From positions 1 to 64,000 of the forward strand of contig JAUXYM010000082.1 of NCBI GenBank assembly GCA_030694365.1: a stretch of 64,000 bases of DNA. Direction: 5' to 3'. Position numbers and translations under genes: made by a program. Source of the DNA: Nevskia sp. GTDB taxonomy: Bacteria; Pseudomonadota; Gammaproteobacteria; Nevskiales; Nevskiaceae. The notes beneath the pieces are model-generated. The model worked only from the letters and a program-made list of their open reading frames with translations, ran no database searches and was not told where the DNA came from. Of the stretch, positions 1-64,000 are shown piece after piece (position 1 is the first letter of the stretch; each line of letters starts with the position of its first letter).

Positions 1-11
1 TGCGGTGCTTT

Positions 12-67
12 CCGCTATCTCCCCTCTTCGGCTTTTCTCGGCGTCCTCGGCGTTCTCTGCGTGAGAC
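12..67. repeat. Partial hairpin repeat, family A (right arm)
   Basis: The arm at about 34-65 (TTCTCGGCGTCCTCGGCG followed by TTCTCTGCGTGAGA) matches the right arms of the complete inverted repeats at 2086-2184 and 39441-39558. The left arm would lie upstream of the window edge, so only half of the element is visible. It sits about 50 bp upstream of hemF. No coding sequence is supported here. Confidence 0.6.
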
Positions 68-112
68 AAGCCGTTGATGTTCCAGTACGCGTCACCGCTC
101 TAAACTGCGCGC

Positions 113-1036
113 ATGAATACCAACGAAGCCCCGCGTCCCGCCGACGTCGAAGCCTTTCTCCGTGGCCTGCAGAACCGCATCTGCGCCGAAGTCGAGCGCA
201 TCGACGGCCAGGCAAAGTTCCTCCACGACGCCTGGCAACGCGACGAGGGCGGCGGCGGCGAAACCCGAGTGCTGAGCGAAGGCGCGGTGTTCGAGCGCAC
301 CGGAGTCAATTTCTCCGATATTCGCGGCACCAAGCTGCCGCCAGCAGCGACGGCGGCGAGACCGGAACTGGTCGGCCGCGGCTTCCGGGCGATGGGCGTG
401 TCACTGGTCTTCCATCCGCGCAATCCCTACGCACCGACCACCCACGCCAATGTCCGCTTCCTGATCGCAGAGAAAGAAGGCGAGGAAGCGGTCTGGTGGT
501 TCGGCGGCGGCTTCGACCTGACCCCGTATTACGGTTTCACCGAAGACGCCGTGTACTGGCATCAGGTGGCGAAGGACGCCTGCACGCCGTTCGGGCCGGA
601 GGTCTATCCGCAGCTGAAAGCCCAGTGCGACGACTACTTCTTCATCAAGCATCGCAACGAAGCACGCGGCATCGGCGGCCTGTTCTATGACGACTGGACG
701 GTCGGCGGCTTCGAGGCCAGCTTCGCGCTGATGCAGAGCGTCGGCGATCACTTCATCAAGGCCTACATGCCGATCGTCGAGCGCCGCCACCCGATGCTGT
801 ACACGCAGCGCGAACGCGACTGGCAACTCTACCGGCGCGGCCGCTATGTCGAGTTCAACCTGGTCTGGGATCGCGGCACCTCGTTCGGCCTGCAGAGCAA
901 GGGCCGCATCGAATCGATCCTGATGTCGATGCCGCCGCTGGTCGCCTGGCATTACAACCATCAGCCGGAACCGGGCAGCCCGGAAGCCACGTTCCTCAGC
1001 GACTATCTGCCGGTGCGCGATTGGCTGAACCTATGA
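113..1036 (+). CDS. hemF: Oxygen-dependent coproporphyrinogen III oxidase
   Basis: HemF performs the aerobic oxidative decarboxylation of coproporphyrinogen III to protoporphyrinogen IX in cytoplasmic haem synthesis. The 307-residue product has the usual family length (about 300). It shows the family hallmarks: VNFSDIRG near residue 65, [16 protein letters not shown] at 101-116 with conserved His, [10 protein letters not shown] at 131-140, and a C-terminal region with [14 protein letters not shown] and SMPPLVAW. The ATG at 113 precedes the conserved N-terminus directly; the upstream in-frame sequence is repeat DNA. It is followed by oxyR on the same strand. Pairing of a haem enzyme with a peroxide sensor may be coincidental. 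Identification is secure. Confidence 0.97.
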
Positions 1037-1129
1037 CTGAACGTGTCGCGATAGCGAAGGTCTAGAATCGGGTCGCCGGGCAGGCATCTGAGGAGACGCT
1101 TGCAGGCATCACCCAATGAAGGTCAACCC

Positions 1130-2068
1130 ATGACGCTGACCGAACTTCGCTATCTGGTGAACCTCGACAAGGAGCGCCATTTCTCGCGCGCCGCCGAGCG
1201 TTCCTTCGTGTCGCAGCCGACACTTTCCGTGGCCTTGAAGAAGCTCGAAGACGAGCTCGGTGTAACCCTGTTCGAGCGGATTCGCGGCGAAGCCAAGCCG
1301 ACGCCGGTCGGCGCGCGGATCATCGAGCAGGCTCGCCTGGTGCTCGCCGAAGCGCGGCGAGTCGAAGACATTGCCCGCGAAGGCAAGGACGAGCTGGTCG
1401 GCTCACTCAGGCTCGGGGCGATCTACACCGTCGGCCCCTACGTGCTGCCATCGCTGGTGCCGCTGATGCGCGAAACCGCGCCCTTGATGCCGCTGATGAT
1501 CGAGGAGAACTTCACCGGCGTGCTGCTCGAACAGCTGCGCGACAACGAGCTCGACGTCGCGCTGCTGGCGCTGCCGATCGACTTGCAGGGCCTGTCCGCA
1601 TGGCCGATCTACGACGAGGATTTCGTGGTCATGCTGCCGCCGGCGCATCGCTGGGCGGCGCTGACCAGCATCCCGGCGAAGAAGCTCGCCGAGGAACATC
1701 TGCTGCTGCTCGGGCCCGGCCACTGTTTCCGCGAGCAGGTGATCGCCGCCTGCCCGAAGTGCGTCGACGCCGAAGGCGACGGGCCGCGGCCGGTCACCGG
1801 CTCGTCGATCGAAACCATTCGCTACATGGTCGGCTCGGGCCTGGGCGTGACGGTGATGCCGAACGCCGCGATCGCCAACCGACCGGCCGAGCCGAACCCC
1901 TTGCCAACCGTACCGTTCGCGGCACCGGCACCGACGCGGCGAGTCGGCATGGTCTGGCGGCGCAGCTTCCCGCGCCTGGCAGCGATCCGCGCCTTGCACG
2001 CCGGCCTCCTCGCCTGTGGCGTGCGCGGCGTGCGCCTGCTGCCGGACGCCGAGCCGCAGCATCCCTGA
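1130..2068 (+). CDS. oxyR: LysR-type peroxide sensor OxyR
   Basis: This is a LysR-type transcriptional activator of the peroxide response, 312 residues from the ATG at 1130, which has AAGG about 10 bp upstream; the TTG at 1100 has no such support. The N-terminal winged helix-turn-helix spans about residues 1-60 (FSRAAERSFVSQPTLSVALK), followed by the substrate-type domain. Two cysteines in GHCFREQVIAAC fall at residues 199 and 208, exactly the numbering of the redox-active pair of E. coli OxyR, so a disulfide switch is expected. The SIETIRYMVGSGLGVTVMP stretch is typical of the family. The 3' end is followed by repeat family A. Target genes cannot be told from the window. Confidence 0.93.
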   Translation: MTLTELRYLVNLDKERHFSRAAERSFVSQPTLSVALKKLEDELGVTLFERIRGEAKPTPVGARIIEQARLVLAEARRVEDIAREGKDELVGSLRLGAIYTVGPYVLPSLVPLMRETAPLMPLMIEENFTGVLLEQLRDNELDVALLALPIDLQGLSAWPIYDEDFVVMLPPAHRWAALTSIPAKKLAEEHLLLLGPGHCFREQVIAACPKCVDAEGDGPRPVTGSSIETIRYMVGSGLGVTVMPNAAIANRPAEPNPLPTVPFAAPAPTRRVGMVWRRSFPRLAAIRALHAGLLACGVRGVRLLPDAEPQHP

Positions 2069-2085
2069 GACGCTAACCGCGATTG

Positions 2086-2184
2086 CTCACGCGGAGAACG
2101 CAAAGAACGCGGAGAGAAGCGAAAGAGAGAAAAATCAACTCGCTTGAAAGCTGTTCTCTGCGTCCTCCGCGTTCTCTGCGTGAG
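2086..2184. repeat. Intergenic inverted repeat, family A
   Basis: The left arm (2086-2116, CTCACGCGGAGAACGC and onward) and right arm (2152-2184, ending GTTCTCTGCGTGAG) are near-perfect reverse complements around a purine-rich loop of about 35 bp. Each arm carries internal sub-repeats of a 10-mer like AGAACGC. It fills the gap between oxyR and the EI24 gene. Similar 'ctctgcgttctctgcgtgag' repeats recur in many bacterial genomes; their function is not established. Confidence 0.8.
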
Positions 2185-2216
2185 GATGCTTTCCCGGCCA
2201 TCCCGAAACCACCGCC

Positions 2217-2942
2217 ATGCTCAACGCCCTGATCGAAGCGACTCGCAGCCAATTCCAGGGCCGCATGCTCGGCCTGGTGCTGTGGCCGCTGCTCGGTTCG
2301 TTGCTGCTGTGGACGCTGCTGCTGATCGTGTTCTGGTCGCAGGGCATGAGCGCCCTGCGGACGCTGACCGAGTACCAGCCGGTCGACGCCTTCCTGAGCG
2401 AATGGGGCCTGTCCTGGCTGGTCGGCGCGCTGACCCTGATCGTCAGCTTCTTCTTCCTGCCGACCCTGGTCGCGGCGACCGCGATCTTCATCACCTCGGT
2501 ATTCGCGATGCCGCTGATGGTTGATCACATCGCCGCCCGCGACTATCCGCAGCTGACGCGGGCCAAGGGCGGCACCACCAGCGGCAGCATCCTGAACAGC
2601 CTCGGCGCGCTGCTGGTCTATCTGCTGCTGTGGATTCTGGTGCTGCCGCTGTGGCTGATCCTGCCGTTCGCGTTCGTGATTCCGGTGGCGCTGGCCGGCT
2701 ATCTCAACGACCGCGTGTTCCGCTATGACGCGCTCGCCGAACATGCGACCCGCGAGGAGTACCGGGAAATTCTTCGTCGCCATGGTTCACCGCTGTTCGG
2801 CCTCGGCGTGGTCGCGGCACTCGTCCAGCTGATTCCCTTCGTCAACCTGATCTCGCCGGTCTACTCCGGCCTGAGCTTCATCCACTTCGCGCTCGCCGAA
2901 CTGCAGAAGATGCGCGGGGAAGCAGTGGTCCGTGGTCAGTGA
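2217..2942 (+). CDS. EI24 domain-containing (CysZ-like) membrane protein
   Basis: A 241-residue polytopic membrane protein. Hydrophobic segments lie at about residues 20-45, 65-105, 125-160 and 190-220. The sequence pattern (ARDYPQLTRAKGG, the LPLWLILPFAFVIPVALAGYLNDR segment, and YDALAEHATREEY near residues 170-190) fits the EI24/CysZ-like superfamily, which includes a sulfate permease in enterobacteria. Sulfate transport is not demonstrated here; the next gene encodes a TauE/SafE-type exporter, a family also linked to sulfur compounds, but it is on the opposite strand. The last seven residues (EAVVRGQ) and the stop codon are encoded by repeat family B, so the native C-terminus may have been replaced. 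Confidence 0.8.
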   Translation: MLNALIEATRSQFQGRMLGLVLWPLLGSLLLWTLLLIVFWSQGMSALRTLTEYQPVDAFLSEWGLSWLVGALTLIVSFFFLPTLVAATAIFITSVFAMPLMVDHIAARDYPQLTRAKGGTTSGSILNSLGALLVYLLLWILVLPLWLILPFAFVIPVALAGYLNDRVFRYDALAEHATREEYREILRRHGSPLFGLGVVAALVQLIPFVNLISPVYSGLSFIHFALAELQKMRGEAVVRGQ

Positions 2943-3025
2943 CTAGTGGTCAGAAAAAGCAAAGCACCAACCTGCTTCGCTTTTGATTCTCTGGCCACTG
3001 GCCACTAGCCACGGACCACTGCTTC
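2919..3025. repeat. Inverted repeat, family B, between convergent genes
   Basis: Left arm 2919-2953 (GAAGCAGTGGTCCGTGGTCAG...) and right arm 2991-3025 (...CCACGGACCACTGCTTC) pair almost fully around a 37-bp loop. Arms are built from GTGGTCAGTG/CTAGTGG units. The left arm runs into the 3' end of the EI24 gene and the right arm touches the stop codon of the convergent TauE gene. A transcript from either side would fold into a long hairpin, so it could act as a bidirectional transcription barrier (inference). Confidence 0.85.
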
Positions 3026-3812
3026 ACCCAAGCAACATCCGCGCGCTGATGCCGATCAGAAAGATCGCGAACGCCCGCTTGAGCAGCTTTGGCGACAGAC
3101 CATGCGCCAGCCGCGCCCCGAGCGGTGCGGTGAACACGCTCATCACCGCGATGCCGGCAAACGCGGCCATATCGACATAGCCGAGGCTCCACGGTGCACG
3201 GCCCGGGACGCCGAGGCCGTTGATCGCGAAGCCGACCGCGCCGGCCCAGGCGATCGGGATGCCGCAGGCCGCCGAGGTGCCGACGGCGCGACGCATGTCG
3301 ATGTTGCAAGCGTTCAGGTAAGGCACGGTCAGCGAACCGCCGCCGATGCCGATCAGGGCCGACAGGCCGCCGATAAAAGTGCCGACGATGCCGAGGCCGA
3401 GCGCACCCGGCGTGCTGCGCGTCGCTTTCGGCGTGGCGTCGATCAGCATCTGGATCGCGATCAGCAGCGCGCCGATGCCGACGCAGCGCTTCAGCACCTC
3501 GCTGCTGACCAGGTGCGCCACCGTGGCACCGATCAGGCTGCCGACGACGATGCCCGGTGCCAGCTTCCAGAACACCGGCCAGATCACGCCGCCGCGGGCG
3601 TGATGGGCGCGGGTCGAGGAAATGCCGGTCAGGCCGATCACCGCCAGCGAGGTGCCGATCGCCGAGTGCATCACCACGTCGGGAGAGGTGCCGAGGCCGG
3701 GCAGGATGAAGGCCAGCGCCGGCACCACGATCAGACCGCCGCCGACGCCGAACAGGCCGGCCAGCACGCCTGCAGCGGCACCGGTCAGCAGGAATACCAG
3801 CAGGGTTTCCAT
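3024..3812 (-). CDS. TauE/SafE family sulfite/organosulfonate exporter-like permease
   Basis: A 262-residue integral membrane protein of the TauE/SafE family, whose members move sulfite, sulfoacetate or other small anions. Two family-typical glycine-rich repeats are visible: GLFGVGGGLIVVPAL at about residues 20-35 and IGIGGGSLTVPYL at about 155-170, each preceding a hydrophobic segment. About eight membrane segments fit the length. The start is the ATG at 3812. The 17-bp gap to the divergent slt ORF region leaves a short shared promoter area. Substrate is unknown; no sulfur metabolic gene lies beside it apart from the convergent CysZ-like protein. Confidence 0.9.
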   Translation of the reverse strand: METLLVFLLTGAAAGVLAGLFGVGGGLIVVPALAFILPGLGTSPDVVMHSAIGTSLAVIGLTGISSTRAHHARGGVIWPVFWKLAPGIVVGSLIGATVAHLVSSEVLKRCVGIGALLIAIQMLIDATPKATRSTPGALGLGIVGTFIGGLSALIGIGGGSLTVPYLNACNIDMRRAVGTSAACGIPIAWAGAVGFAINGLGVPGRAPWSLGYVDMAAFAGIAVMSVFTAPLGARLAHGLSPKLLKRAFAIFLIGISARMLLG

Positions 3813-3886
3813 CGGCTAGGGCCTTACAATTGCGCGGGCCGCAAAGGCTACACGAACCCGTCAGGCAATCTGAGGGTCAGAGTTCC

Positions 3887-5887
3887 ATGATGACCCTACG
3901 TTCGACCCTGTCTCCCCTCTCGCTGGCCCTGGCATTTGCAGGCCTTTTCGCGCTGTCGGCCACCGCCGAAGACGATTCCCTGGCCATTGCGCGCAGTGAA
4001 TTCACGAGTGCTTTCACCGCCGCCGAAGCTGGTTCCTTCAATGGCGAAGACAGCGATCGCCTGCGCGCCTATCCGCTCTATTCCTATCTCACGGCTGCGC
4101 GACTGAAGGCGCGGCTGGCCCAAGTCCAGGCTCTGGCCAAGCCCGAGGACGATCGCGGTGCCGATGACGCGGTCGCCGCCTTCATCGCGGCCCAGGGCGG
4201 GACCTTGGCCGCCAACGATCTGCGCCGCGCCTGGCTGAGCAGCCTGGCGGCGCGCAAGCGCTGGGATCGCTATCTCGCAGCCCTGCCAGCCCCGTTGGCG
4301 ACCAGCGACACCAGCTTCCGCTGCCAGCAGTTCGCGGCGCGCATCGCGCTGAACCAGACCGCCGGTCTGGCGCCATTGGTAATCCAGCAATGGCAGGCGG
4401 CGAACCAATCGCTGCCGGCCTGCGATGCCGCATTCACCTGGGCCCGTGAGCAGAACCTGCTGACCCCGGCGCTGATCGAGGCGCGGGCGCGGCTGGTGGC
4501 CGGCAATGGTTTCAGCGCGCTGGCGAAAACCATCGCCGCACCGCTGGCGGCGGCAACCAGCGCACCGATCAGGCAATGGGCGGCGCTGATCGAACAGCCG
4601 CAGCGCGAACTCGATGCACTGATCGCCGATCCGTCACGGCCGGTGGAAGCGGTCGCGCTGCAGGACGGCTGGCAGCGCCTGGCCCGCAAGGACCCGGACG
4701 CTGCTGCCGCCCGCTACGCCGCGCTGCGCCAGTCACGCGCGCTTGACGACACTGCTGCCAGCCCGTTCGCCCGCGCGCTGGCACTCGGCATGGCCTGGAG
4801 TCGCAAGCCGGAAACGCTGGGCTACTTCGCGCAGGTGCTGCCGGCCGACAACGACAGCCTGTCCACCGAATGGTGGGCGCGTGCGGCGCTGTGGGCCGGC
4901 GACTGGCCGCAGGCGGCGAAAGCCATCGCGGCGATGTCCGACAGCCAGCGCAACGAACAGCGCTGGCGTTACTGGGCAGCACGGGCTGCCGCTGCCGGCG
5001 GCGATCCGGCAGCGAACGATCTGCTCGCCGCGCTGGCGCAGGAAGACGGCTGGTATCCGGCGCTCGCCGCCGCGCAGTCCGGCATCGCCTACGCACCGCA
5101 TCCGCAGACCCTGGCGGCCGATCCGGCGATGGTCGCGAAACTCGACAGCCAGGCCGGCTTCATCCGCGCTCGCGAGCTGTTCCTGTCGTCGCTGCGCAAT
5201 CAGGCGGCCGCCGAGTTCTGGGCGGCATTCGAGCCGCTCGATGAAACCGCGCGCTTCCAGGCCATCCACCTGGCGATGGGCTGGGGCTGGTACGAGCAGG
5301 GGGTGGCGGCCGCCAGCCGGATGAAGCTGTTCACCGATTACGCGCTGCTCTATCCGCGGCCCTATGAATCCCCGGTCAAGACGGGCGCGGCGCTGTCCGG
5401 TCTGCCGGACAACCTGATCTACGGCGTGCTGCGCCAGGAAAGCCTGTATCGGACCGATGCGGTATCGAGCGCCAACGCCTACGGCCTGCTGCAGATGCTG
5501 CCGGAAACCGCGACCCGCACCGCGCGCAAGTGGCAGCGTCCGCTGCCGACGCGCGCGACGCTGTTCGATCCCGAGGTCAACGTGCCGCTTGGGGCGGCGC
5601 ATCTGCGCGATCTGGTCGACCGCTTCACTGGCCAGCTGCCGGTGGCGATCGCCGGCTACAACGCCGGCCCGAACGCGGCGGCGCGCTGGCTGCCGGCGAC
5701 GCCGATGTCGGCGGACGTCTGGATCGAGAACATTCCTTACAACGAAACCCGTACCTACGTGCAGCGCGTGCTCTGGCATTCGATGGTGTTCGGCTGGTGC
5801 CAGCAGGGCAAGCCGCAACCGCTGTCGACCTGGCTGAAGCCAGTGGCGCTGGCACCGGTGCCGGCAGGCCTCGAAGAGATCCCATGA
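3887..5887 (+). CDS. slt: Soluble lytic murein transglycosylase
   Basis: A periplasmic enzyme cleaving the MurNAc-GlcNAc bond of peptidoglycan with 1,6-anhydro product formation. The ATG at 3887 (GAGG about 12 bp upstream) opens a typical signal peptide, with cleavage likely after ALSATA near residue 27; in-frame starts further upstream lack a signal. The mature protein has a long Ala-rich helical superhelix (about residues 30-480), then a family 1 SLT catalytic domain from about 500: [20 protein letters not shown] with the catalytic Glu at about residue 518, then [10 protein letters not shown] and AIAGYNAGP. Total 666 residues, close to E. coli Slt70. Its stop overlaps the cca start (ATGA). 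Confidence 0.95.
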
Positions 5888-7116
5888 TGCGGCGCTATCT
5901 GGTCGGCGGCGCGGTGCGCGACCGGTTGCTGAAGCGCCCAGTCACCGAGCGCGACTGGGTGGTCACCGGGGCAACGCCGGAGGAGATGATCGCGCTCGGC
6001 TACCGGCCGGTCGGCAAGGATTTCCCGGTGTTCCTGCATCCCGAAACCCAGGAAGAGCACGCGCTGGCGCGCACCGAGCGCAAGAACGGCCGCGGCTATC
6101 ACGGCTTCACCATCCACACCGATCCCGGCGTAACGCTGGAAGACGATCTGATCCGCCGCGATCTCACCGTCAATGCGATGGCCGAGGACGACGACGGCAA
6201 GCTGATCGATCCCCACGGCGGCCGCGCCGATCTCGAAGCCCGGCTGCTGCGCCATGTCTCGGCGGCATTCGCCGAAGACCCGGTGCGGGTGCTGCGCATC
6301 GCCCGCTTCCATTCCCGCTACGCCTATCTCGGTTTCACGATCGCCGAGGAGACGATGGCGCTGATGCGGCAGATGGTCGACAGCGGCGAAGTCGATCACC
6401 TGACTGCGGAACGGGTCTGGAAGGAAACCGAGCGGGCGCTGATGCAGCCGCAGCCGTCGGTCTACTTCACCAGCTTGCGCGAATGCGGCGCGCTGAAGCG
6501 CTTGATGCCGGAAGTCGATGCCCTGTTCGGCGTGCCGCAGCCGCCGAAGCATCACCCGGAGATCGACACCGGCGTGCACACGATGCTGACCATCGATCAC
6601 GCGGCAAGCATCGAGGCACCACTGACGGTACGTGTTGCCGCCCTCTGCCACGACTACGGCAAGGCACTGACGCCGGCTGAGTTGCTGCCCAGCCACTACG
6701 GCCACGAACAGAACGGCGTGCCGCTGGTCGAAGCGTTCTGCGTGCGGCTGCGGGTGCCGAACGATTGCCGCGAGCTGGCGTTGCAGGTTTGCCGCGAGCA
6801 TCTGCTGGTCCATCAGGCCCGCGAACTGACCCCCGGCACCTTGATGCAGTTGCTGGAACGGCTCGACGCGCTGCGCCGTCCTGCCCGCTTCGAGGAATTC
6901 CTGATCGCCTGCGACTGCGATGCCCGTGGCCGTACCGGGCTTGCGAATCGCGACTATCCGCAGCCGAACTATCTGCGCGCGGCGCTGCGGCGCATCGCGC
7001 TGGTGGCGCCGGCCTCGGTCACTGCCGATGGCTTCGTCGGCGCGGCCATCGGCCTGGAACTGCGTAATCGCAGGCTCAAGATGCTGAAGGAACTTCGCGA
7101 GACACCGGCGGCCTGA
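5884..7116 (+). CDS. cca: Multifunctional CCA tRNA nucleotidyltransferase
   Basis: This adds or repairs the 3'-CCA of tRNAs and, in gammaproteobacteria, carries phosphohydrolase activities through a C-terminal HD domain. The start at 5884 overlaps the slt stop codon (ATGA), which suggests translational coupling; a second ATG follows at 5887. The 410-residue protein opens with the nucleotidyltransferase motif [12 protein letters not shown] and ERDWVVTG, then [15 protein letters not shown] and [12 protein letters not shown]. The HD motif (CHDYGK) is at about residues 255-260. Length matches E. coli Cca (412). Identification is secure. Confidence 0.97.
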
Positions 7117-7238
7117 ATCTTGAGCGGGGCCGATCGCTGATCGGTTCCAACCATTTCGTCTCCGGCGTAGTCTGAGGACATCAGGCCGCGCATCGATCTA
7201 TCTCCGCGCAGCCGTCTCCATTTCACGAGGTCCATCCT

Positions 7239-9296
7239 TTGAATCGCATCCTTCTGATCGCGGCGGCTGCCGCACTGCTTTACGGCTGCGGCAAGTCCGC
7301 CGAAGCGCCGAAGACTGAGGCCGCCACGACCGCCTCCGCGCCGGTCTCCGGCATCGACCCGGCGACCATGGACAGCGCCGCCCGTGCCCAGGACGACACC
7401 TACCGGCACATGAACGGCAAGTGGCTGGACAGTTTCGAGATTCCGGCCGACAAGGCGCGCTACGGCGCGTTCACCAAGCTGGCCGATGACGCCGAGCAGC
7501 AGTTGCGCGAGCTGATCGAGGCCGCCGCCGCCAATGCAGAGGCGAAGCCGGGCACCGAGCCGCAGCAGATCGGCGATCTGTACAAGAGCTTCATGGACGA
7601 AGCCGGCGTTGAAGCCGAGGGCCTGAAAGCCGTCGACAGCAGCCTGGCGACGATCGATGGGCTAGCCGACAAGAGCGGCATCCCGGGCCTGATGGCCAGC
7701 CTGGCGATGATCGGCGTCGGTTCGCCGTTCGTGCCGTTCGTGCATCAGGACAACAAGGATTCGACCCAGTACATCGTCGATCTCTACCAGTACGGCCTCG
7801 GCCTGCCGGACCGTGACTACTACCTGAAGGACACCGACAAGTACCGCGAATCGCGCACCGGCTACCTGGCCCACATCGAAAAGATGCTGGCCTTGGCCGG
7901 TGACCAGGACGCCGCCAAAAAAGCCAAAGCGATCTTCGCGCTGGAAACCGCGCTGGCCAAGCTGCAGTGGGACAAGGTCGCCAATCGCGATCCGGTGAAA
8001 ACCTACAACAAGGTCGAGCTGGCGAAGTTCGTCACCCTGGCGCCGGGCTTCGACTTCAAGGCCTGGCTCACGTCCGCCGGCATGACCGGCAAGCTCGACT
8101 ATGTGATCGTCAGCCAGCCGACCTACATCACCGGCTTCGCCAAGCTGCTGCAGAGCCAGCCGCTCGATACCTGGAAGGCTTACTTCAAGTGGAAGCTGAT
8201 CGCCGAGTTCGCGCCCTATCTGCCGAAGGCCTTTGTCGACGAGAACTTCGCGTTCTACGGCACGGCGCTGCGCGGCATCCCCGAGAACCGGCCGCGCTGG
8301 AAGCGCGGCGTGGAACTGGTTGAAGGCTCGATCGGCGAATCGCTTGGCAAGCTCTATGTCGAAAAGCACTTCCCGCCGGCCAACAAGGCGCGCATGGAAG
8401 CCCTGGTCAAGAACCTGCTGGAAGCCTACAAGCAGTCGATCGACACGCTGGACTGGATGAGCCCCGAAACCAAGAAGGAAGCCCAGGCCAAGCTCGCCAA
8501 GTTCGCGCCGAAGATCGGTTATCCGAACAAGTGGAAGGATTATTCGAAGCTGTTGATCAGCGGCAAGGATCTGCTCGGCAATGTCGCCCGCGCCAATGCC
8601 TACCGCTACCAGTTCGACCTGGCCAAGCTCGGCACGCCGATCGATCGCGAGGAGTGGGGCATGACGCCGCAGACGGTCAACGCCTACTACAACCCGGAGA
8701 AGAACGAGATCGTCTTCCCGGCGGCGATCCTGCAGCCACCGTTCTTCAATGCCGCCGCTGACGATGCCGTGAACTACGGCGGCATCGGCGCGGTGATCGG
8801 CCACGAGATCAGCCACGGCTTCGATGACCAGGGCGCGCAGTACGACGGCGACGGCAATCTGCGCCAGTGGTTCAGCGCAGCCGACCTGAAGAACTTCAAG
8901 GCCAAGACCGCAGCGCTGGTCGCTCAGTACGCGGCTTTCGAGCCGGTCAAGGGCTATCACGTCAACGGCGAGCTGACCCTGGGCGAAAACGTCGCCGACA
9001 ACTCCGGCCTGACCATCGCCTACAAGGCCTACAAGATCAGCCTCGGCGACAAGCCGGCGCCGGAAATCGACGGCCTGAGCGGCGAGCAGCGCTTCTACCT
9101 CGGCTGGACCCAGGTCTGGCAAGGCAAGGACCGCGAAGCCGAAGCGATCCGCCGCCTGACCGTCGATCCGCATTCGCCGCCGTCGGTGCGCGGCAACGCC
9201 ACCCTGGTCAACCAGGCCGGTTTCTACGACGCCTTCAGCGTCAAGGAAGGCGACAAGATGTACGTCGCCCCGGAGAAGCGGGTCAGCATCTGGTAA
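7239..9296 (+). CDS. M13 (neprilysin/PepO-like) metallopeptidase lipoprotein
   Basis: A zinc endopeptidase of the M13 family, 685 residues. Translation starts at a TTG (7239) preceded by CACGAGG at 8-bp spacing. The N-terminus is a lipoprotein signal with lipobox LLYGC (Cys at residue 17), so the enzyme is probably anchored in the outer membrane, facing periplasm or cell surface. The M13 N-terminal domain (DTYRHMNGKWLDSFEIP) is followed by the catalytic core: NAYYNPEKNEIVFPAAILQP, the zinc site HEISH at about 522-526, and the third ligand in GENVADNSG at about 583. The C-terminal VRGNATLVNQAGFYDAF and final W are also typical. A strong terminator follows. Confidence 0.96.
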   Translation: MNRILLIAAAAALLYGCGKSAEAPKTEAATTASAPVSGIDPATMDSAARAQDDTYRHMNGKWLDSFEIPADKARYGAFTKLADDAEQQLRELIEAAAANAEAKPGTEPQQIGDLYKSFMDEAGVEAEGLKAVDSSLATIDGLADKSGIPGLMASLAMIGVGSPFVPFVHQDNKDSTQYIVDLYQYGLGLPDRDYYLKDTDKYRESRTGYLAHIEKMLALAGDQDAAKKAKAIFALETALAKLQWDKVANRDPVKTYNKVELAKFVTLAPGFDFKAWLTSAGMTGKLDYVIVSQPTYITGFAKLLQSQPLDTWKAYFKWKLIAEFAPYLPKAFVDENFAFYGTALRGIPENRPRWKRGVELVEGSIGESLGKLYVEKHFPPANKARMEALVKNLLEAYKQSIDTLDWMSPETKKEAQAKLAKFAPKIGYPNKWKDYSKLLISGKDLLGNVARANAYRYQFDLAKLGTPIDREEWGMTPQTVNAYYNPEKNEIVFPAAILQPPFFNAAADDAVNYGGIGAVIGHEISHGFDDQGAQYDGDGNLRQWFSAADLKNFKAKTAALVAQYAAFEPVKGYHVNGELTLGENVADNSGLTIAYKAYKISLGDKPAPEIDGLSGEQRFYLGWTQVWQGKDREAEAIRRLTVDPHSPPSVRGNATLVNQAGFYDAFSVKEGDKMYVAPEKRVSIW

Positions 9297-9325
9297 ACCG
9301 CTGCAGCAAGCTTCTGCGGTGAACG

Positions 9326-9352
9326 AAGGCCGGTGGCAACACCGGCCTTTTT
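9326..9352 (+). terminator. Rho-independent terminator of the M13 peptidase gene
   Basis: A perfect 10-bp stem (AAGGCCGGTG / CACCGGCCTT) with a GCAA tetraloop is followed by TTT, 30 bp after the stop codon. Confidence 0.9.
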
Positions 9353-9429
9353 CGTGGCCGCTTGCTTAAGGCATCGTTCGACGCCGATGATCGGGACCAG
9401 TCCGGCAACAGACCCTGGAGGAGCAGCCG

Positions 9430-9621
9430 ATGAACCACGTATCGCCGCAGGACTGGGCCGCGCTGGAGAGGATCGAACACGGTCAATGCGCGCTCGAAGC
9501 CGAAGCCGCACAGCGTCTGAGCCAGTGCGGCCTGATCGAAGCGAAAGCCGAGGATCGTTACACGCTGACGCCGCAAGGCTGGCATGCGCTGCGCCAGCAT
9601 CGGCGGCTGAATCCGGACTGA
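9430..9621 (+). CDS. Small hypothetical protein (winged-helix-like)
   Basis: A 63-residue cytoplasmic protein with a strong ribosome binding site (GGAGGAG about 8 bp before the ATG). The sequence contains two predicted helices (QDWAALERIEHG, EAEAAQRLSQCGLI) followed by a short beta-like segment ending YTLTPQGWHALRQH. This layout resembles the recognition and wing part of MarR/PadR-type winged helices, but too little is present to assign DNA binding. It lies in a short monocistronic unit after a terminator and is convergent with the Atl gene; a repeat of family B separates them. Function unknown. Confidence 0.65.
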   Translation: MNHVSPQDWAALERIEHGQCALEAEAAQRLSQCGLIEAKAEDRYTLTPQGWHALRQHRRLNPD

Positions 9622-9711
9622 GAAGCAGTGGCTAGTGGTCAGTGGCTAGTGGCTAGTTTTTTTCTGACCACTGACCACTAGCCACTGACCACTGCTTCTG
9701 GCCACTGCTTC
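9622..9711. repeat. Inverted repeat, family B, second copy
   Basis: Left arm 9622-9656 (GAAGCAGTGGCTAGTGGTCAG...) pairs with right arm 9664-9697 (...CCACTGACCACTGCTTC) around a T-rich loop of 7 bp; a further partial unit (TGGCCACTGCTTC) follows to 9711. As with the copy at 2919-3025 it occupies the gap between two convergent genes, here abutting both stop codons. Confidence 0.87.
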
Positions 9712-10084
9712 AAGCGTCGATCAGCGGACTGTCGCCGCCCGCCTGCCAGCCATAGCGGCGCAGGCTGACTCTATCGTTCTCGAAGGCGACGCCTTCGGCG
9801 CGCAGCCGTCGCTTCTGTTCGCGATGTTCCTCGCTGAACTTCGGCAGCGAGATTTGCCCGGCCGCATTGATCACCCGATGCCAGGGTGTAGCCGCGCCCG
9901 TTTCGAGCATGCCGCCGAGCACCCGGCCGACCAGCCGCGCGCGGCCCGGATAACCGGCGATCCAGGCGATCTGGCCATAGGTCGAAACCCGGCCGGCCGG
10001 GATGCGGGCAATCGTCGCCAGGATCGCGATCCTTGCGGCATCGGCGTCGACGGCTGCCGACGGCTCAGTCGGCCGGCGCGCCAT
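9710..10084 (-). CDS. Alkyltransferase-like protein (Atl/MGMT-fold, no catalytic Cys)
   Basis: A 124-residue protein of the O6-alkylguanine-DNA alkyltransferase fold. In active MGMT/Ogt the motif is PCHRV; here it is PWHRV with Trp at about residue 68, the diagnostic substitution of Atl proteins, which bind O6-alkylguanine lesions and hand them to nucleotide excision repair. Other family features are visible: IPAGRVSTYGQIAWIAG (about 28-44), ARLVGRVLGGML, and the C-terminal RRLRAEGV. The start at 10084 is chosen because the fold begins shortly after; the longer frame would run over the neighbouring gene. It overlaps the 3' end of the SnoaL-like gene by 20 bp, suggesting one transcript. Confidence 0.88.
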   Translation of the reverse strand: MARRPTEPSAAVDADAARIAILATIARIPAGRVSTYGQIAWIAGYPGRARLVGRVLGGMLETGAATPWHRVINAAGQISLPKFSEEHREQKRRLRAEGVAFENDRVSLRRYGWQAGGDSPLIDA

Positions 10085-10472
10085 ACAAAGCCGTGCCGCA
10101 GGCGACCAGGCTGTGGTCATCGAAGTCGAAGATTTCCGCGGCCAGCAGGCGCTGCGCGCCGAGCGCGGCGACATAGCGGATCAGCAAGCTGCGGGCAGCC
10201 GGATCCCAGTGCACGCCTTCAAAGCTGAACTGCAGGCTGGGAATGGCGACCAGCGCCGCCTGCCAGTAGGCGCGCAGCGCCGGCTTGCCGTGGACGGTGC
10301 CATGGCCGGTGATGGTCGCCGCTTTCGGGCTGCGGAAGCGGCAGTCATCGGCGAACAGCCGCAGCACGGCTTCGACATCGCGCGTGTTCCAGGCAGCGAT
10401 CCAGTGCTGAGCCCAGTGCTCGGCGGACAGCTGATCGGCTGGCATTGTCGTCATCGCGCTGTCCCCCGACAT
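10065..10472 (-). CDS. SnoaL-like / nuclear transport factor 2 fold protein
   Basis: A 135-residue cone-shaped NTF2/SnoaL-like fold protein. The N-terminal helix pattern EHWAQHWIAAWNTRDVEAVLRLFADDCRF (read in two parts) is the signature of this superfamily, followed by the HGKPALRAYWQAAL segment and beta strands ending in the DDHSLVACGTALYG region. The superfamily contains isomerases, cyclases, hydrolases and ligand-binding proteins, so no reaction can be named. ATG at 10472 is taken as the start; an internal ATG at 10454 is possible. It precedes and overlaps the Atl gene, giving a two-gene unit. Confidence 0.8.
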   Translation of the reverse strand: MSGDSAMTTMPADQLSAEHWAQHWIAAWNTRDVEAVLRLFADDCRFRSPKAATITGHGTVHGKPALRAYWQAALVAIPSLQFSFEGVHWDPAARSLLIRYVAALGAQRLLAAEIFDFDDHSLVACGTALYGAPAD

Positions 10473-10602
10473 CGTGGAGAATCATCCTTATGAACACCCG
10501 TTCAGGACGGGTTCAGACTGCCGACGGCATTCTGCGCAGGTCGAATCGAGCCCAGCAAGGCAGGGTCGACTTTCCCTAACCCGCTATATCCGGAGCACCC
10601 CG

Positions 10603-11235
10603 ATGAACCGCCCAATGAAGCGAAACCTGATTCCTGCCGTGATCGTTGCCAGCCTGATCGCCGCAGCCGGCCCGTCGTTCGCCATCGGCGTCAACGCGGG
10701 TGCCGGTCTTGGCCTCGGCGTCAACGCCGGCGGTGCCAAGCTTGATGCCGATGCCAGGGCCAGGCTCGACGCCGAAGCCGCTGCCGCCGCAAAGGCCCAG
10801 GCCGATGCGAAGGCCGCTGCCGATGCCAAGTTTGATGCCGGTGCCACGGTCGGTTCGGATGCCAAGGCCGACGCCAACGCCGGACTGGGTGTCGGTGCGG
10901 GTCTGGGCCTCGGCCTCGGCAAGGCGGTCAAGGGCACGGCCGGTGCGGTGGGCGGCACCGTCAAGGGTGTTGCCGGTGCCACCGGCGGCGCGGTGAAAGG
11001 CGCAGCGAGCACCACCGGCACGGCCGTCAAGAGCACCGCTGAAGCGACCAAGAACACGGCGAAGGCCGGCGTTGGTGTCGCCGCCGATGCGGCGGTCGGC
11101 ACCAAGAACGCGGTGGGCGGCGCGGCGGCGGCGACTGGCTCTGCGGTGTCCACCGGCGTCAAGGCCGGCACCAATGCCGCCGGTGCTGCGAATGTCGATG
11201 TCAACGTCAAGGCTGGTGCCAGCGCCGGTCAGTAA
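10603..11235 (+). CDS. Secreted Ala/Gly-rich low-complexity (LEA-like) protein
   Basis: A 210-residue protein with a signal peptide (cleavage likely after AGPSFA) and then almost only Ala, Gly, Lys, Val, Asp and Thr. A first part has GAGLGLGVNAG motifs and an Ala/Lys/Asp-rich heptad-like helix; a second part repeats a unit of about 11 residues such as KAVKGTAGAVGG, KGVAGATGGAVKG and STAEATKNTAKAG. The latter resembles group-3 LEA and apolipoprotein-like amphipathic repeats. CGGAG lies 7 bp before the ATG. The gene stands alone, ends in a strong terminator, and is divergent from the SnoaL-like gene. Function unknown; envelope or desiccation/stress protection is only a guess. Confidence 0.78.
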   Translation: MNRPMKRNLIPAVIVASLIAAAGPSFAIGVNAGAGLGLGVNAGGAKLDADARARLDAEAAAAAKAQADAKAAADAKFDAGATVGSDAKADANAGLGVGAGLGLGLGKAVKGTAGAVGGTVKGVAGATGGAVKGAASTTGTAVKSTAEATKNTAKAGVGVAADAAVGTKNAVGGAAAATGSAVSTGVKAGTNAAGAANVDVNVKAGASAGQ

Positions 11236-11249
11236 GTAGCAGCGGCAAC

Positions 11250-11287
11250 AAAAAAGCGGCCGGTCACTCGCGTGACCGGCCGCTTTT
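11250..11287 (+). terminator. Rho-independent terminator after Ala/Gly-rich gene
   Basis: A stem of about 16 bp (AAAAGCGGCCGGTCAC / GTGACCGGCCGCTTTT) with a four-base loop TCGC starts 15 bp after the stop. The A and T flanks make it usable in both directions, so it may also stop transcripts from the convergent gene at 11315-11833. Confidence 0.92.
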
Positions 11288-11314
11288 CGTTGGGAGCCGC
11301 ACGAAGGAGTCGAC

Positions 11315-11833
11315 TCAGCCCTGATGCAACTGCACGTAAATCTCCGCCCGCAGCGGGCCGGACGCCCACTTCACCAGCACCGCCGGGCAGGCTTCGGCCG
11401 GCGCGAAGCCCGCCGAGATGCGGAACAGATCGGCGGTGATCCGCTCGATGGCGGCGTGATAGCCCTTGAACAGCTCGCTGCCGTTCGCGTGCATGGTCTT
11501 CAGCGAGGCCAGCAGCACCGACACCGGCACATACGGCGCAACGCGGTCGAGCAGGCGTTCGAGCAACGCCAGATCCTTGTCCTTAGGGCCTTCATCCATG
11601 ACCACACTGACCAGCTTCGGATTGCCGCCGGTGCGGTCAGCCGACAGCTTGCGCAGCTTCGGATCGCGCGCGTAATAGGCGGCCGAGGCGAGGATGATGA
11701 ACAGTTCGTCGTAGGAATCTTCGGTGAAGTTGACGTCGTCCGGAATCAGGCCTTTCAGCGCAGGCTTGAACGCTGCGAGCAGGCCGTGGAACTGCTCGTC
11801 CAGCCGCGCCAGGCGGCGGAATGATTCGCTCAT
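11315..11833 (-). CDS. Hypothetical cytoplasmic protein
   Basis: A 172-residue protein not recognised by family. It has no signal peptide or membrane segment. It looks mostly helical: FRRLARLDEQFHGLLAAF, then a mixed region (DDVNFTEDSYDELFIILASAAYYARD), a helix pair around LALLERLLDRVAPYVPVSVL, and a C-terminal part AVLVKWASGPLRAEIYVQ. The ATG at 11833 has AGGAG about 8 bp upstream on the minus strand. It is monocistronic between the terminator at 11250 and the PhzF gene. Normal base composition and clean codon structure support a real gene. Confidence 0.7.
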   Translation of the reverse strand: MSESFRRLARLDEQFHGLLAAFKPALKGLIPDDVNFTEDSYDELFIILASAAYYARDPKLRKLSADRTGGNPKLVSVVMDEGPKDKDLALLERLLDRVAPYVPVSVLLASLKTMHANGSELFKGYHAAIERITADLFRISAGFAPAEACPAVLVKWASGPLRAEIYVQLHQG

Positions 11834-11938
11834 CGAAACATCTCCTGAGAATTCTTGATGGCCGATGCCAGTATCTGGATAGGGACACGGCCCGGAAAAA
11901 CGCTGAATGGAGTATAGCGGCGCGCTCCTGTGTGCCGG

Positions 11939-12841
11939 CTACAGCGGCAGCGTGCCGGACAGCACCGTCACCGCATGGCCGCCCACCCGTACAGCAATCA
12001 CCGCGCCAGCCTGCTTGTCGGCCTCGATCTGCAGCACGCTCGGCCGGTTCATTTCCAGTCCTTGATGGATGGTCCAGGCCAGACGGCCATCGGCCTGCGC
12101 CGCGTCCATCGCCAGCCGGCCCGCCAGTGCCACCGCTGCCGAACCGGTCGCCGGGTCTTCATGGACCCCGGCACCGGGCGCGAACATCCGGGCGCGCAGC
12201 GCGCCTTCGTAGCCTCGGGCGTAGACATAAAGCTGATGCGCCCAGCCGCCCGCCAGATGCTGACGCCAGCAGGCGAGATCGAACGTGATGCCGGCCATCA
12301 GCTCCGGCGAACGCAGCGGCACCAGCACATAGGGCACGCCACAACTGATCAGCGCCGCCGTTTCACCGGCGTAGCCGAGGTCCTGTTCGTCGAGCCCGAG
12401 CATGGTCGCCAGCACGGCGGCCGACGGCGCGGCCGGCCCAAGCTGCGGCAGTACCGCCGTGCTCAGCTCGCCATAAGGGGCACGGCCAGCTACCCGGCGC
12501 ACCCGCACCGGCACCAGGCCGACGTTCTCTTCAAGCACGAAACGCACCTCGTCGCCTTGCGGGGCCAGACCGAGTTCGGCCAGCAGGCAAGCCGTGCCGA
12601 CCGTGGGATGGCCGGCAAACGGCATCTCGATCTGCGGCGTGAAGATGCGGACCTTGAAGTCGGCACCGGGCACCATCGGCTGCTGCACGAACACGGTTTC
12701 CGACAGATTGAATTCGCGGGCGATGGTCTGCATCTGCCGCGTGTTCAGCCCATCGGCGGCGAGCACCACGGCCAGCGGATTGCCGCCGTAGCGCTGTTCG
12801 GTGAAGACATCGAGGGTGTGGAACTGGAGGTGGGCACTCAT
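11939..12841 (-). CDS. PhzF family isomerase-like protein
   Basis: A 300-residue member of the PhzF/diaminopimelate epimerase-fold family. The N-terminus HTLDVFTEQRYGGNPLAVV, the catalytic-Glu region EFNLSETVFV near residues 42-51, EMPFAGHPTVGTACLL near 75-90 and the C-terminal HEDPATGSAAVALAG stretch are all hallmark segments. In phenazine producers PhzF isomerises dihydro-3-hydroxyanthranilate; homologues without phz neighbours, as here, have unknown substrates. The start is set at 12841 because the family N-terminus follows directly; the frame extends 23 codons further without family similarity. Confidence 0.92.
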   Translation of the reverse strand: MSAHLQFHTLDVFTEQRYGGNPLAVVLAADGLNTRQMQTIAREFNLSETVFVQQPMVPGADFKVRIFTPQIEMPFAGHPTVGTACLLAELGLAPQGDEVRFVLEENVGLVPVRVRRVAGRAPYGELSTAVLPQLGPAAPSAAVLATMLGLDEQDLGYAGETAALISCGVPYVLVPLRSPELMAGITFDLACWRQHLAGGWAHQLYVYARGYEGALRARMFAPGAGVHEDPATGSAAVALAGRLAMDAAQADGRLAWTIHQGLEMNRPSVLQIEADKQAGAVIAVRVGGHAVTVLSGTLPL

Positions 12842-12936
12842 GGCGGATCGACGGGGCGGATGGATGGGCGGACGAAACCTTAGCGCGATCCTGTGACCCT
12901 GCGCAGTCACCGCGTTCTACGTGGAACTGGGGGGCG

Positions 12937-13464
12937 TCAGGCCTGCGGCAGCAACGCGGCCCAGGCGGCGCGCTTCGCCGCTGCGCTGACGCTGGCATTG
13001 GCCGGGCTGGTCGACGGCAGCGCGATCAGTTCGATGGCCGACAAGCGCTCGCCGAGCATCGGCAGCACACGACGATGGAAAGCATCGCGCGCCGTGCCGC
13101 CGTTCAGCGCGATGACTTTCAGCTCAGGGTGGCGATCGAGGAAAGCGGCGAAATCGTTGGCCTGCTCGCTGCCGCGAACGATGCTGGCATCGAGACTGCC
13201 GGGGCGCTCGCAGGCGCGCAGCACGTCCCAGAGTGCGATGCCTTGCCCATGCAGCCCGGCGATGCGCTCGGCATAGGCGGCACTCGCCGGCACGCCGAAC
13301 AGCGCTTCCATCATCGGCCAGAACTGGTTGCGCGGATGGCCGTAGTACTGCTGCGCACGCAATGACGCGATACCCGGCATCGAGCCGAGAATCAGCAGCC
13401 GCGCGCTCGGCGGCTCCAGCGGCGCGAAGCTTTCGACGCGACTCGCGTTATCGCCCAAGCTCAA
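12937..13464 (-). CDS. DNA-deoxyinosine glycosylase (UDG superfamily, family 6-like)
   Basis: A 175-residue member of the uracil-DNA glycosylase fold. RLLILGSMPGIASLRAQQYY with GHPRNQFW, starting about residue 21, is the signature of the hypoxanthine/deoxyinosine glycosylase group, and the C-terminal ALPSTSPANAS is the second active-site loop. The enzyme would excise hypoxanthine or uracil from DNA in base excision repair. The start is placed at a TTG (13464) that overlaps the stop codon of the upstream DUF885 gene (TTGA), leaving the family-typical short N-terminus RVESFAPL; this implies translational coupling. No better ATG lies nearby. Confidence 0.88.
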   Translation of the reverse strand: MSLGDNASRVESFAPLEPPSARLLILGSMPGIASLRAQQYYGHPRNQFWPMMEALFGVPASAAYAERIAGLHGQGIALWDVLRACERPGSLDASIVRGSEQANDFAAFLDRHPELKVIALNGGTARDAFHRRVLPMLGERLSAIELIALPSTSPANASVSAAAKRAAWAALLPQA

Positions 13465-14822
13465 TCGCCGGGGACCGCCAGCATCGCCGGCGTGCGTGGT
13501 TGCGAGATCAGCTCGAAGAACTGCTGCCATTGCTCGGGCGAACCGTCGATGTCGTTGCTATTGGCGCCGATGTAATTGCCCACCAGCGCCTCGCCCCAGC
13601 TGTAATTGATGATGTAAGCGCGGTACTTGTCGATGAACTTCAGCCGCTGCGCCGCACGCTCCGGCGAATACAGCAGGAAGCGCTGCAGCCACAGCGCGGT
13701 GTCTGCGGCCGTGGCCTTGCCATCGAGATAGCGGCGCGCCGCTTCAATGCCGGCCGGCACCAGTTCGCGCGCGGCGTTGACGATCTCGAGATAGCGCGCC
13801 GCGTCCTTGGGCTTGAGCCCGGCGGCGGTGAACAGTTCCTTGGTGAAGGCCAGCCGCTCCTTGCCCGGAAAGGCGAGGCCCACCCCGTAATCGGCCGTGC
13901 CTTCGGCGATCAGCGATTGCGGCGAGAACAGCGCGTAGACCGTGTATTCCGGCCACTGCTGGCCGATGACCAGGCCGTTTTCGAGCAGCGCGTTGTAGAC
14001 GTGATGGCCCGGATAGCCTTCATGCGACGCCAGCTCGATGACCCGCGACACCGGAATCGGCAGATCGGTATTGACCTCGATGCGGCTGCTCAGGCCGCCC
14101 TGATACCAGTTGTAGGCGCTCCAGGCTTTGTCCTTGACCAGGCTCAGCTCGAAGCGCTCGCCGATCGGCAGCGGCAGGTGCTTGGCGGCGCGCACCCGCG
14201 CTTCGTCGATCGCAAGCCGCATCACCGCCTGCAGCTTGGCCGGCGGCACGGCGTAGCGCTCGATGTAGCGGTTATAGCGCGCGGCCAGCGTTCGCTGCGC
14301 ATCGCCAGCCTGGCGTGGCAGCAGTTTTTCGATGCGCGCCAGCACTGGCGCGAAGTCGGCTTCGACGTAGCGGGGCGCTTCGGTGTCGTACAGCGCGCGG
14401 GCTTCGTCATCGAAGCTGAACTTCTCGCCCTGAACCATCTGCGCGCGGGCGACAAGGGCGGCGAGCTGCTTCTTCAGATACTCGCGACGCTGGCTCAGCA
14501 GTTCCGGTTGGGTCTGCGATTGCGGGCTATCGGCGCCATCCACCTGCAGCAGCAGCGCCTGCGCTTCGGCTTCGATCTGCGCTGGCGCAAGCGCGGCGCG
14601 CTTGACCTCGTCACGCACCGCAGCCGGGCCGTACCAGGCGTCGACAGTGTCGGGATCGTGCTCGCCGAGCGCGAGCACCAGGCGCACATAGGCGTCGCCG
14701 ATCTGGTTCATGTTCAGTGCCGGCTCGGTCAGTTCCTGGGCGATTTCATCGAGCGGTTCCGCCGCCTGGGCAGACCCGGTCAACAACAGCAGGCAGAGCA
14801 ATCGGCACAGGGGAAAACGCAT
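13461..14822 (-). CDS. DUF885-type secreted metallopeptidase-like protein
   Basis: A 453-residue protein with a signal peptide (MRFPLCRLLCLLLLTGSAQA, cleavage after AQA). The zinc-binding-like motif HEGYPGHH at about 267-274, with a downstream EGTADYGVGLAF segment that could provide the third ligand, marks the DUF885 family, a group of gluzincin-like proteins with unproven peptidase activity. It is somewhat shorter than many DUF885 proteins (about 550-600 residues), mainly in the N-terminal part. It is divergent from the M1 peptidase gene with a 66-bp shared promoter region, and its stop codon overlaps the start of the DNA glycosylase gene. Confidence 0.85.
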   Translation of the reverse strand: MRFPLCRLLCLLLLTGSAQAAEPLDEIAQELTEPALNMNQIGDAYVRLVLALGEHDPDTVDAWYGPAAVRDEVKRAALAPAQIEAEAQALLLQVDGADSPQSQTQPELLSQRREYLKKQLAALVARAQMVQGEKFSFDDEARALYDTEAPRYVEADFAPVLARIEKLLPRQAGDAQRTLAARYNRYIERYAVPPAKLQAVMRLAIDEARVRAAKHLPLPIGERFELSLVKDKAWSAYNWYQGGLSSRIEVNTDLPIPVSRVIELASHEGYPGHHVYNALLENGLVIGQQWPEYTVYALFSPQSLIAEGTADYGVGLAFPGKERLAFTKELFTAAGLKPKDAARYLEIVNAARELVPAGIEAARRYLDGKATAADTALWLQRFLLYSPERAAQRLKFIDKYRAYIINYSWGEALVGNYIGANSNDIDGSPEQWQQFFELISQPRTPAMLAVPGD

Positions 14823-14888
14823 CGGATCGGAAATGTTGACACAGGGGACTTCCGTATCATGGGCCGGTCCTCCGACGCTCGTAAACCC

Positions 14889-16769
14889 ATGTCCTCCTTG
14901 CTGAGTCGTGCCGCGCTGGCGGCATCTTCCATTGCTGTCCTGATCCTGTCGCCGATGAATCCCGTTCTGGCTGCTGAAGTCGTCGACACCCATTCCTACG
15001 CCAACAGCGCCGAGGTGCGGACCACGCATCTGCTCATCGATCTCGATGTCGATTTCGCCAAGCGTCGCCTGAAAGGGGTCACCGAGCTGCAGTTCGAAAA
15101 GCTCAAGCCGGATGCCGATCGCATCGTGCTCGACACCCGTGCGCTCGATGTGCGCTCCGCCGAAGCCAGTGCCGATGGCAAGGCCTGGGCGGCGACCCCG
15201 TTCGTGCTCGGCACCAAGGACGCGGTGCTCGGCCAGTCGCTGACCGTGAGCTTGCCGGCGGGCGCGACGCGAGTCCGCATCGCCTACTCGACCCGTCCGG
15301 AAGCGACCGGCCTGCAATGGCTGAAGCCGGCACAGACCGCAGGCAAGCAGCAGCCCTTCCTGTTCTCGCAGTCCGAGGCGATCCACGCCCGCAGCTGGCT
15401 GCCGCTGCAGGATACCCCCGCTGTGCGGGCGACCTACGAAGCGCGTATCAAGACGCCGAAAGGCCTGCGCGCGGTGATGAGCGCCGAGATGTCGGAGCAG
15501 CCCGATGCCGCCGGCCGCTGGACGTTCAAGATGCCGCAGCCGATCCCGAGCTATCTGATCGCGCTGGCCGTGGGCGACATCGCCTTCCAGAGCATGGGGC
15601 CGCGCACCGGCGTCTATGCCGAACCGGCAACGCTGAAAGCGGCGGCCTACGAGTTCACTGAGACCGAAACCACGCTGGCGGTCTGCGAAAAGCTGTTCGG
15701 GCCCTATCGCTGGGGCCGCTATGACCTGATGGTGCTGCCACCGAGCTTTCCGTTCGGCGGCATGGAAAACCCGCGCCTGACCTTCGTCACGCCGACGGTG
15801 ATCACCGGCGACCGCCTGCTGGTCTCGCTGATCGCCCACGAGCTGGCGCATAGCTGGTCCGGCAATCTGGTGACCAATGCGACCTGGGAAGACTTCTGGC
15901 TCAACGAGGGCTTCACCGAGTATCTGACCTATCGCCTGACCGAGGCGCAGTTCGGCAAAGCCCGGGGCGATATGGAGCGGGTCATCGGCGTGGCCAGCCT
16001 GAAGACCGATTTCGCGCTGGCGAAGTCCGACGAGGACCGCAAGCTGGTCCGTGCGTTTCCGGCGAAGGATCCGGACGAAGTGTTCAGCAGCATTCCCTAC
16101 GAGCGCGGCGCGCTGTTCCTGGTCTGGCTGGAATCGAAGTTCGGCCGCGAGACTTTCGATCGCTTCCTGCGCAGCTGGTTCGACGATCACGCCTTCCAGA
16201 GCGCGACCACGCCGCAGTTCATCGCCTACCTGAACGACAAGCTGTTGAAGACGCAGCCGGGCAAGGTCAGTGCGGCGCAGATCGATGCCTGGATATCGCA
16301 GCCGGCGCTGCCGGCCGATGCCGTGTATGCCACGTCCGATGCGCTGACCAAGGTCGATGCCGGTCGCGATGCCTGGCTGGCCGGCACCGCCACGCTCGAT
16401 GCCATGGGCGGTGAACGCTGGTCGGTGCAGGAATGGGAGCACTTCTTCGAAGGCTTTCCGAAGACGGTGACCGCCGCGCAGCTGAAGGCGCTCGATACCC
16501 GCTTCAAGTTCACCGGCTCGCCAAACGCGATCATCGCCAGCGACTGGTACAAGCTGGCGATCGACTCAGGCCAGGCGGCGGCGCTGATGCCACAGATCGA
16601 GGTCTATCTCGGCCATGTCGGCCGCATGAAATTGATCAGCCCGATCTATCGTGCGCTGGCCGCGACCGAAGCCGGCAAGCTGCAGGCCAAGGCGATCTAC
16701 AAGAAGGTTGGCAGCGGCTATCACCCGATCGCCCAGCAGACCGTGGAGCGGATCCTCAAGGGCAGCTGA
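14889..16769 (+). CDS. M1 family aminopeptidase (leukotriene A4 hydrolase-like)
   Basis: A 626-residue zinc aminopeptidase. The chosen ATG at 14889 gives a signal peptide (ALAASSIAVLILSPMNPVLA), so the enzyme is periplasmic; an in-frame ATG 30 bp upstream is less likely. Substrate-binding GGMEN is at about 290-294, zinc ligands HELAH at 317-321 and Glu340 in NEGFTEYLTY. PSYLIALAVGDI and the C-terminal helical domain fit the LTA4H-like subgroup. The long open frame continuing 5' of this start is antisense to the DUF885 gene and is not coding. The pairing of two divergent exported peptidase-like genes suggests peptide use in the periplasm (inference). Confidence 0.95.
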   Translation: MSSLLSRAALAASSIAVLILSPMNPVLAAEVVDTHSYANSAEVRTTHLLIDLDVDFAKRRLKGVTELQFEKLKPDADRIVLDTRALDVRSAEASADGKAWAATPFVLGTKDAVLGQSLTVSLPAGATRVRIAYSTRPEATGLQWLKPAQTAGKQQPFLFSQSEAIHARSWLPLQDTPAVRATYEARIKTPKGLRAVMSAEMSEQPDAAGRWTFKMPQPIPSYLIALAVGDIAFQSMGPRTGVYAEPATLKAAAYEFTETETTLAVCEKLFGPYRWGRYDLMVLPPSFPFGGMENPRLTFVTPTVITGDRLLVSLIAHELAHSWSGNLVTNATWEDFWLNEGFTEYLTYRLTEAQFGKARGDMERVIGVASLKTDFALAKSDEDRKLVRAFPAKDPDEVFSSIPYERGALFLVWLESKFGRETFDRFLRSWFDDHAFQSATTPQFIAYLNDKLLKTQPGKVSAAQIDAWISQPALPADAVYATSDALTKVDAGRDAWLAGTATLDAMGGERWSVQEWEHFFEGFPKTVTAAQLKALDTRFKFTGSPNAIIASDWYKLAIDSGQAAALMPQIEVYLGHVGRMKLISPIYRALAATEAGKLQAKAIYKKVGSGYHPIAQQTVERILKGS

Positions 16770-16822
16770 TCGAGCTCACGAAGCAGCCGTCAGTCCCGCA
16801 AGACTGACGGCGGCGAAGCAGC

Positions 16823-16996
16823 TCAGTGAACCTTGCGAGACATGCCGCGCAGACGCTCGGCGTCCTTGTTGCCCTTGCTGTTGCCCATGTCCGGGCGCAG
16901 CTTGCCGCCGCCATTCGGGCCGGCCGCCTTCTTCGCCGCAAGCGCTTCCTTCAGCACTTGGGCGCTGGTCTTCTTCTTCGGTGGTTCGGTGCTCAT
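16823..16996 (-). CDS. Small basic hypothetical protein
   Basis: A 57-residue, Lys/Arg-rich, Gly-containing protein. From the ATG at 16996 the sequence begins MSTEPPKKKTSAQVLKEAL and ends with KLRPDMGNSKGNKDAERLRG and a short tail. An N-terminal helix is followed by a probably disordered basic stretch, so nucleic-acid or ribosome contact is conceivable, but no family was recognised. It lies downstream of aceE-aceF on the same strand (44-bp gap), where many genomes carry lpdA. An ATG 33 bp further upstream in the same frame is less likely. Confidence 0.6.
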   Translation of the reverse strand: MSTEPPKKKTSAQVLKEALAAKKAAGPNGGGKLRPDMGNSKGNKDAERLRGMSRKVH

Positions 16997-17040
16997 GGGG
17001 CGCATTCTAACGCTGCACGCCATGAGCACTCGAATGGAGC

Positions 17041-18792
17041 TCAGAGCGCCAGGCGGCGCGTGTCGCTCAACAGCTTGACCAGCGCGACGATGAAGCGCGC
17101 CGCGTAGGCGCCATCGATGACCCGATGGTCGTAGCTCAGAGACAACGGCACCATCAGCCGTGGCTGGAAAGCCGCACCATCCCAGACCGGTTTCATCACC
17201 GCTTTCGACACGCCGAGGATGCCGACTTCCGGCGCGTTGACGATCGGCGTGAAGTGGCTGCCGCCGATGCCGCCAAGGCTGGAGATCGAGAACACGCCGC
17301 CTTTCATGTCGGTGCCCGACAGCTTGCCGTCGCGCGCCTTCTTGGCCAACTCGCCGGTTTCGATCGCCAGCTGCACGAGGCCCTTTTTATCGACCTCGCG
17401 CACCACCGGCACCATCAGGCCATTCGGCGTATCGGCCGCGAAACCGATGTGCGTGTAGTGCTTGTGGATCAGGCTTTCGCCATCCAGCGACAGCGAGGCG
17501 CGGAATTCCGGATAGGCGTCCATCGCCTTGGCCACTGCCTTCATCACGAACGGCAGCAAGGTCAGCTTCGGGCCACCGCCCCTGGCGCTTTCGTCCGAAG
17601 CTTCCTTGCGGAAGGCTTCGAGCTCGGTGATGTCGGCTTCGTCAGTCTGGGTGACGTGCGGAATGTTCAGCCAGGAACGATGCAGATGGGCAGCGGAAAT
17701 CTTCCGGATGCGCGCCAGCGGCTTGGTCTCGATCGCGCCGAACTGCGAGAAGTCGACGGCCGGGATCGGCGGAATGCCGCTGCCGCCCGCAGCACCAGCC
17801 GCAGCCGGCGGTGCAGCCAGCGCCTTCTTGACGTGGCTCTGCACGTCCTCCTGGGTGATCCGGCCTTTCGGTCCCGAGCCGCTGACCTTGGCGAGATCGA
17901 CACCGAGTTCGCGGGCGAACTTGCGGATCGACGGGCTGGCGTACGGAATCGCGTCGCTGCTGCTCGCCACCGCAGCTGCAGGCTCCGACGGTGCCGTGGC
18001 TGGTACTTTCGCTGGGCTCCCTCCCCCGTCTTCACGGGGGAGGGCTGGGGTGGGGGCGTCTGCCTCGGGTGCGTCGGCTGGCGGCGGCGAACCGCCCCCA
18101 TCCCCGCCTTCCCCCGCTGTCGCAGGGGAAGGAGAACTGCCGGCGATCGTGCACACGGCGCTGCCCTTCGACACCTTGTCGCCCACCTTCAGCTTGAAGC
18201 CGCCGACCACGCCGGCGGACGGTGCCGGCACGTCGAGCGTCGCCTTGTCCGACTCCAGCACCATCAAGGTCTGGTCCTTCTCGACCGTGTCGCCGTCCTT
18301 GACCAGCACTTCGATGACCGGCACGTCCTGGTAGTCGCCGATGTCGGGAACGGTGACTGCGATTGGCGCGCCCGAGGCCACAGGCTTGGTGGCTTTCTGG
18401 GCTGGCGGCGTTCCCTCACCCGCCGCTGTCGCGTCGACCACTCCCAGGGGGAGAGGCACGCCTTTCCCCCCTCTCCCTTCGGGAGAGGGTAGGGGTGAGG
18501 GGCTGGCAGCTTTCTCTGGTGCTACCGCTTCCACAACCGGCGCATCCGCGCCGCCGGTTTCCAACACCAGCACCGCCGCACCCATCGACACCTTGTCGCC
18601 GGCCTTGATGCTGATCGACTTGACCACGCCGGCTTCCGGCGCCGGCACATCGAGCGTGGCCTTGTCGGACTCCAGCGTCACCAGGGCTGCGTCCTTCTCG
18701 ACGGTGTCGCCCACCTTGACCAGCACTTCAATGACCGGCACATCCTGGTAGTCACCGATGTCCGGCACCGTGACCTTGAGTTCTGTCGCCAT
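17041..18792 (-). CDS. aceF: Pyruvate dehydrogenase E2, dihydrolipoamide acetyltransferase
   Basis: The core of the pyruvate dehydrogenase complex, transferring acetyl groups from lipoamide to CoA. The 583-residue protein has two nearly identical lipoyl domains (about 3-80 and 142-218), each with ESDKATLDVP whose Lys is lipoylated. The peripheral-subunit binding domain is at about 280-325 (YASPSIRKFARELGVDL, GRITQEDV). The catalytic domain extends to the end with DHRVIDG. Both linkers after the lipoyl domains are encoded by hairpin repeat DNA (18413-18502 and 18019-18132), replacing the usual Ala/Pro linkers. It follows aceE by 3 bp; lpdA is not adjacent. Confidence 0.97.
   Translation of the reverse strand: MATELKVTVPDIGDYQDVPVIEVLVKVGDTVEKDAALVTLESDKATLDVPAPEAGVVKSISIKAGDKVSMGAAVLVLETGGADAPVVEAVAPEKAASPSPLPSPEGRGGKGVPLPLGVVDATAAGEGTPPAQKATKPVASGAPIAVTVPDIGDYQDVPVIEVLVKDGDTVEKDQTLMVLESDKATLDVPAPSAGVVGGFKLKVGDKVSKGSAVCTIAGSSPSPATAGEGGDGGGSPPPADAPEADAPTPALPREDGGGSPAKVPATAPSEPAAAVASSSDAIPYASPSIRKFARELGVDLAKVSGSGPKGRITQEDVQSHVKKALAAPPAAAGAAGGSGIPPIPAVDFSQFGAIETKPLARIRKISAAHLHRSWLNIPHVTQTDEADITELEAFRKEASDESARGGGPKLTLLPFVMKAVAKAMDAYPEFRASLSLDGESLIHKHYTHIGFAADTPNGLMVPVVREVDKKGLVQLAIETGELAKKARDGKLSGTDMKGGVFSISSLGGIGGSHFTPIVNAPEVGILGVSKAVMKPVWDGAAFQPRLMVPLSLSYDHRVIDGAYAARFIVALVKLLSDTRRLAL
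18019..18132. repeat. Palindromic repeat (family D) inside aceF, second linker
   Basis: Two hairpins lie here: a perfect 11-bp stem CCCTCCCCCGT / ACGGGGGAGGG with loop CTTC (18019-18044), and CCTTCCCC / GGGGAAGG (18107-18132). GGGTGGGGG near 18048 also pairs with CCCCCATCCCC near 18095. On the coding strand it reads in frame as Gly/Ser/Pro-rich linker of AceF (about residues 221-258, for example PTPALPRED). This composition is typical of intergenic CCCTCTCCC-type repeats, not of lipoyl linkers. Confidence 0.75.
18413..18502. repeat. Palindromic repeat (family D) inside aceF, first linker
   Basis: Core hairpin CCCTCTCCC-TTC-GGGAGAGGG at 18469-18489, flanked by outer arms CCCTCACCC (18413-18421) and GGGGTGAGGG (18492-18501), with an extra CCCAGGGGGAGAGG unit between. 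It is read in frame as the linker after lipoyl domain 1 (about residues 97-127, with SPSPLPSPEGRGG). The same DNA pattern is familiar as an intergenic repeat in many proteobacteria. Confidence 0.78.
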
Positions 18793-18795
18793 GGC

Positions 18796-21507
18796 TTAGA
18801 CCTGTACCGGGTTTGGCTTGGAGGGGTCGAGGCCGTACTTCGCAACCGCTTCGGCGACCTTCTTGCGCGGCAGTTTGCCTTCGTCGGCCAGCGCCTGCAG
18901 GGCCTTGATGGTGATCCAGTGACGATCGACCTCGAAGAAGTGGCGCAGCTTTTCACGGGTATCGCTGCGGCCGTAACCATCGGTGCCGAGCACGTGATAG
19001 GCCATCGGCACGAACGGACGGATCTGCTCGGGATAGGCCTTCATGTAATCGGTGGCGACGATCGCCGGGCCGGTCTTGTCGGCCAGCACTTCGGCGACGT
19101 AGGACTTGCGCGGTTCTTCGTTCGGGTTGAGCAAATTCCAGCGCTCGGCATCGCGGCCATCACGCGCCAGTTCGTTGAAGCTCGGCGCGCTCCAGATATC
19201 GCTGGTCACGCCCCAGTCCACCTTCAGCAGCTCGGCCGCGGCGATCACCTCGCGCAGGATCGAACCGGAACCGAGCAGCTGCACGTGCTTCTTGGCCGGC
19301 TTCTCGCAAGGCGTGAGCAGATACAGGCCCTTCATGATCCCGGCTTCGACACCGGCCGGCATCGCCGGATGGGTGTAGTTCTCGTTCTGCAGGGTGAGGT
19401 AGTAGTACTCGTCGTGCTGTACGCCGCCCTCGGCCGGATACATGCGGCGCATGCCTTCGGACAGGATCACCGCGACCTCGTAGGCGTAGGCCGGATCGTA
19501 GGCGCGGCAGTTCGGTACCGTCGCCGCGAACAGGTGGCTGTGGCCGTCCTCGTGCTGCAGACCTTCGCCGTTCAGGGTGGTGCGGCCGGCGGTGCCGCCG
19601 AGCAGGAAGCCGCGCGCGCGCATGTCACCGGCGGCATAGGCGAGATCGGCAATCCGCTGGAAGCCGAACATCGAATAGAAGATGTAGAACGGCAGCAGGC
19701 TGACGCCATGGCTGGAATAGCTGGTGGACGCCGCGATCCAGGAACTCATCGCGCCGGCTTCGGTGATGCCTTCCTCGAGCACCTGACCCTTGATGTCTTC
19801 CTTGTAGAAGGCGAGCTGATCGGAGTCGTGCGGCGTGTATTTCTGGCCGACCACCGAATAGATGCCGAGCTGGCGGAACATGCCTTCCATGCCGAAGGTG
19901 CGCGCTTCGTCCGGCACGATCGGCACGATGCGGCTGCCGATCTTCTTGTCGCGCAGCAGGATCTGCAAGGCCTGCACGAAAGCCATCGTCGTCGAGATTT
20001 CCCGTTCGCCGCTGGCGGCGAGCAGGCGATCGAAGATCGGAAGCCCCGGAATTTCCAGCACGTCGCCGGTGGTCTTGCGGCTCGGCAGCGAACCGCCGAG
20101 TGCAGCGCGACGGCCGCGCAGATAGGTGATTTCCGGCGAATCCTCGGCCGGCCGGTAGAACGGCGTGTCCTTGATCTGGTCGTCGGAGATCGGCAGCTGG
20201 AAGCGGTCGCGGAAGGCTCTGAGCGCGTCCTCGCCCATCTTCTTCTGCTGATGGGTGATGTTCTGGCCTTCGCCGGCTTCGCCCATGCCATAACCCTTGA
20301 CGGTCTTGGCCAGGATCACCGTCGGCGTGCCGACATGCTTGGTCGCCGCGGCATAGGCCGCATAGATCTTGTGCGGATCATGCCCGCCGCGGTTGAGCCG
20401 GCCGATGTCCTCGTCGGACATCGTCGACACCAGCTTGAGCAGTTCCGGATGCTTGGCGAAGAAGTTGTCGCGGGTGTACTTGCCGCCCTTGGCCTTGTAG
20501 TTCTGGTACTCGCCGTCGACCGTCTCGTTGAAAGTCTTGACCAGCAGGCCGCTGCGATCAGCCGCGATCAGGGCATCCCAGGCACCGCCCCAGATCACCT
20601 TGATGACGTTCCAGCCGCCGCCCCTGAACACACCTTCGAGCTCCTGGATGATCTTGCCGTTGCCTCTGACCGGGCCATCGAGCCGCTGCAGGTTGCAGTT
20701 GACGACGAACACCAGGTTGTCGAGCTTTTCGCGAGAGGCGATGTCGACGGCGCCCAGCGATTCCGGCTCGTCCATCTCGCCGTCGCCGCAGAAGCACCAG
20801 ACCTTGCGGCCGGTCGCTTTCATCAGGCCGCGATGCTCCAGGTACTTCATCAGCCGCGCCTGATAAATCGCCTGGATCGGCCCCAAGCCCATGCTGACCG
20901 TCGCGAACTGCCAGAACGACGGCATCAGCCAGGGATGCGGATAGGACGGCAGCCCCTTGCCGCCGGTCTCCATGCGGAAGTGGCGGATCTGCTCTTCGCT
21001 CAAGCGGCCTTCGAGGTAGGCACGGGCGTAGATGCCGGGGGTGCAGTGGCCCTGGAAGTAGATGAGGTCGGGGCCGTCGGCATGCTCCGGGCCTTTCCAG
21101 AAATGATTGAAGCCGACGTCGTACAGGGTCGCCGCCGACGCGAAGCTGGCGATGTGGCCGCCGATGCCGGAGTGCACGCGGTTGGCGTTGATGACCATCG
21201 CCATCGCATTCCAGCGGATGATCGAGCGGATCTTCCATTCGAGCGCGTGATCGCCGGGCGAACGCTCTTCGAGGTGCGGCGGAATGGTGTTGACGTAGGC
21301 CGTGTTCGGCGAGAACGGGATATAAGCGCCGCTCAGGCGTGCCTTTTCCTGCAAGGCTTCAAGTAAAAAGTGCGCCCGCTCCGGGCCCTCGCGTTCTAGC
21401 ACGGCGGCCAGCGCTTCCAGCCACTCGCGGGTTTCCTGCGGATCGACGTCCCGATTCAGATCGGATTCGGCAACAACGGGCGGCGTGGCGGCGATTGGTC
21501 CAGTCAT
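18796..21507 (-). CDS. aceE: Pyruvate dehydrogenase E1 component (homodimeric)
   Basis: The thiamine diphosphate-dependent E1 of the pyruvate dehydrogenase complex, decarboxylating pyruvate and acetylating the E2 lipoyl groups. From the ATG at 21507 it has 903 residues, near E. coli AceE (887). Visible landmarks: DPQETREWLEAL at the N-terminus, the GHIASFASAATLYDVGFNHF segment, the ThDP motif GDGEMDEPES near residue 240, and TTLNGEGLQHEDGHSHL near 630. In-frame sequence upstream of 21507 lacks family similarity. It is the first gene of the aceE-aceF operon; the 143-bp gap to the divergent LysR gene holds the promoter. Confidence 0.98.
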   Translation of the reverse strand: MTGPIAATPPVVAESDLNRDVDPQETREWLEALAAVLEREGPERAHFLLEALQEKARLSGAYIPFSPNTAYVNTIPPHLEERSPGDHALEWKIRSIIRWNAMAMVINANRVHSGIGGHIASFASAATLYDVGFNHFWKGPEHADGPDLIYFQGHCTPGIYARAYLEGRLSEEQIRHFRMETGGKGLPSYPHPWLMPSFWQFATVSMGLGPIQAIYQARLMKYLEHRGLMKATGRKVWCFCGDGEMDEPESLGAVDIASREKLDNLVFVVNCNLQRLDGPVRGNGKIIQELEGVFRGGGWNVIKVIWGGAWDALIAADRSGLLVKTFNETVDGEYQNYKAKGGKYTRDNFFAKHPELLKLVSTMSDEDIGRLNRGGHDPHKIYAAYAAATKHVGTPTVILAKTVKGYGMGEAGEGQNITHQQKKMGEDALRAFRDRFQLPISDDQIKDTPFYRPAEDSPEITYLRGRRAALGGSLPSRKTTGDVLEIPGLPIFDRLLAASGEREISTTMAFVQALQILLRDKKIGSRIVPIVPDEARTFGMEGMFRQLGIYSVVGQKYTPHDSDQLAFYKEDIKGQVLEEGITEAGAMSSWIAASTSYSSHGVSLLPFYIFYSMFGFQRIADLAYAAGDMRARGFLLGGTAGRTTLNGEGLQHEDGHSHLFAATVPNCRAYDPAYAYEVAVILSEGMRRMYPAEGGVQHDEYYYLTLQNENYTHPAMPAGVEAGIMKGLYLLTPCEKPAKKHVQLLGSGSILREVIAAAELLKVDWGVTSDIWSAPSFNELARDGRDAERWNLLNPNEEPRKSYVAEVLADKTGPAIVATDYMKAYPEQIRPFVPMAYHVLGTDGYGRSDTREKLRHFFEVDRHWITIKALQALADEGKLPRKKVAEAVAKYGLDPSKPNPVQV

Positions 21508-21650
21508 GGCGGCTCGGAGTTGGCTTGGGTGGGCTTGGAGTGGGCATGGCATTGGCCCGGTATTGGCCAACAGCAGCAAACATTAGACCCGGGTTCTCGA
21601 TACGTCCAATATATGAAATATAGAATCTTGATACTTCAAAAGTACCTCAC

Positions 21651-22550
21651 ATGGAACTGCGCCATCTTCGCTATTTCCTCGCCGTGGCCGACGAGCTGCA
21701 CTTCACCCGGGCGGCGAAAAAACTCGGCATGGAGCAACCGCCGCTGAGCCAGCAGATACGCGCGCTGGAAGCCGAGATCGGCACGCCGCTATTTCATCGT
21801 CAGGCCCGAACCGTCACCCTGACCGACGCCGGCCAAGTGTTTCTCGACGACGCCCGACAAATCCTTGCCCACGTGCAGCGCGCCACCGATCACGCCCGAC
21901 GAGTCGCGCGCGGCAATCTCGGTCGCATCGGCGTCGGCATGATCAACTCGGCACCGTTTCATCCTTTCGTGCCGAGAGTGCTGCGCGAATACGGCCAGCA
22001 GTATCCGGAGGTGGCGCTGTCGCTGGACGAGAACTCGACGCCGGTGCTCGCCGCCGCGGTGCTGGCCGATCAGCTCGACATCGCTTTCGTCCGCCCGCTG
22101 CTGGGGGAAGAGCCGGGGCTGGTCACCGAAGCGCTGTTCGACGAGGAAGTGCTGGTGGCGCTGCCGCAGGCGCATCGGCTGGCTGCTGAGCCGGCGCTGC
22201 ACCTGGCTCAGTTGCGCGCCGAACCGTTCGTGCTGTTCTCGCGGCCGGTCGGTTCGGGCCTGTATGACGACATCCTCGCTGCCTGCGGCCGCGCCGGTTT
22301 CAGTCCGCGCATCGGCCAGGAAGCCTCGCAGGTGACCTCGATCGTCAACCTGGTTGCCGCCGGGCTTGGCGTATCGCTGGTGCCGGCGTCAATGCAGCAG
22401 ATTCACTCCGATGGCGTCGCCTACCGAACCATCATCGGCGACGCACCAAAAGCCCGGATGAGCCTGGTCTATCGGCGCGACGACGAATCGGCGACGGTGC
22501 GCAACATGGTCGCGCTGGCGCGCAGCGTGGCGCTGGCGATGGGGCTTTAG
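21651..22550 (+). CDS. LysR-type transcriptional regulator
   Basis: A 299-residue LysR regulator. The helix-turn-helix lies at residues 1-60 (MELRHLRYFLAVADELHFTR, AAKKLGMEQPPLSQQIRALE) and is of the CatM/BenM/CbbR-like type. The effector domain follows with the usual GRIGVGMINSAPFHPFVPRVL start. It is divergently transcribed from aceE across an AT-richer gap, so it might control aceEF, itself, or both; nothing in the sequence proves this. It ends 1 bp short of the convergent Nudix-phosphatase gene. The inducer is unknown. Confidence 0.9.
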   Translation: MELRHLRYFLAVADELHFTRAAKKLGMEQPPLSQQIRALEAEIGTPLFHRQARTVTLTDAGQVFLDDARQILAHVQRATDHARRVARGNLGRIGVGMINSAPFHPFVPRVLREYGQQYPEVALSLDENSTPVLAAAVLADQLDIAFVRPLLGEEPGLVTEALFDEEVLVALPQAHRLAAEPALHLAQLRAEPFVLFSRPVGSGLYDDILAACGRAGFSPRIGQEASQVTSIVNLVAAGLGVSLVPASMQQIHSDGVAYRTIIGDAPKARMSLVYRRDDESATVRNMVALARSVALAMGL

Positions 22551-22551
22551 C

Positions 22552-23502
22552 TCAGCCCAGTGCTGCGGCAATGAACGCCGACCACACCGCATCCGGCTTC
22601 CACACCGCGTACAGATCATGCTCGGCGACTTCGCGCGGCACGCCCTGCTTCAGCACCCGCCACAGGTAGACGAATACCGATACCCGCTTGTTCGCTGCGC
22701 AGTGGATGAACATTGTGTGGCCGTCCTCGTCCTGCATCACGGCGCAGAAGCGGTCGAAGTCATCGAGCGTCGGTGCTTCGAAGACCACCGGGATGTGGTG
22801 ATAGCGCAGGCCCAGGGCGCGGACGATGTCGTCCTCGTCGGCCAGTGCGTGGTCGGAGCTTGGCAGCGACAGGTTGATCACCACTTCCGAGCCGATCGCC
22901 CGCAAGGACTTGAACTCTTCGGCGCTGGGCTGGCCGGCGGTCAGCAGCTTTTCACCGATCTCGTGCCAGTTGCGCGGCTTGCGCAGCATGTTCAGATCGA
23001 ACGGCGGCGGCGTGAAACCACGGCGGATCTGCAGGTCACGCACCGCATAACCGGTGCCGGCCGGCCAGGGCTTGATCTGCTCCAGCGGCAGCTTCTTCCA
23101 CTCGATCAGTTCCTCACCGAGATTGACCGTGCCTTCGGCGATCACGTGGTAGGCGATGATGATCTGGTTCATCCGCTCGAACGGATAGAAGCCGATGAAC
23201 TCGCCGATGCGCCCCTTCAAGCCGAGTTCTTCCTCGACTTCACGGAGCACGCCGGATTCCGGGTGCGGGTCGTTCTTTTCCAGGAAGCCGGTGATCAGCG
23301 CGAACATCTTCGGCGGCCAGGCGGCGTTGCGGGCGAGGATGATCTCGCCTTCGTGCTCGACGATCGCCGCGACCACCGGCACCGGGTTGTCCCAGTGCAC
23401 GTAGCCGCAGGCACGGTCCGGGCAGGCGATGCGCGGCATCTCGCCGTGATTGGCCAGTTCCAAAGGTTTGGCGCATTGCGGGCAGTACTTGAAACGGTTC
23501 AT
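22552..23502 (-). CDS. Nudix hydrolase fused to a Cys-phosphatase-like domain
   Basis: A 316-residue two-domain protein. Residues 1-40 form a zinc ribbon (Cys7, Cys10, Cys27, Cys32), as in NudC-like Nudix proteins. Residues about 42-165 are a Nudix domain with GFLEKNDPHP and REVEEELGL; compared with the consensus Nudix box the first half is one residue longer and its Glu is replaced by Asp. Residues about 180-316 resemble small tyrosine/dual-specificity phosphatase-like proteins: SEVVINLSLP, then HCAANKRVS with Cys268 and Arg273 (CX4R rather than the classical CX5R). The two domains are usually separate genes. Start codon ATG; 6 bp after the thioesterase gene, so probably co-transcribed. Confidence 0.82.
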   Translation of the reverse strand: MNRFKYCPQCAKPLELANHGEMPRIACPDRACGYVHWDNPVPVVAAIVEHEGEIILARNAAWPPKMFALITGFLEKNDPHPESGVLREVEEELGLKGRIGEFIGFYPFERMNQIIIAYHVIAEGTVNLGEELIEWKKLPLEQIKPWPAGTGYAVRDLQIRRGFTPPPFDLNMLRKPRNWHEIGEKLLTAGQPSAEEFKSLRAIGSEVVINLSLPSSDHALADEDDIVRALGLRYHHIPVVFEAPTLDDFDRFCAVMQDEDGHTMFIHCAANKRVSVFVYLWRVLKQGVPREVAEHDLYAVWKPDAVWSAFIAAALG

Positions 23503-23508
23503 TGGCGG

Positions 23509-23991
23509 TCAGGTTTCGGGGGCAAACGAATCGTTCGGCGATTCGAGGGGAGATTCCAGGAAGGCCGCATAGCGACCGCGATGGGTAACCACCGCCCGGC
23601 CATTGGCGCGAATCTGCGTCTCGATGGCGATGCGGGCACGACGATGACGGCGCAAGGTGGTCAGAAAGCGCGGCCACTCGGCTTCCGGCAGCACCGACAG
23701 CGCGGTGAAATCCGCCGCCACCGGCTCGCGAAACTCGCAGTCGCTGTGCTGGACGACGATCTTCGCGACCAGCTTCTGCCGTTCCAGCACCGTGTTCAGC
23801 AGACTCCAGCCGCCGAGGATGCCGAGCGTCGCCAGACTGCCGCCGAACGCCGTGCCGCGATGATTCCGGTTCGGCGCCAGCGGTGCGGCGATCTCCATCT
23901 GGCGGCTGTCGAACGACATCACCCGGGCACCGAGCGCGGCCGTCAGCGGGATGTGGATGTGCAGATAGGCGGTCAGGTCGTCGGGGCTCAT
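23509..23991 (-). CDS. YiiD C-terminal-type thioesterase domain protein
   Basis: A 160-residue hot-dog-fold protein of the putative thioesterase (YiiD_C) group. The stretch HIPLTAALGARVMSFD, then PLAPNRNHRGTAFGGSLATL and the central helix GILGGWSLLNTVLE are the characteristic parts. Members often stand alone like this, without the acetyltransferase half of E. coli YiiD. Acyl-CoA thioester hydrolysis is the presumed activity; the substrate is unknown. It is the first gene of a probable pair with the Nudix-phosphatase fusion. Confidence 0.85.
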   Translation of the reverse strand: MSPDDLTAYLHIHIPLTAALGARVMSFDSRQMEIAAPLAPNRNHRGTAFGGSLATLGILGGWSLLNTVLERQKLVAKIVVQHSDCEFREPVAADFTALSVLPEAEWPRFLTTLRRHRRARIAIETQIRANGRAVVTHRGRYAAFLESPLESPNDSFAPET

Positions 23992-24044
23992 GAGCGGAAC
24001 CTTAGCGGATGCTCATGAGCCCGTCATTGCCGCGTACCGGCTAC

Positions 24045-24776
24045 TCAGAAGGTGATGCCGCCCTTCAGGCTGTAGACGTTGTTGTCGCCGAGCCGCTCGT
24101 ACTCGAGCGTGGCGCTGATCAGCAGCAGGCTGAAGCTGGTGCCGACGAAGTACTTGGCCTGGCCAAAGGATTCCTTGTCGAGCGCGAAGCTGGAATCGGC
24201 CTTGGTGATCGAGCGCACGTAGCCGATGCCGGCGTACGGCGTCAGGAACAGGATGCCTTTCGAGATCGACAGATCGGTGCCGTAGGAGCTGTAATCGAAA
24301 TCGCCGGTGTTGCTGGCGCGGGTATAGGTGCCGCGCACCGCGAGCGTCGGGGTGGCGACGCTGCCGTCGAGGATCGCGTAACGGAGTTCGCCGCCGTAGA
24401 CCGAAGCGTCCGAACCCGGCACGCGGCTGTAGAAACCGCCGACATCGAAGCCGAACGGCAGGCCCTTGCTGGCGCGCAGGCCGACCGTGCCCAGGCCATC
24501 GACCGATTTGCCGGTGAGGCGCGACCAGGCGTCGCTGCTCTGGGTGCTGGTGTAGCTGCCGTAGGTACCGATGTAGAAACCGAGCAGGCCACCGGGTTCG
24601 GTGCCGCCCAGCGCCTTGTAGTCGAGCGCAGCGGTCAGGTCTTCAGAGACCGAGCGGAAATCCTGCTGGTTCGGCGTGGTGATGTCGAAACTCAAGGCGC
24701 TGGCCGAACCGGCCGCGAAGCTTGCACTCAGCAGAACCACGGCAGCAGTGACGGGGCGCAGCTTGGTCAGAAACAT
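24045..24776 (-). CDS. Predicted outer-membrane beta-barrel protein
   Basis: A 243-residue exported protein. From the ATG at 24776 (GGAG 9 bp upstream on the minus strand) there is a signal peptide ending near GSASA. The mature part alternates hydrophobic and polar residues in many short strands (LLGFYIGTYGSY, GFDVGGFYSRVPG, GELRYAIL, LTPYAGIGYVRS) and ends with an aromatic Phe (GGITF), the usual BamA recognition signature. It probably is a small outer-membrane barrel; ligand or channel role is unknown. It occupies the place downstream of mnmE where mnmG/rsmG are commonly found in related genomes. Confidence 0.72.
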   Translation of the reverse strand: MFLTKLRPVTAAVVLLSASFAAGSASALSFDITTPNQQDFRSVSEDLTAALDYKALGGTEPGGLLGFYIGTYGSYTSTQSSDAWSRLTGKSVDGLGTVGLRASKGLPFGFDVGGFYSRVPGSDASVYGGELRYAILDGSVATPTLAVRGTYTRASNTGDFDYSSYGTDLSISKGILFLTPYAGIGYVRSITKADSSFALDKESFGQAKYFVGTSFSLLLISATLEYERLGDNNVYSLKGGITF

Positions 24777-24826
24777 GGTTGAGTTCTCCACGGGTTGAAA
24801 GCTGGACATCGGATTTTGCGGCGATC

Positions 24827-26170
24827 TTACTTGCCGAGACAGAAGGTGCTGAAGATGCGGCCGAGCAGGTCATCGGAACTGAAACGGCCGGTGATTTCGT
24901 CGAGCGCGACCTGCGTCAGACGCAGCTCTTCGGCAATCAGTTCAGGTGCCGACAAGGCCAGCCGATTGGCTGCGTCGAGGTGAGCATCGGCGCCGCGCAA
25001 GGCTTCGAGGTGACGGGTACGCGCAGTGAAGGCTTTGGCCTCCGGTTCGGCCAGGCCGGCATGTTCGCAGATCAGGTCGATCAGGCTGTCGATACCGAGA
25101 TCGGCTGCGGCCGAAATACGCACTGCAGGATGGCCGTCGATCTCGAAACGTTCCGCTGGCCGCGCACTGAGATCGCACTTGTTGAACACCAGCAGCACCG
25201 GCAAGGCTTCCGGGAACTGGGCGAGCAAGGTCTGATCGGCTGGCGTCAGGCCGTGGCGATCATCGGCGACGAACAGCACCCGTTCCGCTTGTGACAAGGC
25301 CGCCCAGGCGCGGCGCACGCCTTCGCGCTCGACGCTGTTGTCGGTATCGCGCAGGCCAGCGGTATCGAGCACGGTCAGCGGCAGGCCTCTGAGCACCAGA
25401 TGCTCACGCAGCACATCGCGCGTGGTGCCGGCTTCCGGCGAGACGATCGCGGCATCGGCACCGGCCAGACGATTCAGCAGGGTCGATTTGCCGACGTTCG
25501 GCTGGCCGGCGATGGCGAGGGTCAGACCTTCGCGCAGACGCCGGCCTTGGGTCGCCTGTTTCAGCAGTGCTTTCAGCTGCCCGCTGATGTCGTTCAGCCT
25601 TGCCGTCAGCTGGGGTCCGTTGATCCAGGGCAGGTCTTCATCGGCGAAATCGAACGCCGCTTCGAGATCTGCGCGCAGCGCGATCAGGCTTTCGACGAGT
25701 GCCGAAACCTGTCTCGAGAATTCGCCCTGCAGCGATCGGCTGGCTGCCCGCACCGCAGCCTGACTGCCAGCATCGATCAGGTCGGCAATGCTTTCGGCTT
25801 GAGCGAGGTCGAGCCGACCGTTGAGAAACGCACGTTCGGAGAACTCGCCGGGTCGGGCCGGGCGAGCGCCGGCGGTGCAGGCCGCTTTCAGCAGCAGATC
25901 GAGGACCACCGGGCCGCCGTGGCCCTGCAGCTCGACGACGTCTTCGCCGGTGAACGAGTTCGGGCCGGGAAAGACCAGCACCAGACCTTGGTCGACGATG
26001 CTGCCGTCCGCCTCGCGAAACCGGCGCAGGCCGGCGCTGCGGGCTTTCGGCAGATCGCCGCAGAGCAGCGTCGCGATACGCAAGGCCTCGACACCCGAGA
26101 TTCTCAGGATGCCGACGGCACCACGGCCCGGTGCGGTAGCGACGGCCGCAATCGTGTCGCTGCGGCTCAT
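24827..26170 (-). CDS. mnmE: tRNA uridine-5-carboxymethylaminomethyl modification GTPase MnmE
   Basis: Together with MnmG it installs the cmnm5 group on U34 of tRNAs. The 447-residue protein starts with DTIAAVATAPGRGAVGILRI, the formyl-THF-binding N-terminal domain. The G domain sits in the helical domain with GQPNVGKST (G1), the DTAGLRDT switch (G3) and NKCD (G4). The C-terminus is CLGK, which matches the essential CxGK motif. Placement after yidC is the classic origin-proximal order. mnmG is not found in the window. Confidence 0.97.
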   Translation of the reverse strand: MSRSDTIAAVATAPGRGAVGILRISGVEALRIATLLCGDLPKARSAGLRRFREADGSIVDQGLVLVFPGPNSFTGEDVVELQGHGGPVVLDLLLKAACTAGARPARPGEFSERAFLNGRLDLAQAESIADLIDAGSQAAVRAASRSLQGEFSRQVSALVESLIALRADLEAAFDFADEDLPWINGPQLTARLNDISGQLKALLKQATQGRRLREGLTLAIAGQPNVGKSTLLNRLAGADAAIVSPEAGTTRDVLREHLVLRGLPLTVLDTAGLRDTDNSVEREGVRRAWAALSQAERVLFVADDRHGLTPADQTLLAQFPEALPVLLVFNKCDLSARPAERFEIDGHPAVRISAAADLGIDSLIDLICEHAGLAEPEAKAFTARTRHLEALRGADAHLDAANRLALSAPELIAEELRLTQVALDEITGRFSSDDLLGRIFSTFCLGK

Positions 26171-26192
26171 CGTCAGGCTCCGGTCAGCAGAC

Positions 26193-27887
26193 TCAGGCCT
26201 TCTTCAGCTCGTGACGGGCGCTGTCCGCCGCCTGGATGCGCTTGGCGATGAACATCTGCTGAGCGATGCCGATGACGTTCGACACGAACCAGTAGACGAC
26301 CAGACCGGCCGGGAAGAACAGGAACATGCCGGTGAAAGCGATCGGCATGACGTTCATGATCTTGGCCTGCATCGGATCCATGGTCGCGGTCTGGCCGGAC
26401 ATGCGCTGCTGCAGCCACATCGAGGCACCGTAGAGCACCGGCATGATGTAGAACGGATCGGCCGCCGACAGGTCCTGCAGCCAGAGCATGAACGGCGCTT
26501 GGCGCAGTTCCACGCTTTCGACCAGCACCCAGTACAGCGAGAAGAACACCGGCATCTGCACCAAGACTGGCCAGCAACCGGCGAGCGGGTTGAAGCCTTC
26601 CTTCTTGTACAGATCCATCATCGCCTTGCTGAGCTTTTCGCGGTCATCCGCGTAGCGCTCCTTCAGTTCGGCGATGCGCGGCGTAAATTTTTTCATCTTC
26701 GCCATCGACTTGTACTGCGCAGCCGTCAGCGGATAGAACAGCGCCTTGACCAGCAGGGTCAGCAGGATGATCGACCAGCCCCAGTTGCCGACCAGGCCGT
26801 GGAAGAAGTTCATCGTCCAGAAAAGCGGCTTGGCGATCGGCGTCAGGATGCCGTAGTCCTCGGTCAGCGCCAGGCCCTTGGCAACGTCATCGAGCGCGCC
26901 CTGGGATTTCGGGCCGATGTACAGGCCCGTCGTGTAGCTGGCATCGGCAGCATCGGCGACCAGCTTGGTCGCGCCGAGATACTGGCTCAGATAATTGCCG
27001 CCGCCAGCTGGCTTGCCGGACATGGTCAGCGCTTCATCGGCCGGCGGGATGATCGCGGCGATGAAGTAGTGCTGGATCATCGCCAGCCAGCCGCCGGTCT
27101 GCTTCGACTCGTAAGGCTTGTCGTCGAGCGCGCCGAGCTTGATCTTCTTGAAGCGGTATTCGGCGGTACCCGGCTTCTGCTCGTAAACGCCCATGCCGAG
27201 GAAGGTGACGATGAACTTCTGGGCCTTTTCCGCCGACACCGGGTTGCGCAGCCAGCGCGCGTACGGGCTGACGTTCAGCGCGGTGCCGGTCTTGTTCGAG
27301 ATGGTCTGGATCAGTTCGGCCTGATAGCTGCCGCGCTTGAAGCGGTAGGTCTTGGTCAGCGTGTAACCGCTGGCGTCGACGTACTCGAAGGGCACGTCGA
27401 TGCTGTCGACACCGGCTGCCATCTCGTAGCGGGTCTGCGGCGTGGTGAACACCGTGCTGCCGCTGGCCAGCGGCTTTTCGACGGCAGCCAGACCGCTCTG
27501 CAAGGTGAACACGACACCGTCGCGATCATTCAACAGCGGCAGCTTGATCTCGGGATTCTTCTTGTCGAGCGCGAACGCCTTCAGTTCGACTCGGCGCAGC
27601 TCCGCACCCGCAGTCGCGAACTCGGCATCGATCAGATCGGTCTTGACCTTGATCGTCTGCGACGAAACTGCAGGCGTAGCGGCAGCAACGGTCGGTGCGG
27701 TGCCGGTGGCATCCGTCGATGCAACCGAGGGCACCGGCGGCGCCGTCGGATCGGCCGGAACTGCAGCGGCAGCTGCGCTGATCGAAGTCGCGGCGGGAAC
27801 AGACGGGTGATCGGTGATCCAGGCGGTGTAGATCAGATACAGGATCACGCCCAGCACCGCGATCAGTGCCATGCGGCGAGTTTCCAT
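26193..27887 (-). CDS. yidC: Membrane protein insertase YidC
   Basis: The inner-membrane insertase acting alone or with SecYEG. From the ATG at 27887 the protein has 564 residues: an N-terminal membrane anchor (RRMALIAVLGVILYLIYTAW), an Ala/Pro/Thr-rich tether, a large periplasmic beta domain (about 90-320) and five C-terminal membrane segments starting at NWGWSIILLTLLVKALFYPL, with the conserved cytosolic loop (KMKKFTPRIAELKERYADD). Length agrees with E. coli YidC (548). The frame extends 13 codons upstream into yidD, but family similarity begins at METRRMAL. Confidence 0.97.
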   Translation of the reverse strand: METRRMALIAVLGVILYLIYTAWITDHPSVPAATSISAAAAAVPADPTAPPVPSVASTDATGTAPTVAAATPAVSSQTIKVKTDLIDAEFATAGAELRRVELKAFALDKKNPEIKLPLLNDRDGVVFTLQSGLAAVEKPLASGSTVFTTPQTRYEMAAGVDSIDVPFEYVDASGYTLTKTYRFKRGSYQAELIQTISNKTGTALNVSPYARWLRNPVSAEKAQKFIVTFLGMGVYEQKPGTAEYRFKKIKLGALDDKPYESKQTGGWLAMIQHYFIAAIIPPADEALTMSGKPAGGGNYLSQYLGATKLVADAADASYTTGLYIGPKSQGALDDVAKGLALTEDYGILTPIAKPLFWTMNFFHGLVGNWGWSIILLTLLVKALFYPLTAAQYKSMAKMKKFTPRIAELKERYADDREKLSKAMMDLYKKEGFNPLAGCWPVLVQMPVFFSLYWVLVESVELRQAPFMLWLQDLSAADPFYIMPVLYGASMWLQQRMSGQTATMDPMQAKIMNVMPIAFTGMFLFFPAGLVVYWFVSNVIGIAQQMFIAKRIQAADSARHELKKA

Positions 27888-27891
27888 GGGT

Positions 27892-28107
27892 CTAGCGCTC
27901 CGGAACAGGGTCGAAGCCGCCAGCATTCAATGGATGGCAGCGGCAAATACGGGTGAAGGCGAGCCAGCTGCCGCGCGTAGCACCGAAGCGTTCGATCGCT
28001 TCGACCGCGTAGTGCGAGCAGCTGGGATGAAAACGACAGCGCGGCCCGAGCAAGGGGCTCAGGGTGCGCTGGTAGGCGCGGATGGGGCCGACGAGGAACG
28101 CGCGCAT
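27892..28107 (-). CDS. yidD: Membrane protein insertion efficiency factor YidD
   Basis: A 71-residue protein of the conserved YidD (haemolysin alpha-like) family, with [35 protein letters not shown] and [17 protein letters not shown], including the three conserved Cys positions. It lies between rnpA and yidC. Its first 49 bp overlap the end of rnpA in another frame; it ends 4 bp before the yidC start. It aids YidC-dependent insertion in other bacteria. Confidence 0.95.
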
Positions 28108-28454
28108 CGTTCGATCACTTGAGTCCAGAGGTCGGCAAGCAGCGACCGCAACGCGGTGTTGCTCAGATCTGCGAGGCCGGGCTGGGCGAAAAACACCAGA
28201 TCGACCGCCGGCAGCCGAGCGCGATTGTGCCGGAAATCCTCGCGTATGAGGCGCTTGATCCGATTGCGATCGTGTGACGCCGCCACCGATTTCTTCGCGA
28301 TCGCCAGCCCGAGGCGAGCCTGCTGGGTACCGTTCGGCCGGTAGCTGAGGCCTATCGGTGCGCGTCGGAGCTTGCGTCCTTCCGCGAAAACCAGCTTGAA
28401 CTCGGCCGGTTTATGCAGCCGGACCGACGGCGGAAAGCTCGCCGGACCCGTCAC
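28059..28454 (-). CDS. rnpA: Ribonuclease P protein component
   Basis: The protein subunit of RNase P that matures tRNA 5' ends. Translation is assigned to a GTG at 28454. The 131-residue product has the family pattern [19 protein letters not shown] and the RNR signature region [17 protein letters not shown]. The C-terminal Ser/Ala/Pro tail ([12 protein letters not shown]) lies in the 49-bp overlap with yidD and is probably a by-product of that overlap. It follows rpmH by 23 bp, as in most bacteria. Confidence 0.95.
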
Positions 28455-28477
28455 CAGACCTGTCGAAACGACGCCGT

Positions 28478-28615
28478 TTACGGAATGAGGCGGGCGCGGC
28501 CCTTGGCACGACGACGTGCGAGCACGGCGCGACCACCGACCGTTTCCATGCGGGCACGGAAGCCGTGGGTGCGCTTGCGGCTCAGGGTGTGCGGCTGAAA
28601 AGTGCGTTTGCTCAT
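28478..28615 (-). CDS. rpmH: 50S ribosomal protein L34
   Basis: A 45-residue, strongly basic protein: [19 protein letters not shown], then [19 protein letters not shown] and a short end RARLIP. This is unmistakable L34. The gene is shorter than most ORF cut-offs. It starts at the ATG at 28615 and heads the minus-strand operon rpmH-rnpA-yidD-yidC-mnmE, divergent from dnaA. Confidence 0.97.
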
Positions 28616-28639
28616 GGGTCTACTCGATAGCGGGCCGCG

Positions 28640-28669
28640 ATTCTAGCTGTTGTCAACCTGAATCTTCAA
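28640..28669 (-). promoter_or_regulatory. Candidate sigma-70 promoter of rpmH
   Basis: On the minus strand TTGAAG (28664-28669) and TAGAAT (28640-28645) are separated by 18 bp, about 25 bp before the rpmH start codon. An alternative -35 (TTGACA) lies inside the spacer but has no suitable -10. Confidence 0.45.
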
Positions 28670-28706
28670 GGGCGACAGGCACCGTCCGGCAGCCCGATCA
28701 GGGGAC

Positions 28707-28719
28707 AAGCTGTGGATAA
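28707..28719 (-). promoter_or_regulatory. DnaA box upstream of dnaA
   Basis: AAGCTGTGGATAA contains the perfect DnaA box TTATCCACA on the minus strand. The same 13-mer recurs in the origin region downstream of dnaA. A box here could serve dnaA autoregulation or a secondary origin element. Confidence 0.85.
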
Positions 28720-28836
28720 GCATAGTGGGCAACAGATATACTGCTAGCCCATCACGGTCCCGGCACGCCCGGCATCCGATCGTGATCGGGCTCGCCGCTG
28801 CAACCTTAATCTGCCTTGCCTATCGTTTTTTGCCCG

Positions 28837-30171
28837 ATGCTGAATCAAGACCTGTGGGACCGCTGCATTGCCCGGCTCGAAGCCGATCTTCCTGAAAAGG
28901 AGATCAGCACCTGGATCCGGCCGCTGCGCGTGGTGATGTCCGAAGACCAGATGACCTTGCTGGCACCGAATCGCATCGTCATGGATCGGGTCAAGAGCGA
29001 TTATCTCGGCCGCATCCAGCGGACCATGTCGAGTCTTGCCGCCTACGATGTGGTGGTCAACATCGCCGTCGGCGGCGTCAACGCGGAACCGGTTCGTGGC
29101 GCCAGCAACGGCGGCGGCAGTGCCCCGGCTCTCGACGACACCACGCCTTATGGCCGAGGCAAGCTGGACCCGCGCTATACCTTGTCCTCGTTCATCGAAG
29201 GCAAGTCGAATTCCCAGGCTCGCGCTGCCGGCCTGCAGGTCGCGTCCGCTCCAGGCGGCATTTACAACCCGCTGCTGATCTACGGTGAATCGGGCCTCGG
29301 CAAGACTCACCTGATGCACGGCATCGGCAACGCGATCCTTGCTGACAAGGCCAATGCCCGCATCGTTTATGTCGGCGCCGAGCAGTGGTTCAACCAGATG
29401 GTGTCGGCGATCCGCTACGGCCGGCAGGTCGAGTTCAAGAACTTCTACCGCACGGTCGATGCACTGCTGATCGACGACATCCACTTCCTGGCCGGAAAAG
29501 AGCACTCTCAGGAAGAATTCTTCCACACTTTCAATGCTTTGATCGATGGCCGCAAGCAGATCGTGCTGACCTGCGATCGCTATCCACGCGAACTGGATGC
29601 GCTCGACGATCGTCTGAAGTCGCGTTTCACCTGGGGCCTGTCGGTGCCGATCGAACCACCCGAGTTCGAAACCCGTATCGCGATCCTGCTGGCCAAGGCC
29701 GATGTACTGGGCGTGCGTTTGCCGGAGGACGTTGCGGTACTGGTGGCGCAGCGCATTCGCTCGAATGTCCGCGAACTCGAAGGTGCCCTGCATCGGCTGA
29801 ACGCTTCGGCGCGGCTGACCGGCGCGCCGATCACCACCGAATTCGCCCGGGTGACCCTGAAGGACATGCTGGCGTCCTATGACCGGGCGGTGACCCTGGA
29901 AAACATCAAGCGCACGGTGGCTGCCTACTACAACATCCGCTTGACCGATCTGAACTCGGTGCGGCGAACCCGCACTCTGGCGCGCCCACGCCAAATGGCG
30001 ATGGCTCTGTCCAAGGAATTAACGCGACACAGCTATCCGGAAATCGGCTCTGCTTTCGGCAAGGACCACACCACGGTGCTGCACGCTGTTCGCAAGATTG
30101 CCGAACTGCGTCTGGAAGACGATCGGCTCAAGGAAGACTACGAGAACCTGCTTCGTCAGCTGACCAACTGA
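28837..30171 (+). CDS. dnaA: Chromosomal replication initiator protein DnaA
   Basis: The AAA+ initiator that binds DnaA boxes and melts the origin. The ATG at 28837 gives 444 residues starting MLNQDLWDRCIARLEADLPE; a TTG 21 bp upstream is unlikely. Domain I is at about 1-85, a short Gly/Ser linker follows, domain III carries Walker A GESGLGKT at about 150-157 and Walker B LLIDDIHFLAGK, and domain IV ends with the DnaA-box-recognition motif FGKDHTTVLHAVRKI. The gene is divergent from rpmH and is followed by the origin region and dnaN. Confidence 0.98.
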   Translation: MLNQDLWDRCIARLEADLPEKEISTWIRPLRVVMSEDQMTLLAPNRIVMDRVKSDYLGRIQRTMSSLAAYDVVVNIAVGGVNAEPVRGASNGGGSAPALDDTTPYGRGKLDPRYTLSSFIEGKSNSQARAAGLQVASAPGGIYNPLLIYGESGLGKTHLMHGIGNAILADKANARIVYVGAEQWFNQMVSAIRYGRQVEFKNFYRTVDALLIDDIHFLAGKEHSQEEFFHTFNALIDGRKQIVLTCDRYPRELDALDDRLKSRFTWGLSVPIEPPEFETRIAILLAKADVLGVRLPEDVAVLVAQRIRSNVRELEGALHRLNASARLTGAPITTEFARVTLKDMLASYDRAVTLENIKRTVAAYYNIRLTDLNSVRRTRTLARPRQMAMALSKELTRHSYPEIGSAFGKDHTTVLHAVRKIAELRLEDDRLKEDYENLLRQLTN

Positions 30172-30216
30172 GGAATTCGGCGAAAACTGCGTTCGCCGTT
30201 GAGGAAAACTGAGGGC

Positions 30217-30229
30217 AAGCTGTGGATAA
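30217..30229 (-). promoter_or_regulatory. DnaA box, origin site 1
   Basis: AAGCTGTGGATAA; perfect TTATCCACA on the minus strand, 46 bp after the dnaA stop codon. Confidence 0.88.
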
Positions 30230-30251
30230 GTGTTGTAGCAGCACTGAACGT

Positions 30252-30291
30252 CTTTTTATCCACAGCTTTGTCCCGCTGTTTCGACAGCTTG
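30252..30291 (+). repeat. 40-bp origin direct repeat, copy 1 (with DnaA box 2)
   Basis: Starts CTTTTTATCCACAGCTTT and continues to TTTCGACAGCTTG. The DnaA box TTATCCACA is at 30256-30264. The copy at 30681-30720 is identical at 37 of 40 positions. The part after the box (GTTTCGACAGC) is conserved beyond what a DnaA box needs. Confidence 0.88.
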
Positions 30292-30309
30292 CCGAGGGCG
30301 GCAGCAAGG

Positions 30310-30371
30310 TACAAAAATAAATTCAAGTAATTGATTATTAACGAATAAGTTATTTCATCAACAGATATTGG
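30310..30371. other. Candidate DNA unwinding element
   Basis: A strongly AT-rich stretch with runs such as ACAAAAATAAATTC and TTGATTATTAACG lies directly after DnaA box 2. In a genome of this GC content it is the most easily melted sequence visible in the window. Assignment rests on composition and position only. Confidence 0.6.
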
Positions 30372-30645
30372 CTTCGACTACTAATACTGATGTTTGAAAG
30401 ATTCAAGACATCTTGTTAGCTGTTACGTAGAACCGCTGAGCAAAAAGTCAGCATTATTTCCGGACTCAGTATCGAGTGACCCGGACCCAGGCTTGCAAGC
30501 CAACTGACAGCAATCTGAAAATGCTCCATTACGGCACGCTCGCAAAAATCGGGACCAAGACCTGAACTTGACGGACAGGCGCACGCAAGGAAGCCGGTGA
30601 AGAAGTGCTGGATCGTCACAAAAACGATGGAAAGAGCGCTAGAAC

Positions 30646-30658
30646 AAGCTGTGTATAA
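30646..30658 (-). promoter_or_regulatory. DnaA box, origin site 3
   Basis: AAGCTGTGTATAA, giving TTATACACA on the minus strand, which still fits the TTATNCACA consensus. It is 26 bp from origin site 4 and inverted relative to it, echoing the arrangement of sites 1 and 2. Confidence 0.8.
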
Positions 30659-30680
30659 TCGATTGAATGCTTCGGGATGG

Positions 30681-30720
30681 CTTTTTATCCACAGCTTTAT
30701 CCCGGTGTTTCGACAGCCTG
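30681..30720 (+). repeat. 40-bp origin direct repeat, copy 2 (with DnaA box 4)
   Basis: CTTTTTATCCACAGCTTT to TTTCGACAGCCTG; box TTATCCACA at 30685-30693. It differs from copy 1 at three positions. Confidence 0.88.
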
Positions 30721-30860
30721 AGGGGGGCTTCAACGCCACCGTCTACTATCAAATAAAGCCTTGATAAGTAAGCACTAATAGCTTCTGTCCACAGGCAAGG
30801 CGTCAGACTATTAGAACTACTCTTTAAAGATTTAAAACAATCTATTCAATTGGTCTGCTC

Positions 30861-31961
30861 ATGAACATCCAGATTTCCCGCGGTGAACTGCTGTCAGCGC
30901 TGCAGTCGGTCATCGGTGTGGTCGAACGCAGGCAATCCCTGCCGATCCTCGGGAATCTGCTGTTGGAAGCGAAAGACGATCGCCTAAGCTTGACCGGCAC
31001 CGATCTGGAACTGCAGGTCGAGCGCATGGTGCGTGTGCAGAACCTGGCACCTGGCCGCATCACCGCACCCGCCCGCAAGCTGCACGACATCTGTCGTGGC
31101 TTGCCGGAAGGCGCGATGCTCAGCCTCGAATATGCCGACAACAAGCTGACCTTGAAGTCCGGCCGCAGCCGCTTTGCACTCGCAACACTTCCGGCCGAAG
31201 AGTTTCCAGTCTTCGCCTCGGACCCAACCGATTTGCAACTGGAACTGAGCAATCGCGAACTGAAGGATCTGCTCTCACGCACCCAGTTCGCGATGGCTCA
31301 GCAGGACGTTCGCTACTACCTGAACGGACTGTTGCTGGAGATTCGTCCCGGCCGCCTGCGTACCGTGGCCACTGACGGTCATCGTCTGGCTATGGCCGAA
31401 CTGAATCGCGAACTGAGCGCGAAGAAGGACACCCAGGTGATTCTGCCGCGCAAGACGGTCATCGAACTGCAGCGCCTGCTCGACGTCAGCGATGCGCCGG
31501 TCAAGCTGTCGCTGACCAGCAACCAGATCCAGGTTGATCTCGAAGACCTGCGCCTGACGTCGAAGTTGATCGAAGGCCGCTTCCCTGATTACGAGCGGGT
31601 GATTCCGGAAGATTCGGACAAGGTCATCAAGTGTGGCCGTTTGAAGGTGCGTGCCGCCCTCGCACGTGCGGCGATCCTGTCGAATGAGAAATTCCGTGGC
31701 GTGCGTCTGACGCTTGAAGCCGACACGCTGCGCATCCAGACCCAGAACCCGGAGCAGGAAGAAGCCGAGGAAGAAGTCGAAATCGAGTACAGCGGGGCAC
31801 CGCTGGAGATCGGCTTCAACGTCAGCTATCTGCTCGACGCGCTCGATGCCATCGAAGGCGAGGAGTTCATCTTCAAGCTGCGCAGCTCGGATGCCAGCGG
31901 CCTGATCCACGATGCAGCCCAGGCCAGCGGCAAGTTCGTGGTCATGCCGATGCGGCTCTGA
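30861..31961 (+). CDS. dnaN: DNA polymerase III beta sliding clamp
   Basis: The ring-shaped clamp that tethers polymerases to DNA; 366 residues, the exact length of E. coli DnaN. The N-terminus MNIQISRGELLSALQSVIGV and RRQSLPILGNLLLEA, the central QDVRYYLNGLLLEI segment with TDGHRLAMAEL, and the C-terminal FVVMPMRL are family hallmarks. It follows the origin region and precedes recF by 30 bp. Confidence 0.98.
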   Translation: MNIQISRGELLSALQSVIGVVERRQSLPILGNLLLEAKDDRLSLTGTDLELQVERMVRVQNLAPGRITAPARKLHDICRGLPEGAMLSLEYADNKLTLKSGRSRFALATLPAEEFPVFASDPTDLQLELSNRELKDLLSRTQFAMAQQDVRYYLNGLLLEIRPGRLRTVATDGHRLAMAELNRELSAKKDTQVILPRKTVIELQRLLDVSDAPVKLSLTSNQIQVDLEDLRLTSKLIEGRFPDYERVIPEDSDKVIKCGRLKVRAALARAAILSNEKFRGVRLTLEADTLRIQTQNPEQEEAEEEVEIEYSGAPLEIGFNVSYLLDALDAIEGEEFIFKLRSSDASGLIHDAAQASGKFVVMPMRL

Positions 31962-31991
31962 TCGCCGTTCTTATCGGCGACTGATGAAGCG

Positions 31992-35488
<3,497 letters not shown>

Positions 35489-35513
35489 GGCTGACGATCG
35501 CCGGGTCTAGCCG

Positions 35514-35538
35514 GAAAAGCGGGCTGACCCCGCTTTTC
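35514..35538 (+). terminator. Candidate terminator after gyrB
   Basis: A 10-bp stem GAAAAGCGGG / CCCGCTTTTC with a 5-base loop lies shortly after gyrB. It lacks a clear T tract beyond the stem's own TTTT, so efficiency is uncertain. Confidence 0.5.
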
Positions 35539-35612
35539 AAAGCGGGGCCCCGTCTCTACAGTTGCGAGACAAGCAGTCCAGGAACTGCTGATCGAGAACC
35601 GAGGAGACGGTA

Positions 35613-37472
35613 ATGACGCATTCGAAAGGCGCGAGCCAGGCTTTGCGCCTGCTCGCCGGTATGGCACTGGCATTGATTGGGGCAGCGCCCCAAGCCCAGG
35701 AGACGGCCCAAGAGCCCGCTCCGCCAGTCGACAGCAACTGGCTGAGCTACAACGGCACGGCGGATGGTCAACGCTATGCCTTGCCCGCGCAGATCACGCC
35801 GGCCAATGCCGGCCAGCTGGCAGAGCACTGCCGGATCAAGCTCGATGACGCCGGCTCGTTCCACACCGGCCTCGTCCAGCTCGATGGCGTGCTCTATCTG
35901 ACCACGGCGCAGGACACCATCGCCCTCGATGCGACCAACTGCACGCAGCGCTGGCGCCATCACTACAAGCCTGAGCAGCCGGAGGTGTTCCCGGTCAATC
36001 GCGGCGTCGCCTACGCGAATGGCAAGCTGTTCCGTGGCACCCCGGACGGCCGCCTGCTGGCGATCGATGCGGCGACCGGCAAGACCGTCTGGCAGCAGCA
36101 GGTCGGCGACCCCTTGCAGGGCGAGTTCTTCAGCGCCGCGCCGATCGTCTGGCAGGGCCTGCTGATCATCGGCAGCGCCGGCAGTGACTGGGGAGTGCGC
36201 GGCCGGATCATGGCCTATGACCAGGCCAACGGCCGCGAGGTCTGGCGCTTCAACACCATTCCGCGCGGCAAGGAACCGGGTGCCGAGACCTGGCACGAGC
36301 GCGGCACCGCCCGCTATGGCGGCGGCGGTTCATGGACCCATTATTCGATCGACATGTCGACCGGAGAAGTGTTCGTGCCGGTCGGCAATCCGGCGCCGGA
36401 CATCCTGCCGGGCCATCGCCCGGGTGCCAATCTGTACACCGACAGCATGCTGGTGCTCGATGCCCGCACGGGTGCCTTGAAGTGGTACCACCAGATCGTG
36501 TCGAACGATGGCCACGACCTCGATCTGGGTGCCGCGCCGATGCTCTACCACGACAGCAGCGGCCACCCGATCGCCGCGATCGGCTCGAAGAACGGTCATC
36601 TGTATGGCGTCAATCGTGAAACCCAGAAGCGCGTGTTCGATACGCCGATCGCGCGCATCGAGAACGAAGGCGTGCAGGCGACGACAGCCGGCCTGCGCAC
36701 CTGTCCGGGCGTACTCGGCGGCGTCGAATGGAACGGCCCGGCCTTCGATGCCAAGAACAAGGCGATCGTCGTCGGTGTTGTCGACTGGTGCTCGACGATC
36801 ACGCCGAAGCCGCAGAAGGACTTCATCCCCGGCCAGTTCATGCTCGGCGGCACCTGGAAGATGGACGACGAGTCCTACGGCTGGGTGCATTCGGTGGACC
36901 TGGACAACGGCAGGATCCGCTGGAGCTACAAGGCCGATGGCCCGGTCGTCGCCGGTGTCACGCCGACTGCGGGTGGCGTGGTGTTCAGTGGCGACATGGC
37001 CGGCAACTTCTTCGCGCTCGACAGCGCCGGTGGCCAAGTCCTGTACAAGACCGCCACCGGCGGTGCCGTCGCCGGCGGCGTGATCAGCTACGCGCTGGGC
37101 GGCACCCAGTACGTGGCGGCGACCTCGGGCAACGTTTCGCGCGCGACCTTCGGCACCAGCGGCGTACCGACGCTGATCCTGTACAAGCTCGGCGGCAAGG
37201 GCGAAGGACGGTTGGTGTCCAATGCCTCGCCCGCAGACAGCAGCAGCACGGCGTCCGGCAGCTCGATCTACGGCAAGATCTGCTCGGCCTGCCATGGCAG
37301 CGGCGGCGAAGGCGGCGTGGGTCCCTCGTTGAAGGGTTTGTCCAAGCGCCAGAACCTGAACAAGACCATCGAATGGATCAAGCAGCCTTCGAACAAGATG
37401 CCGAAGCTGTATCCGTCGCCGCTCGATGAAGCGTCGGTGAAGGCCGTCGCCGCGCACGTGCAGACGTTCTGA
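35613..37472 (+). CDS. Quinoprotein (PQQ-type) dehydrogenase with C-terminal cytochrome c domain
   Basis: A 619-residue exported protein. The start at 35613 has GAGGAGA about 8 bp upstream and opens a signal peptide ending near GAAPQAQ. Residues about 45-530 form a beta-propeller of the PQQ enzyme type, seen in repeated AIDAATGKTVWQQQ, YDQANGREVWRF, LDARTGALKWY and VDLDNGRIRWSY motifs. A haem-binding CSACH (Cys557, Cys560, His561) starts a C-terminal cytochrome c domain, so electrons could pass internally to the respiratory chain. The adjacent-cysteine pair typical of methanol and ethanol dehydrogenases was not seen, so the substrate is open. PQQ synthesis genes are not in the window. Confidence 0.88.
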   Translation: MTHSKGASQALRLLAGMALALIGAAPQAQETAQEPAPPVDSNWLSYNGTADGQRYALPAQITPANAGQLAEHCRIKLDDAGSFHTGLVQLDGVLYLTTAQDTIALDATNCTQRWRHHYKPEQPEVFPVNRGVAYANGKLFRGTPDGRLLAIDAATGKTVWQQQVGDPLQGEFFSAAPIVWQGLLIIGSAGSDWGVRGRIMAYDQANGREVWRFNTIPRGKEPGAETWHERGTARYGGGGSWTHYSIDMSTGEVFVPVGNPAPDILPGHRPGANLYTDSMLVLDARTGALKWYHQIVSNDGHDLDLGAAPMLYHDSSGHPIAAIGSKNGHLYGVNRETQKRVFDTPIARIENEGVQATTAGLRTCPGVLGGVEWNGPAFDAKNKAIVVGVVDWCSTITPKPQKDFIPGQFMLGGTWKMDDESYGWVHSVDLDNGRIRWSYKADGPVVAGVTPTAGGVVFSGDMAGNFFALDSAGGQVLYKTATGGAVAGGVISYALGGTQYVAATSGNVSRATFGTSGVPTLILYKLGGKGEGRLVSNASPADSSSTASGSSIYGKICSACHGSGGEGGVGPSLKGLSKRQNLNKTIEWIKQPSNKMPKLYPSPLDEASVKAVAAHVQTF

Positions 37473-37538
37473 GCCAGCCAGCATTGATCCCGTAGCCGAA
37501 CTGCGGGACATTCGCGCTCGCATTCCCCGGAGGCGCGC

Positions 37539-38288
37539 ATGAAAACGCTGGCGATCTACAACGTCAAAGGAGGCGTCGGCAAGACGGCCGCTGCGGTCAA
37601 TCTGGCTTATCTCGCTGCCGAGTCCGGCCTGCACACCCTGCTCTGGGATCTCGATCCTCAGGGTGCTGCCACCTGGTACCTGCACGGCGACGGTGCCAAG
37701 GCACCCGACAAGGCGATCTGGCGGGGTGCTTCACCGATCGGCAAGCGCATCGTCGAGACACCGCACCACGAACTGCTGCATCTGATTCCGGCCGATCTTG
37801 AAGCGCGCCATCTCGATGTCTGGCTGCGCAAGGACAACAACAGCCACGACACACTGAAGAACCTGATCGAGCCGCTGTCCGAGCAGTACTCGCTGCTGGT
37901 ACTCGACTGCCCGCCGAGCCTGTCGCACGTCGCCGACAACATCTTCGTGGCCGCAGATCGCATCCTGGTGCCGACGGTGCCCACGCATCTCAGCCTGCGT
38001 GCGCTGATGACCTTGATCGACTACTTCAAGGCCAATGAACTGCCGCGCACCCGGCTGCGGCCGTTCTGGTCGATGGCCGATCGTCGTCGTCTGCTGCACA
38101 AGGGCCTGATCGAGCAGCCGCCGAAAGCGATGAAGGATGTCTGCCAGGCCGTGATCCCCTACGCCTCGTCGATCGAGCGCATGGGCGAAACGCGAGCGCC
38201 GGTGGTGATCAGCGAACCCTCGAGCTACGCATCCGATTGCTACCGAGCGCTGTGGGCCGAGAACGCAAACTACCTGCGGCGGAGCTGA
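37539..38288 (+). CDS. Orphan ParA family ATPase
   Basis: A 249-residue ParA/MinD-superfamily ATPase. The deviant Walker A KGGVGKT is at 10-16, followed by WDLDPQGAATWYL near 38-50 and the LLVLDCPPSLSHVADN Walker B region near 119-134. No ParB-like or other partner gene adjoins it, and the sequence is unlike typical chromosome-partitioning ParA in its later half (RTRLRPFWSMADRRRLLHKG). It may position some other cargo. It starts at the ATG at 37539 after CCGGAGG. Upstream is the quinoprotein, downstream a MetX-like hydrolase. Confidence 0.85.
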   Translation: MKTLAIYNVKGGVGKTAAAVNLAYLAAESGLHTLLWDLDPQGAATWYLHGDGAKAPDKAIWRGASPIGKRIVETPHHELLHLIPADLEARHLDVWLRKDNNSHDTLKNLIEPLSEQYSLLVLDCPPSLSHVADNIFVAADRILVPTVPTHLSLRALMTLIDYFKANELPRTRLRPFWSMADRRRLLHKGLIEQPPKAMKDVCQAVIPYASSIERMGETRAPVVISEPSSYASDCYRALWAENANYLRRS

Positions 38289-38373
38289 CCGCCCATCCGG
38301 GTAGCGTTGCTGCGTGGTGGATCGCCTAGCCTGCGTTCAGAACAACCATAAGCATCAGCAGGAGGAGAAACGC

Positions 38374-39426
38374 GTGATCGACAACCCGTACTACTCGCAG
38401 GCCGAGCACGGCCCCTATGAAAGCTTCGACCTCGGCAATTTCGCGCTGGAGGACGGCGGCACCATCCGCGGCTGCCAGCTCGCTTATGCCACCTTCGGCA
38501 CGCTGAACGAAGCGCGCGACAACGCCATCCTGATCACCACCTGGTTTTCGGGTACCTCGAAGATCATGGAGCAGGTTTACACCGGCGCCGGCCGCGCGAT
38601 CGATCCGGCGAAACACTTCATCGTCATCGTCAACCAGATCGGCAACGGCCTGTCGTCGTCACCGCACAACACGCCGTTCCCGGCTGGCATGGCGAACTTT
38701 CCGAAGGTGCGGATCGGCGACGATGTGCGCGCCCAGCACCAGCTGCTGACCGAGAAGTTCGGCCTCACCGAACTTGTGCTGGTCACCGGCGGTTCGATGG
38801 GTGCCCAGCAGACCTACGAATGGGCGGTGCGCTATCCGGACATGGTCAAGCGCGCCGCGCCGCTGGCCGGTACTGCGAAGAACACCATTCACGACCAGCT
38901 GTTCGCCGACACCTTGTGTGAGGCGATCACTTCCGATCCCGGCTACAACAATGGCTGGTACTCGTCGCACATGGACGTTCGCGATGGCCTGCGCCGCCAC
39001 GCGAAGCTTTGGGGCGTGATGGGCTGGAGCACCGAGTTCTACGCCCAGGGCCGCATGGCGGCGATCGGCTTCTCGTCGCTCGACGATTTCATCACCAACT
39101 TCATGAACGGCTTCTTCGGCGTCATGGACCCGAACGCACTGCTGGCGATGGCCTGGAAATGGCGCAACGGCGATGTCAGCCGCCACACCGGCGGCGATCT
39201 GGTGGCGGCGCTCGGGCGGATCAAGGCGAAAACCTTCGTCATGCCGATCAGCAGCGACATGTTCTTCCCGCCGGTCGACTGCGAGCGCGAGGCCAAGCTG
39301 ATCCCGGGAGCCGAGTTCCGGCCGATCAACTCGATCGACGGCCATCTGGCGCTGTTCGGGGCGGACCCGGGCTACATCCCGCAGCTCGACAAGAATTTGG
39401 CCGAGCTGCTCGCGACGCCAGTCTGA
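38374..39426 (+). CDS. MetX-like alpha/beta hydrolase (homoserine O-acetyltransferase family)
   Basis: A 350-residue alpha/beta-hydrolase. The GTG at 38374 is chosen because GGAGGAG lies 6 bp upstream; an ORF start further 5' has no such site. Motifs: LAYATFGTLNEARDNAILI at the N-terminus, NQIGNGLSSSP at the oxyanion side, the nucleophile elbow GGSMGAQQTYEWA with Ser at about 141, and the catalytic His in SIDGHLALFG near the end. The family includes homoserine acetyltransferase, but this subgroup lacks obvious MetX substrate motifs, so it may be a hydrolase of unknown substrate. Confidence 0.83.
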   Translation: MIDNPYYSQAEHGPYESFDLGNFALEDGGTIRGCQLAYATFGTLNEARDNAILITTWFSGTSKIMEQVYTGAGRAIDPAKHFIVIVNQIGNGLSSSPHNTPFPAGMANFPKVRIGDDVRAQHQLLTEKFGLTELVLVTGGSMGAQQTYEWAVRYPDMVKRAAPLAGTAKNTIHDQLFADTLCEAITSDPGYNNGWYSSHMDVRDGLRRHAKLWGVMGWSTEFYAQGRMAAIGFSSLDDFITNFMNGFFGVMDPNALLAMAWKWRNGDVSRHTGGDLVAALGRIKAKTFVMPISSDMFFPPVDCEREAKLIPGAEFRPINSIDGHLALFGADPGYIPQLDKNLAELLATPV

Positions 39427-39440
39427 AGCTGAAAGTTTCA

Positions 39441-39558
39441 TCTCACGCGGAGAACGCCAAGAACGCAGAGAACAGCAAAAGCATTCCGGGAAAAATGCCT
39501 TTTCCCGCTGTGATCTTTTCTCTGCGTTCTTGGCGTTCTTGGCGTTCTCTGCGTGAGA
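39441..39558. repeat. Intergenic inverted repeat, family A, copy between convergent genes
   Basis: Left arm 39441-39474 (TCTCACGCGGAGAACGCCAAG...) and right arm 39518-39558 (...GGCGTTCTCTGCGTGAGA) are inverted copies; the right arm has one extra 'gcgttcttg' unit. The loop contains a second small hairpin (GGGAAAAATGCCTTTTCCC). It lies between the MetX-like gene and purK, which are convergent. Confidence 0.85.
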
Positions 39559-39594
39559 CTCGCTTTTCTTCGTCAGCCGATGAAAGAAAGGCGC

Positions 39595-40707
39595 TCAACC
39601 GCCGTCCGGCAGAATCGCCAGCAGCCTGGCGAGCCGAAGCTTGAGGGCGGCAGCGTCCGGGGCGGTCACCGTCGCGTGGCCGATCTTGCGCTGCGGCTTC
39701 GGCATCTTGCCGTACAGGTGCGTGTGCACGCCTTCCAGCGCGGTAGCCAGCTCCAGCTCGGGGGCCAGGCCGATGTAGTTGACCATCGCGCAAGCCCCGC
39801 GCAGTGCCGTGGAGCCGAGCGGCAGGCCGGTGATCGCGCGCAGGTGATTCTCGAACTGAGAGGTTTCCGCGCCTTCGATGGTCCAGTGTCCGGAGTTGTG
39901 CACTCGGGGCGCGATCTCGTTGGCGATCAGCCGGCCAGCCGCGACGAAGAACTCGAAAGCCATCACGCCGACATAGCCAAGGTGTTCGGCCACGCGGCGT
40001 GCGTAGTCTTCGCCTTGCGCCTGCAGCGGATCGTTCACAGTCGGCGTGGCGGTGCGCAGGATGCCGGCACGATGCACGTTTTCCACCAGCGGGTAGAACG
40101 CCATCTGGCCGTTTTGCGCCCGCACCGCGAGGCAGGATAGCTCGCGCTCGAACGGCACGAAGGCTTCCAGGATGAGGTTCGGCTTGGGCGTCTGGCCACC
40201 GATCGCCGCCCAGGCGGCGTCGAGATCGGCTGGTGTGCGCAGCACGGCCTGGCCCTTGCCGTCATAGCCCATGCGCCGCGTCTTCAGCACTGCCGGCAAG
40301 CCGGTGATGGCCACGGCGTGATCGAGGTCGGCGCGGGAATCGACGGACGCATGCGTCGGCACCGGAATGCCGAGCGACACGAACAGCGCTTTCTCCGACA
40401 GCCGATCCTGGCCGGCGGTCAGCGCTCGCGGCGCTGGATGCAGCGGCACCCGGGCGGCAACGAACTCGGCGGCCGCGTTCGGCACGTTTTCGAACTCGTA
40501 GGTTGCGATGTCGACCCGCGAGCAGAACTCGGCGAGCGCGGCTTCGTCGCTGTAGTCGGCGTGAATGTGTTCGCCCAGCGGCGCGGCACAGGCTTCCGAA
40601 GCGGGATCGAGAAACACGAAATCGACATCGAGCGGATAGCCCGCGAGCGCCAGCATGCGGCCGAGCTGGCCGGCGCCGAGGACGCCGATCTTGATTGCCG
40701 TTTTCAT
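39595..40707 (-). CDS. purK: 5-(carboxyamino)imidazole ribonucleotide synthase
   Basis: An ATP-grasp enzyme making N5-CAIR from AIR, ATP and bicarbonate in purine synthesis. The 370-residue protein begins with IKIGVLGAGQLGRMLALAGY, then the ATP-grasp core with LKTRRMGYDGKGQAVL near 140-155 and the metal-binding EIAPRVHNSGHWTIEG near 265-280. It follows purE by 20 bp on the same strand and works with its product. Identification is secure. Confidence 0.97.
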   Translation of the reverse strand: MKTAIKIGVLGAGQLGRMLALAGYPLDVDFVFLDPASEACAAPLGEHIHADYSDEAALAEFCSRVDIATYEFENVPNAAAEFVAARVPLHPAPRALTAGQDRLSEKALFVSLGIPVPTHASVDSRADLDHAVAITGLPAVLKTRRMGYDGKGQAVLRTPADLDAAWAAIGGQTPKPNLILEAFVPFERELSCLAVRAQNGQMAFYPLVENVHRAGILRTATPTVNDPLQAQGEDYARRVAEHLGYVGVMAFEFFVAAGRLIANEIAPRVHNSGHWTIEGAETSQFENHLRAITGLPLGSTALRGACAMVNYIGLAPELELATALEGVHTHLYGKMPKPQRKIGHATVTAPDAAALKLRLARLLAILPDGG

Positions 40708-40727
40708 CGGAGCGTGGTCGCGGGTGA

Positions 40728-41240
40728 TCAGGGCAGCGGCAGTGCGCCGTCGTTCAGCACTTTTGCAGTCTGGGCGGCGCGGAAGGCATCGAGCCTGGTG
40801 GCCAGCACCGGATCAGCCGTCGCCAGAATCGCGCAGGCCAGCAGCGCGGCATTGGTGGCACCGGCCGCGCCGATCGCCAAGGTGGCGACCGGAATACCGG
40901 CCGGCATCTGCACGATCGACAGCAGCGAATCGACGCCCGACAGCATCCGCGACTGCACCGGCACGCCGAGCACCGGCAAGCGCGTCTTCGAGGCCGCCAT
41001 GCCCGGCAGATGGGCAGCGCCACCGGCCCCGGCGATGATCACCTTCAGGCCGCGCGCAGCGGCATTGCCGGCGTATTCGAACAGCAGGTCCGGCGTGCGA
41101 TGCGCGGAAACGACGCGGGTTTCATAGGGCACGCCGAGTTCGCCGAGCATGCGCGCCGCGTGTTCCATCGTCTCCCAGTCGGAGCGGGATCCCATGATGA
41201 CGCCCACCAGTGGCGTGGGCTTAGGCGCGGGTTCGGACAC
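40728..41240 (-). CDS. purE: N5-carboxyaminoimidazole ribonucleotide mutase
   Basis: PurE moves the carboxylate of N5-CAIR to give CAIR. The 170-residue protein starts at a GTG (41240) and has the class I signature [32 protein letters not shown] with the catalytic His, and [15 protein letters not shown]. It forms an operon with purK. The upstream SIMPL gene is on the same strand 116 bp away, so the purEK promoter probably lies in that gap. Confidence 0.97.
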
Positions 41241-41356
41241 GGTGCAGGAATTCCGATGATGGCTAGGGCGAAAGGGCGGCGATTATTTCACCGGCGCGGG
41301 CAAACCGCACCCTGCCGCCGGCGAGTCCCAGCGGCTAGTCTTGTAGCGGCTGCGGA

Positions 41357-42100
41357 TTACGGCGCGATCAGATCGAAATCGGCGTTGACGCTGGCGCTGT
41401 AGCGAATCTGCCCGGCCGAGAAGCCAAGCGCTTCATTGCCGGATTCCGGCGCGGCATCGGCGGAGGCCATCACCGAAAAGCGCGCCTTCTGCGCCATCGG
41501 CGGCGGCATGTATTCGGCGTTGGCATTCAGCGTATGCACGGTGCCGAGCTTCACGCCGAGCGCATCGGACAGCACCTTGGCCTTGGCGCGAGCGTCTTCG
41601 GCGGCCTTGGCCAACGCTTCGCGAGTCAGCGCTTCGGCTTTCGACGATTCGAGCTGCGGGTCCGAGACCTTGTTGATGCCGGCGGTCGTGGCTTTCAGCA
41701 GCACGTCGCCGATTTTGTCGAGATCGCGCACCACGATCTCGATGCCGCGGGTCAGCTGATAGCCGAGAAACTTCCGGCCGCCTTTGGCGCTGTACTCGTA
41801 CTGCGGCTGGATGCTCAGGCCGGCGGTCGAGATATCGGCCTCGGCAATGCCCAGCGCCTTAACCGAAGCGAGGTAGTCGCGAACGATGCGGCTGACCTGA
41901 TCCTGCGCCGCACGCAAATCGAGCTTGGTGGTTTCCACCTGCATCGAGATCCGGGCGCGATCCGGCGTGGTCGCCACTTCGCCGCGACCGCTGACGTTGA
42001 CCGAACGGCGGTCCGGCAAGGAATCGGCAGACAGGGGCAGCGAATGGGCGACGAGAAACACGCAGTTCAACAGAGCCGCAGAAGCAGTGATCGAGCGCAT
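41357..42100 (-). CDS. SIMPL domain (DUF541) periplasmic protein
   Basis: A 247-residue exported protein of the SIMPL/DUF541 family. The ATG at 42100 gives a signal peptide ending near LPLSADS; the longer frame starts in non-coding sequence. The core has VNVSGRGEVATTPDRARISM, then the DISTAGLSIQPQYEY segment and GYQLTRGIEIVVRDLDKIG, which are characteristic. Homologues are periplasmic or outer-membrane associated proteins (for example YggE) connected with oxidative stress tolerance, mechanism unclear. It is divergent from sufT. Confidence 0.88.
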   Translation of the reverse strand: MRSITASAALLNCVFLVAHSLPLSADSLPDRRSVNVSGRGEVATTPDRARISMQVETTKLDLRAAQDQVSRIVRDYLASVKALGIAEADISTAGLSIQPQYEYSAKGGRKFLGYQLTRGIEIVVRDLDKIGDVLLKATTAGINKVSDPQLESSKAEALTREALAKAAEDARAKAKVLSDALGVKLGTVHTLNANAEYMPPPMAQKARFSVMASADAAPESGNEALGFSAGQIRYSASVNADFDLIAP

Positions 42101-42277
42101 GGCAGTTCGGGCAGTGTTCGGAACGAGCCCGGATGCTGCAACGCCCGGCCGCGAACGGCAAGCGTGGCCTCGCTTGCCGAGGTTGCGCCAGGTCCACGAA
42201 TACCCGGCGTTTGGAGACAAGGGCTAAACTTCAGCGGATACGCCCGGATGTCCGGCGAGCCTGAGCCTGAGCTGCCC

Positions 42278-42826
42278 ATGTCGTACATGCACCAAACCGT
42301 GATCCTGAGCCGAGAAGTGATCGGCGTGCTGATTCCCGCTGGCACGCGGGTCGAATTGCCCGAGGGCGCGGATGCGACGATCACTCAGGCGCTGGGCGGC
42401 AGTTACACGGTCGAGGTGCAGGGCCATCTGTTCCGTATCGATGGCAAGGATGCCGACGCGCTGGGTTTCGAGCCGACTGGCGATATCGTGCTGCCGGCCG
42501 ATGCCAGCGAAGAAGAAGTGACCGCTGCCGTGCGCAAGCAGCTGGAAACGGTCTACGACCCGGAGATCCCGATCAACATCGTCGAGCTTGGCCTGGTCTA
42601 CGACTGCCGCATTGAACCGGCTGCTGACAACGGCTGGAAGCTGCACGTGGTGATGACCTTGACCGCGCCTGGCTGCGGCATGGGCGACGTGCTGGTCAAC
42701 GACGTCAAGACCAAGGCGCTGCAGGTGCCGATGGTGCGCGAAGCGGAGGTCGAGCTGACCTTCGATCCGCCGTGGACCCAGGACATGATGAGTGACTCCG
42801 CCAAGCTGCAGGCGGGCTTCCTGTGA
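42278..42826 (+). CDS. sufT: Putative Fe-S cluster assembly protein SufT (MIP18/DUF59 family)
   Basis: A 182-residue protein with an N-terminal segment of the SufT type (LSREVIGVLIPAGTRVELPE, ITQALGGSYTVEVQG, RIDGKDADALG) and a C-terminal DUF59 domain (LETVYDPEIPINIVELGLVY, then MTLTAPGCGMGD with the conserved Cys). SufT proteins help mature Fe-S enzymes. The start may be the ATG at 42278 or 42287; upstream in-frame sequence is antisense to the SIMPL gene. Its stop overlaps the apaG GTG start, so the two are coupled. Other suf genes are absent. Confidence 0.9.
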   Translation: MSYMHQTVILSREVIGVLIPAGTRVELPEGADATITQALGGSYTVEVQGHLFRIDGKDADALGFEPTGDIVLPADASEEEVTAAVRKQLETVYDPEIPINIVELGLVYDCRIEPAADNGWKLHVVMTLTAPGCGMGDVLVNDVKTKALQVPMVREAEVELTFDPPWTQDMMSDSAKLQAGFL

Positions 42827-43206
42827 CCGACACCCTGACCCGTGGCGTGCGGGTGATCGTGGCGCCGCGCTATGTGCCGGAGCAGTCCGAGCCGTCGCGT
42901 TCGCACTATCTGTTCGCCTATCAGGTGACCATTCGCAACGATGGCGACGAGACCGTGCAGTTGCTGTCACGGCACTGGATCATCACCAATGGCGAAGGCA
43001 AGACCGAGGAAGTGCGCGGCCCGGGCGTGATCGGCTTCCAACCGAAGCTCGAGCCGGGCGAACAGTTCCAGTACACCAGCGGCTGCCCGCTGAGCACGCC
43101 GGTTGGCACCATGCACGGCAGCTACCAGATGGTCACCGATGGTGGCGACAACTTCGACGCGCTGATCGAGCCGTTCCGGCTTGCGGTGCCCAGAATCCTG
43201 AACTGA
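42823..43206 (+). CDS. apaG: ApaG protein
   Basis: A 127-residue fibronectin-III-like fold protein. It shows YLFAYQVTIRNDGDETVQLL, RHWIITNGEGKTEEVRGPGV and YTSGCPLSTPVGTMHGSYQM, which are diagnostic of ApaG. Its biochemical role remains unsettled, with links to divalent cation resistance and Ap4A metabolism. Translation starts at a GTG that overlaps the sufT stop codon (GTGA). The usual partner apaH/ksgA is not adjacent. Confidence 0.95.
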   Translation: MTDTLTRGVRVIVAPRYVPEQSEPSRSHYLFAYQVTIRNDGDETVQLLSRHWIITNGEGKTEEVRGPGVIGFQPKLEPGEQFQYTSGCPLSTPVGTMHGSYQMVTDGGDNFDALIEPFRLAVPRILN

Positions 43207-43217
43207 TCCGGTTCGGG

Positions 43218-43541
43218 TCAGCGAACCGAGCCGCCGATGCTGGGATCGAGGCGGCGCAGTGCGTCAGCCGGATTGATGTCTCCGGTCCGGCTCAGTTCTT
43301 CGGCACTGTAGCTGCGTCCGGCAAGACCGACACAGCTACCCTTTTTCGGCTTGATCCGCGTGCCGGTATCGCGCACGCAGTTCGGTTGCCGGGGTTCTGC
43401 ATCGGGACTGCTGGTGGCAGTAGCGGACCCAGCCGGGGCCGATGAGCTCGCCGGTTCGGGTTCGGTCGCGAAAGCTGCGCCGATCAGCAGCGCACTGGCA
43501 GCAAGGCCGGCCAGAAGCTGGCGGGTGTCGATTCCGTTCAT
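43218..43541 (-). CDS. Small exported hypothetical protein
   Basis: A 107-residue protein with a signal peptide (RQLLAGLAASALLIGAAFA) and a Ser/Ala/Pro-rich linker. The conserved-looking C-terminal part contains NCVRDTGTRIKPKKGSCVG with two Cys, then YSAEELSRTGDINPADALRR. Similar short exported proteins with this CVRDTGTRI...DALRRLDPS layout occur in Xanthomonadales-like genomes as I recall; their function is unknown. The two Cys could form a disulfide, and the gene lies downstream of dsbA on the same strand. Confidence 0.75.
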   Translation of the reverse strand: MNGIDTRQLLAGLAASALLIGAAFATEPEPASSSAPAGSATATSSPDAEPRQPNCVRDTGTRIKPKKGSCVGLAGRSYSAEELSRTGDINPADALRRLDPSIGGSVR

Positions 43542-43666
43542 GGATGGTTCTCCGTCAGGGCCGCATCGCTCAGACCCTGGTCCCTGGCCGGACGTTCCCG
43601 CAGTTCGATGCCTCAGGCTTTCGGACCGGCTGCTGCCGGAATCTCGGTGCCGAGGCGTCGCTGTCG

Positions 43667-44320
43667 TCAGCTACGACTCTTGCGGATCTTGGCGACCAGG
43701 AAATCGACGGTCTTCAAGGCAATCGGCGAACCGGGAACCGCGTAAGTGCCGCCGACGATCAGGATCGGCACACTGCGGATCACATAGGTACGCGCCTGTG
43801 CTTCACCTCGGCGCAGGCCGGAATCGACGACGAAGCTGGCGGCAACACCATCGAAATCGGCCGGCTTGATGCCGGCAACGGCGACATACAGCTCGCGGAT
43901 CGACTCCAGCGAGGACATCGGCTGGTGCTGGTCGTGAATCGCGGCGAACAGCGGCCGGTGGGTCTTGTCGAGAATGCCGAGCGTCTGGGCGACGTAGAAC
44001 GCGCGAGCATGCACCTCCCCTTCAGGGCGTCCCAGCGTGTTCGGCACGCGGATGAAGTCGACATCGGCCGGCTTGGTCTTCAGCCAGGCTTCGACGGTGG
44101 GTTCGAGCGCGAAGCAATGCGGACAGCCATACCAGAAGAATTCTTCGACCGTGATCCGCTTCGAGTCCGCCGGCTTCTGCGGCACCGGCACTTCCGTGTA
44201 GTCCCTGCCGGCCTGGAAATCACCAGCGGGGGCGGTGCTGTCAGCCGCGCTGCAGGCAACGCTGAACAGGGCAAGCGTGGCCAGCAGGCCGCCAGCGACG
44301 AAGTTCTTGAGGGTACGCAT
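43667..44320 (-). CDS. dsbA: Thiol:disulfide interchange protein DsbA
   Basis: The periplasmic oxidase that introduces disulfides into exported proteins. The 217-residue product has the active site CPHC at residues 66-69 (FFWYGCPHCFALEP) and the cis-Pro loop SVPILIVGG. The N-terminus contains VAC at residue 23, which may be a lipobox, so a lipid-anchored form is possible. It follows cytochrome c4 by 18 bp. The dsbA-cc4-engB-polA neighbourhood matches that of Pseudomonas. Confidence 0.95.
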   Translation of the reverse strand: MRTLKNFVAGGLLATLALFSVACSAADSTAPAGDFQAGRDYTEVPVPQKPADSKRITVEEFFWYGCPHCFALEPTVEAWLKTKPADVDFIRVPNTLGRPEGEVHARAFYVAQTLGILDKTHRPLFAAIHDQHQPMSSLESIRELYVAVAGIKPADFDGVAASFVVDSGLRRGEAQARTYVIRSVPILIVGGTYAVPGSPIALKTVDFLVAKIRKSRS

Positions 44321-44338
44321 GAGGCTCCTTGGGTGGCC

Positions 44339-44968
44339 TTATTGCAGGCCTGACAGGTAGGAAGACAGCGCGTCGATCTCGGCATCGGTCAGATGCTTCG
44401 CAACGGCGGCCATCATCAGACTATTGCCTTCCTTGCCGCGTTCCCCGGCGCGATAGGCGCGCAACTGGGTGGCCACATAGCCACTGTTCTGGCCGCCGAC
44501 ATGCGGGTAGGCCGCCGCCGGATTACCCGCACCTTTCGGACCGTGACAGGCCGAGCAGGCCGCGAGGCCGCGCGCGGCATCACCGGCGCGATACAGCTTC
44601 TGGGCGACCGGCACCGAGGCTTCGCTGGCGACACCCGGCACCGCCGGCTGGGCGGCGAAGTAGGCGGCGAGATCGGCCATGTCCTGGTCGGACAGCGCCG
44701 CCGCCTGGCCGGACATCACGGCGTTGTTGCGCTTGCCGCTCTTGAATGCGACGAGCTGGGCATGGACGTACTTCGAACCCTGGGCGGCGAGCTTCGGCCA
44801 TTCCGGATTGACACCGCCATTGCCGCCGGCACCGTGGCAGGCACCGCAGACGGCGGCCTTGGTCGCGCCGGCGGCGGCATCGCCCTTGACGAACGGATCC
44901 TGGGCTGTGCCTTCGGCGAACGCGGCGACAGGGACGCACAGTGCGAGGGCGAGCAGTACACGCTTCAT
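44339..44968 (-). CDS. Dihaem cytochrome c4
   Basis: A 209-residue periplasmic cytochrome with two class I haem domains: CGACH at 41-45 and CSACHGPKGAG about 100 residues later, each with a downstream Met-containing segment (MSGQAAALSDQDMADLAAYF and a similar LTDAEIDALSSYL end). The ATG at 44968 gives a clear signal peptide (MKRVLLALALCVPVAAFA). Cytochrome c4 donates electrons to terminal oxidases. It is divergent from engB with an 80-bp gap and probably co-transcribed with dsbA. Confidence 0.95.
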   Translation of the reverse strand: MKRVLLALALCVPVAAFAEGTAQDPFVKGDAAAGATKAAVCGACHGAGGNGGVNPEWPKLAAQGSKYVHAQLVAFKSGKRNNAVMSGQAAALSDQDMADLAAYFAAQPAVPGVASEASVPVAQKLYRAGDAARGLAACSACHGPKGAGNPAAAYPHVGGQNSGYVATQLRAYRAGERGKEGNSLMMAAVAKHLTDAEIDALSSYLSGLQ

Positions 44969-45048
44969 GAAACACTCCGGCAGGCAAAGGCGCGTGGTGC
45001 ATGTCGCACTACGCGCATAATGATCAATTGGAGCGCGAATCTTACACG

Positions 45049-45708
45049 ATGACCCCGGATACAACGAAAGCAGCCCCGCCGAATCTTTACGCCCGGGCAC
45101 GGTTCCGGATGTCGGCCGCCCAGCTCAGCCAGCTACCGACGGATGGCTGGCCCGAAGCGGCGCTGGTCGGCCGTTCGAACGCCGGCAAGTCGAGCGCGAT
45201 GAACGTCATCTGCCAGCAGCATGGCCTGGCCCGCGTGTCGAAGACGCCGGGCCGCACCCAGCTGATCAATCTGTTCGATATCGAGGATCGCGCCCGCCTC
45301 ATCGATCTGCCCGGCTACGGCTTCGCCCAGGTGCCGATCGCGGTTCGCAACGCCTGGGGCCAGCTGGTGGGCGGTTATGTCGAGAAGCGCGAAGTGCTGA
45401 AAGGCATCATCGTGGTCATGGACATCCGCCATCCGCTGACCGAGCTGGACGTGCAGATGCTCGAATGGTGCCGTGATCGCCGGCTCAACGCCCATGTGCT
45501 GCTGACCAAGGCCGACAAGCTCAGCTATGGCGCCGCCAAGAACACCATGCTGAAGGTGCAGCGCGAGCTGAAGGACTTCGATCCGAACATGACCACGCAG
45601 ATGTTTTCGGCGACTGCCAAGACCGGTGTCGACAAAGCACGGGCGCGACTCGACGAATGGCTGGGGTTCGCAGTGCCCGCTTCGGAGCCGGTCGACGAAG
45701 CGGAATGA
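45049..45708 (+). CDS. engB: Ribosome biogenesis GTPase EngB (YsxC/YihA)
   Basis: A small TRAFAC GTPase needed for 50S assembly. The 219-residue product from the ATG at 45049 has GRSNAGKSS (G1), LIDLPGYGFAQVPIAVR (G3), LLTKADKLSYG (G4) and SATAKTGVD (G5). An in-frame ATG at 45001 is also possible. It is convergent with polA, with the predicted sRNA in between, exactly as engB/yihA is placed in E. coli and Pseudomonas. Confidence 0.96.
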   Translation: MTPDTTKAAPPNLYARARFRMSAAQLSQLPTDGWPEAALVGRSNAGKSSAMNVICQQHGLARVSKTPGRTQLINLFDIEDRARLIDLPGYGFAQVPIAVRNAWGQLVGGYVEKREVLKGIIVVMDIRHPLTELDVQMLEWCRDRRLNAHVLLTKADKLSYGAAKNTMLKVQRELKDFDPNMTTQMFSATAKTGVDKARARLDEWLGFAVPASEPVDEAE

Positions 45709-45793
45709 CCCCGGCAATTACAACCAGCCTGAACGGGTTGGCGGCTTTGCCCGCGCTCGATTAGCATTGGGCACTGGTCGCTGATCGTCGGGC

Positions 45794-45908
45794 AAAAAAA
45801 TACCCGGTGGATCGGGGGAATCCACCGGGCAACGATTTCCGGCTTGGGGAGCCGGAGGGGCATCCGCCCAGGGAGTGGGGGCGGAGAATGGGAAGGGAGT
45901 CACCATTC
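45794..45908 (-). ncRNA. Predicted sRNA in the polA-engB gap (ErsA/Spot 42 locus)
   Basis: On the minus strand this stretch of about 115 nt folds into four consecutive hairpins. HP1 (45886-45908): GAATGG/CCATTC with loop UGACUCCCUUC. HP2 (45863-45885): TCCGCCC/GGGCGGA with loop CCACUCCCU. HP3 (45839-45855): CCGGCT/AGCCGG with loop CCCCA. HP4 (45803-45829): a perfect 10-bp stem CCCGGTGGAT/ATCCACCGGG, loop UCCCCCG, followed by TATTTTTTT, a strong terminator. All loops are C-rich and two share ACUCCCU, complementary to Shine-Dalgarno-like AGGGAGU. A sigma-E-type promoter lies just upstream. The place (downstream of polA, same strand, facing engB) is that of Spot 42 in E. coli and the sigma-22-dependent ErsA in Pseudomonas. 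Homology by sequence was not tested. Confidence 0.8.
45803..45829 (-). terminator. Rho-independent terminator of the predicted sRNA
   Basis: Perfect 10-bp GC-rich stem with a 7-base loop and a following T tract (plus-strand A run at 45794-45800). There is no T tract on the engB side, so it acts on the minus strand. Confidence 0.93.
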
Positions 45909-45914
45909 GCAATA

Positions 45915-45941
45915 TCAGACTGAGGCCCGTGGAATTAGTTC
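45915..45941 (-). promoter_or_regulatory. Sigma-E (AlgU/RpoE)-type promoter of the sRNA
   Basis: On the minus strand GAACTA (45936-45941) and TCTGA (45915-45919) are separated by exactly 16 bp. This differs from the GAACTT-N16-TCTGA consensus at one base. The predicted start, about 6 nt downstream, coincides with the 5' side of HP1. A strongly AT-rich stretch precedes it (45950-46050). Confidence 0.75.
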
Positions 45942-46070
45942 GGCGGAAGTTGCGAAAAATTCGGCGAAACGTGGAAATTCTTTCCAAAAGATCGCAAGTA
46001 GCGGATTTTGAAAGGATTATTTTTCGAAGTGTTTTCAGAATTTTGGGGTTGTGGCGCTGCAAGGCTGTGA

Positions 46071-46096
46071 AAGGCCGGTCCGGGGGGGCCGGCCTT
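46071..46096 (-). terminator. Terminator of polA
   Basis: An 8-11-bp GC stem (AAGGCCGG / CCGGCCTT core) lies 45 bp beyond the polA stop; on the minus strand it is followed by TCAC, so the T tract is weak. It separates polA from the sRNA promoter, supporting an independent sRNA transcript. Confidence 0.65.
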
Positions 46097-46140
46097 GTCG
46101 TTTCTGAAGCTCGTCCGCCCCGGCTGCAGTCCGCGGCAGC

Positions 46141-49002
46141 TCAGCCCGCCGCACTGCTGGCATGACCGGTCGCGACATGGGCGGCATCCCAGTTCGCACC
46201 GAGCCCGAAGTCGGCAACCAGCGGCACGGCCAGCGTTGCGGCCTCGCACATCCGGGAAGCGATCGTCGGCCCCAGCTCGGAAAGTTGCGCGCGCGGCCCC
46301 TCGAACACCAGTTCATCGTGTACCTGCAGGATCATCCGCAGCTCCGGCGCGTGGTTCGGCAGCCAGGCGGCGACATCGATCATCGCCCGCTTGATCAGAT
46401 CGGCCGCCGTGCCCTGCAGCGGCGCGTTGATCGCGGTGCGCTCGGCGTACTGGCGCTGGGCGGCGTTGCGGCTCTGGATCTCCGGCAGGTACAGGCGGCG
46501 GCCGAACAGGGTTTCGACATAGCCCAGTTCATGCGCCTGCGCCTTGGTCATCTCCATGAACCGCTTGACGCCCGGATAGCGGGCGAAGAAGCGGTCGATG
46601 TAGTCCTGCGCGTCGCTGCGGCCAATGCCGAGCTGCTTCGCCAGGCCAAATGCCGAGATGCCATAGATCAGGCCGAAGTTGATCGCTTTTGCCGAACGCC
46701 GTGATTCGGCGCTGACCTGATCGAGCGCTTGGCCGAACACTTCGGCAGCGGTCGCCTGATGAATGTCGATGCCGCGCCGGAACGCATCCTGCAGGCGTTC
46801 GTCGCCGGAGAAATGCGCCATCAGCCGCAGTTCGATCTGCGAATAGTCGATCGACAGCAGCGCGTTGCCCGGCTCGGCGATGAACGCCTGGCGGATGCGC
46901 CGGCCATCGGCGGTGCGCACCGGAATGTTCTGCAGATTCGGATCGTTCGACGACAGCCGCCCGGTCTGCGCCACCGCTTGGTGATAGGACGTGTGGATGC
47001 GCCCGGTCTGCGGATTGACCTGCTTCGGCAGGTTGTCGGCATAGGTCGATTTCAGCTTGGCCAGGCCGCGCCAGTCGAGAATCAAGCGCGGCAGCGGATG
47101 TTCGCTGCTCAGTTCTTCGAGCACGTTTTCGGCCGTCGACGGATCGCCTTTCGGGGTCTTGCTGACCACGCGAAGCTTCAGCTGGTCGAACAGGATTACC
47201 TGCAACTGCTTCGGCGAACCGAGATTGAACTCGCCGCCGGCCGCCTTGAACACTTCCAGTTGCAGCTCGTCCATGCGCCGCGCCAGCTCGCCGCTGATCT
47301 TGACCAGCAGCGGGGCGTCGACCTTCACGCCGGCAAATTCCATCGCCGCCAGCACCGGTACCAGCGGCATCTCGATGCTGTCGAACACCGACTTCAGCGA
47401 GGCTTCCGCCGCGATCTTCGGGTACAGCGTCTGATGCAGGCGCAAGGTGATGTCAGCGTCCTCGGCCGAATACTGCGTCGCTTCCTCGATCGCCACCTGA
47501 TTGAAGCTGATCTGGCTCTTGCCCTTGCCGGCCACGTCGCTGAAGGAAATGGTCTTGTGGCCGAGGTAGCGTTCGGCCAGCGTGTCCATGTCGTGGCGAT
47601 TGCCGGCGGCGTCGAGCACATAGCTTTCGAGCATCGTGTCGAAAGCCACCCCGCGGACGTTGACGCCGTGGCGCGCCAGCACGTTCAGGTCGTACTTGAT
47701 GTGCTGGCCGACCTTCGGCTTCGCCGGGTCTTCGAGCAGCGGCTTGACCCGCGCCAGCACCGCAGCGCGATCGAGCTGCTGCGGCGCGCCGAGATAGTCA
47801 TGGGTCAGCGGCACATACCAGCCGTGGCCGGCTTGGGTCGCGAAGGCCAGGCCAACCAGGCCGGACTGCATGGCGTCGAGCGCATCGGTTTCGGTATCGA
47901 CGCAGATCAGCTCGGCGGCTTCGAGCTTGGCGATCATGTCGGCGAGGGTTTCCTCGTCGAGCACTGCGATGGCTTGGGTCTTGGCCGATGGTTCTGCAGA
48001 AGGCGGCGCGGCTTCAAGTGACTCGTCATTCCCGCGAAGGCGGGAATCCAGTTCACCTGCCGCACCCTCCGCTACGAGAACTGGATCCCCGCCTGCGCGG
48101 GGATGACGTTCCATTTGAGGGTCGGTCGCCGAACCGTCGAGCGGCCCAAGTTCCTCCAACGCCCGATGAAAACCTGACTCCCGATAGATCGCCGCCAGCT
48201 TGAGCCGGTCCGCCGGCCCCGGCACCAGTTCCTCGAGCTTCAGCGGCAGCGCGACATCGCAGCGAATGGTCGCCAGATCGTGCGACATCGGAATCTGCGG
48301 AATCGCAGCGCGCAGCTTCTCGCCGACCTTGCCCTTGATCTCCTCGGCCCGGGCGATGATCGCGTCCAGCGAGCCGTACTCGGTCAGCCATTTCGCGGCG
48401 GTCTTCGGGCCGACGCTCGGCACGCCCGGGATGTTGTCGCTGGTGTCGCCGATCAGCGCCAGGTAATCGACGATCCGTTCCGGCGGCACGCCGAACTTCT
48501 CGACGACACCGGCCGGGTCCATCACCCGGTTCTTCATCGTATCGACCAGCTTCACGCGCTCGTTGACCAGCTGCGCCATGTCCTTGTCGCTGGTGACGAT
48601 CAGCACCTCGTGGCCGGCCGCTTCGCCGATCTTGGTCAGCGTGCCGATCACGTCATCGGCTTCGACGCCGGATACCGACAGCACCGGCAGGCCCATCGCC
48701 TTGACCATCTCGACGATGATCGGCCACTGATGCAGCAGGTCCGGCGGCGTCGCATCGCGATTGGCCTTGTAGGCCGGATAGATGTCCTCGCGAAAGGTCT
48801 TGCCAGGCGCGTCGAAGATCACGGCGATGCGCTCCGGCGCGTAGTCCTTCTGCAGGCGCTTGAGCATGTTGACCATGCCGAAGATCGCCCCGGTCGGCTC
48901 GCCGCGCGGGTTCGAAAGCGGTGGCAGCGCGTGATAGGCACGAAACAGCCAGCCAGCAGCGTCGATCAGGACCAGGGGCTTGGCAGCAGGGTTCGTCGTC
49001 AT
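46141..49002 (-). CDS. polA: DNA polymerase I
   Basis: The repair and Okazaki-fragment polymerase; 953 residues against 928 in E. coli. The 5'-nuclease domain spans about 1-290 (LVLIDAAGWLFRAYHAL, VSGVEADDVIGTL, LIGDTSDNIPGV). The 3'-5' exonuclease starts near 345 and keeps its acidic residues (CVDTETDALD, HIKYD, YSAEDADIT), so proofreading should be intact. The polymerase has motif A DYSQIELRLMAHFSGDE, motif B RRSAKAINFGLIYGISAFG and motif C QVHDELVFE. The extra length is largely explained by an in-frame palindromic repeat at 48024-48108 in the linker between the first two domains. Confidence 0.97.
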   Translation of the reverse strand: MTTNPAAKPLVLIDAAGWLFRAYHALPPLSNPRGEPTGAIFGMVNMLKRLQKDYAPERIAVIFDAPGKTFREDIYPAYKANRDATPPDLLHQWPIIVEMVKAMGLPVLSVSGVEADDVIGTLTKIGEAAGHEVLIVTSDKDMAQLVNERVKLVDTMKNRVMDPAGVVEKFGVPPERIVDYLALIGDTSDNIPGVPSVGPKTAAKWLTEYGSLDAIIARAEEIKGKVGEKLRAAIPQIPMSHDLATIRCDVALPLKLEELVPGPADRLKLAAIYRESGFHRALEELGPLDGSATDPQMERHPRAGGDPVLVAEGAAGELDSRLRGNDESLEAAPPSAEPSAKTQAIAVLDEETLADMIAKLEAAELICVDTETDALDAMQSGLVGLAFATQAGHGWYVPLTHDYLGAPQQLDRAAVLARVKPLLEDPAKPKVGQHIKYDLNVLARHGVNVRGVAFDTMLESYVLDAAGNRHDMDTLAERYLGHKTISFSDVAGKGKSQISFNQVAIEEATQYSAEDADITLRLHQTLYPKIAAEASLKSVFDSIEMPLVPVLAAMEFAGVKVDAPLLVKISGELARRMDELQLEVFKAAGGEFNLGSPKQLQVILFDQLKLRVVSKTPKGDPSTAENVLEELSSEHPLPRLILDWRGLAKLKSTYADNLPKQVNPQTGRIHTSYHQAVAQTGRLSSNDPNLQNIPVRTADGRRIRQAFIAEPGNALLSIDYSQIELRLMAHFSGDERLQDAFRRGIDIHQATAAEVFGQALDQVSAESRRSAKAINFGLIYGISAFGLAKQLGIGRSDAQDYIDRFFARYPGVKRFMEMTKAQAHELGYVETLFGRRLYLPEIQSRNAAQRQYAERTAINAPLQGTAADLIKRAMIDVAAWLPNHAPELRMILQVHDELVFEGPRAQLSELGPTIASRMCEAATLAVPLVADFGLGANWDAAHVATGHASSAAG
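48024..48108. repeat. Palindromic repeat (family C) inserted in frame in polA
   Basis: Left arm CGTCATTCCCGCGAAGG...AATCCAGTT (48024-48053) and right arm AACTGGATCCCCGCC...GGGGATGACG (48079-48108) are inverted copies; each arm also has its own hairpin (CCCGCGAAGGCGGG; CCCCGCCTGCGCGGGG). The polA reading frame passes through it as MERHPRAGGDPV and LDSRLRGNDE (about residues 299-327). The same element is intergenic at 53027-53119. Confidence 0.9.
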
Positions 49003-49044
49003 CGTGGGGTCATCGCAGCAGCCTCGGGTTCACGGCCGCAAAGC

Positions 49045-50322
49045 CTAACCCGGCGGCAGTGGCGGTAGGGTGTTGTCGGCTGCCAGCATCTGGGTAAGGA
49101 GCTGTATCCGTGCGATCAGGACCTTTGCAGCAGGCGCTGCGGCCTCTGAGACACGATCGAAATCCTCTGCGAGTGATGCAAACGCCAACCCGATTTTATT
49201 GATCTGCAAGTTGATCCGATGAGCGACAAACGCCGGGGCCAGCCCGCAGTTCCCGGCAAACGCCCACCAATGCCGCATCGCCATGTAGCGAACCGACTCC
49301 GCTCCGCCAATCCGCATCGCGAACTTCTCGCTCAGGTTCGGATAGGCAGCTGTCGACAGCAGATCGTAGAACGGTGCCAGCCGGGTCTGGCCGTTGCGGT
49401 AGAGCAGCGACAGGTTCTTCGCATGGGCATCGTGATTGCCGATCAGGAAATTGAAGATCACCCAGTCCAGCAGCCGCAGCAGATCGCCGGTCGGGTCACT
49501 GGATACCCGGCGCACGAGATCGAAGCAGTCTTTCAGCGAGGGTCCGCCTTCGGCCTCGTACTTGCGCGATGACGGCACGCCAAGCGCTTGGCAGAAGTCC
49601 TCCTGATGCAAGCGCCGGACACGGCCGGTCGCTGGGTCGCGTACCCGATCGTAACGTTCGACGACGTAAAGATGAGGTTCACGCTCGATCCAGCAGACAG
49701 GCACGCCGAGGTTGCAGCGTGCGGCCAGGGTCATGCAGAACGCTTCGTTCTCGATCGAACCGGCCAGATCGCGAATCGCCGGTTTCAGGATGTGCGTGCT
49801 GGCAGCGCCTGGTGCCGGCAGCAGCCAGCCGTCACCGGCCTTGCACAGCGCCAGCTTGAGCTGGGCACCGGCCAGCGACAGCCGCACGCCGCGTTCGCCG
49901 GCCAGCAGCGGCCGTCTTGGCAAGTCATCAACCAGCTTGCGCACGGCCTCATTCGACAGCAGCTCGCCGCTTGAAGCCGTCTCTGCGGCAGGCGCTCCGG
50001 GTGCCGTCAGGCTCAGCGCGCCGGCGCAATCGCCGCCGATGGCATCGAGCAGCGCGTAATCATTGCGTTTGGAGATCTGCAGAAGTCTCGCCACGGCGGT
50101 ACGGACATCGCCTTCTGGCAGCAGATTGCCGAAGAAGGCTTCGACTTCCTGTCCGGCATGCGGGTCTGCCTGCAAGGCCAGGCTCTGCGAAACCGCCATC
50201 GCCCGTGCTGTCGTGAGCCAATCGGCGGCGTAAGCAAATGCGAGGTCTCGACCGGCTCGCCACAGGCGGCCGGCGAGCGCGCCATTCAGGTGGACTTCCA
50301 GATGCTCGTCCGGAATGCTCAT
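49045..50322 (-). CDS. hipA: HipA family Ser/Thr kinase toxin
   Basis: The kinase toxin of a type II hipBA module; in E. coli HipA phosphorylates glutamyl-tRNA synthetase and causes persistence. The 425-residue protein has the phosphate-binding loop LSLAGAQLKLAL with Ser149 (E. coli autophosphorylation site Ser150), HILKP near 177-181, VERYDR near 221-226, HQEDFCQALG near 239-248, the catalytic GNHDAHAKN at 295-303 (Asp298) and PFYDLLST. All catalytic parts seem intact. It follows hipB with a 1-bp gap, so antitoxin and toxin are one operon. It is a module between housekeeping genes polA and lysA. Confidence 0.93.
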   Translation of the reverse strand: MSIPDEHLEVHLNGALAGRLWRAGRDLAFAYAADWLTTARAMAVSQSLALQADPHAGQEVEAFFGNLLPEGDVRTAVARLLQISKRNDYALLDAIGGDCAGALSLTAPGAPAAETASSGELLSNEAVRKLVDDLPRRPLLAGERGVRLSLAGAQLKLALCKAGDGWLLPAPGAASTHILKPAIRDLAGSIENEAFCMTLAARCNLGVPVCWIEREPHLYVVERYDRVRDPATGRVRRLHQEDFCQALGVPSSRKYEAEGGPSLKDCFDLVRRVSSDPTGDLLRLLDWVIFNFLIGNHDAHAKNLSLLYRNGQTRLAPFYDLLSTAAYPNLSEKFAMRIGGAESVRYMAMRHWWAFAGNCGLAPAFVAHRINLQINKIGLAFASLAEDFDRVSEAAAPAAKVLIARIQLLTQMLAADNTLPPLPPG

Positions 50323-50323
50323 T

Positions 50324-50608
50324 TCATTCCTCGGCGTCGTCGCCCGGGTGGTCCGGCAAGAGCGGTGGCGGCCACGGCAGGCTGCGATCGTGCAGCAGCA
50401 GATCGCAGCCCAGCGAGGCCAGTACTTTCAGCACTAGATTGAAATCGACGTTCGGCTTGCCGCGCTCCAGTTCCGACAGGAAGCGCAGGCCGACGCCGCT
50501 GACGCCAGCCAATTCACGCTGCGTATAACCGCGCGACTGGCGCTGCTCGCGGACGTACTCGCCCAAGCCTTCGAATTCGACGGGCGAGTTGTTGGCGTAG
50601 AAGCGCAT
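50324..50608 (-). CDS. hipB: HipB family antitoxin / autorepressor
   Basis: A 94-residue XRE-type helix-turn-helix protein: GEYVREQRQSRGYTQRELAG, then VSGVGLRFLSELERGKPNV and LVLKVLASLGCDLLLHD. The C-terminal tail is Pro/Asp-rich (PWPPPLLPDHPGDDAEE) and longer than in E. coli HipB, perhaps a flexible degron. The ATG at 50608 is preferred to an adjacent TTG. Upstream lie four copies of an ATTCCCGATCGGGAAT-like palindrome, the expected HipB operators. Confidence 0.92.
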   Translation of the reverse strand: MRFYANNSPVEFEGLGEYVREQRQSRGYTQRELAGVSGVGLRFLSELERGKPNVDFNLVLKVLASLGCDLLLHDRSLPWPPPLLPDHPGDDAEE

Positions 50609-50624
50609 CAAAGAAGCCTCGATA

Positions 50625-50638
50625 TTCCCGATCGGGAA
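50625..50638. promoter_or_regulatory. Predicted HipB operator O1
   Basis: TTCCCGATCGGGAA, a perfect 14-bp palindrome 17 bp upstream of the hipB start codon, likely overlapping the promoter or leader. Confidence 0.82.
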
Positions 50639-50663
50639 ATTATCGAGGCTAATCAGAAAAATC

Positions 50664-50697
50664 TCAATGGAGATTCCCGATCAGGAATTTCCATTGA
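50664..50697. promoter_or_regulatory. Predicted HipB operator O2 within a 34-bp palindrome
   Basis: The core ATTCCCGATCAGGAAT (50673-50688) is the centre of a larger dyad with outer arms TCAATGGA and TCCATTGA; only two base pairs of the whole 34-bp dyad mismatch. Confidence 0.8.
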
Positions 50698-50699
50698 AG

Positions 50700-50710
50700 A
50701 TTCCCGAGAA
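50700..50710. promoter_or_regulatory. Half-site of the HipB operator (O3)
   Basis: ATTCCCGAGAA keeps one half of the operator (ATTCCCGA) but the other half is degenerate. Confidence 0.5.
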
Positions 50711-50721
50711 TTTCAGAATTT

Positions 50722-50737
50722 ATTCCCGATCGGGATT
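50722..50737. promoter_or_regulatory. Predicted HipB operator O4, overlapping the lysA stop codon
   Basis: ATTCCCGATCGGGATT, a 16-bp dyad with one mismatched pair, overlapping the stop codon of lysA (50736-50738). It lies 97 bp from O1 centre to centre. Confidence 0.75.
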
Positions 50738-51983
50738 ACGGCAGCAGCGTCTCGTTCTGCACCAGATCGTCGAAGCTCTCCCGCGCCCGGACCAGGTGCA
50801 TGGTGTCGCCATCGACCAGCACCTCGGCGGCGCGGCCACGCGAATTGTAGTTGCTGCTCATCGTGAAGCCGTAGGCGCCGGCGGTGCGGAAGGCCAGCAG
50901 ATCGCCTTCGGCCAGTGCCAGCTCGCGATCGCGGGCCAGCCAGTCGCCGCTCTCGCAGACCGGGCCGACTAGATCCCAGGTTTTTGCCGACACCGTGGTT
51001 TCTGCCTGCACCGGCAGCACGCCGTGCCATGCCTTGTAGAAGCTGGGCCGGATCAAGTCATTCATCGCGGCGTCGATGATCGCGAAGTTCTTGTGCTCGC
51101 CCGGCTTCAGCAGTTCGACCCGGGTCAGCAGCACGCCGGCATTGCCGGCGATCGCGCGGCCGGGTTCGGTCATCACCTTGAGCTTGCGACCAGCCAGTTT
51201 GGATTTGACCGCCTGTGCCCATTCGGCTGGGGACGGTGGTACTTCCTGGTCGTAGCGGACGCCAAGCCCACCGCCGACATCGATGTGGTTCAGCTCAATG
51301 CCGCTTGCCGCCAAGCGGTCGATCAGTGCCAGCACGCGGTCCAGGGCGTCAAGCAAGGGCGCGATATCCAGCAGCTGCGAACCGATGTGGCAGGCGACGC
51401 CATCGATGACGATGCCCGGCAAGGTCGCGGCCAGCTGGTACAGGCGTTCGCCTTCGGCGATGTCGACGCCGAACTTGTTTTCCTTGAGCCCGGTCGAGAT
51501 GTACGGATGGGTCTTGGCATCGACATCCGGATTGACCCGGAAGGCAATGCGCGCGGTCTTGCCCTGCTTCGTCGCCAGTCCCGACAGGCGATGCAGCTCG
51601 ACTTCCGACTCGACGTTGAAGCAGTCGATGCCGACCTTCAGCGCCAGCTCGATCTCGGCGGCGGTCTTGCCGACGCCGGAGAACACCACCTTCGCCGGAT
51701 CGCCACCGGCCTTGAGCACGCGCTGCAGCTCGCCGCCGGAGACGATGTCGAAGCCGGCGCCGATCCGCGCCAGCACCTGCAGCACGGCGAGGTTGGAGTT
51801 CGCCTTCACCGCATAGCAGACGCGATGCTCGACGCCATCCAGCGCTTCATCGAACGCGCGGTAATGACGTTCCAGCGCGGCGCGGGAATAGATGTAGGTC
51901 GGCGTGCCGTGCGCGGCGGCGATCGCCGACAGCGGCACGGCTTCGGCGCACAGCGCGCCGTCGCGGTATTCGAATGAGTCCAT
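50736..51983 (-). CDS. lysA: Diaminopimelate decarboxylase
   Basis: A PLP enzyme making L-lysine from meso-diaminopimelate. The 415-residue protein (from the ATG at 51983) has [20 protein letters not shown] with the PLP-binding Lys60, [12 protein letters not shown], the GGGLGVRY phosphate loop, [11 protein letters not shown] and the active-site CESGDWLA. Longer in-frame starts run through lptM antisense and are not credible. It is co-transcribed with lptM 11 bp upstream. A hipB operator overlaps its stop codon. Confidence 0.97.
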
Positions 51984-51994
51984 GGATGACGCGA

Positions 51995-52231
51995 TCAGGG
52001 TGTGGTCGTGGCGGGTGCTTCGGGTGCGGCGTCGGCCGGCGTTGCGGCTGGGGCAGCGGGCTTGGTGTCGGCTTTCTTTTTCACGTTCGGATTGCTGCCG
52101 ATCAGATAGCCCTCGCCTGCCGGTGCATCGGCCCGCAGATGCAGCGGGCCAGTCTGGCCACAGCTGGTCAGAACTTGGCTCAGGGCCAGCGTGGCAAGCA
52201 GCGAAACAGCGACCAGCACGCGAGCAGACAT
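51995..52231 (-). CDS. lptM: LPS translocon maturation chaperone LptM (YifL-like lipoprotein)
   Basis: A 78-residue lipoprotein. The signal peptide ends in a lipobox LTSC (Cys24), followed at once by GQTGPLHL, the LptM/YifL hallmark (CGxxGPLxLP). The rest is an Ala/Pro/Lys/Thr-rich tail. LptM promotes correct disulfide formation of LptD in E. coli. The lptM-lysA pairing is common in gammaproteobacteria. Divergent from the carboxylesterase gene. Confidence 0.9.
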   Translation of the reverse strand: MSARVLVAVSLLATLALSQVLTSCGQTGPLHLRADAPAGEGYLIGSNPNVKKKADTKPAAPAATPADAAPEAPATTTP

Positions 52232-52346
52232 CGAAGAACCCCGAATGATGCGATGGCGAAAACAATGGACAAGTTTAGCAGCCGTTGCCGTAGCCCCCGC
52301 GCGCCGACACAATCGCGGCCAAACCGAAAACTTCAGGGACTTCCGC

Positions 52347-53021
52347 GTGAAAAAGATTGAAACCGATGCCGCCGTGACGCTGGAACCGGCAGCACCCGCC
52401 AACGCCGCCGTGATCTGGCTGCACGGCCTCGGTGCCGATGGCCACGACTTCGTGCCGATCGTCCCCGAGCTGAGCCTGCCGGCCGGCATCCAGGCCCGCT
52501 TCATCTTTCCGCATGCGCCGGTGCGCGCGGTGACGCTCAACGGTGGTGCCCGGATGCGCGCCTGGTACGACATCAAAAGCCTGACTCGCGGTGATCAGCA
52601 GGACGACGTCGGCATCCGCGCCTCGGCGGCGACCTTGATGGCGCTGGTCGCCGAGCAGCGCAAGGCCGGCATCGCGGCAAAGCGCATCGTCATCGCCGGC
52701 TTTTCGCAGGGCGGTGCGATTGCGCTGCACGCTACCTGCCGGCTCACCGAAGCGCTGGCCGGCACCATGGCGCTGTCGACCTATCTGCCGCTGCCCGACA
52801 CGCTACCGAAAGAATTGACCGAAGCCGGAAAGGCGACGCCAATCCTGATGTGCCACGGCACCGCTGATCCGGTGTTGGCGCTGAAGCTCGGCACCGACAG
52901 TCGCGACGGCCTGCGCAGCTGGGGCCTGAAGATCGACTGGCACGAGTACCCGATGGGCCACTCGGTGTGCGCCGAGGAAGTCGATGACATCTCGGCCTGG
53001 CTGGCGAAGGTGCTGGTGTGA
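52347..53021 (+). CDS. Carboxylesterase / phospholipase (EstB/YpfH-like)
   Basis: A 224-residue alpha/beta-hydrolase of the acyl-protein thioesterase/carboxylesterase family. The GTG at 52347 has CAGGGA 8 bp upstream and leaves a short N-terminus before VIWLHGLGADGHDFVPIV. The nucleophile is Ser120 in GFSQGG; the catalytic Asp is in GTADPVL and His in MGHSVCAEEV. It is cytoplasmic, with no signal peptide. Natural substrate unknown. Followed by repeat family C, then convergent tamB. Confidence 0.92.
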   Translation: MKKIETDAAVTLEPAAPANAAVIWLHGLGADGHDFVPIVPELSLPAGIQARFIFPHAPVRAVTLNGGARMRAWYDIKSLTRGDQQDDVGIRASAATLMALVAEQRKAGIAAKRIVIAGFSQGGAIALHATCRLTEALAGTMALSTYLPLPDTLPKELTEAGKATPILMCHGTADPVLALKLGTDSRDGLRSWGLKIDWHEYPMGHSVCAEEVDDISAWLAKVLV

Positions 53022-53026
53022 AATAT

Positions 53027-53119
53027 CCCGTCATGCCCGCGCAGGCGGGCATCCAGTTTTGACGTTTGCGCACCGCCGGCAACGGAGAACGGGATTCCGG
53101 CTTTCGCCGGAATGACGGG
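53027..53119. repeat. Palindromic repeat, family C, intergenic copy
   Basis: Left arm CCCGTCATGCCCGCGCAGG...ATCCAGT and right arm ...GGGATTCCGGC...CCGGAATGACGGG are inverted copies, each with an internal hairpin (CCCGCGCAGGCGGG; CCGGCTTTCGCCGG). It fills the gap between the convergent genes for the esterase and TamB, where it could end transcription from both sides. A related copy is inside polA. Confidence 0.88.
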
Positions 53120-53145
53120 TGTTGGTAGGTGTTTGAAAAAATGCC

Positions 53146-56100
53146 TTACGGCTTGGCGGCAGGTTGCGGCTCGCGTTCCAGCACCGGCTTGGCCTTGATC
53201 GCATCGTGGCTGCGGTCCGGGTCGGGCGCTGGTCCGGCTTGCGGCACGGCATCGATGCCCGGCTTGCTGGCCGTCGTCGGGTCTTTCTTGCCGCGCTCGG
53301 TGGTGTAGATGATGTCGCCGCCGCTGGCGGTGCCGCTTTCGGTCGACAGCTTGAAGCCGTGGCCGAGCGTGTACAGCATCCGGAACGTGTAGCCCTCCTG
53401 GAACAGGCTGATGCCGTAGCTGACGAACAGCCGTGGTGTCAGATACTTGCCGAGCGTCAGTTGCGCGGCCTGGGCGCCGGCATCGACACCGGCGGCGCTT
53501 TGCGAGCCGCTGATGCTCTGGGCATTGGCCGCGACTTCGGAATTGTTGGCCGCAGCATTGCCGACCGACAGCTCGTCGAGCCCGACTTTCTTGCCGAGCA
53601 GGCCGGCCAGATAATCGCCGCCGCCGAGGCCCAGGCTCAGGGCGGCGCTCGATACCAGGCTGCGATCCTGCGAGGAACTGTTGTCCAGCGAACGGCCGAG
53701 CACCAGCCAGCTCAACTGCTGTTCGCGCGGCAAGGTCGGGCTCGATTGCAGGCTCAATTCCGGCTTGGCCAGGGTGCCGCGCACCCGCACGCCGACCTTG
53801 ATGTCCTCGCGCGGCTGGCGGGTGGCGTACAGATCGACGGCCGGCGTCTTCACCGGCCCGCCGCTGAAGATCAGCCGCCCGGTCTCGATGTTCAGGTCCT
53901 GCCCGTAAGCCTGATAGCGGCCATCGATCAGCCGCAGTTCGCCTCGGCCGAGCGCGTCGAAGCCCGGCCGCTGCGACACCGTCACGCCGCCTTCGATTCG
54001 AGTTTTCAGGCCGAAGCCCTCGATGCCCACCTTGTTGCCCAGCACCAGGCGCAGATCGACGAACACCGGCAGTGGCACCTCCTTCGGCGGCACCACGACG
54101 CCGACCAGTACCTGGTCCTCGCTGGCATCGATGCCGCTGTTGCCGCCGAGACCTTTCGGCGTGATGTCGGCGCGCGGCACGCCGAGTTCACCGGTCAGGC
54201 GTGCGCCCTCGGCATTGCGGATCAGGCGCAGATCGGCGTCGATCCAGGCACGCGCTTCGGCGGTGTTCATCGCCTGCACGTCCTTGCCCTTGATCGTCAC
54301 GTCGGCGGACAGCGGCTTTGAATAAGGGTCGACCGTGCCGGCGATGCTCAGCGTGCCGCCGCCCGAACTGAGACTGCCGTCGAGCGCCAGCGGTGCCTGG
54401 TTACGGGCGCGCAGCACCAAGCCGATATCAGTGACCTCGATGCCGGCGATCACCAGCTTGGCGCGGCCTTCGCTGAGCTTCAGATCGCCTTCCACTCGCG
54501 GCTTGCCAACGGTGCCAGACAGCGTGAAGTTGCCGGCCAGGTGGCCGTCAAGCTTGTCGACCTGCGGCAGCAGCGGTTCGAGGAAGGCCAGGCCCGGCAC
54601 GTCGAGGCGGATGCTGCCGCCGAGCGCGCGCGCCTTGAAATCGTCGCCGGGCGCTGCGGTCAGCGTGGCATCGAGTGCGGCACCGGCCATCTTCAGTTCG
54701 GCCTTGGCTTCCAGCCGGCCATCGACCTGGCGGGCCTGCACGCTGCCGGTCTGCAAGCTCAGCAGCGGCGCATCCGGCAGTTGCAGCGAGGCTTCGCGCA
54801 GGTTCAGCGAGGCCTCGGCCTGCTGCAGATTGCCGCTGGTGAAATCGATCGAACCGCTGCCGTCGACACTGCCGCTGATCCGCATCTTCGGATCGAGGAA
54901 CGGCTGCAGGGCCGAAAGCAGCAGGCGATCGATGTTCCAGCCGATGCGGGCGCCATCGGCGAGCACGTTCTGTTCAAGATTGAAGCAGGCGTGGCCGTCG
55001 TTGCCGGTCAGGCAGGCCAGTTCCAGCGCGCGGCGTTTTTCGCCGACCAGGATGCCGGCCGGCTTGTCGAGCGCCCAGGCCGACAGGCCATCCGGTGCCA
55101 GCGATAACTGGTTCAGTTCGCCGCCCCACTCGCCGCGTAGCCGGTCGTAGCCGCCCTGCAGGCCGAGCTTGGCGTGGCCGCGTTCGGTATCGGCTTCGAG
55201 CAGCACGCCGTGATAAACCTCCTGTCCCGTGGCGGTCAGGCTGGCACTGGCGATCTTCAGACCGACCTCGGCGCCGCGCAGTGTCACTTTCAGGTTCGAG
55301 GTGGCGACCAGCGGATCGAGGTCCGCGACCCAGTCCAGATGCTCGACGGTCTGCTCGCCGAACGCGAGCTTGCCGAGCTCGCCTTTCGAAACCAGATGCG
55401 GCTGCTCGATGCTGCCGTCGAGGGCGAAATCGAAGGCCGCGTGGCCGCTCAGCTCGGGTAGCAGCGAGCCGAGTGCCGGGCTGTTGAAGCTGCCGCGCAG
55501 CGCGAACGGTGGCGTCGCCTGGCCGGACAGATTCAGCACCGTGCGGCCGGATTCGAGCTGCACGGTGTCGAGGGTCACCACCGTGCTTTCGGGGGCGAGC
55601 TGCGCGCTGCCGACAGCGGCGAGCTTCAGCGGATAGTTGCGCAGCCGGGATTGATCGATCAGCGCGTCGAAACGCAGCGGCGCAGCGGCGGCATCGCCGG
55701 TGGCGATCAGCAGCTTGCCGTTGATGTCGCCCGGCCAGTCGGGTGCCACCAGGCCGGGATCGAGATGGCTGATCAGTGCCTGGAAATTCAGCTTCAGTTC
55801 CGGCGTCCAGCGTACTTTGCCGCTGGCCTCGACCTTGCCCTTGCCGGCAGCCAGCTTCAGCGCTTCGAGCTGGGCTGCACGGGTATCGGTGACGCCGTTG
55901 GCCACGAGGCTGAACGGCTGGCCGCGCAGCGATGAATTCTCGAAGCGGCCATCGAAAGCGATCTGCGGTTCCTCGCCGACCATGTGGGTGGTGGTGGTGA
56001 TCCGGCCGTTCAGGTCGCCGGGGAAATCGGCGACGAACCACGAGGGATCGACATGCTCGAAGCTGGCGACGATCTCCGCCGACAGCGCCGGCGACCAGCG

Positions 56101-57147
56101 CACTTCGCCGCTGGCACTGATCGAGCCGGGCTGCGGCGCAGCCTTGCGCTTGTGGTCAATCGCTGCGAGTGCGACCGGCAAGGCGTCGAGTTTCAGCGAG
56201 TCGATCCTGGCGCTGCTCAAGGAGCCGCTGCCGGCGGTGGCGAGCTTCGCCGAGAACGCCTGCATCGTCGCGCTGGCGGCCAGGGTGTAGCGGTAGTCGT
56301 CGAGCCTGCCGTCGAAGCTGGCGGCACCGATCAGGTCGCTGACCATCGGGGGCTGCTGGTCTTCGAGCACCAGCGGCCAGCGCAGGCCGGTCCATTCCAG
56401 CTTCAGCGCGCTGGCCACGGTGTTCAGGCCATAACGGCCTTTGGCGTGCAGGCGGTAGCCGCCGGCTGCCGGGCCGGCACCGGTCACCGTCAGTTGCTCG
56501 AAATCGATCTGTTCGGCACCCATCTGCGCTTCGGCCTGGGCCTGCAGCGGCCCGGTGATCGGCAGGCCGCTGGTCTGCAACTGGCTGATGCTGAGCTGGC
56601 GGCCGAGCCAGCGGCCGATCAGCTGGGTGCTGTCGATCGCCAGCAGGTCCGGGCTTCCGGCCGGCGCATCGGCGGCGGCGTGCAGCACGAAGCCGGTCAG
56701 GGTCGCGCTGTCGATGACCACGTCGACCGGCAGCCGCGCCGGCAGGCGGGTCGGCGTCGGCGGAGGGGCCGGCTCGGTAGTCCGGCCCGGGGTCACCGCC
56801 AGCGCGTCGATCTCGATCAGTTCCGCGTGCAGCCGGCCGCGCAGCAGGCTTGCCGGCTGGTGGCGCAGTCGCAGCCGGCCGATGGTGATCAGCAGGCCGT
56901 CGCTGCCGGTGTAGCGGAAATCGTGCAGCTCGACCTTGTCGAGCAGCCGGCCGTCCACCCGGCCGACCGAGATCATGCCGCCGGTCAGGCTGTTCAACTG
57001 GGCCAGGCCGAAGCGCAGGCCGCGCTCGCTGCCGATCACGAAGATGACCGCTGCGATCAGCAGCAGCACCGGCACGGTCAGTGCGGCGAACAGCCAGCGA
57101 CCCCAACGGAATCCCGGCCGCACCGGGCCTGGCGTGGTTGTGCTCAC
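53146..57147 (-). CDS. tamB: Translocation and assembly module inner-membrane subunit TamB
   Basis: A 1333-residue AsmA-like bridge protein of the envelope. One N-terminal membrane helix (LFAALTVPVLLLIAAVIFVI) is followed by a very long beta-rich periplasmic part made of repeated strands, and the C-terminal TamB domain with DLYATRQPREDIKVGVRVRG, SLQSSPTLPREQQLSWLVLG, and a barrel-like end FVSYGISLFQEGYTFRM. It works with TamA in outer-membrane protein assembly and with phospholipid transport. Translation starts at a GTG overlapping the tamA stop (GTGA). The C-terminus after the domain is a Lys/Pro/Asp-rich tail. Confidence 0.95.
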   Translation of the reverse strand: MSTTTPGPVRPGFRWGRWLFAALTVPVLLLIAAVIFVIGSERGLRFGLAQLNSLTGGMISVGRVDGRLLDKVELHDFRYTGSDGLLITIGRLRLRHQPASLLRGRLHAELIEIDALAVTPGRTTEPAPPPTPTRLPARLPVDVVIDSATLTGFVLHAAADAPAGSPDLLAIDSTQLIGRWLGRQLSISQLQTSGLPITGPLQAQAEAQMGAEQIDFEQLTVTGAGPAAGGYRLHAKGRYGLNTVASALKLEWTGLRWPLVLEDQQPPMVSDLIGAASFDGRLDDYRYTLAASATMQAFSAKLATAGSGSLSSARIDSLKLDALPVALAAIDHKRKAAPQPGSISASGEVRWSPALSAEIVASFEHVDPSWFVADFPGDLNGRITTTTHMVGEEPQIAFDGRFENSSLRGQPFSLVANGVTDTRAAQLEALKLAAGKGKVEASGKVRWTPELKLNFQALISHLDPGLVAPDWPGDINGKLLIATGDAAAAPLRFDALIDQSRLRNYPLKLAAVGSAQLAPESTVVTLDTVQLESGRTVLNLSGQATPPFALRGSFNSPALGSLLPELSGHAAFDFALDGSIEQPHLVSKGELGKLAFGEQTVEHLDWVADLDPLVATSNLKVTLRGAEVGLKIASASLTATGQEVYHGVLLEADTERGHAKLGLQGGYDRLRGEWGGELNQLSLAPDGLSAWALDKPAGILVGEKRRALELACLTGNDGHACFNLEQNVLADGARIGWNIDRLLLSALQPFLDPKMRISGSVDGSGSIDFTSGNLQQAEASLNLREASLQLPDAPLLSLQTGSVQARQVDGRLEAKAELKMAGAALDATLTAAPGDDFKARALGGSIRLDVPGLAFLEPLLPQVDKLDGHLAGNFTLSGTVGKPRVEGDLKLSEGRAKLVIAGIEVTDIGLVLRARNQAPLALDGSLSSGGGTLSIAGTVDPYSKPLSADVTIKGKDVQAMNTAEARAWIDADLRLIRNAEGARLTGELGVPRADITPKGLGGNSGIDASEDQVLVGVVVPPKEVPLPVFVDLRLVLGNKVGIEGFGLKTRIEGGVTVSQRPGFDALGRGELRLIDGRYQAYGQDLNIETGRLIFSGGPVKTPAVDLYATRQPREDIKVGVRVRGTLAKPELSLQSSPTLPREQQLSWLVLGRSLDNSSSQDRSLVSSAALSLGLGGGDYLAGLLGKKVGLDELSVGNAAANNSEVAANAQSISGSQSAAGVDAGAQAAQLTLGKYLTPRLFVSYGISLFQEGYTFRMLYTLGHGFKLSTESGTASGGDIIYTTERGKKDPTTASKPGIDAVPQAGPAPDPDRSHDAIKAKPVLEREPQPAAKP

Positions 57148-58898
57148 AGGCCCACCTGCACGCCGAGGTGCAGCCGCACCGGCGAGGAACCGGGATCGAA
57201 GGGATGGGCGAGATCGAGCGCGAAGGCACCGAACGGCGCGCGATAGCGGATGCCGAGGCCGGCGCCGACGCTCGGGTCGACCAGGGGCTTGTCGTTGGCG
57301 TCGCCGGCATCGACGAACGCGGCGACGCCGTATTCGCGCACGAAGTACCAGTCCAGTTCGGCGCTCGCGGTAGTCAGATAACGGCCGCCGATCACCCGGC
57401 CGTTGGCGTCTCGCGGGCCGAGCGATTGATACGAGTAGCCGCGCACGCTGCCGTCGCCGCCGGCGAAGAAACGCTGCGATGGCGGCAGGTTGTTGAAGCT
57501 GCCGACCCAGGTCGCGCCCTGGTCAACGCGGACTCTCAGGAACAGGCGGTGAGCGAGGTCGAGCACGCCGCGTAGCTTGATCGAGCCCTGGACGAAGTTG
57601 GTGTCGGATAACAGCAGATTCGAGCCGCCGTGGACGTCGGTGAACGCATACCAGCCGCGCTTCGGGAAGATCGGATCGTCGCCCTCGGTGTGGTCGAGCG
57701 AAATGCCAGGCACCAGCAGGGTTGAACGCTGACGTGGGCTTTCCTTGATCGAATATTCGTCGAAGCTGTATTCGAGATAGACGCGCCGCTGCCAGCGCTT
57801 GCCGCGACGGTTGAAGCTGGTGCCGATGCGGTACAGGGTTTCCTTGATGTCGCTGAAATCCTGGGTCAGCGCCTGGGTGGTGAAGCTGACTGAATCGCTC
57901 GGCAGATGGCCGAAGGGAATGCGGTATTCGGCGACCGCCGTGGAGATGCGCGGCGACACGCGAAGATCGGTGCGCAGCTTGTGGCCGAGGCTGTTCAGCC
58001 GGCGGAAATCGGCACCCACCGAAGCCCGGGGGCCGCTGTCGGTGCCGTAGCCAAGGCCGTAGCGATAGCTGCGCGGCGCCCGTTCGGTGGTGCTGATCAG
58101 CATCGGGATGCGGCCGTCTTCGTCGGCCTTGTCCTTCAGCCCTTCGATGTCGACGGTCTGGAAGTAGTCGAGATCGCTGAACGCGAACTGGGTGCTGAGC
58201 ACCTTCGAAGGATCGTAGTTGTCGCCGGTTTCGAAGGTCAGGTAGTTGCGCAGGAAGGCCTCGCGCAGCGCCAGGCCCCCTTCCTGCTCGATGCGGATTT
58301 CGCCGAACTGGTAGCGGCGGCCGCTGTCGAGCGTCAGCAGGATTTCGGCGCTGTTGTTCGGCACGTCGACTCTCAGCTCGCGCCGGGTCAGCTTGGCATC
58401 GAGCAGCCCTAAGCTGTAGGCGGTCTGCACGATGCGGGTCTTCAGCTCCTCGTATTCCTCGTGCTTGATCCGTTCGCCGAGCTTCAGCGGCCGTGGCCGG
58501 GTCTTGATCTGGGTCAGCGCTTGGTTGTCGGCACCATCGCCGAGAATCTCGAAATCGATGATCGAGATCGCCGTCTCCGGCCCGGCACCGACCTGGTATT
58601 CGACCACCCAGTCCGGCTTCGCGCCTTCGAGCTTGGCGGTCACCTTGGCGTTGTACCAGCCGAACGGCTGCAGCGCGCCGAGGATTTCCCGCTCGCCCTG
58701 CTTGAACAGACGCTCGACATCGGCGCTGTCGTAGTCGCCCTTGTCGGCGTCGGTACGCTTGGCGTATTCGAGGATCGACAGCTTGGCGTAGGCGTTGTCG
58801 CGCTCGTCCGGCCCGAGGCCGCGCACCCGCACGTCGACGCCGGCTTTCGCAGGCGCGGTGGCCGCCAGCAGCACCAGGCCCGCCAGCCAGCCCCACAT
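57144..58898 (-). CDS. tamA: Translocation and assembly module outer-membrane subunit TamA
   Basis: A 584-residue Omp85-family protein. The ATG at 58898 gives a signal peptide (GWLAGLVLLAATAPAKAG). Three POTRA-like domains occupy about residues 20-270 (VDVRVRGLGPDERDNAYAKL, then others), followed by a 16-strand barrel with the Omp85 signature FFAGGDGSVRGYSYQSLGPR and a C-terminal strand ending in LHLGVQVGL. In-frame sequence upstream of 58898 is Pro/Ser-rich and unlikely. tamA-tamB are translationally coupled. TraB-family and ttcA genes lie upstream on the same strand. Confidence 0.95.
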   Translation of the reverse strand: MWGWLAGLVLLAATAPAKAGVDVRVRGLGPDERDNAYAKLSILEYAKRTDADKGDYDSADVERLFKQGEREILGALQPFGWYNAKVTAKLEGAKPDWVVEYQVGAGPETAISIIDFEILGDGADNQALTQIKTRPRPLKLGERIKHEEYEELKTRIVQTAYSLGLLDAKLTRRELRVDVPNNSAEILLTLDSGRRYQFGEIRIEQEGGLALREAFLRNYLTFETGDNYDPSKVLSTQFAFSDLDYFQTVDIEGLKDKADEDGRIPMLISTTERAPRSYRYGLGYGTDSGPRASVGADFRRLNSLGHKLRTDLRVSPRISTAVAEYRIPFGHLPSDSVSFTTQALTQDFSDIKETLYRIGTSFNRRGKRWQRRVYLEYSFDEYSIKESPRQRSTLLVPGISLDHTEGDDPIFPKRGWYAFTDVHGGSNLLLSDTNFVQGSIKLRGVLDLAHRLFLRVRVDQGATWVGSFNNLPPSQRFFAGGDGSVRGYSYQSLGPRDANGRVIGGRYLTTASAELDWYFVREYGVAAFVDAGDANDKPLVDPSVGAGLGIRYRAPFGAFALDLAHPFDPGSSPVRLHLGVQVGL

Positions 58899-58908
58899 CG
58901 TCCGGGGT

Positions 58909-59892
58909 CTAGCGGCGAGCGATTGCGGCATCGGCGGGGGCATTGGGCTCGGCACCAAGGGCTGCCTGCTGATCACTGTTGATCGCCAGATACGGGCGCA
59001 CCTGATAGCCGGCCGCATTGAGACGGGCGATCAGGCCGTCCGGCCCGAGCCAGTGGGCGGCACCGACGACGATCAACTGTCGCTCCGGCAGCTTCAGCCG
59101 GCGTTCGAGTTCGGGCAGCCAGGCGCGATTGCGGCTGGCCAGCAAGTGTTCGTGGACCGCCGGGTAATCGCGCTTCATCTCGGCGATCAGCGCTTCGATG
59201 CCGCTGCTGTCGTTGTCGCGCCAGGCGCGGTACATCTCGGCCGGCTCTTCGGCTTTCAGGCCGTTGTCGGCCAGCGCGGCATCGAGGAACTGCATCGACA
59301 GCGGCTTGGCCATGTCGGTGAACAGGCCGATGTGGCGTTCCGGTGCTTCGAACCAGGCGATGCTCCGGCCATCGGCCAGTGCGGCGTCGTGCAGGCGACG
59401 GTCAAGGCCGTAGTCACCGCTGAAACCGGCCCGCTGGTAGGTGTACAGCTCCAGTGTCAGCGCGCAGAACCACGGCCGATAGGTTTCGCATTGGGCGGTG
59501 GGCATCCGCAAGCTGCGCATCCGCTGGCGCAGACGGCGCAGGGTGCCGACATCGATTTCGGCGGCGAGGCCTTCCGGCGCGGTCGCTGCGGCCAGCATCT
59601 GGGCGCTGAGCTTGCGTCCCTGCAGGGCGTCGATATCGGACTCGAAGACCAGCGCATCAGCCGAGCGATAGGCCTGGACGATGCCCGTCGGCAGCCGCTT
59701 GGCCGCGCTCGGCAGCAGATGCACCGAGCCGAGCAGGTAATGCGTGGTGGTAGCGCCCCTGACCTGCCACAGGAACGGCGCATCGGATTCGGCACTGGCG
59801 GCGCTGCTCGCGAGCATGGTGCAGAGCCCGAACAACAGGCTGCACCCAATGTTCAACAAACGGCCGCGCTGCCGCACCTCAAGCCGCATCAT
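58909..59892 (-). CDS. TraB/GumN family protein
   Basis: A 327-residue exported protein: a signal peptide ([16 protein letters not shown]), then [20 protein letters not shown], the opening motif of the TraB/GumN (ChaN/Tiki-like) fold, with [10 protein letters not shown], and later [23 protein letters not shown] containing the conserved second GxxH motif. Tiki relatives are metalloproteases; bacterial members are mostly uncharacterised. It overlaps the ttcA stop by 14 bp and is 10 bp upstream of tamA, so the genes are likely co-transcribed. Confidence 0.88.
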
Positions 59893-60814
59893 CGGCTTCG
59901 GTGGCGGTGCTGCTGTCCGATTTCAGCCAGTTGCCGGATGCCACAGCACTGCCGAGAACGCTGTCCAGCGCGGCGAAATCGAAGGCCTTGGCATCGGCAA
60001 GCTGCGACGGTGCCACGTTCTGCAGCGCGCTGAAAATGTGCTCGATGCGGCCCGGATGGCTCTTTTCCCAATCGCTCATCAGCTTGCGCACCTGCACCCG
60101 CTGCAACTGATCCTGCGAGCCGCACAGGGTGCAGGGGATGATCGGGTACTGGACGATGCGCGCGTATTCGATGATGTCCGCCTCGCGCACATAAGCCAGC
60201 GGCCGGATGACGATGTGCTTGCCGTTGTCGCTCTTCAGCTTGGGCGGCATCGCTGCCAGCTTGCCGTTGAAGAACAGGTTCAGGAAAAAGGTCGCGACCA
60301 TGTCGTCGCGGTGATGGCCGAGGGCGATCTTGTTGTAGCCGTTCGCTTCGGCATAGGCGTACAGCGCGCCGCGCCGCAGCCGTGAGCACAGGCTGCACAT
60401 GGTCTTGCCTTCCGGCACCAGGCGCTTGACCACCGAATAGGTGTCCTGCTCGATGATGTGGAAGGGCACGCCGCGCGCTTCCAGGTATTCCGGCAGCACG
60501 TGTTCCGGGAAGCCCGGCTGCTTCTGGTCGAGGTTGACGGCGATGACTTCGAACTTCACCGGTGCCGCATCGCGCAGCATCAGCAGCACGTCGAGCATCG
60601 TGTAGCTGTCCTTGCCGCCGGACAGGCAGACCATCACCCGATCACCGTCGCGGATCATCTGATAATCCATGATCGCCTGGCCCATCTGCCGGCGCAGACG
60701 CTTGACCAGCTTGTTGCGCTCCAGACGCTGGCGTGGACCGCGATCGATCGGCGCAACGGGAGTCATGGCCGATGGGGATTCGGCGACAAGGTCGGCAAGG
60801 CTTACGGCAGACAT
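59879..60814 (-). CDS. ttcA: tRNA 2-thiocytidine(32) synthetase TtcA
   Basis: The Fe-S enzyme adding sulfur to C32 of certain tRNAs. It has the PP-loop [18 protein letters not shown], the two CxxC motifs [11 protein letters not shown] and [12 protein letters not shown], and [17 protein letters not shown]. The 311-residue form from the ATG at 60814 is chosen; a GTG 9 bp upstream (60823) would add three residues. The C-terminal Ser/Thr/Ala tail overlaps the TraB gene start. Confidence 0.95.
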
Positions 60815-60890
60815 ACGGAACACTTGGGCAAACGGCGAGACCGAATGATGCGGTAGCGGTAGCCGGCTTGTCGAAAGGCGGGATCGCCCA

Positions 60891-61103
60891 TCAGTTGCCG
60901 CCCAGCGGCTGGTCGTTCGGCCGACCGAGTGCAGCGCTCCACTCGTCGTTGCCGATCACCCTGCCCATGTGACGCGTCAGGAAGGCGAGTTGTTCGGGGT
61001 CGACAGGGGTGCGGCCCTGGGCGTCGGCACTGGCCTGCGAGTCATCTGGAACGGAATCCTGGGGGTCCGGCTGCTCGTTCACGTTCTGCTCCTTGTCGAT
61101 CAT
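60891..61103 (-). CDS. Small hypothetical protein downstream of dtd
   Basis: A 70-residue acidic, probably soluble protein from the ATG at 61103, 14 bp after the dtd stop, with AGGGAA at a fair distance upstream. The first half is Gln/Asp/Pro/Ser-rich and likely disordered ([15 protein letters not shown]); the second half [20 protein letters not shown] with [14 protein letters not shown] may form a helix. No family recognised. The close spacing behind dtd argues for a real, co-transcribed gene. Confidence 0.6.
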
Positions 61104-61117
61104 GGTGATCAGATTCC

Positions 61118-61564
61118 CTAGGCTTCCAGCCAGAAGGTCACCGGCCCATCGTTGACCAGGCTCACCTGCATGTCCGCCCCGAACACGCCGCTGCCGGTGC
61201 CGGGCCAGATGCGCTGGGCTTCGCTGACCAGGTCGGTGTACAGCGCCCGGGCTTCGTCCGGTGTTGCCGCTGGCGTGAAGCTGGCGCGAGTGCCGTTGTT
61301 GGTATCGGCGGCCAGGGTGAACTGCGAGACCAGCAGCAGGCCGCCGCGTTCGGCACCGAGATCGCGCAGGCTTTTGTTCATCCGGCCGCTGTCGTCCTCG
61401 AACACGCGATAGCTCAGCAGGCGTTCGAGCAGACGCGAACCCCGGGTGGCGGTGTCGCCGCGTTCGATGCCGATCAGCACCAGCAGGCCGCATTCGATGC
61501 GCGCCATGGTCCGGCCGTCGATCTCGACGCTGGCGCGACGCACTCTTTGCAGGAGTCCGATCAT
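61118..61564 (-). CDS. dtd: D-aminoacyl-tRNA deacylase
   Basis: Removes D-amino acids (and glycine from tRNA-Ala) mischarged on tRNAs. The 148-residue product starts MIGLLQRVRRASVEIDGRTM, has the active-site SQFTLAADTNNGTRASF and ends with the GPVTFWLEA segment containing the Gly-cisPro motif partner. Length equals the family norm (145). It is divergent from the acyltransferase gene and followed by a small gene on the same strand. Confidence 0.96.
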   Translation of the reverse strand: MIGLLQRVRRASVEIDGRTMARIECGLLVLIGIERGDTATRGSRLLERLLSYRVFEDDSGRMNKSLRDLGAERGGLLLVSQFTLAADTNNGTRASFTPAATPDEARALYTDLVSEAQRIWPGTGSGVFGADMQVSLVNDGPVTFWLEA

Positions 61565-61599
61565 CGGAAGGGCTGGCAGCGGTCGGGCAATAATGCGGG

Positions 61600-62481
61600 A
61601 TGCAGACTGTACTTCGCGCGCTGTTCCTCCTGCTCGGCTATCTGCCGCTGGCCGTGCTGCACCTGCTCGGCGCCGCCCTCGGCCGGCTGCTGTGGTGGTT
61701 GCCGAACGGCCTTCGGCGGATCACCGAGCTGCATCTGGCCCGTTGCCTGCCGGAGCTCGATGACGCAGCGCGCAGCCGCATCGCCCGCGCCAGCCTGATC
61801 GAAAGCGCGAAAGCGGTGCTCGAAGCGCCGGCCATCTGGTACGGGCCGCTGGCTCGCCGCCGGCGCTGGCTGGCCGCTCCGGCCGCACTGGCGACGATTT
61901 GCGCTGCACAGAAGCAAGGCAAAGGCGTGATCCTGCTGACGCCGCACCAGGGCGCCTGGGAGCTGGCCAGTTTCTTCTGCGCCCAGGCCGCGCCGATCAC
62001 CGTGCTCTTCAAGCCGCAGAAAGGTGCCGCCGATGCGCTGATCCGTGCAGGCCGCGGGCGTGGCGCGCCGGTGACGCCGGTGCCGACCACCGGTGCCGGC
62101 GTCAAGGCGCTGCTGGCGGCGCTGAAGCGCGGCGAGCTGGTCGGCATCCTGCCCGATCACGATCCGCCGGAATCCTCCGGCACCGCGTTCGTGCCGATGT
62201 TCGGCATTCCGGCCAACACCATGGATCTGGTTACCAAGCTCGCCGCCCGCAGCGGCGCATCGGTGCTGCTGATCGTTGCCGAGCGCCTGCCCGCCGCGCG
62301 CGGCTTCCGCTTTCACCTGTGGCCGGCGCCCGCCGACATCGCCGATGCAGCGACCGGCCCGGCGGTGATGAATGCCGCGGTGGAAACCTGCGTGCGGGCA
62401 TTCCCCGAGCAGTATTGGTGGAGCTACAAGCGCTATCGTCGGCGACCGCCGGGCGAGCCGGATTTCTATCGCTCGCTGTAG
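61600..62481 (+). CDS. LpxL/LpxM-like (HtrB) lipid A acyltransferase family protein
   Basis: A 293-residue acyltransferase with one N-terminal membrane anchor (LRALFLLLGYLPLAVLHLLG). Catalytic motif HX4E is in LLTPHQGAWELASFF near residues 112-126, and GILPDHDPPESSG with FVPMFGIPANTMDLVTKLA supplies the further family blocks. The C-terminal EQYWWSYKRYRRRP is typical of LpxL-like enzymes. It probably adds a secondary acyl chain to lipid A at the inner membrane; other acyl acceptors (for example ornithine lipid) cannot be excluded. ATG at 61600; 35 bp divergent from dtd. Confidence 0.88.
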   Translation: MQTVLRALFLLLGYLPLAVLHLLGAALGRLLWWLPNGLRRITELHLARCLPELDDAARSRIARASLIESAKAVLEAPAIWYGPLARRRRWLAAPAALATICAAQKQGKGVILLTPHQGAWELASFFCAQAAPITVLFKPQKGAADALIRAGRGRGAPVTPVPTTGAGVKALLAALKRGELVGILPDHDPPESSGTAFVPMFGIPANTMDLVTKLAARSGASVLLIVAERLPAARGFRFHLWPAPADIADAATGPAVMNAAVETCVRAFPEQYWWSYKRYRRRPPGEPDFYRSL

Positions 62482-62511
62482 AGCAGTGTTCTGTCCAACC
62501 ATTCCGCAACC

Positions 62512-63462
62512 ATGGCCCACGAATTCCTGATCGAAGCCCACGGGCTGAGCCGTCGCTACGGCAGCCACATCGCTGCCAACGACATCAGCCTGTCGCTGCG
62601 CAAAGGCGAAATCCTCGGCCTGCTCGGCCCGAACGGCGCCGGCAAGTCGACGACCATGAAGATGCTCGCCGGCGTGCTTGCGCCCAGCGCCGGCACGGTG
62701 ATGATCAACGGCGTGTCGCTGGCCGATGATCCGAAGCGCGCCAAGCAGAGCCTGGGCTATCTGCCCGAGCTGCCGCCGGTCTATCCGGAGCTGAGCGTCG
62801 ACGAATACCTGCGCTACTGCGCCAGCCTCCATGGCCTGCGCCGCAGCGAACGCGCAGCGGCGCTGCGGCGGGCGAAGCAGTCCTGCGGCTTGAGCGAAGT
62901 GTCACGGCGGCTGATCGGCAATCTGTCGAAGGGCTATCAACAGCGGGTCGGAATTGCCCAGGCGATCATCCATCGCCCGGCGGTGGTGATCCTCGATGAG
63001 CCCACGGTCGGCCTCGATCCGATCCAGATCCTGGAAATCCGCCGACTGATCAAGGCGCTGGGCCAGGAGCATGGCGTGATCCTGTCCAGCCACATCCTTC
63101 CGGAGATCCAGGCGGTCTGCGCTCGCGTGATGATCATTCACCGCGGCCGGCTGGTGTACGCCGAGCCGCTCGCCACGGCGGGCAGCGAAGGCTTCAGGAC
63201 GATCATCGCCGGCTTCCTGCGGATGCCGGCGTTCGATGTGCTGCTGAGCGTGCCCGGCGTCGGCGAGATCGAAACGCTGGCCGGCAACCAGGTTCGCATC
63301 ACCGTCAACAACGCGGGCGATGACCCGCGCGCCGCGATCGCCGACGCTGCCGCCGCACATGGCTGGGGCCTGATCGAGCTGCATGCCGAACGACGAACCC
63401 TGGAAGAAATCTTCGTCGAACTCAGCACCGGCGACGCCCACGCCTTGCAGGAAGCCGCCTGA
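62512..63462 (+). CDS. ABC transporter ATP-binding protein (GldA/NosF type)
   Basis: A 316-residue ATPase with Walker A GPNGAGKST near residues 43-51, Q-loop LGYLPELPPVYPELSV, signature LSKGYQQRVG near 141-150, Walker B VVILDEPTVGLDP near 163-175 and the SSHILPEIQ switch. A C-terminal domain of about 90 residues fits the GldA-like group. It is translationally coupled to the ABC-2 permease gene that follows (TGATG overlap), and so forms an export system for an unknown substrate. In this type, a second permease/GldG-like subunit usually comes next, beyond the window. Confidence 0.93.
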   Translation: MAHEFLIEAHGLSRRYGSHIAANDISLSLRKGEILGLLGPNGAGKSTTMKMLAGVLAPSAGTVMINGVSLADDPKRAKQSLGYLPELPPVYPELSVDEYLRYCASLHGLRRSERAAALRRAKQSCGLSEVSRRLIGNLSKGYQQRVGIAQAIIHRPAVVILDEPTVGLDPIQILEIRRLIKALGQEHGVILSSHILPEIQAVCARVMIIHRGRLVYAEPLATAGSEGFRTIIAGFLRMPAFDVLLSVPGVGEIETLAGNQVRITVNNAGDDPRAAIADAAAAHGWGLIELHAERRTLEEIFVELSTGDAHALQEAA

Positions 63463-64000
63463 TGGCCATCGTGTTGACCATCGCCCGCACCGAAGCGCGG
63501 CGCATCTTCGTCTCGCCACTCGCGTGGACCGTGCTCGCCGTGCTGCAAAGCATTCTCGGCGTGGTCTTCCTGCTGCTGATCCTCGACTACGCGCAGAACC
63601 CGCGCGGGCCGGAATCCTCGGTCGGATTGTCGGACTACATCGGCGGCGGCCTGTACTCGTTCGCCACCCTGGTCCTGCTGCTGGTGATGCCGCTGTTGAC
63701 CATGCGGCTGTTCGCCGAGGAGCGGAAGAACGGTAGCCTGACTCTGCTGCTGGCGTCGCCGGTGTCGCTGATCGAGATCGTGCTCGGCAAGTTTCTCGGG
63801 CTGTTCGCCTTCATCGCCGCGACCATCCTGCTGCTGGCGGCGATGCCGCTGATGCTGCTGGTCGGCTCGAATCTCGATCTCGGCCGTATCGCCGCCGGCC
63901 TGCTGGGTTTGAGCCTGATGATGATGGCGCTCGGTGCCGCCGGCCTGTACGTCTCCACCCTCACCCGCGAACCGACGATCGCGGCGGTCGCCAGCTTCGG
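63462..64000 (+). CDS. ABC-2 type permease (partial, runs off the window)
   Basis: From the ATG at 63462, which overlaps the ATPase stop codon, an open frame continues to the window end (about 179 codons visible). The sequence starts MAIVLTIARTEARRIFVSPL and has hydrophobic segments at about 20-42, 65-85, 110-135 and 145-165. RLFAEERKNGSLTLLLASPV is the classic ABC-2 (GldF/NosY-type) motif after the second segment. With the upstream ATPase it forms an exporter. The C-terminal part, including the last membrane segments, is missing. Confidence 0.92.
   Translation, partial: MAIVLTIARTEARRIFVSPLAWTVLAVLQSILGVVFLLLILDYAQNPRGPESSVGLSDYIGGGLYSFATLVLLLVMPLLTMRLFAEERKNGSLTLLLASPVSLIEIVLGKFLGLFAFIAATILLLAAMPLMLLVGSNLDLGRIAAGLLGLSLMMMALGAAGLYVSTLTREPTIAAVASF

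Follow-up and report, generated by a model that had tools for sequence, protein, structure and literature searches.

Does the intergenic region between dnaA and dnaN of this Nevskia sp. genome hold a single replication origin with some repeated DnaA boxes, or has the origin itself been duplicated? In a dnaA-dnaN gap, DnaA boxes as such come as no surprise, whereas a duplication does. An initial annotation of the stretch of 64,000 nucleotides analysed here (the window) had proposed an origin with five extended 13-bp DnaA boxes and a duplicated 40-bp module. We have followed up this proposal by comparing the region with the dnaA-dnaN gaps of related genomes.

The dnaA-dnaN gap and its DnaA boxes

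The window belongs to a draft genome (GCA_030694365.1; 3.08 Mb in 124 contigs, 89% complete). Gene names, assigned by reading the ORF translations, gave the order mnmE, yidC, rnpA and rpmH on the minus strand, followed by dnaA, dnaN, recF and gyrB on the plus strand, and this mnmE-to-gyrB set is the usual neighbourhood of oriC. The nearest named relative is Nevskia sp. D1_Bin_28 (L005; 92% identity in DnaN), which was counted together with L121 as one because their gap, DnaA identity and score values are identical; further close relatives are same-genus genomes with DnaN identities of up to 98%. Cumulative skew minima, calculated for a 64-kb window of a genome in 124 contigs, were located at 18.8 kb (GC) and 23.3 kb (RY), that is, 7-12 kb to the left of the origin, a shift that local gene composition may explain.

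DnaN was found in 56 of the 58 family genomes. Leaving out the genome under study, two genomes with a truncated dnaN (G015, G035) and two without dnaN (G012, G055), the gap could be measured in 53 relatives. It spans 216-302 bp in all 53, compared with 689 bp here. The two nearest relatives have gaps of 259 and 260 bp, which leaves an excess of 429-430 bp in the window. The genes, boxes and repeats at the locus are as follows, where c1 and c2 designate the origin copies next to dnaA and dnaN, respectively.

28707-28719, plus strand: dnaA-promoter DnaA box, outside the duplication; perfect box upstream of dnaA in 19 of 19 genomes
28837-30171, plus strand: dnaA (ORF; 97.3% amino acid identity to L115 and L116)
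30217-30229, plus strand: c1 DnaA box 1, AAGCTGTGGATAA
30252-30299, plus strand: 48-bp direct repeat in c1, best-kept part of the duplication, with TTTCGACAGC at 30279-30288
30256-30268, minus strand: c1 DnaA box 2, TTATCCACAGCTT on the plus strand
30646-30658, plus strand: c2 DnaA box 1, AAGCTGTGTATAA, with an ancestral T also present in L115-L121
30681-30728, plus strand: 48-bp direct repeat in c2
30685-30697, minus strand: c2 DnaA box 2
30861-31961, plus strand: dnaN (ORF; 98% amino acid identity to G001 and G008)

All five boxes lie where the initial annotation had placed them (28707, 30217 and 30646 on the plus strand; 30256 and 30685 on the minus strand). Four of them are exact copies of AAGCTGTGGATAA, a 13-mer that occurs four times in the 3.08-Mb draft, always at this locus, and for which simple arithmetic gives a chance expectation of ∼0.002 in 64 kb on both strands; with one mismatch allowed, it is found at seven places in the draft, two of them on other contigs. 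The remaining box, at 30646, reads AAGCTGTGTATAA and had been regarded as a copy changed from G to T. This form is carried by all seven closest relatives (L115-L121), so it is ancestral and not decayed. The box at 28707, ∼125 bp 5′ of dnaA, had been counted among the five boxes of the origin. Since all 19 genomes checked (the window and 18 of the 53 relatives) have a box of this type in their dnaA promoter region, it is the ordinary dnaA autoregulation box and does not form part of the duplication.

The other four boxes form two inverted pairs with exactly 26 nt between the arms in both, within the 26-27 bp originally given, and the distance from one pair to the other, reported as 390 bp, measured 377 bp (30268 to 30646). 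The 40-bp direct repeats (30252-30291 and 30681-30720) were also present, with 37 of 40 positions identical, and the right-hand repeat grows beyond 40 bp to 48 bp at 88% identity. In addition, the left arms, that is, box 1 of each pair, recur at the same offset of 429 bp as the 40-bp repeats, which implies that the duplicated unit is larger than 40 bp. This offset equals the excess length of the gap, which is too long by one origin.

Full-length origin copies and their anatomy

A nucleotide profile HMM was built from the dnaA-dnaN gaps of the 53 relatives, with the window excluded, and used to search the 64-kb window with nhmmer. The search returned two full-length matches, both on the plus strand, which were also scored with R1, a sequence-only covariance model derived from the origins of 52 of the 53 relatives (alignment A1; L136 left out), again with the window excluded.

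30197-30413, plus strand: c1, extra complete oriC copy (nhmmer E = 2.4e-19; R1 64.0 bits)
30414-30611: spacer between c1 and c2, ∼200 bp, 54% GC
30618-30857, plus strand: c2, oriC ortholog of the relatives' single origin (nhmmer E = 7.3e-31; R1 78.3 bits; 79-85% identity to close relatives)

The R1 matches extend from 30217 to 30406 in c1 and from 30645 to 30838 in c2, and with R1 c1 scores higher than the origin does in 12 of the 53 other family genomes. The right half of c1 (30292-30413), which contains no strong boxes, matched the HMM on its own with E = 2.1e-10; to blastn, c1 is hardly visible beyond ∼75 bp. Both copies sit between dnaA and dnaN of the rpmH-dnaA-dnaN-recF-gyrB cluster, the position of the gammaproteobacterial dnaA-dnaN oriC. 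The idea of a duplicated origin module is supported by these matches, the duplicated unit being an entire origin, about 200-260 bp long, and not the 40-bp module. The AT-rich block noted between the two inverted pairs is made up of c1's own unwinding region plus unrelated spacer.

The same elements follow one another in c1 and c2: the inverted boxes 1 and 2, weaker box-like sites, an IHF consensus, box 3, 14 bp, CTA-type triplets and an AT-rich tail.

30324-30336, plus strand: c1 IHF-consensus site CAAGTAATTGATT, a consensus match that keeps the relatives' distance to the 3′ end
30355-30363, plus strand: c1 DnaA box 3, TCATCAACA, two mismatches, adjoining the unwinding element
30378-30395, plus strand: c1 DnaA-trios CTA CTA ATA CTG ATG TTT, 14 bp past box 3 (BUS rule)
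30754-30766, plus strand: c2 IHF-consensus site TAAAGCCTTGATA, a consensus match
30785-30793, plus strand: c2 DnaA box 3, CTGTCCACA, two mismatches
30808-30825, plus strand: c2 trio-like run CTA TTA gAA CTA CTC TTT, interrupted

The intervals from box 1 to box 2, box 3 and the trios are 35/99/23 in c1 and 35/100/23 in c2, and 35/100-101/23 in the close relatives where all sites were called. Across the genera of the family, the inverted strong boxes mostly lie 23, 35 or 45-46 bp from each other, about two, three or four helical turns, and the distance from box 3 to the trios is constant at 23 bp in the origins where both were called. The sites at 30324 and 30754 were assigned with the IHF consensus. 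In both copies the candidate IHF site lies between the strong boxes and the DUE, 107-108 bp from the 3′ end of the unit, and matches to the consensus on this strand are present in 19 of the 55 origin copies (53 relatives, c1 and c2) versus 0.63 expected. Three HU/IHF-family genes are encoded in the genome.

BUS (basal unwinding system) origins are described, in the portion of PMC8287927 consulted, as a DnaA box, a spacer of at most 16 bp and DnaA-trios. Our implementation of this published rule called a box with no more than two mismatches, a spacer of at most 16 bp and at least three trios, the first triplet starting with C. It recognized c1, with its six uninterrupted triplets, as well as 7 of the 10 outer relatives tested. 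It did not recognize c2, where a third triplet GAA breaks the run, nor any of the seven close relatives L115-L121, whose third triplet is AAA or GAA. Because c2 and these seven relatives fail the strict uninterrupted-trio rule, trio counts are weak evidence for function. Furthermore, box 3 of c1 is weaker, and its trio-proximal spacer less GC-rich, than in the relatives. A promoter scan of c1 and c2 on the dnaN strand found none, only one terminator-like stem was present (30435-30452), fewer than the shuffle mean, and an Rfam scan yielded one sub-threshold match only, located inside dnaA, and no RNA gene.

Beyond box 2, the two repeats share TTTCGACAGC, for which the initial annotation had raised the binding of another factor, to be checked by a search in related origins. 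The motif is exact in c1, c2, L115 and L116, that is, in only two of the seven close relatives, and nothing found here points to another factor. A stretch of ∼22 bp that includes a box-like TTATCCCGG/TTGTCCCGC separates it from box 2, and in the family alignment the strong box of other genera is located 11-12 bp beyond the position of the Nevskia box 2. This arrangement fits a weak third DnaA box within an array of ∼11-bp pitch, to which DnaA may bind. The exact match in four origin copies would also suit a site for a different origin-binding factor; we consider this unlikely, since the motif is not conserved in the remaining five close relatives and both its spacing from box 2 and the box columns of other genera suit a weak third DnaA box.

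Divergence of c1 and proposed working of the two units

Identity to the close relatives is 79-85% for c2 and 70-78% for c1. At the level of sequence comparison, c2, which adjoins dnaN, is the ancestral oriC and c1, which adjoins dnaA, an extra diverged copy; the divergence between the two is as large as that between different species within this Nevskia clade. The agreement of c1 with the consensus of the close clade at variable columns is 0.58, compared with 0.59 for L121 and at most 0.46 for other family members, a grouping that assigns c1 to the Nevskia clade. The maximum-likelihood tree is in tension with this result, as it places c1 on a long branch just outside the close clade (support 70). 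At family-conserved columns, c1 keeps 32 of 37 positions, a value equal to or above that of 40 of the 52 other origins (leave-one-out), and its substitutions relative to the close-clade consensus are only weakly depleted at conserved columns (30/39 versus 90/155, P = 0.04). We read this conservation as an indication of long separate survival under selection.

Candidate routes to c1 are a local duplication near the base of the Nevskia clade or an import from one of its members. After a plain tandem duplication, a relic of dnaA or dnaN would be expected in the spacer, and the fact that none was detectable counts against this route: scores for a dnaA-3′ and a dnaN-5′ relic were not significant (local alignment z of 1.4 and 1.2; fixed-offset identity of 0.32 and 0.27), and neither was the comparison with the relatives' dnaA ends (0.29 against a background of 0.26). 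The spacer (30414-30611) had no match in the 57 other family genomes. A mobile source of c1 plus spacer was considered and discarded, since neither 72,556 plasmid nor 50,697 phage records gave a match. Finally, c1 and c2 agree at 32 of 35 variable columns inside the 48-bp block and at 59 of 120 outside it; this is suggestive only of a gene conversion of the block between the copies, because the same block is also the best kept among the relatives.

Taken together, we find it quite probable that the gap contains two complete origins arranged in tandem and in the same orientation, the ancestral c2 and the extra c1, which would work as IHF-assisted BUS-type origins, with c2 as the main one and c1 probably competent. 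In each unit, DnaA would bind the divergent strong boxes 1 and 2 together with their weaker neighbours, IHF would bend the DNA and carry the DnaA complex to box 3, and from there DnaA would extend onto the DnaA-trios and open the AT-rich tail, with the helicase being loaded on the dnaN side. As the units are 429 bp apart, the first to assemble would fire and the other would be copied passively by the fork. With such passive copying, the second unit would provide more capacity for binding DnaA and another site for opening, as a back-up or an alternative, but not a second replicon. The main origin is most likely c2. As for c1, it is probably kept under selection and competent, because it has consensus strong boxes and the uninterrupted trio run that c2 is without.

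It is also quite possible, although we do not favour it, that c2 is the only origin and that c1 is a former one, whose present role would be to bind DnaA, either titrating it or adjusting initiation and the expression of dnaN. The best strong boxes are those of c1, both exact consensus, but box 3 of c1 is poorer (TCATCAACA) and its spacer to the trios low in GC, and bipartite origins, as treated in the part of PMC4285127 consulted, carry a DUE in one sub-region only. Nevertheless, a pure titration site needs boxes alone, and c1 has kept its downstream half, that is, the IHF site, the 14-bp spacer, six uninterrupted trios and the AT-rich tail.

An assembly artefact joining the origins of two strains in a metagenome contig is conceivable in a draft genome that is 89% complete and in 124 contigs, all the more as no independent copy of the duplication was found. 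We regard it as very improbable. Nucleotide identity to L115 and L116 is 81-97% in dnaA windows and 90-91% in dnaN, so that the two flanks are equally close to the same relatives and no change of strain is visible. Moreover, a single join would put dnaA 3′ sequence before c2, and the spacer is not dnaA; it would also predict for c1 the divergence of a close strain's origin, but the divergence of c1 far exceeds that of dnaA at a distance of 50 bp. The assembly has no other origin contig. There is hardly any reason to think that c1 is merely a second DnaA-box cluster in AT-rich DNA. The agreement of only 59 of 120 variable columns outside the 48-bp block and the faint blastn signal past ∼75 bp could be expected from such a cluster; the match of the c1 half without strong boxes (E = 2e-10), the preserved order and spacing of its elements and the lack of any other second match at E ≤ 1e-6 in the 85 genomes of the order could not.

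Other genomes and known origins

We searched the order and the class with the same model. In the order, 77 of the 85 genomes gave a match at E ≤ 1e-6 and only this Nevskia sp. genome gave two; no second genome with the c1-c2 duplication was found in the family and order censuses. In the class, 158 of a spread of 321 gammaproteobacterial genomes matched at E ≤ 1e-5, and nine genomes with multiple matches (L180-L188) were taken for a closer look, the remaining ones either being judged from the match list to represent opposite-strand overlaps or distant matches or, as with G265, being left out. In six of the nine, but not in L185, L186 and L188, two or three matches on the same strand fall within 1 kb.

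L180 (G107), 623-1054: tandem origin-like modules
L181 (G304), 2658-3434: tandem origin-like modules; repeat of 136 bp, 79% identity, 338-bp period
L182 (G218), 3359-3844: tandem origin-like modules
L183 (G330), 3072-3891: tandem origin-like modules
L184 (G188), 216-990: tandem origin-like modules; repeat of 98 bp, 74% identity, 294-bp period
L187 (G313), 3094-3564: tandem origin-like modules

These modules resemble c1-c2 in that several same-strand matches to the origin model lie close together. They differ in lying upstream of dnaA, in the rpmH-dnaA gap, or adjoining rpmH, in more AT-rich genomes and with weaker scores (24-41 bits), and were presumably gained separately from the Nevskia case. 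Their presence in six other genomes suggests that small tandem origin duplications probably arose more than once in Gammaproteobacteria. Only tentatively would we go further and propose that c1 and c2 are two independently competent tandem origins, both kept by selection, and that, with small duplications recurring in Gammaproteobacteria, duplication and replacement would be part of normal oriC evolution.

Each copy reproduces the elements, order and spacing of the single dnaA-dnaN oriC of Nevskia and its family (L115-L167), which is present once per gap in 53 of 53 genomes measured and twice here. In relation to the BUS origins covered by the portion of PMC8287927 consulted, c1 conforms to the published rule as implemented here, whereas the arrangement of two such modules in tandem and the interrupted trio run of c2 and its close relatives depart from it. 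The bipartite origins of B. subtilis and H. pylori, according to the part of PMC4285127 consulted, have a gene, usually dnaA, between two box clusters and a DUE in only one of them; the present locus likewise has two DnaA-box clusters at dnaA, but no gene separates c1 from c2 and both have a DUE-like half. Putative double origins lying close together have been attributed to duplication in Acidaminococcus fermentans and M. bovis BCG Pasteur (Gao 2015, PMC4403523, sections consulted). In those cases dnaA or the whole rnpA-gyrA block is duplicated, whereas the present gap has gained only ∼430 bp, and its two copies are old and diverged. In the open PMC literature, the scope of our search, we found among the papers listed no description of a natural tandem duplication of oriC within one intergenic region; the part of "The DnaA Tale" consulted (PMC5835720) held nothing relevant to it.

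From this locus it may be learnt whether two start sites can both work next to each other on one natural chromosome. Its two conserved units, 429 bp apart, are small enough to be cloned and deleted singly, and the pair can serve to test the response of DnaA, IHF and once-per-cycle control to a double unit, and whether origins evolve by duplication and replacement. It also offers a natural two-copy comparison of the constrained parts of a BUS/IHF-type origin.

Long gaps are also seen elsewhere. Among 80 named loci, both genes were present in 77 (L026, L029 and L032, without dnaA, were left out), and the gap exceeded 302 bp in two only, both from Candidatus Competibacter (L034 and L050; 571 and 572 bp). 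Considered as a possible second case of duplication, these two gaps gave one model match each and correspond to an expanded box array: they contain 11-12 perfect DnaA boxes, the upstream ones in one orientation and the downstream ones in the other, forming a large mirrored array.
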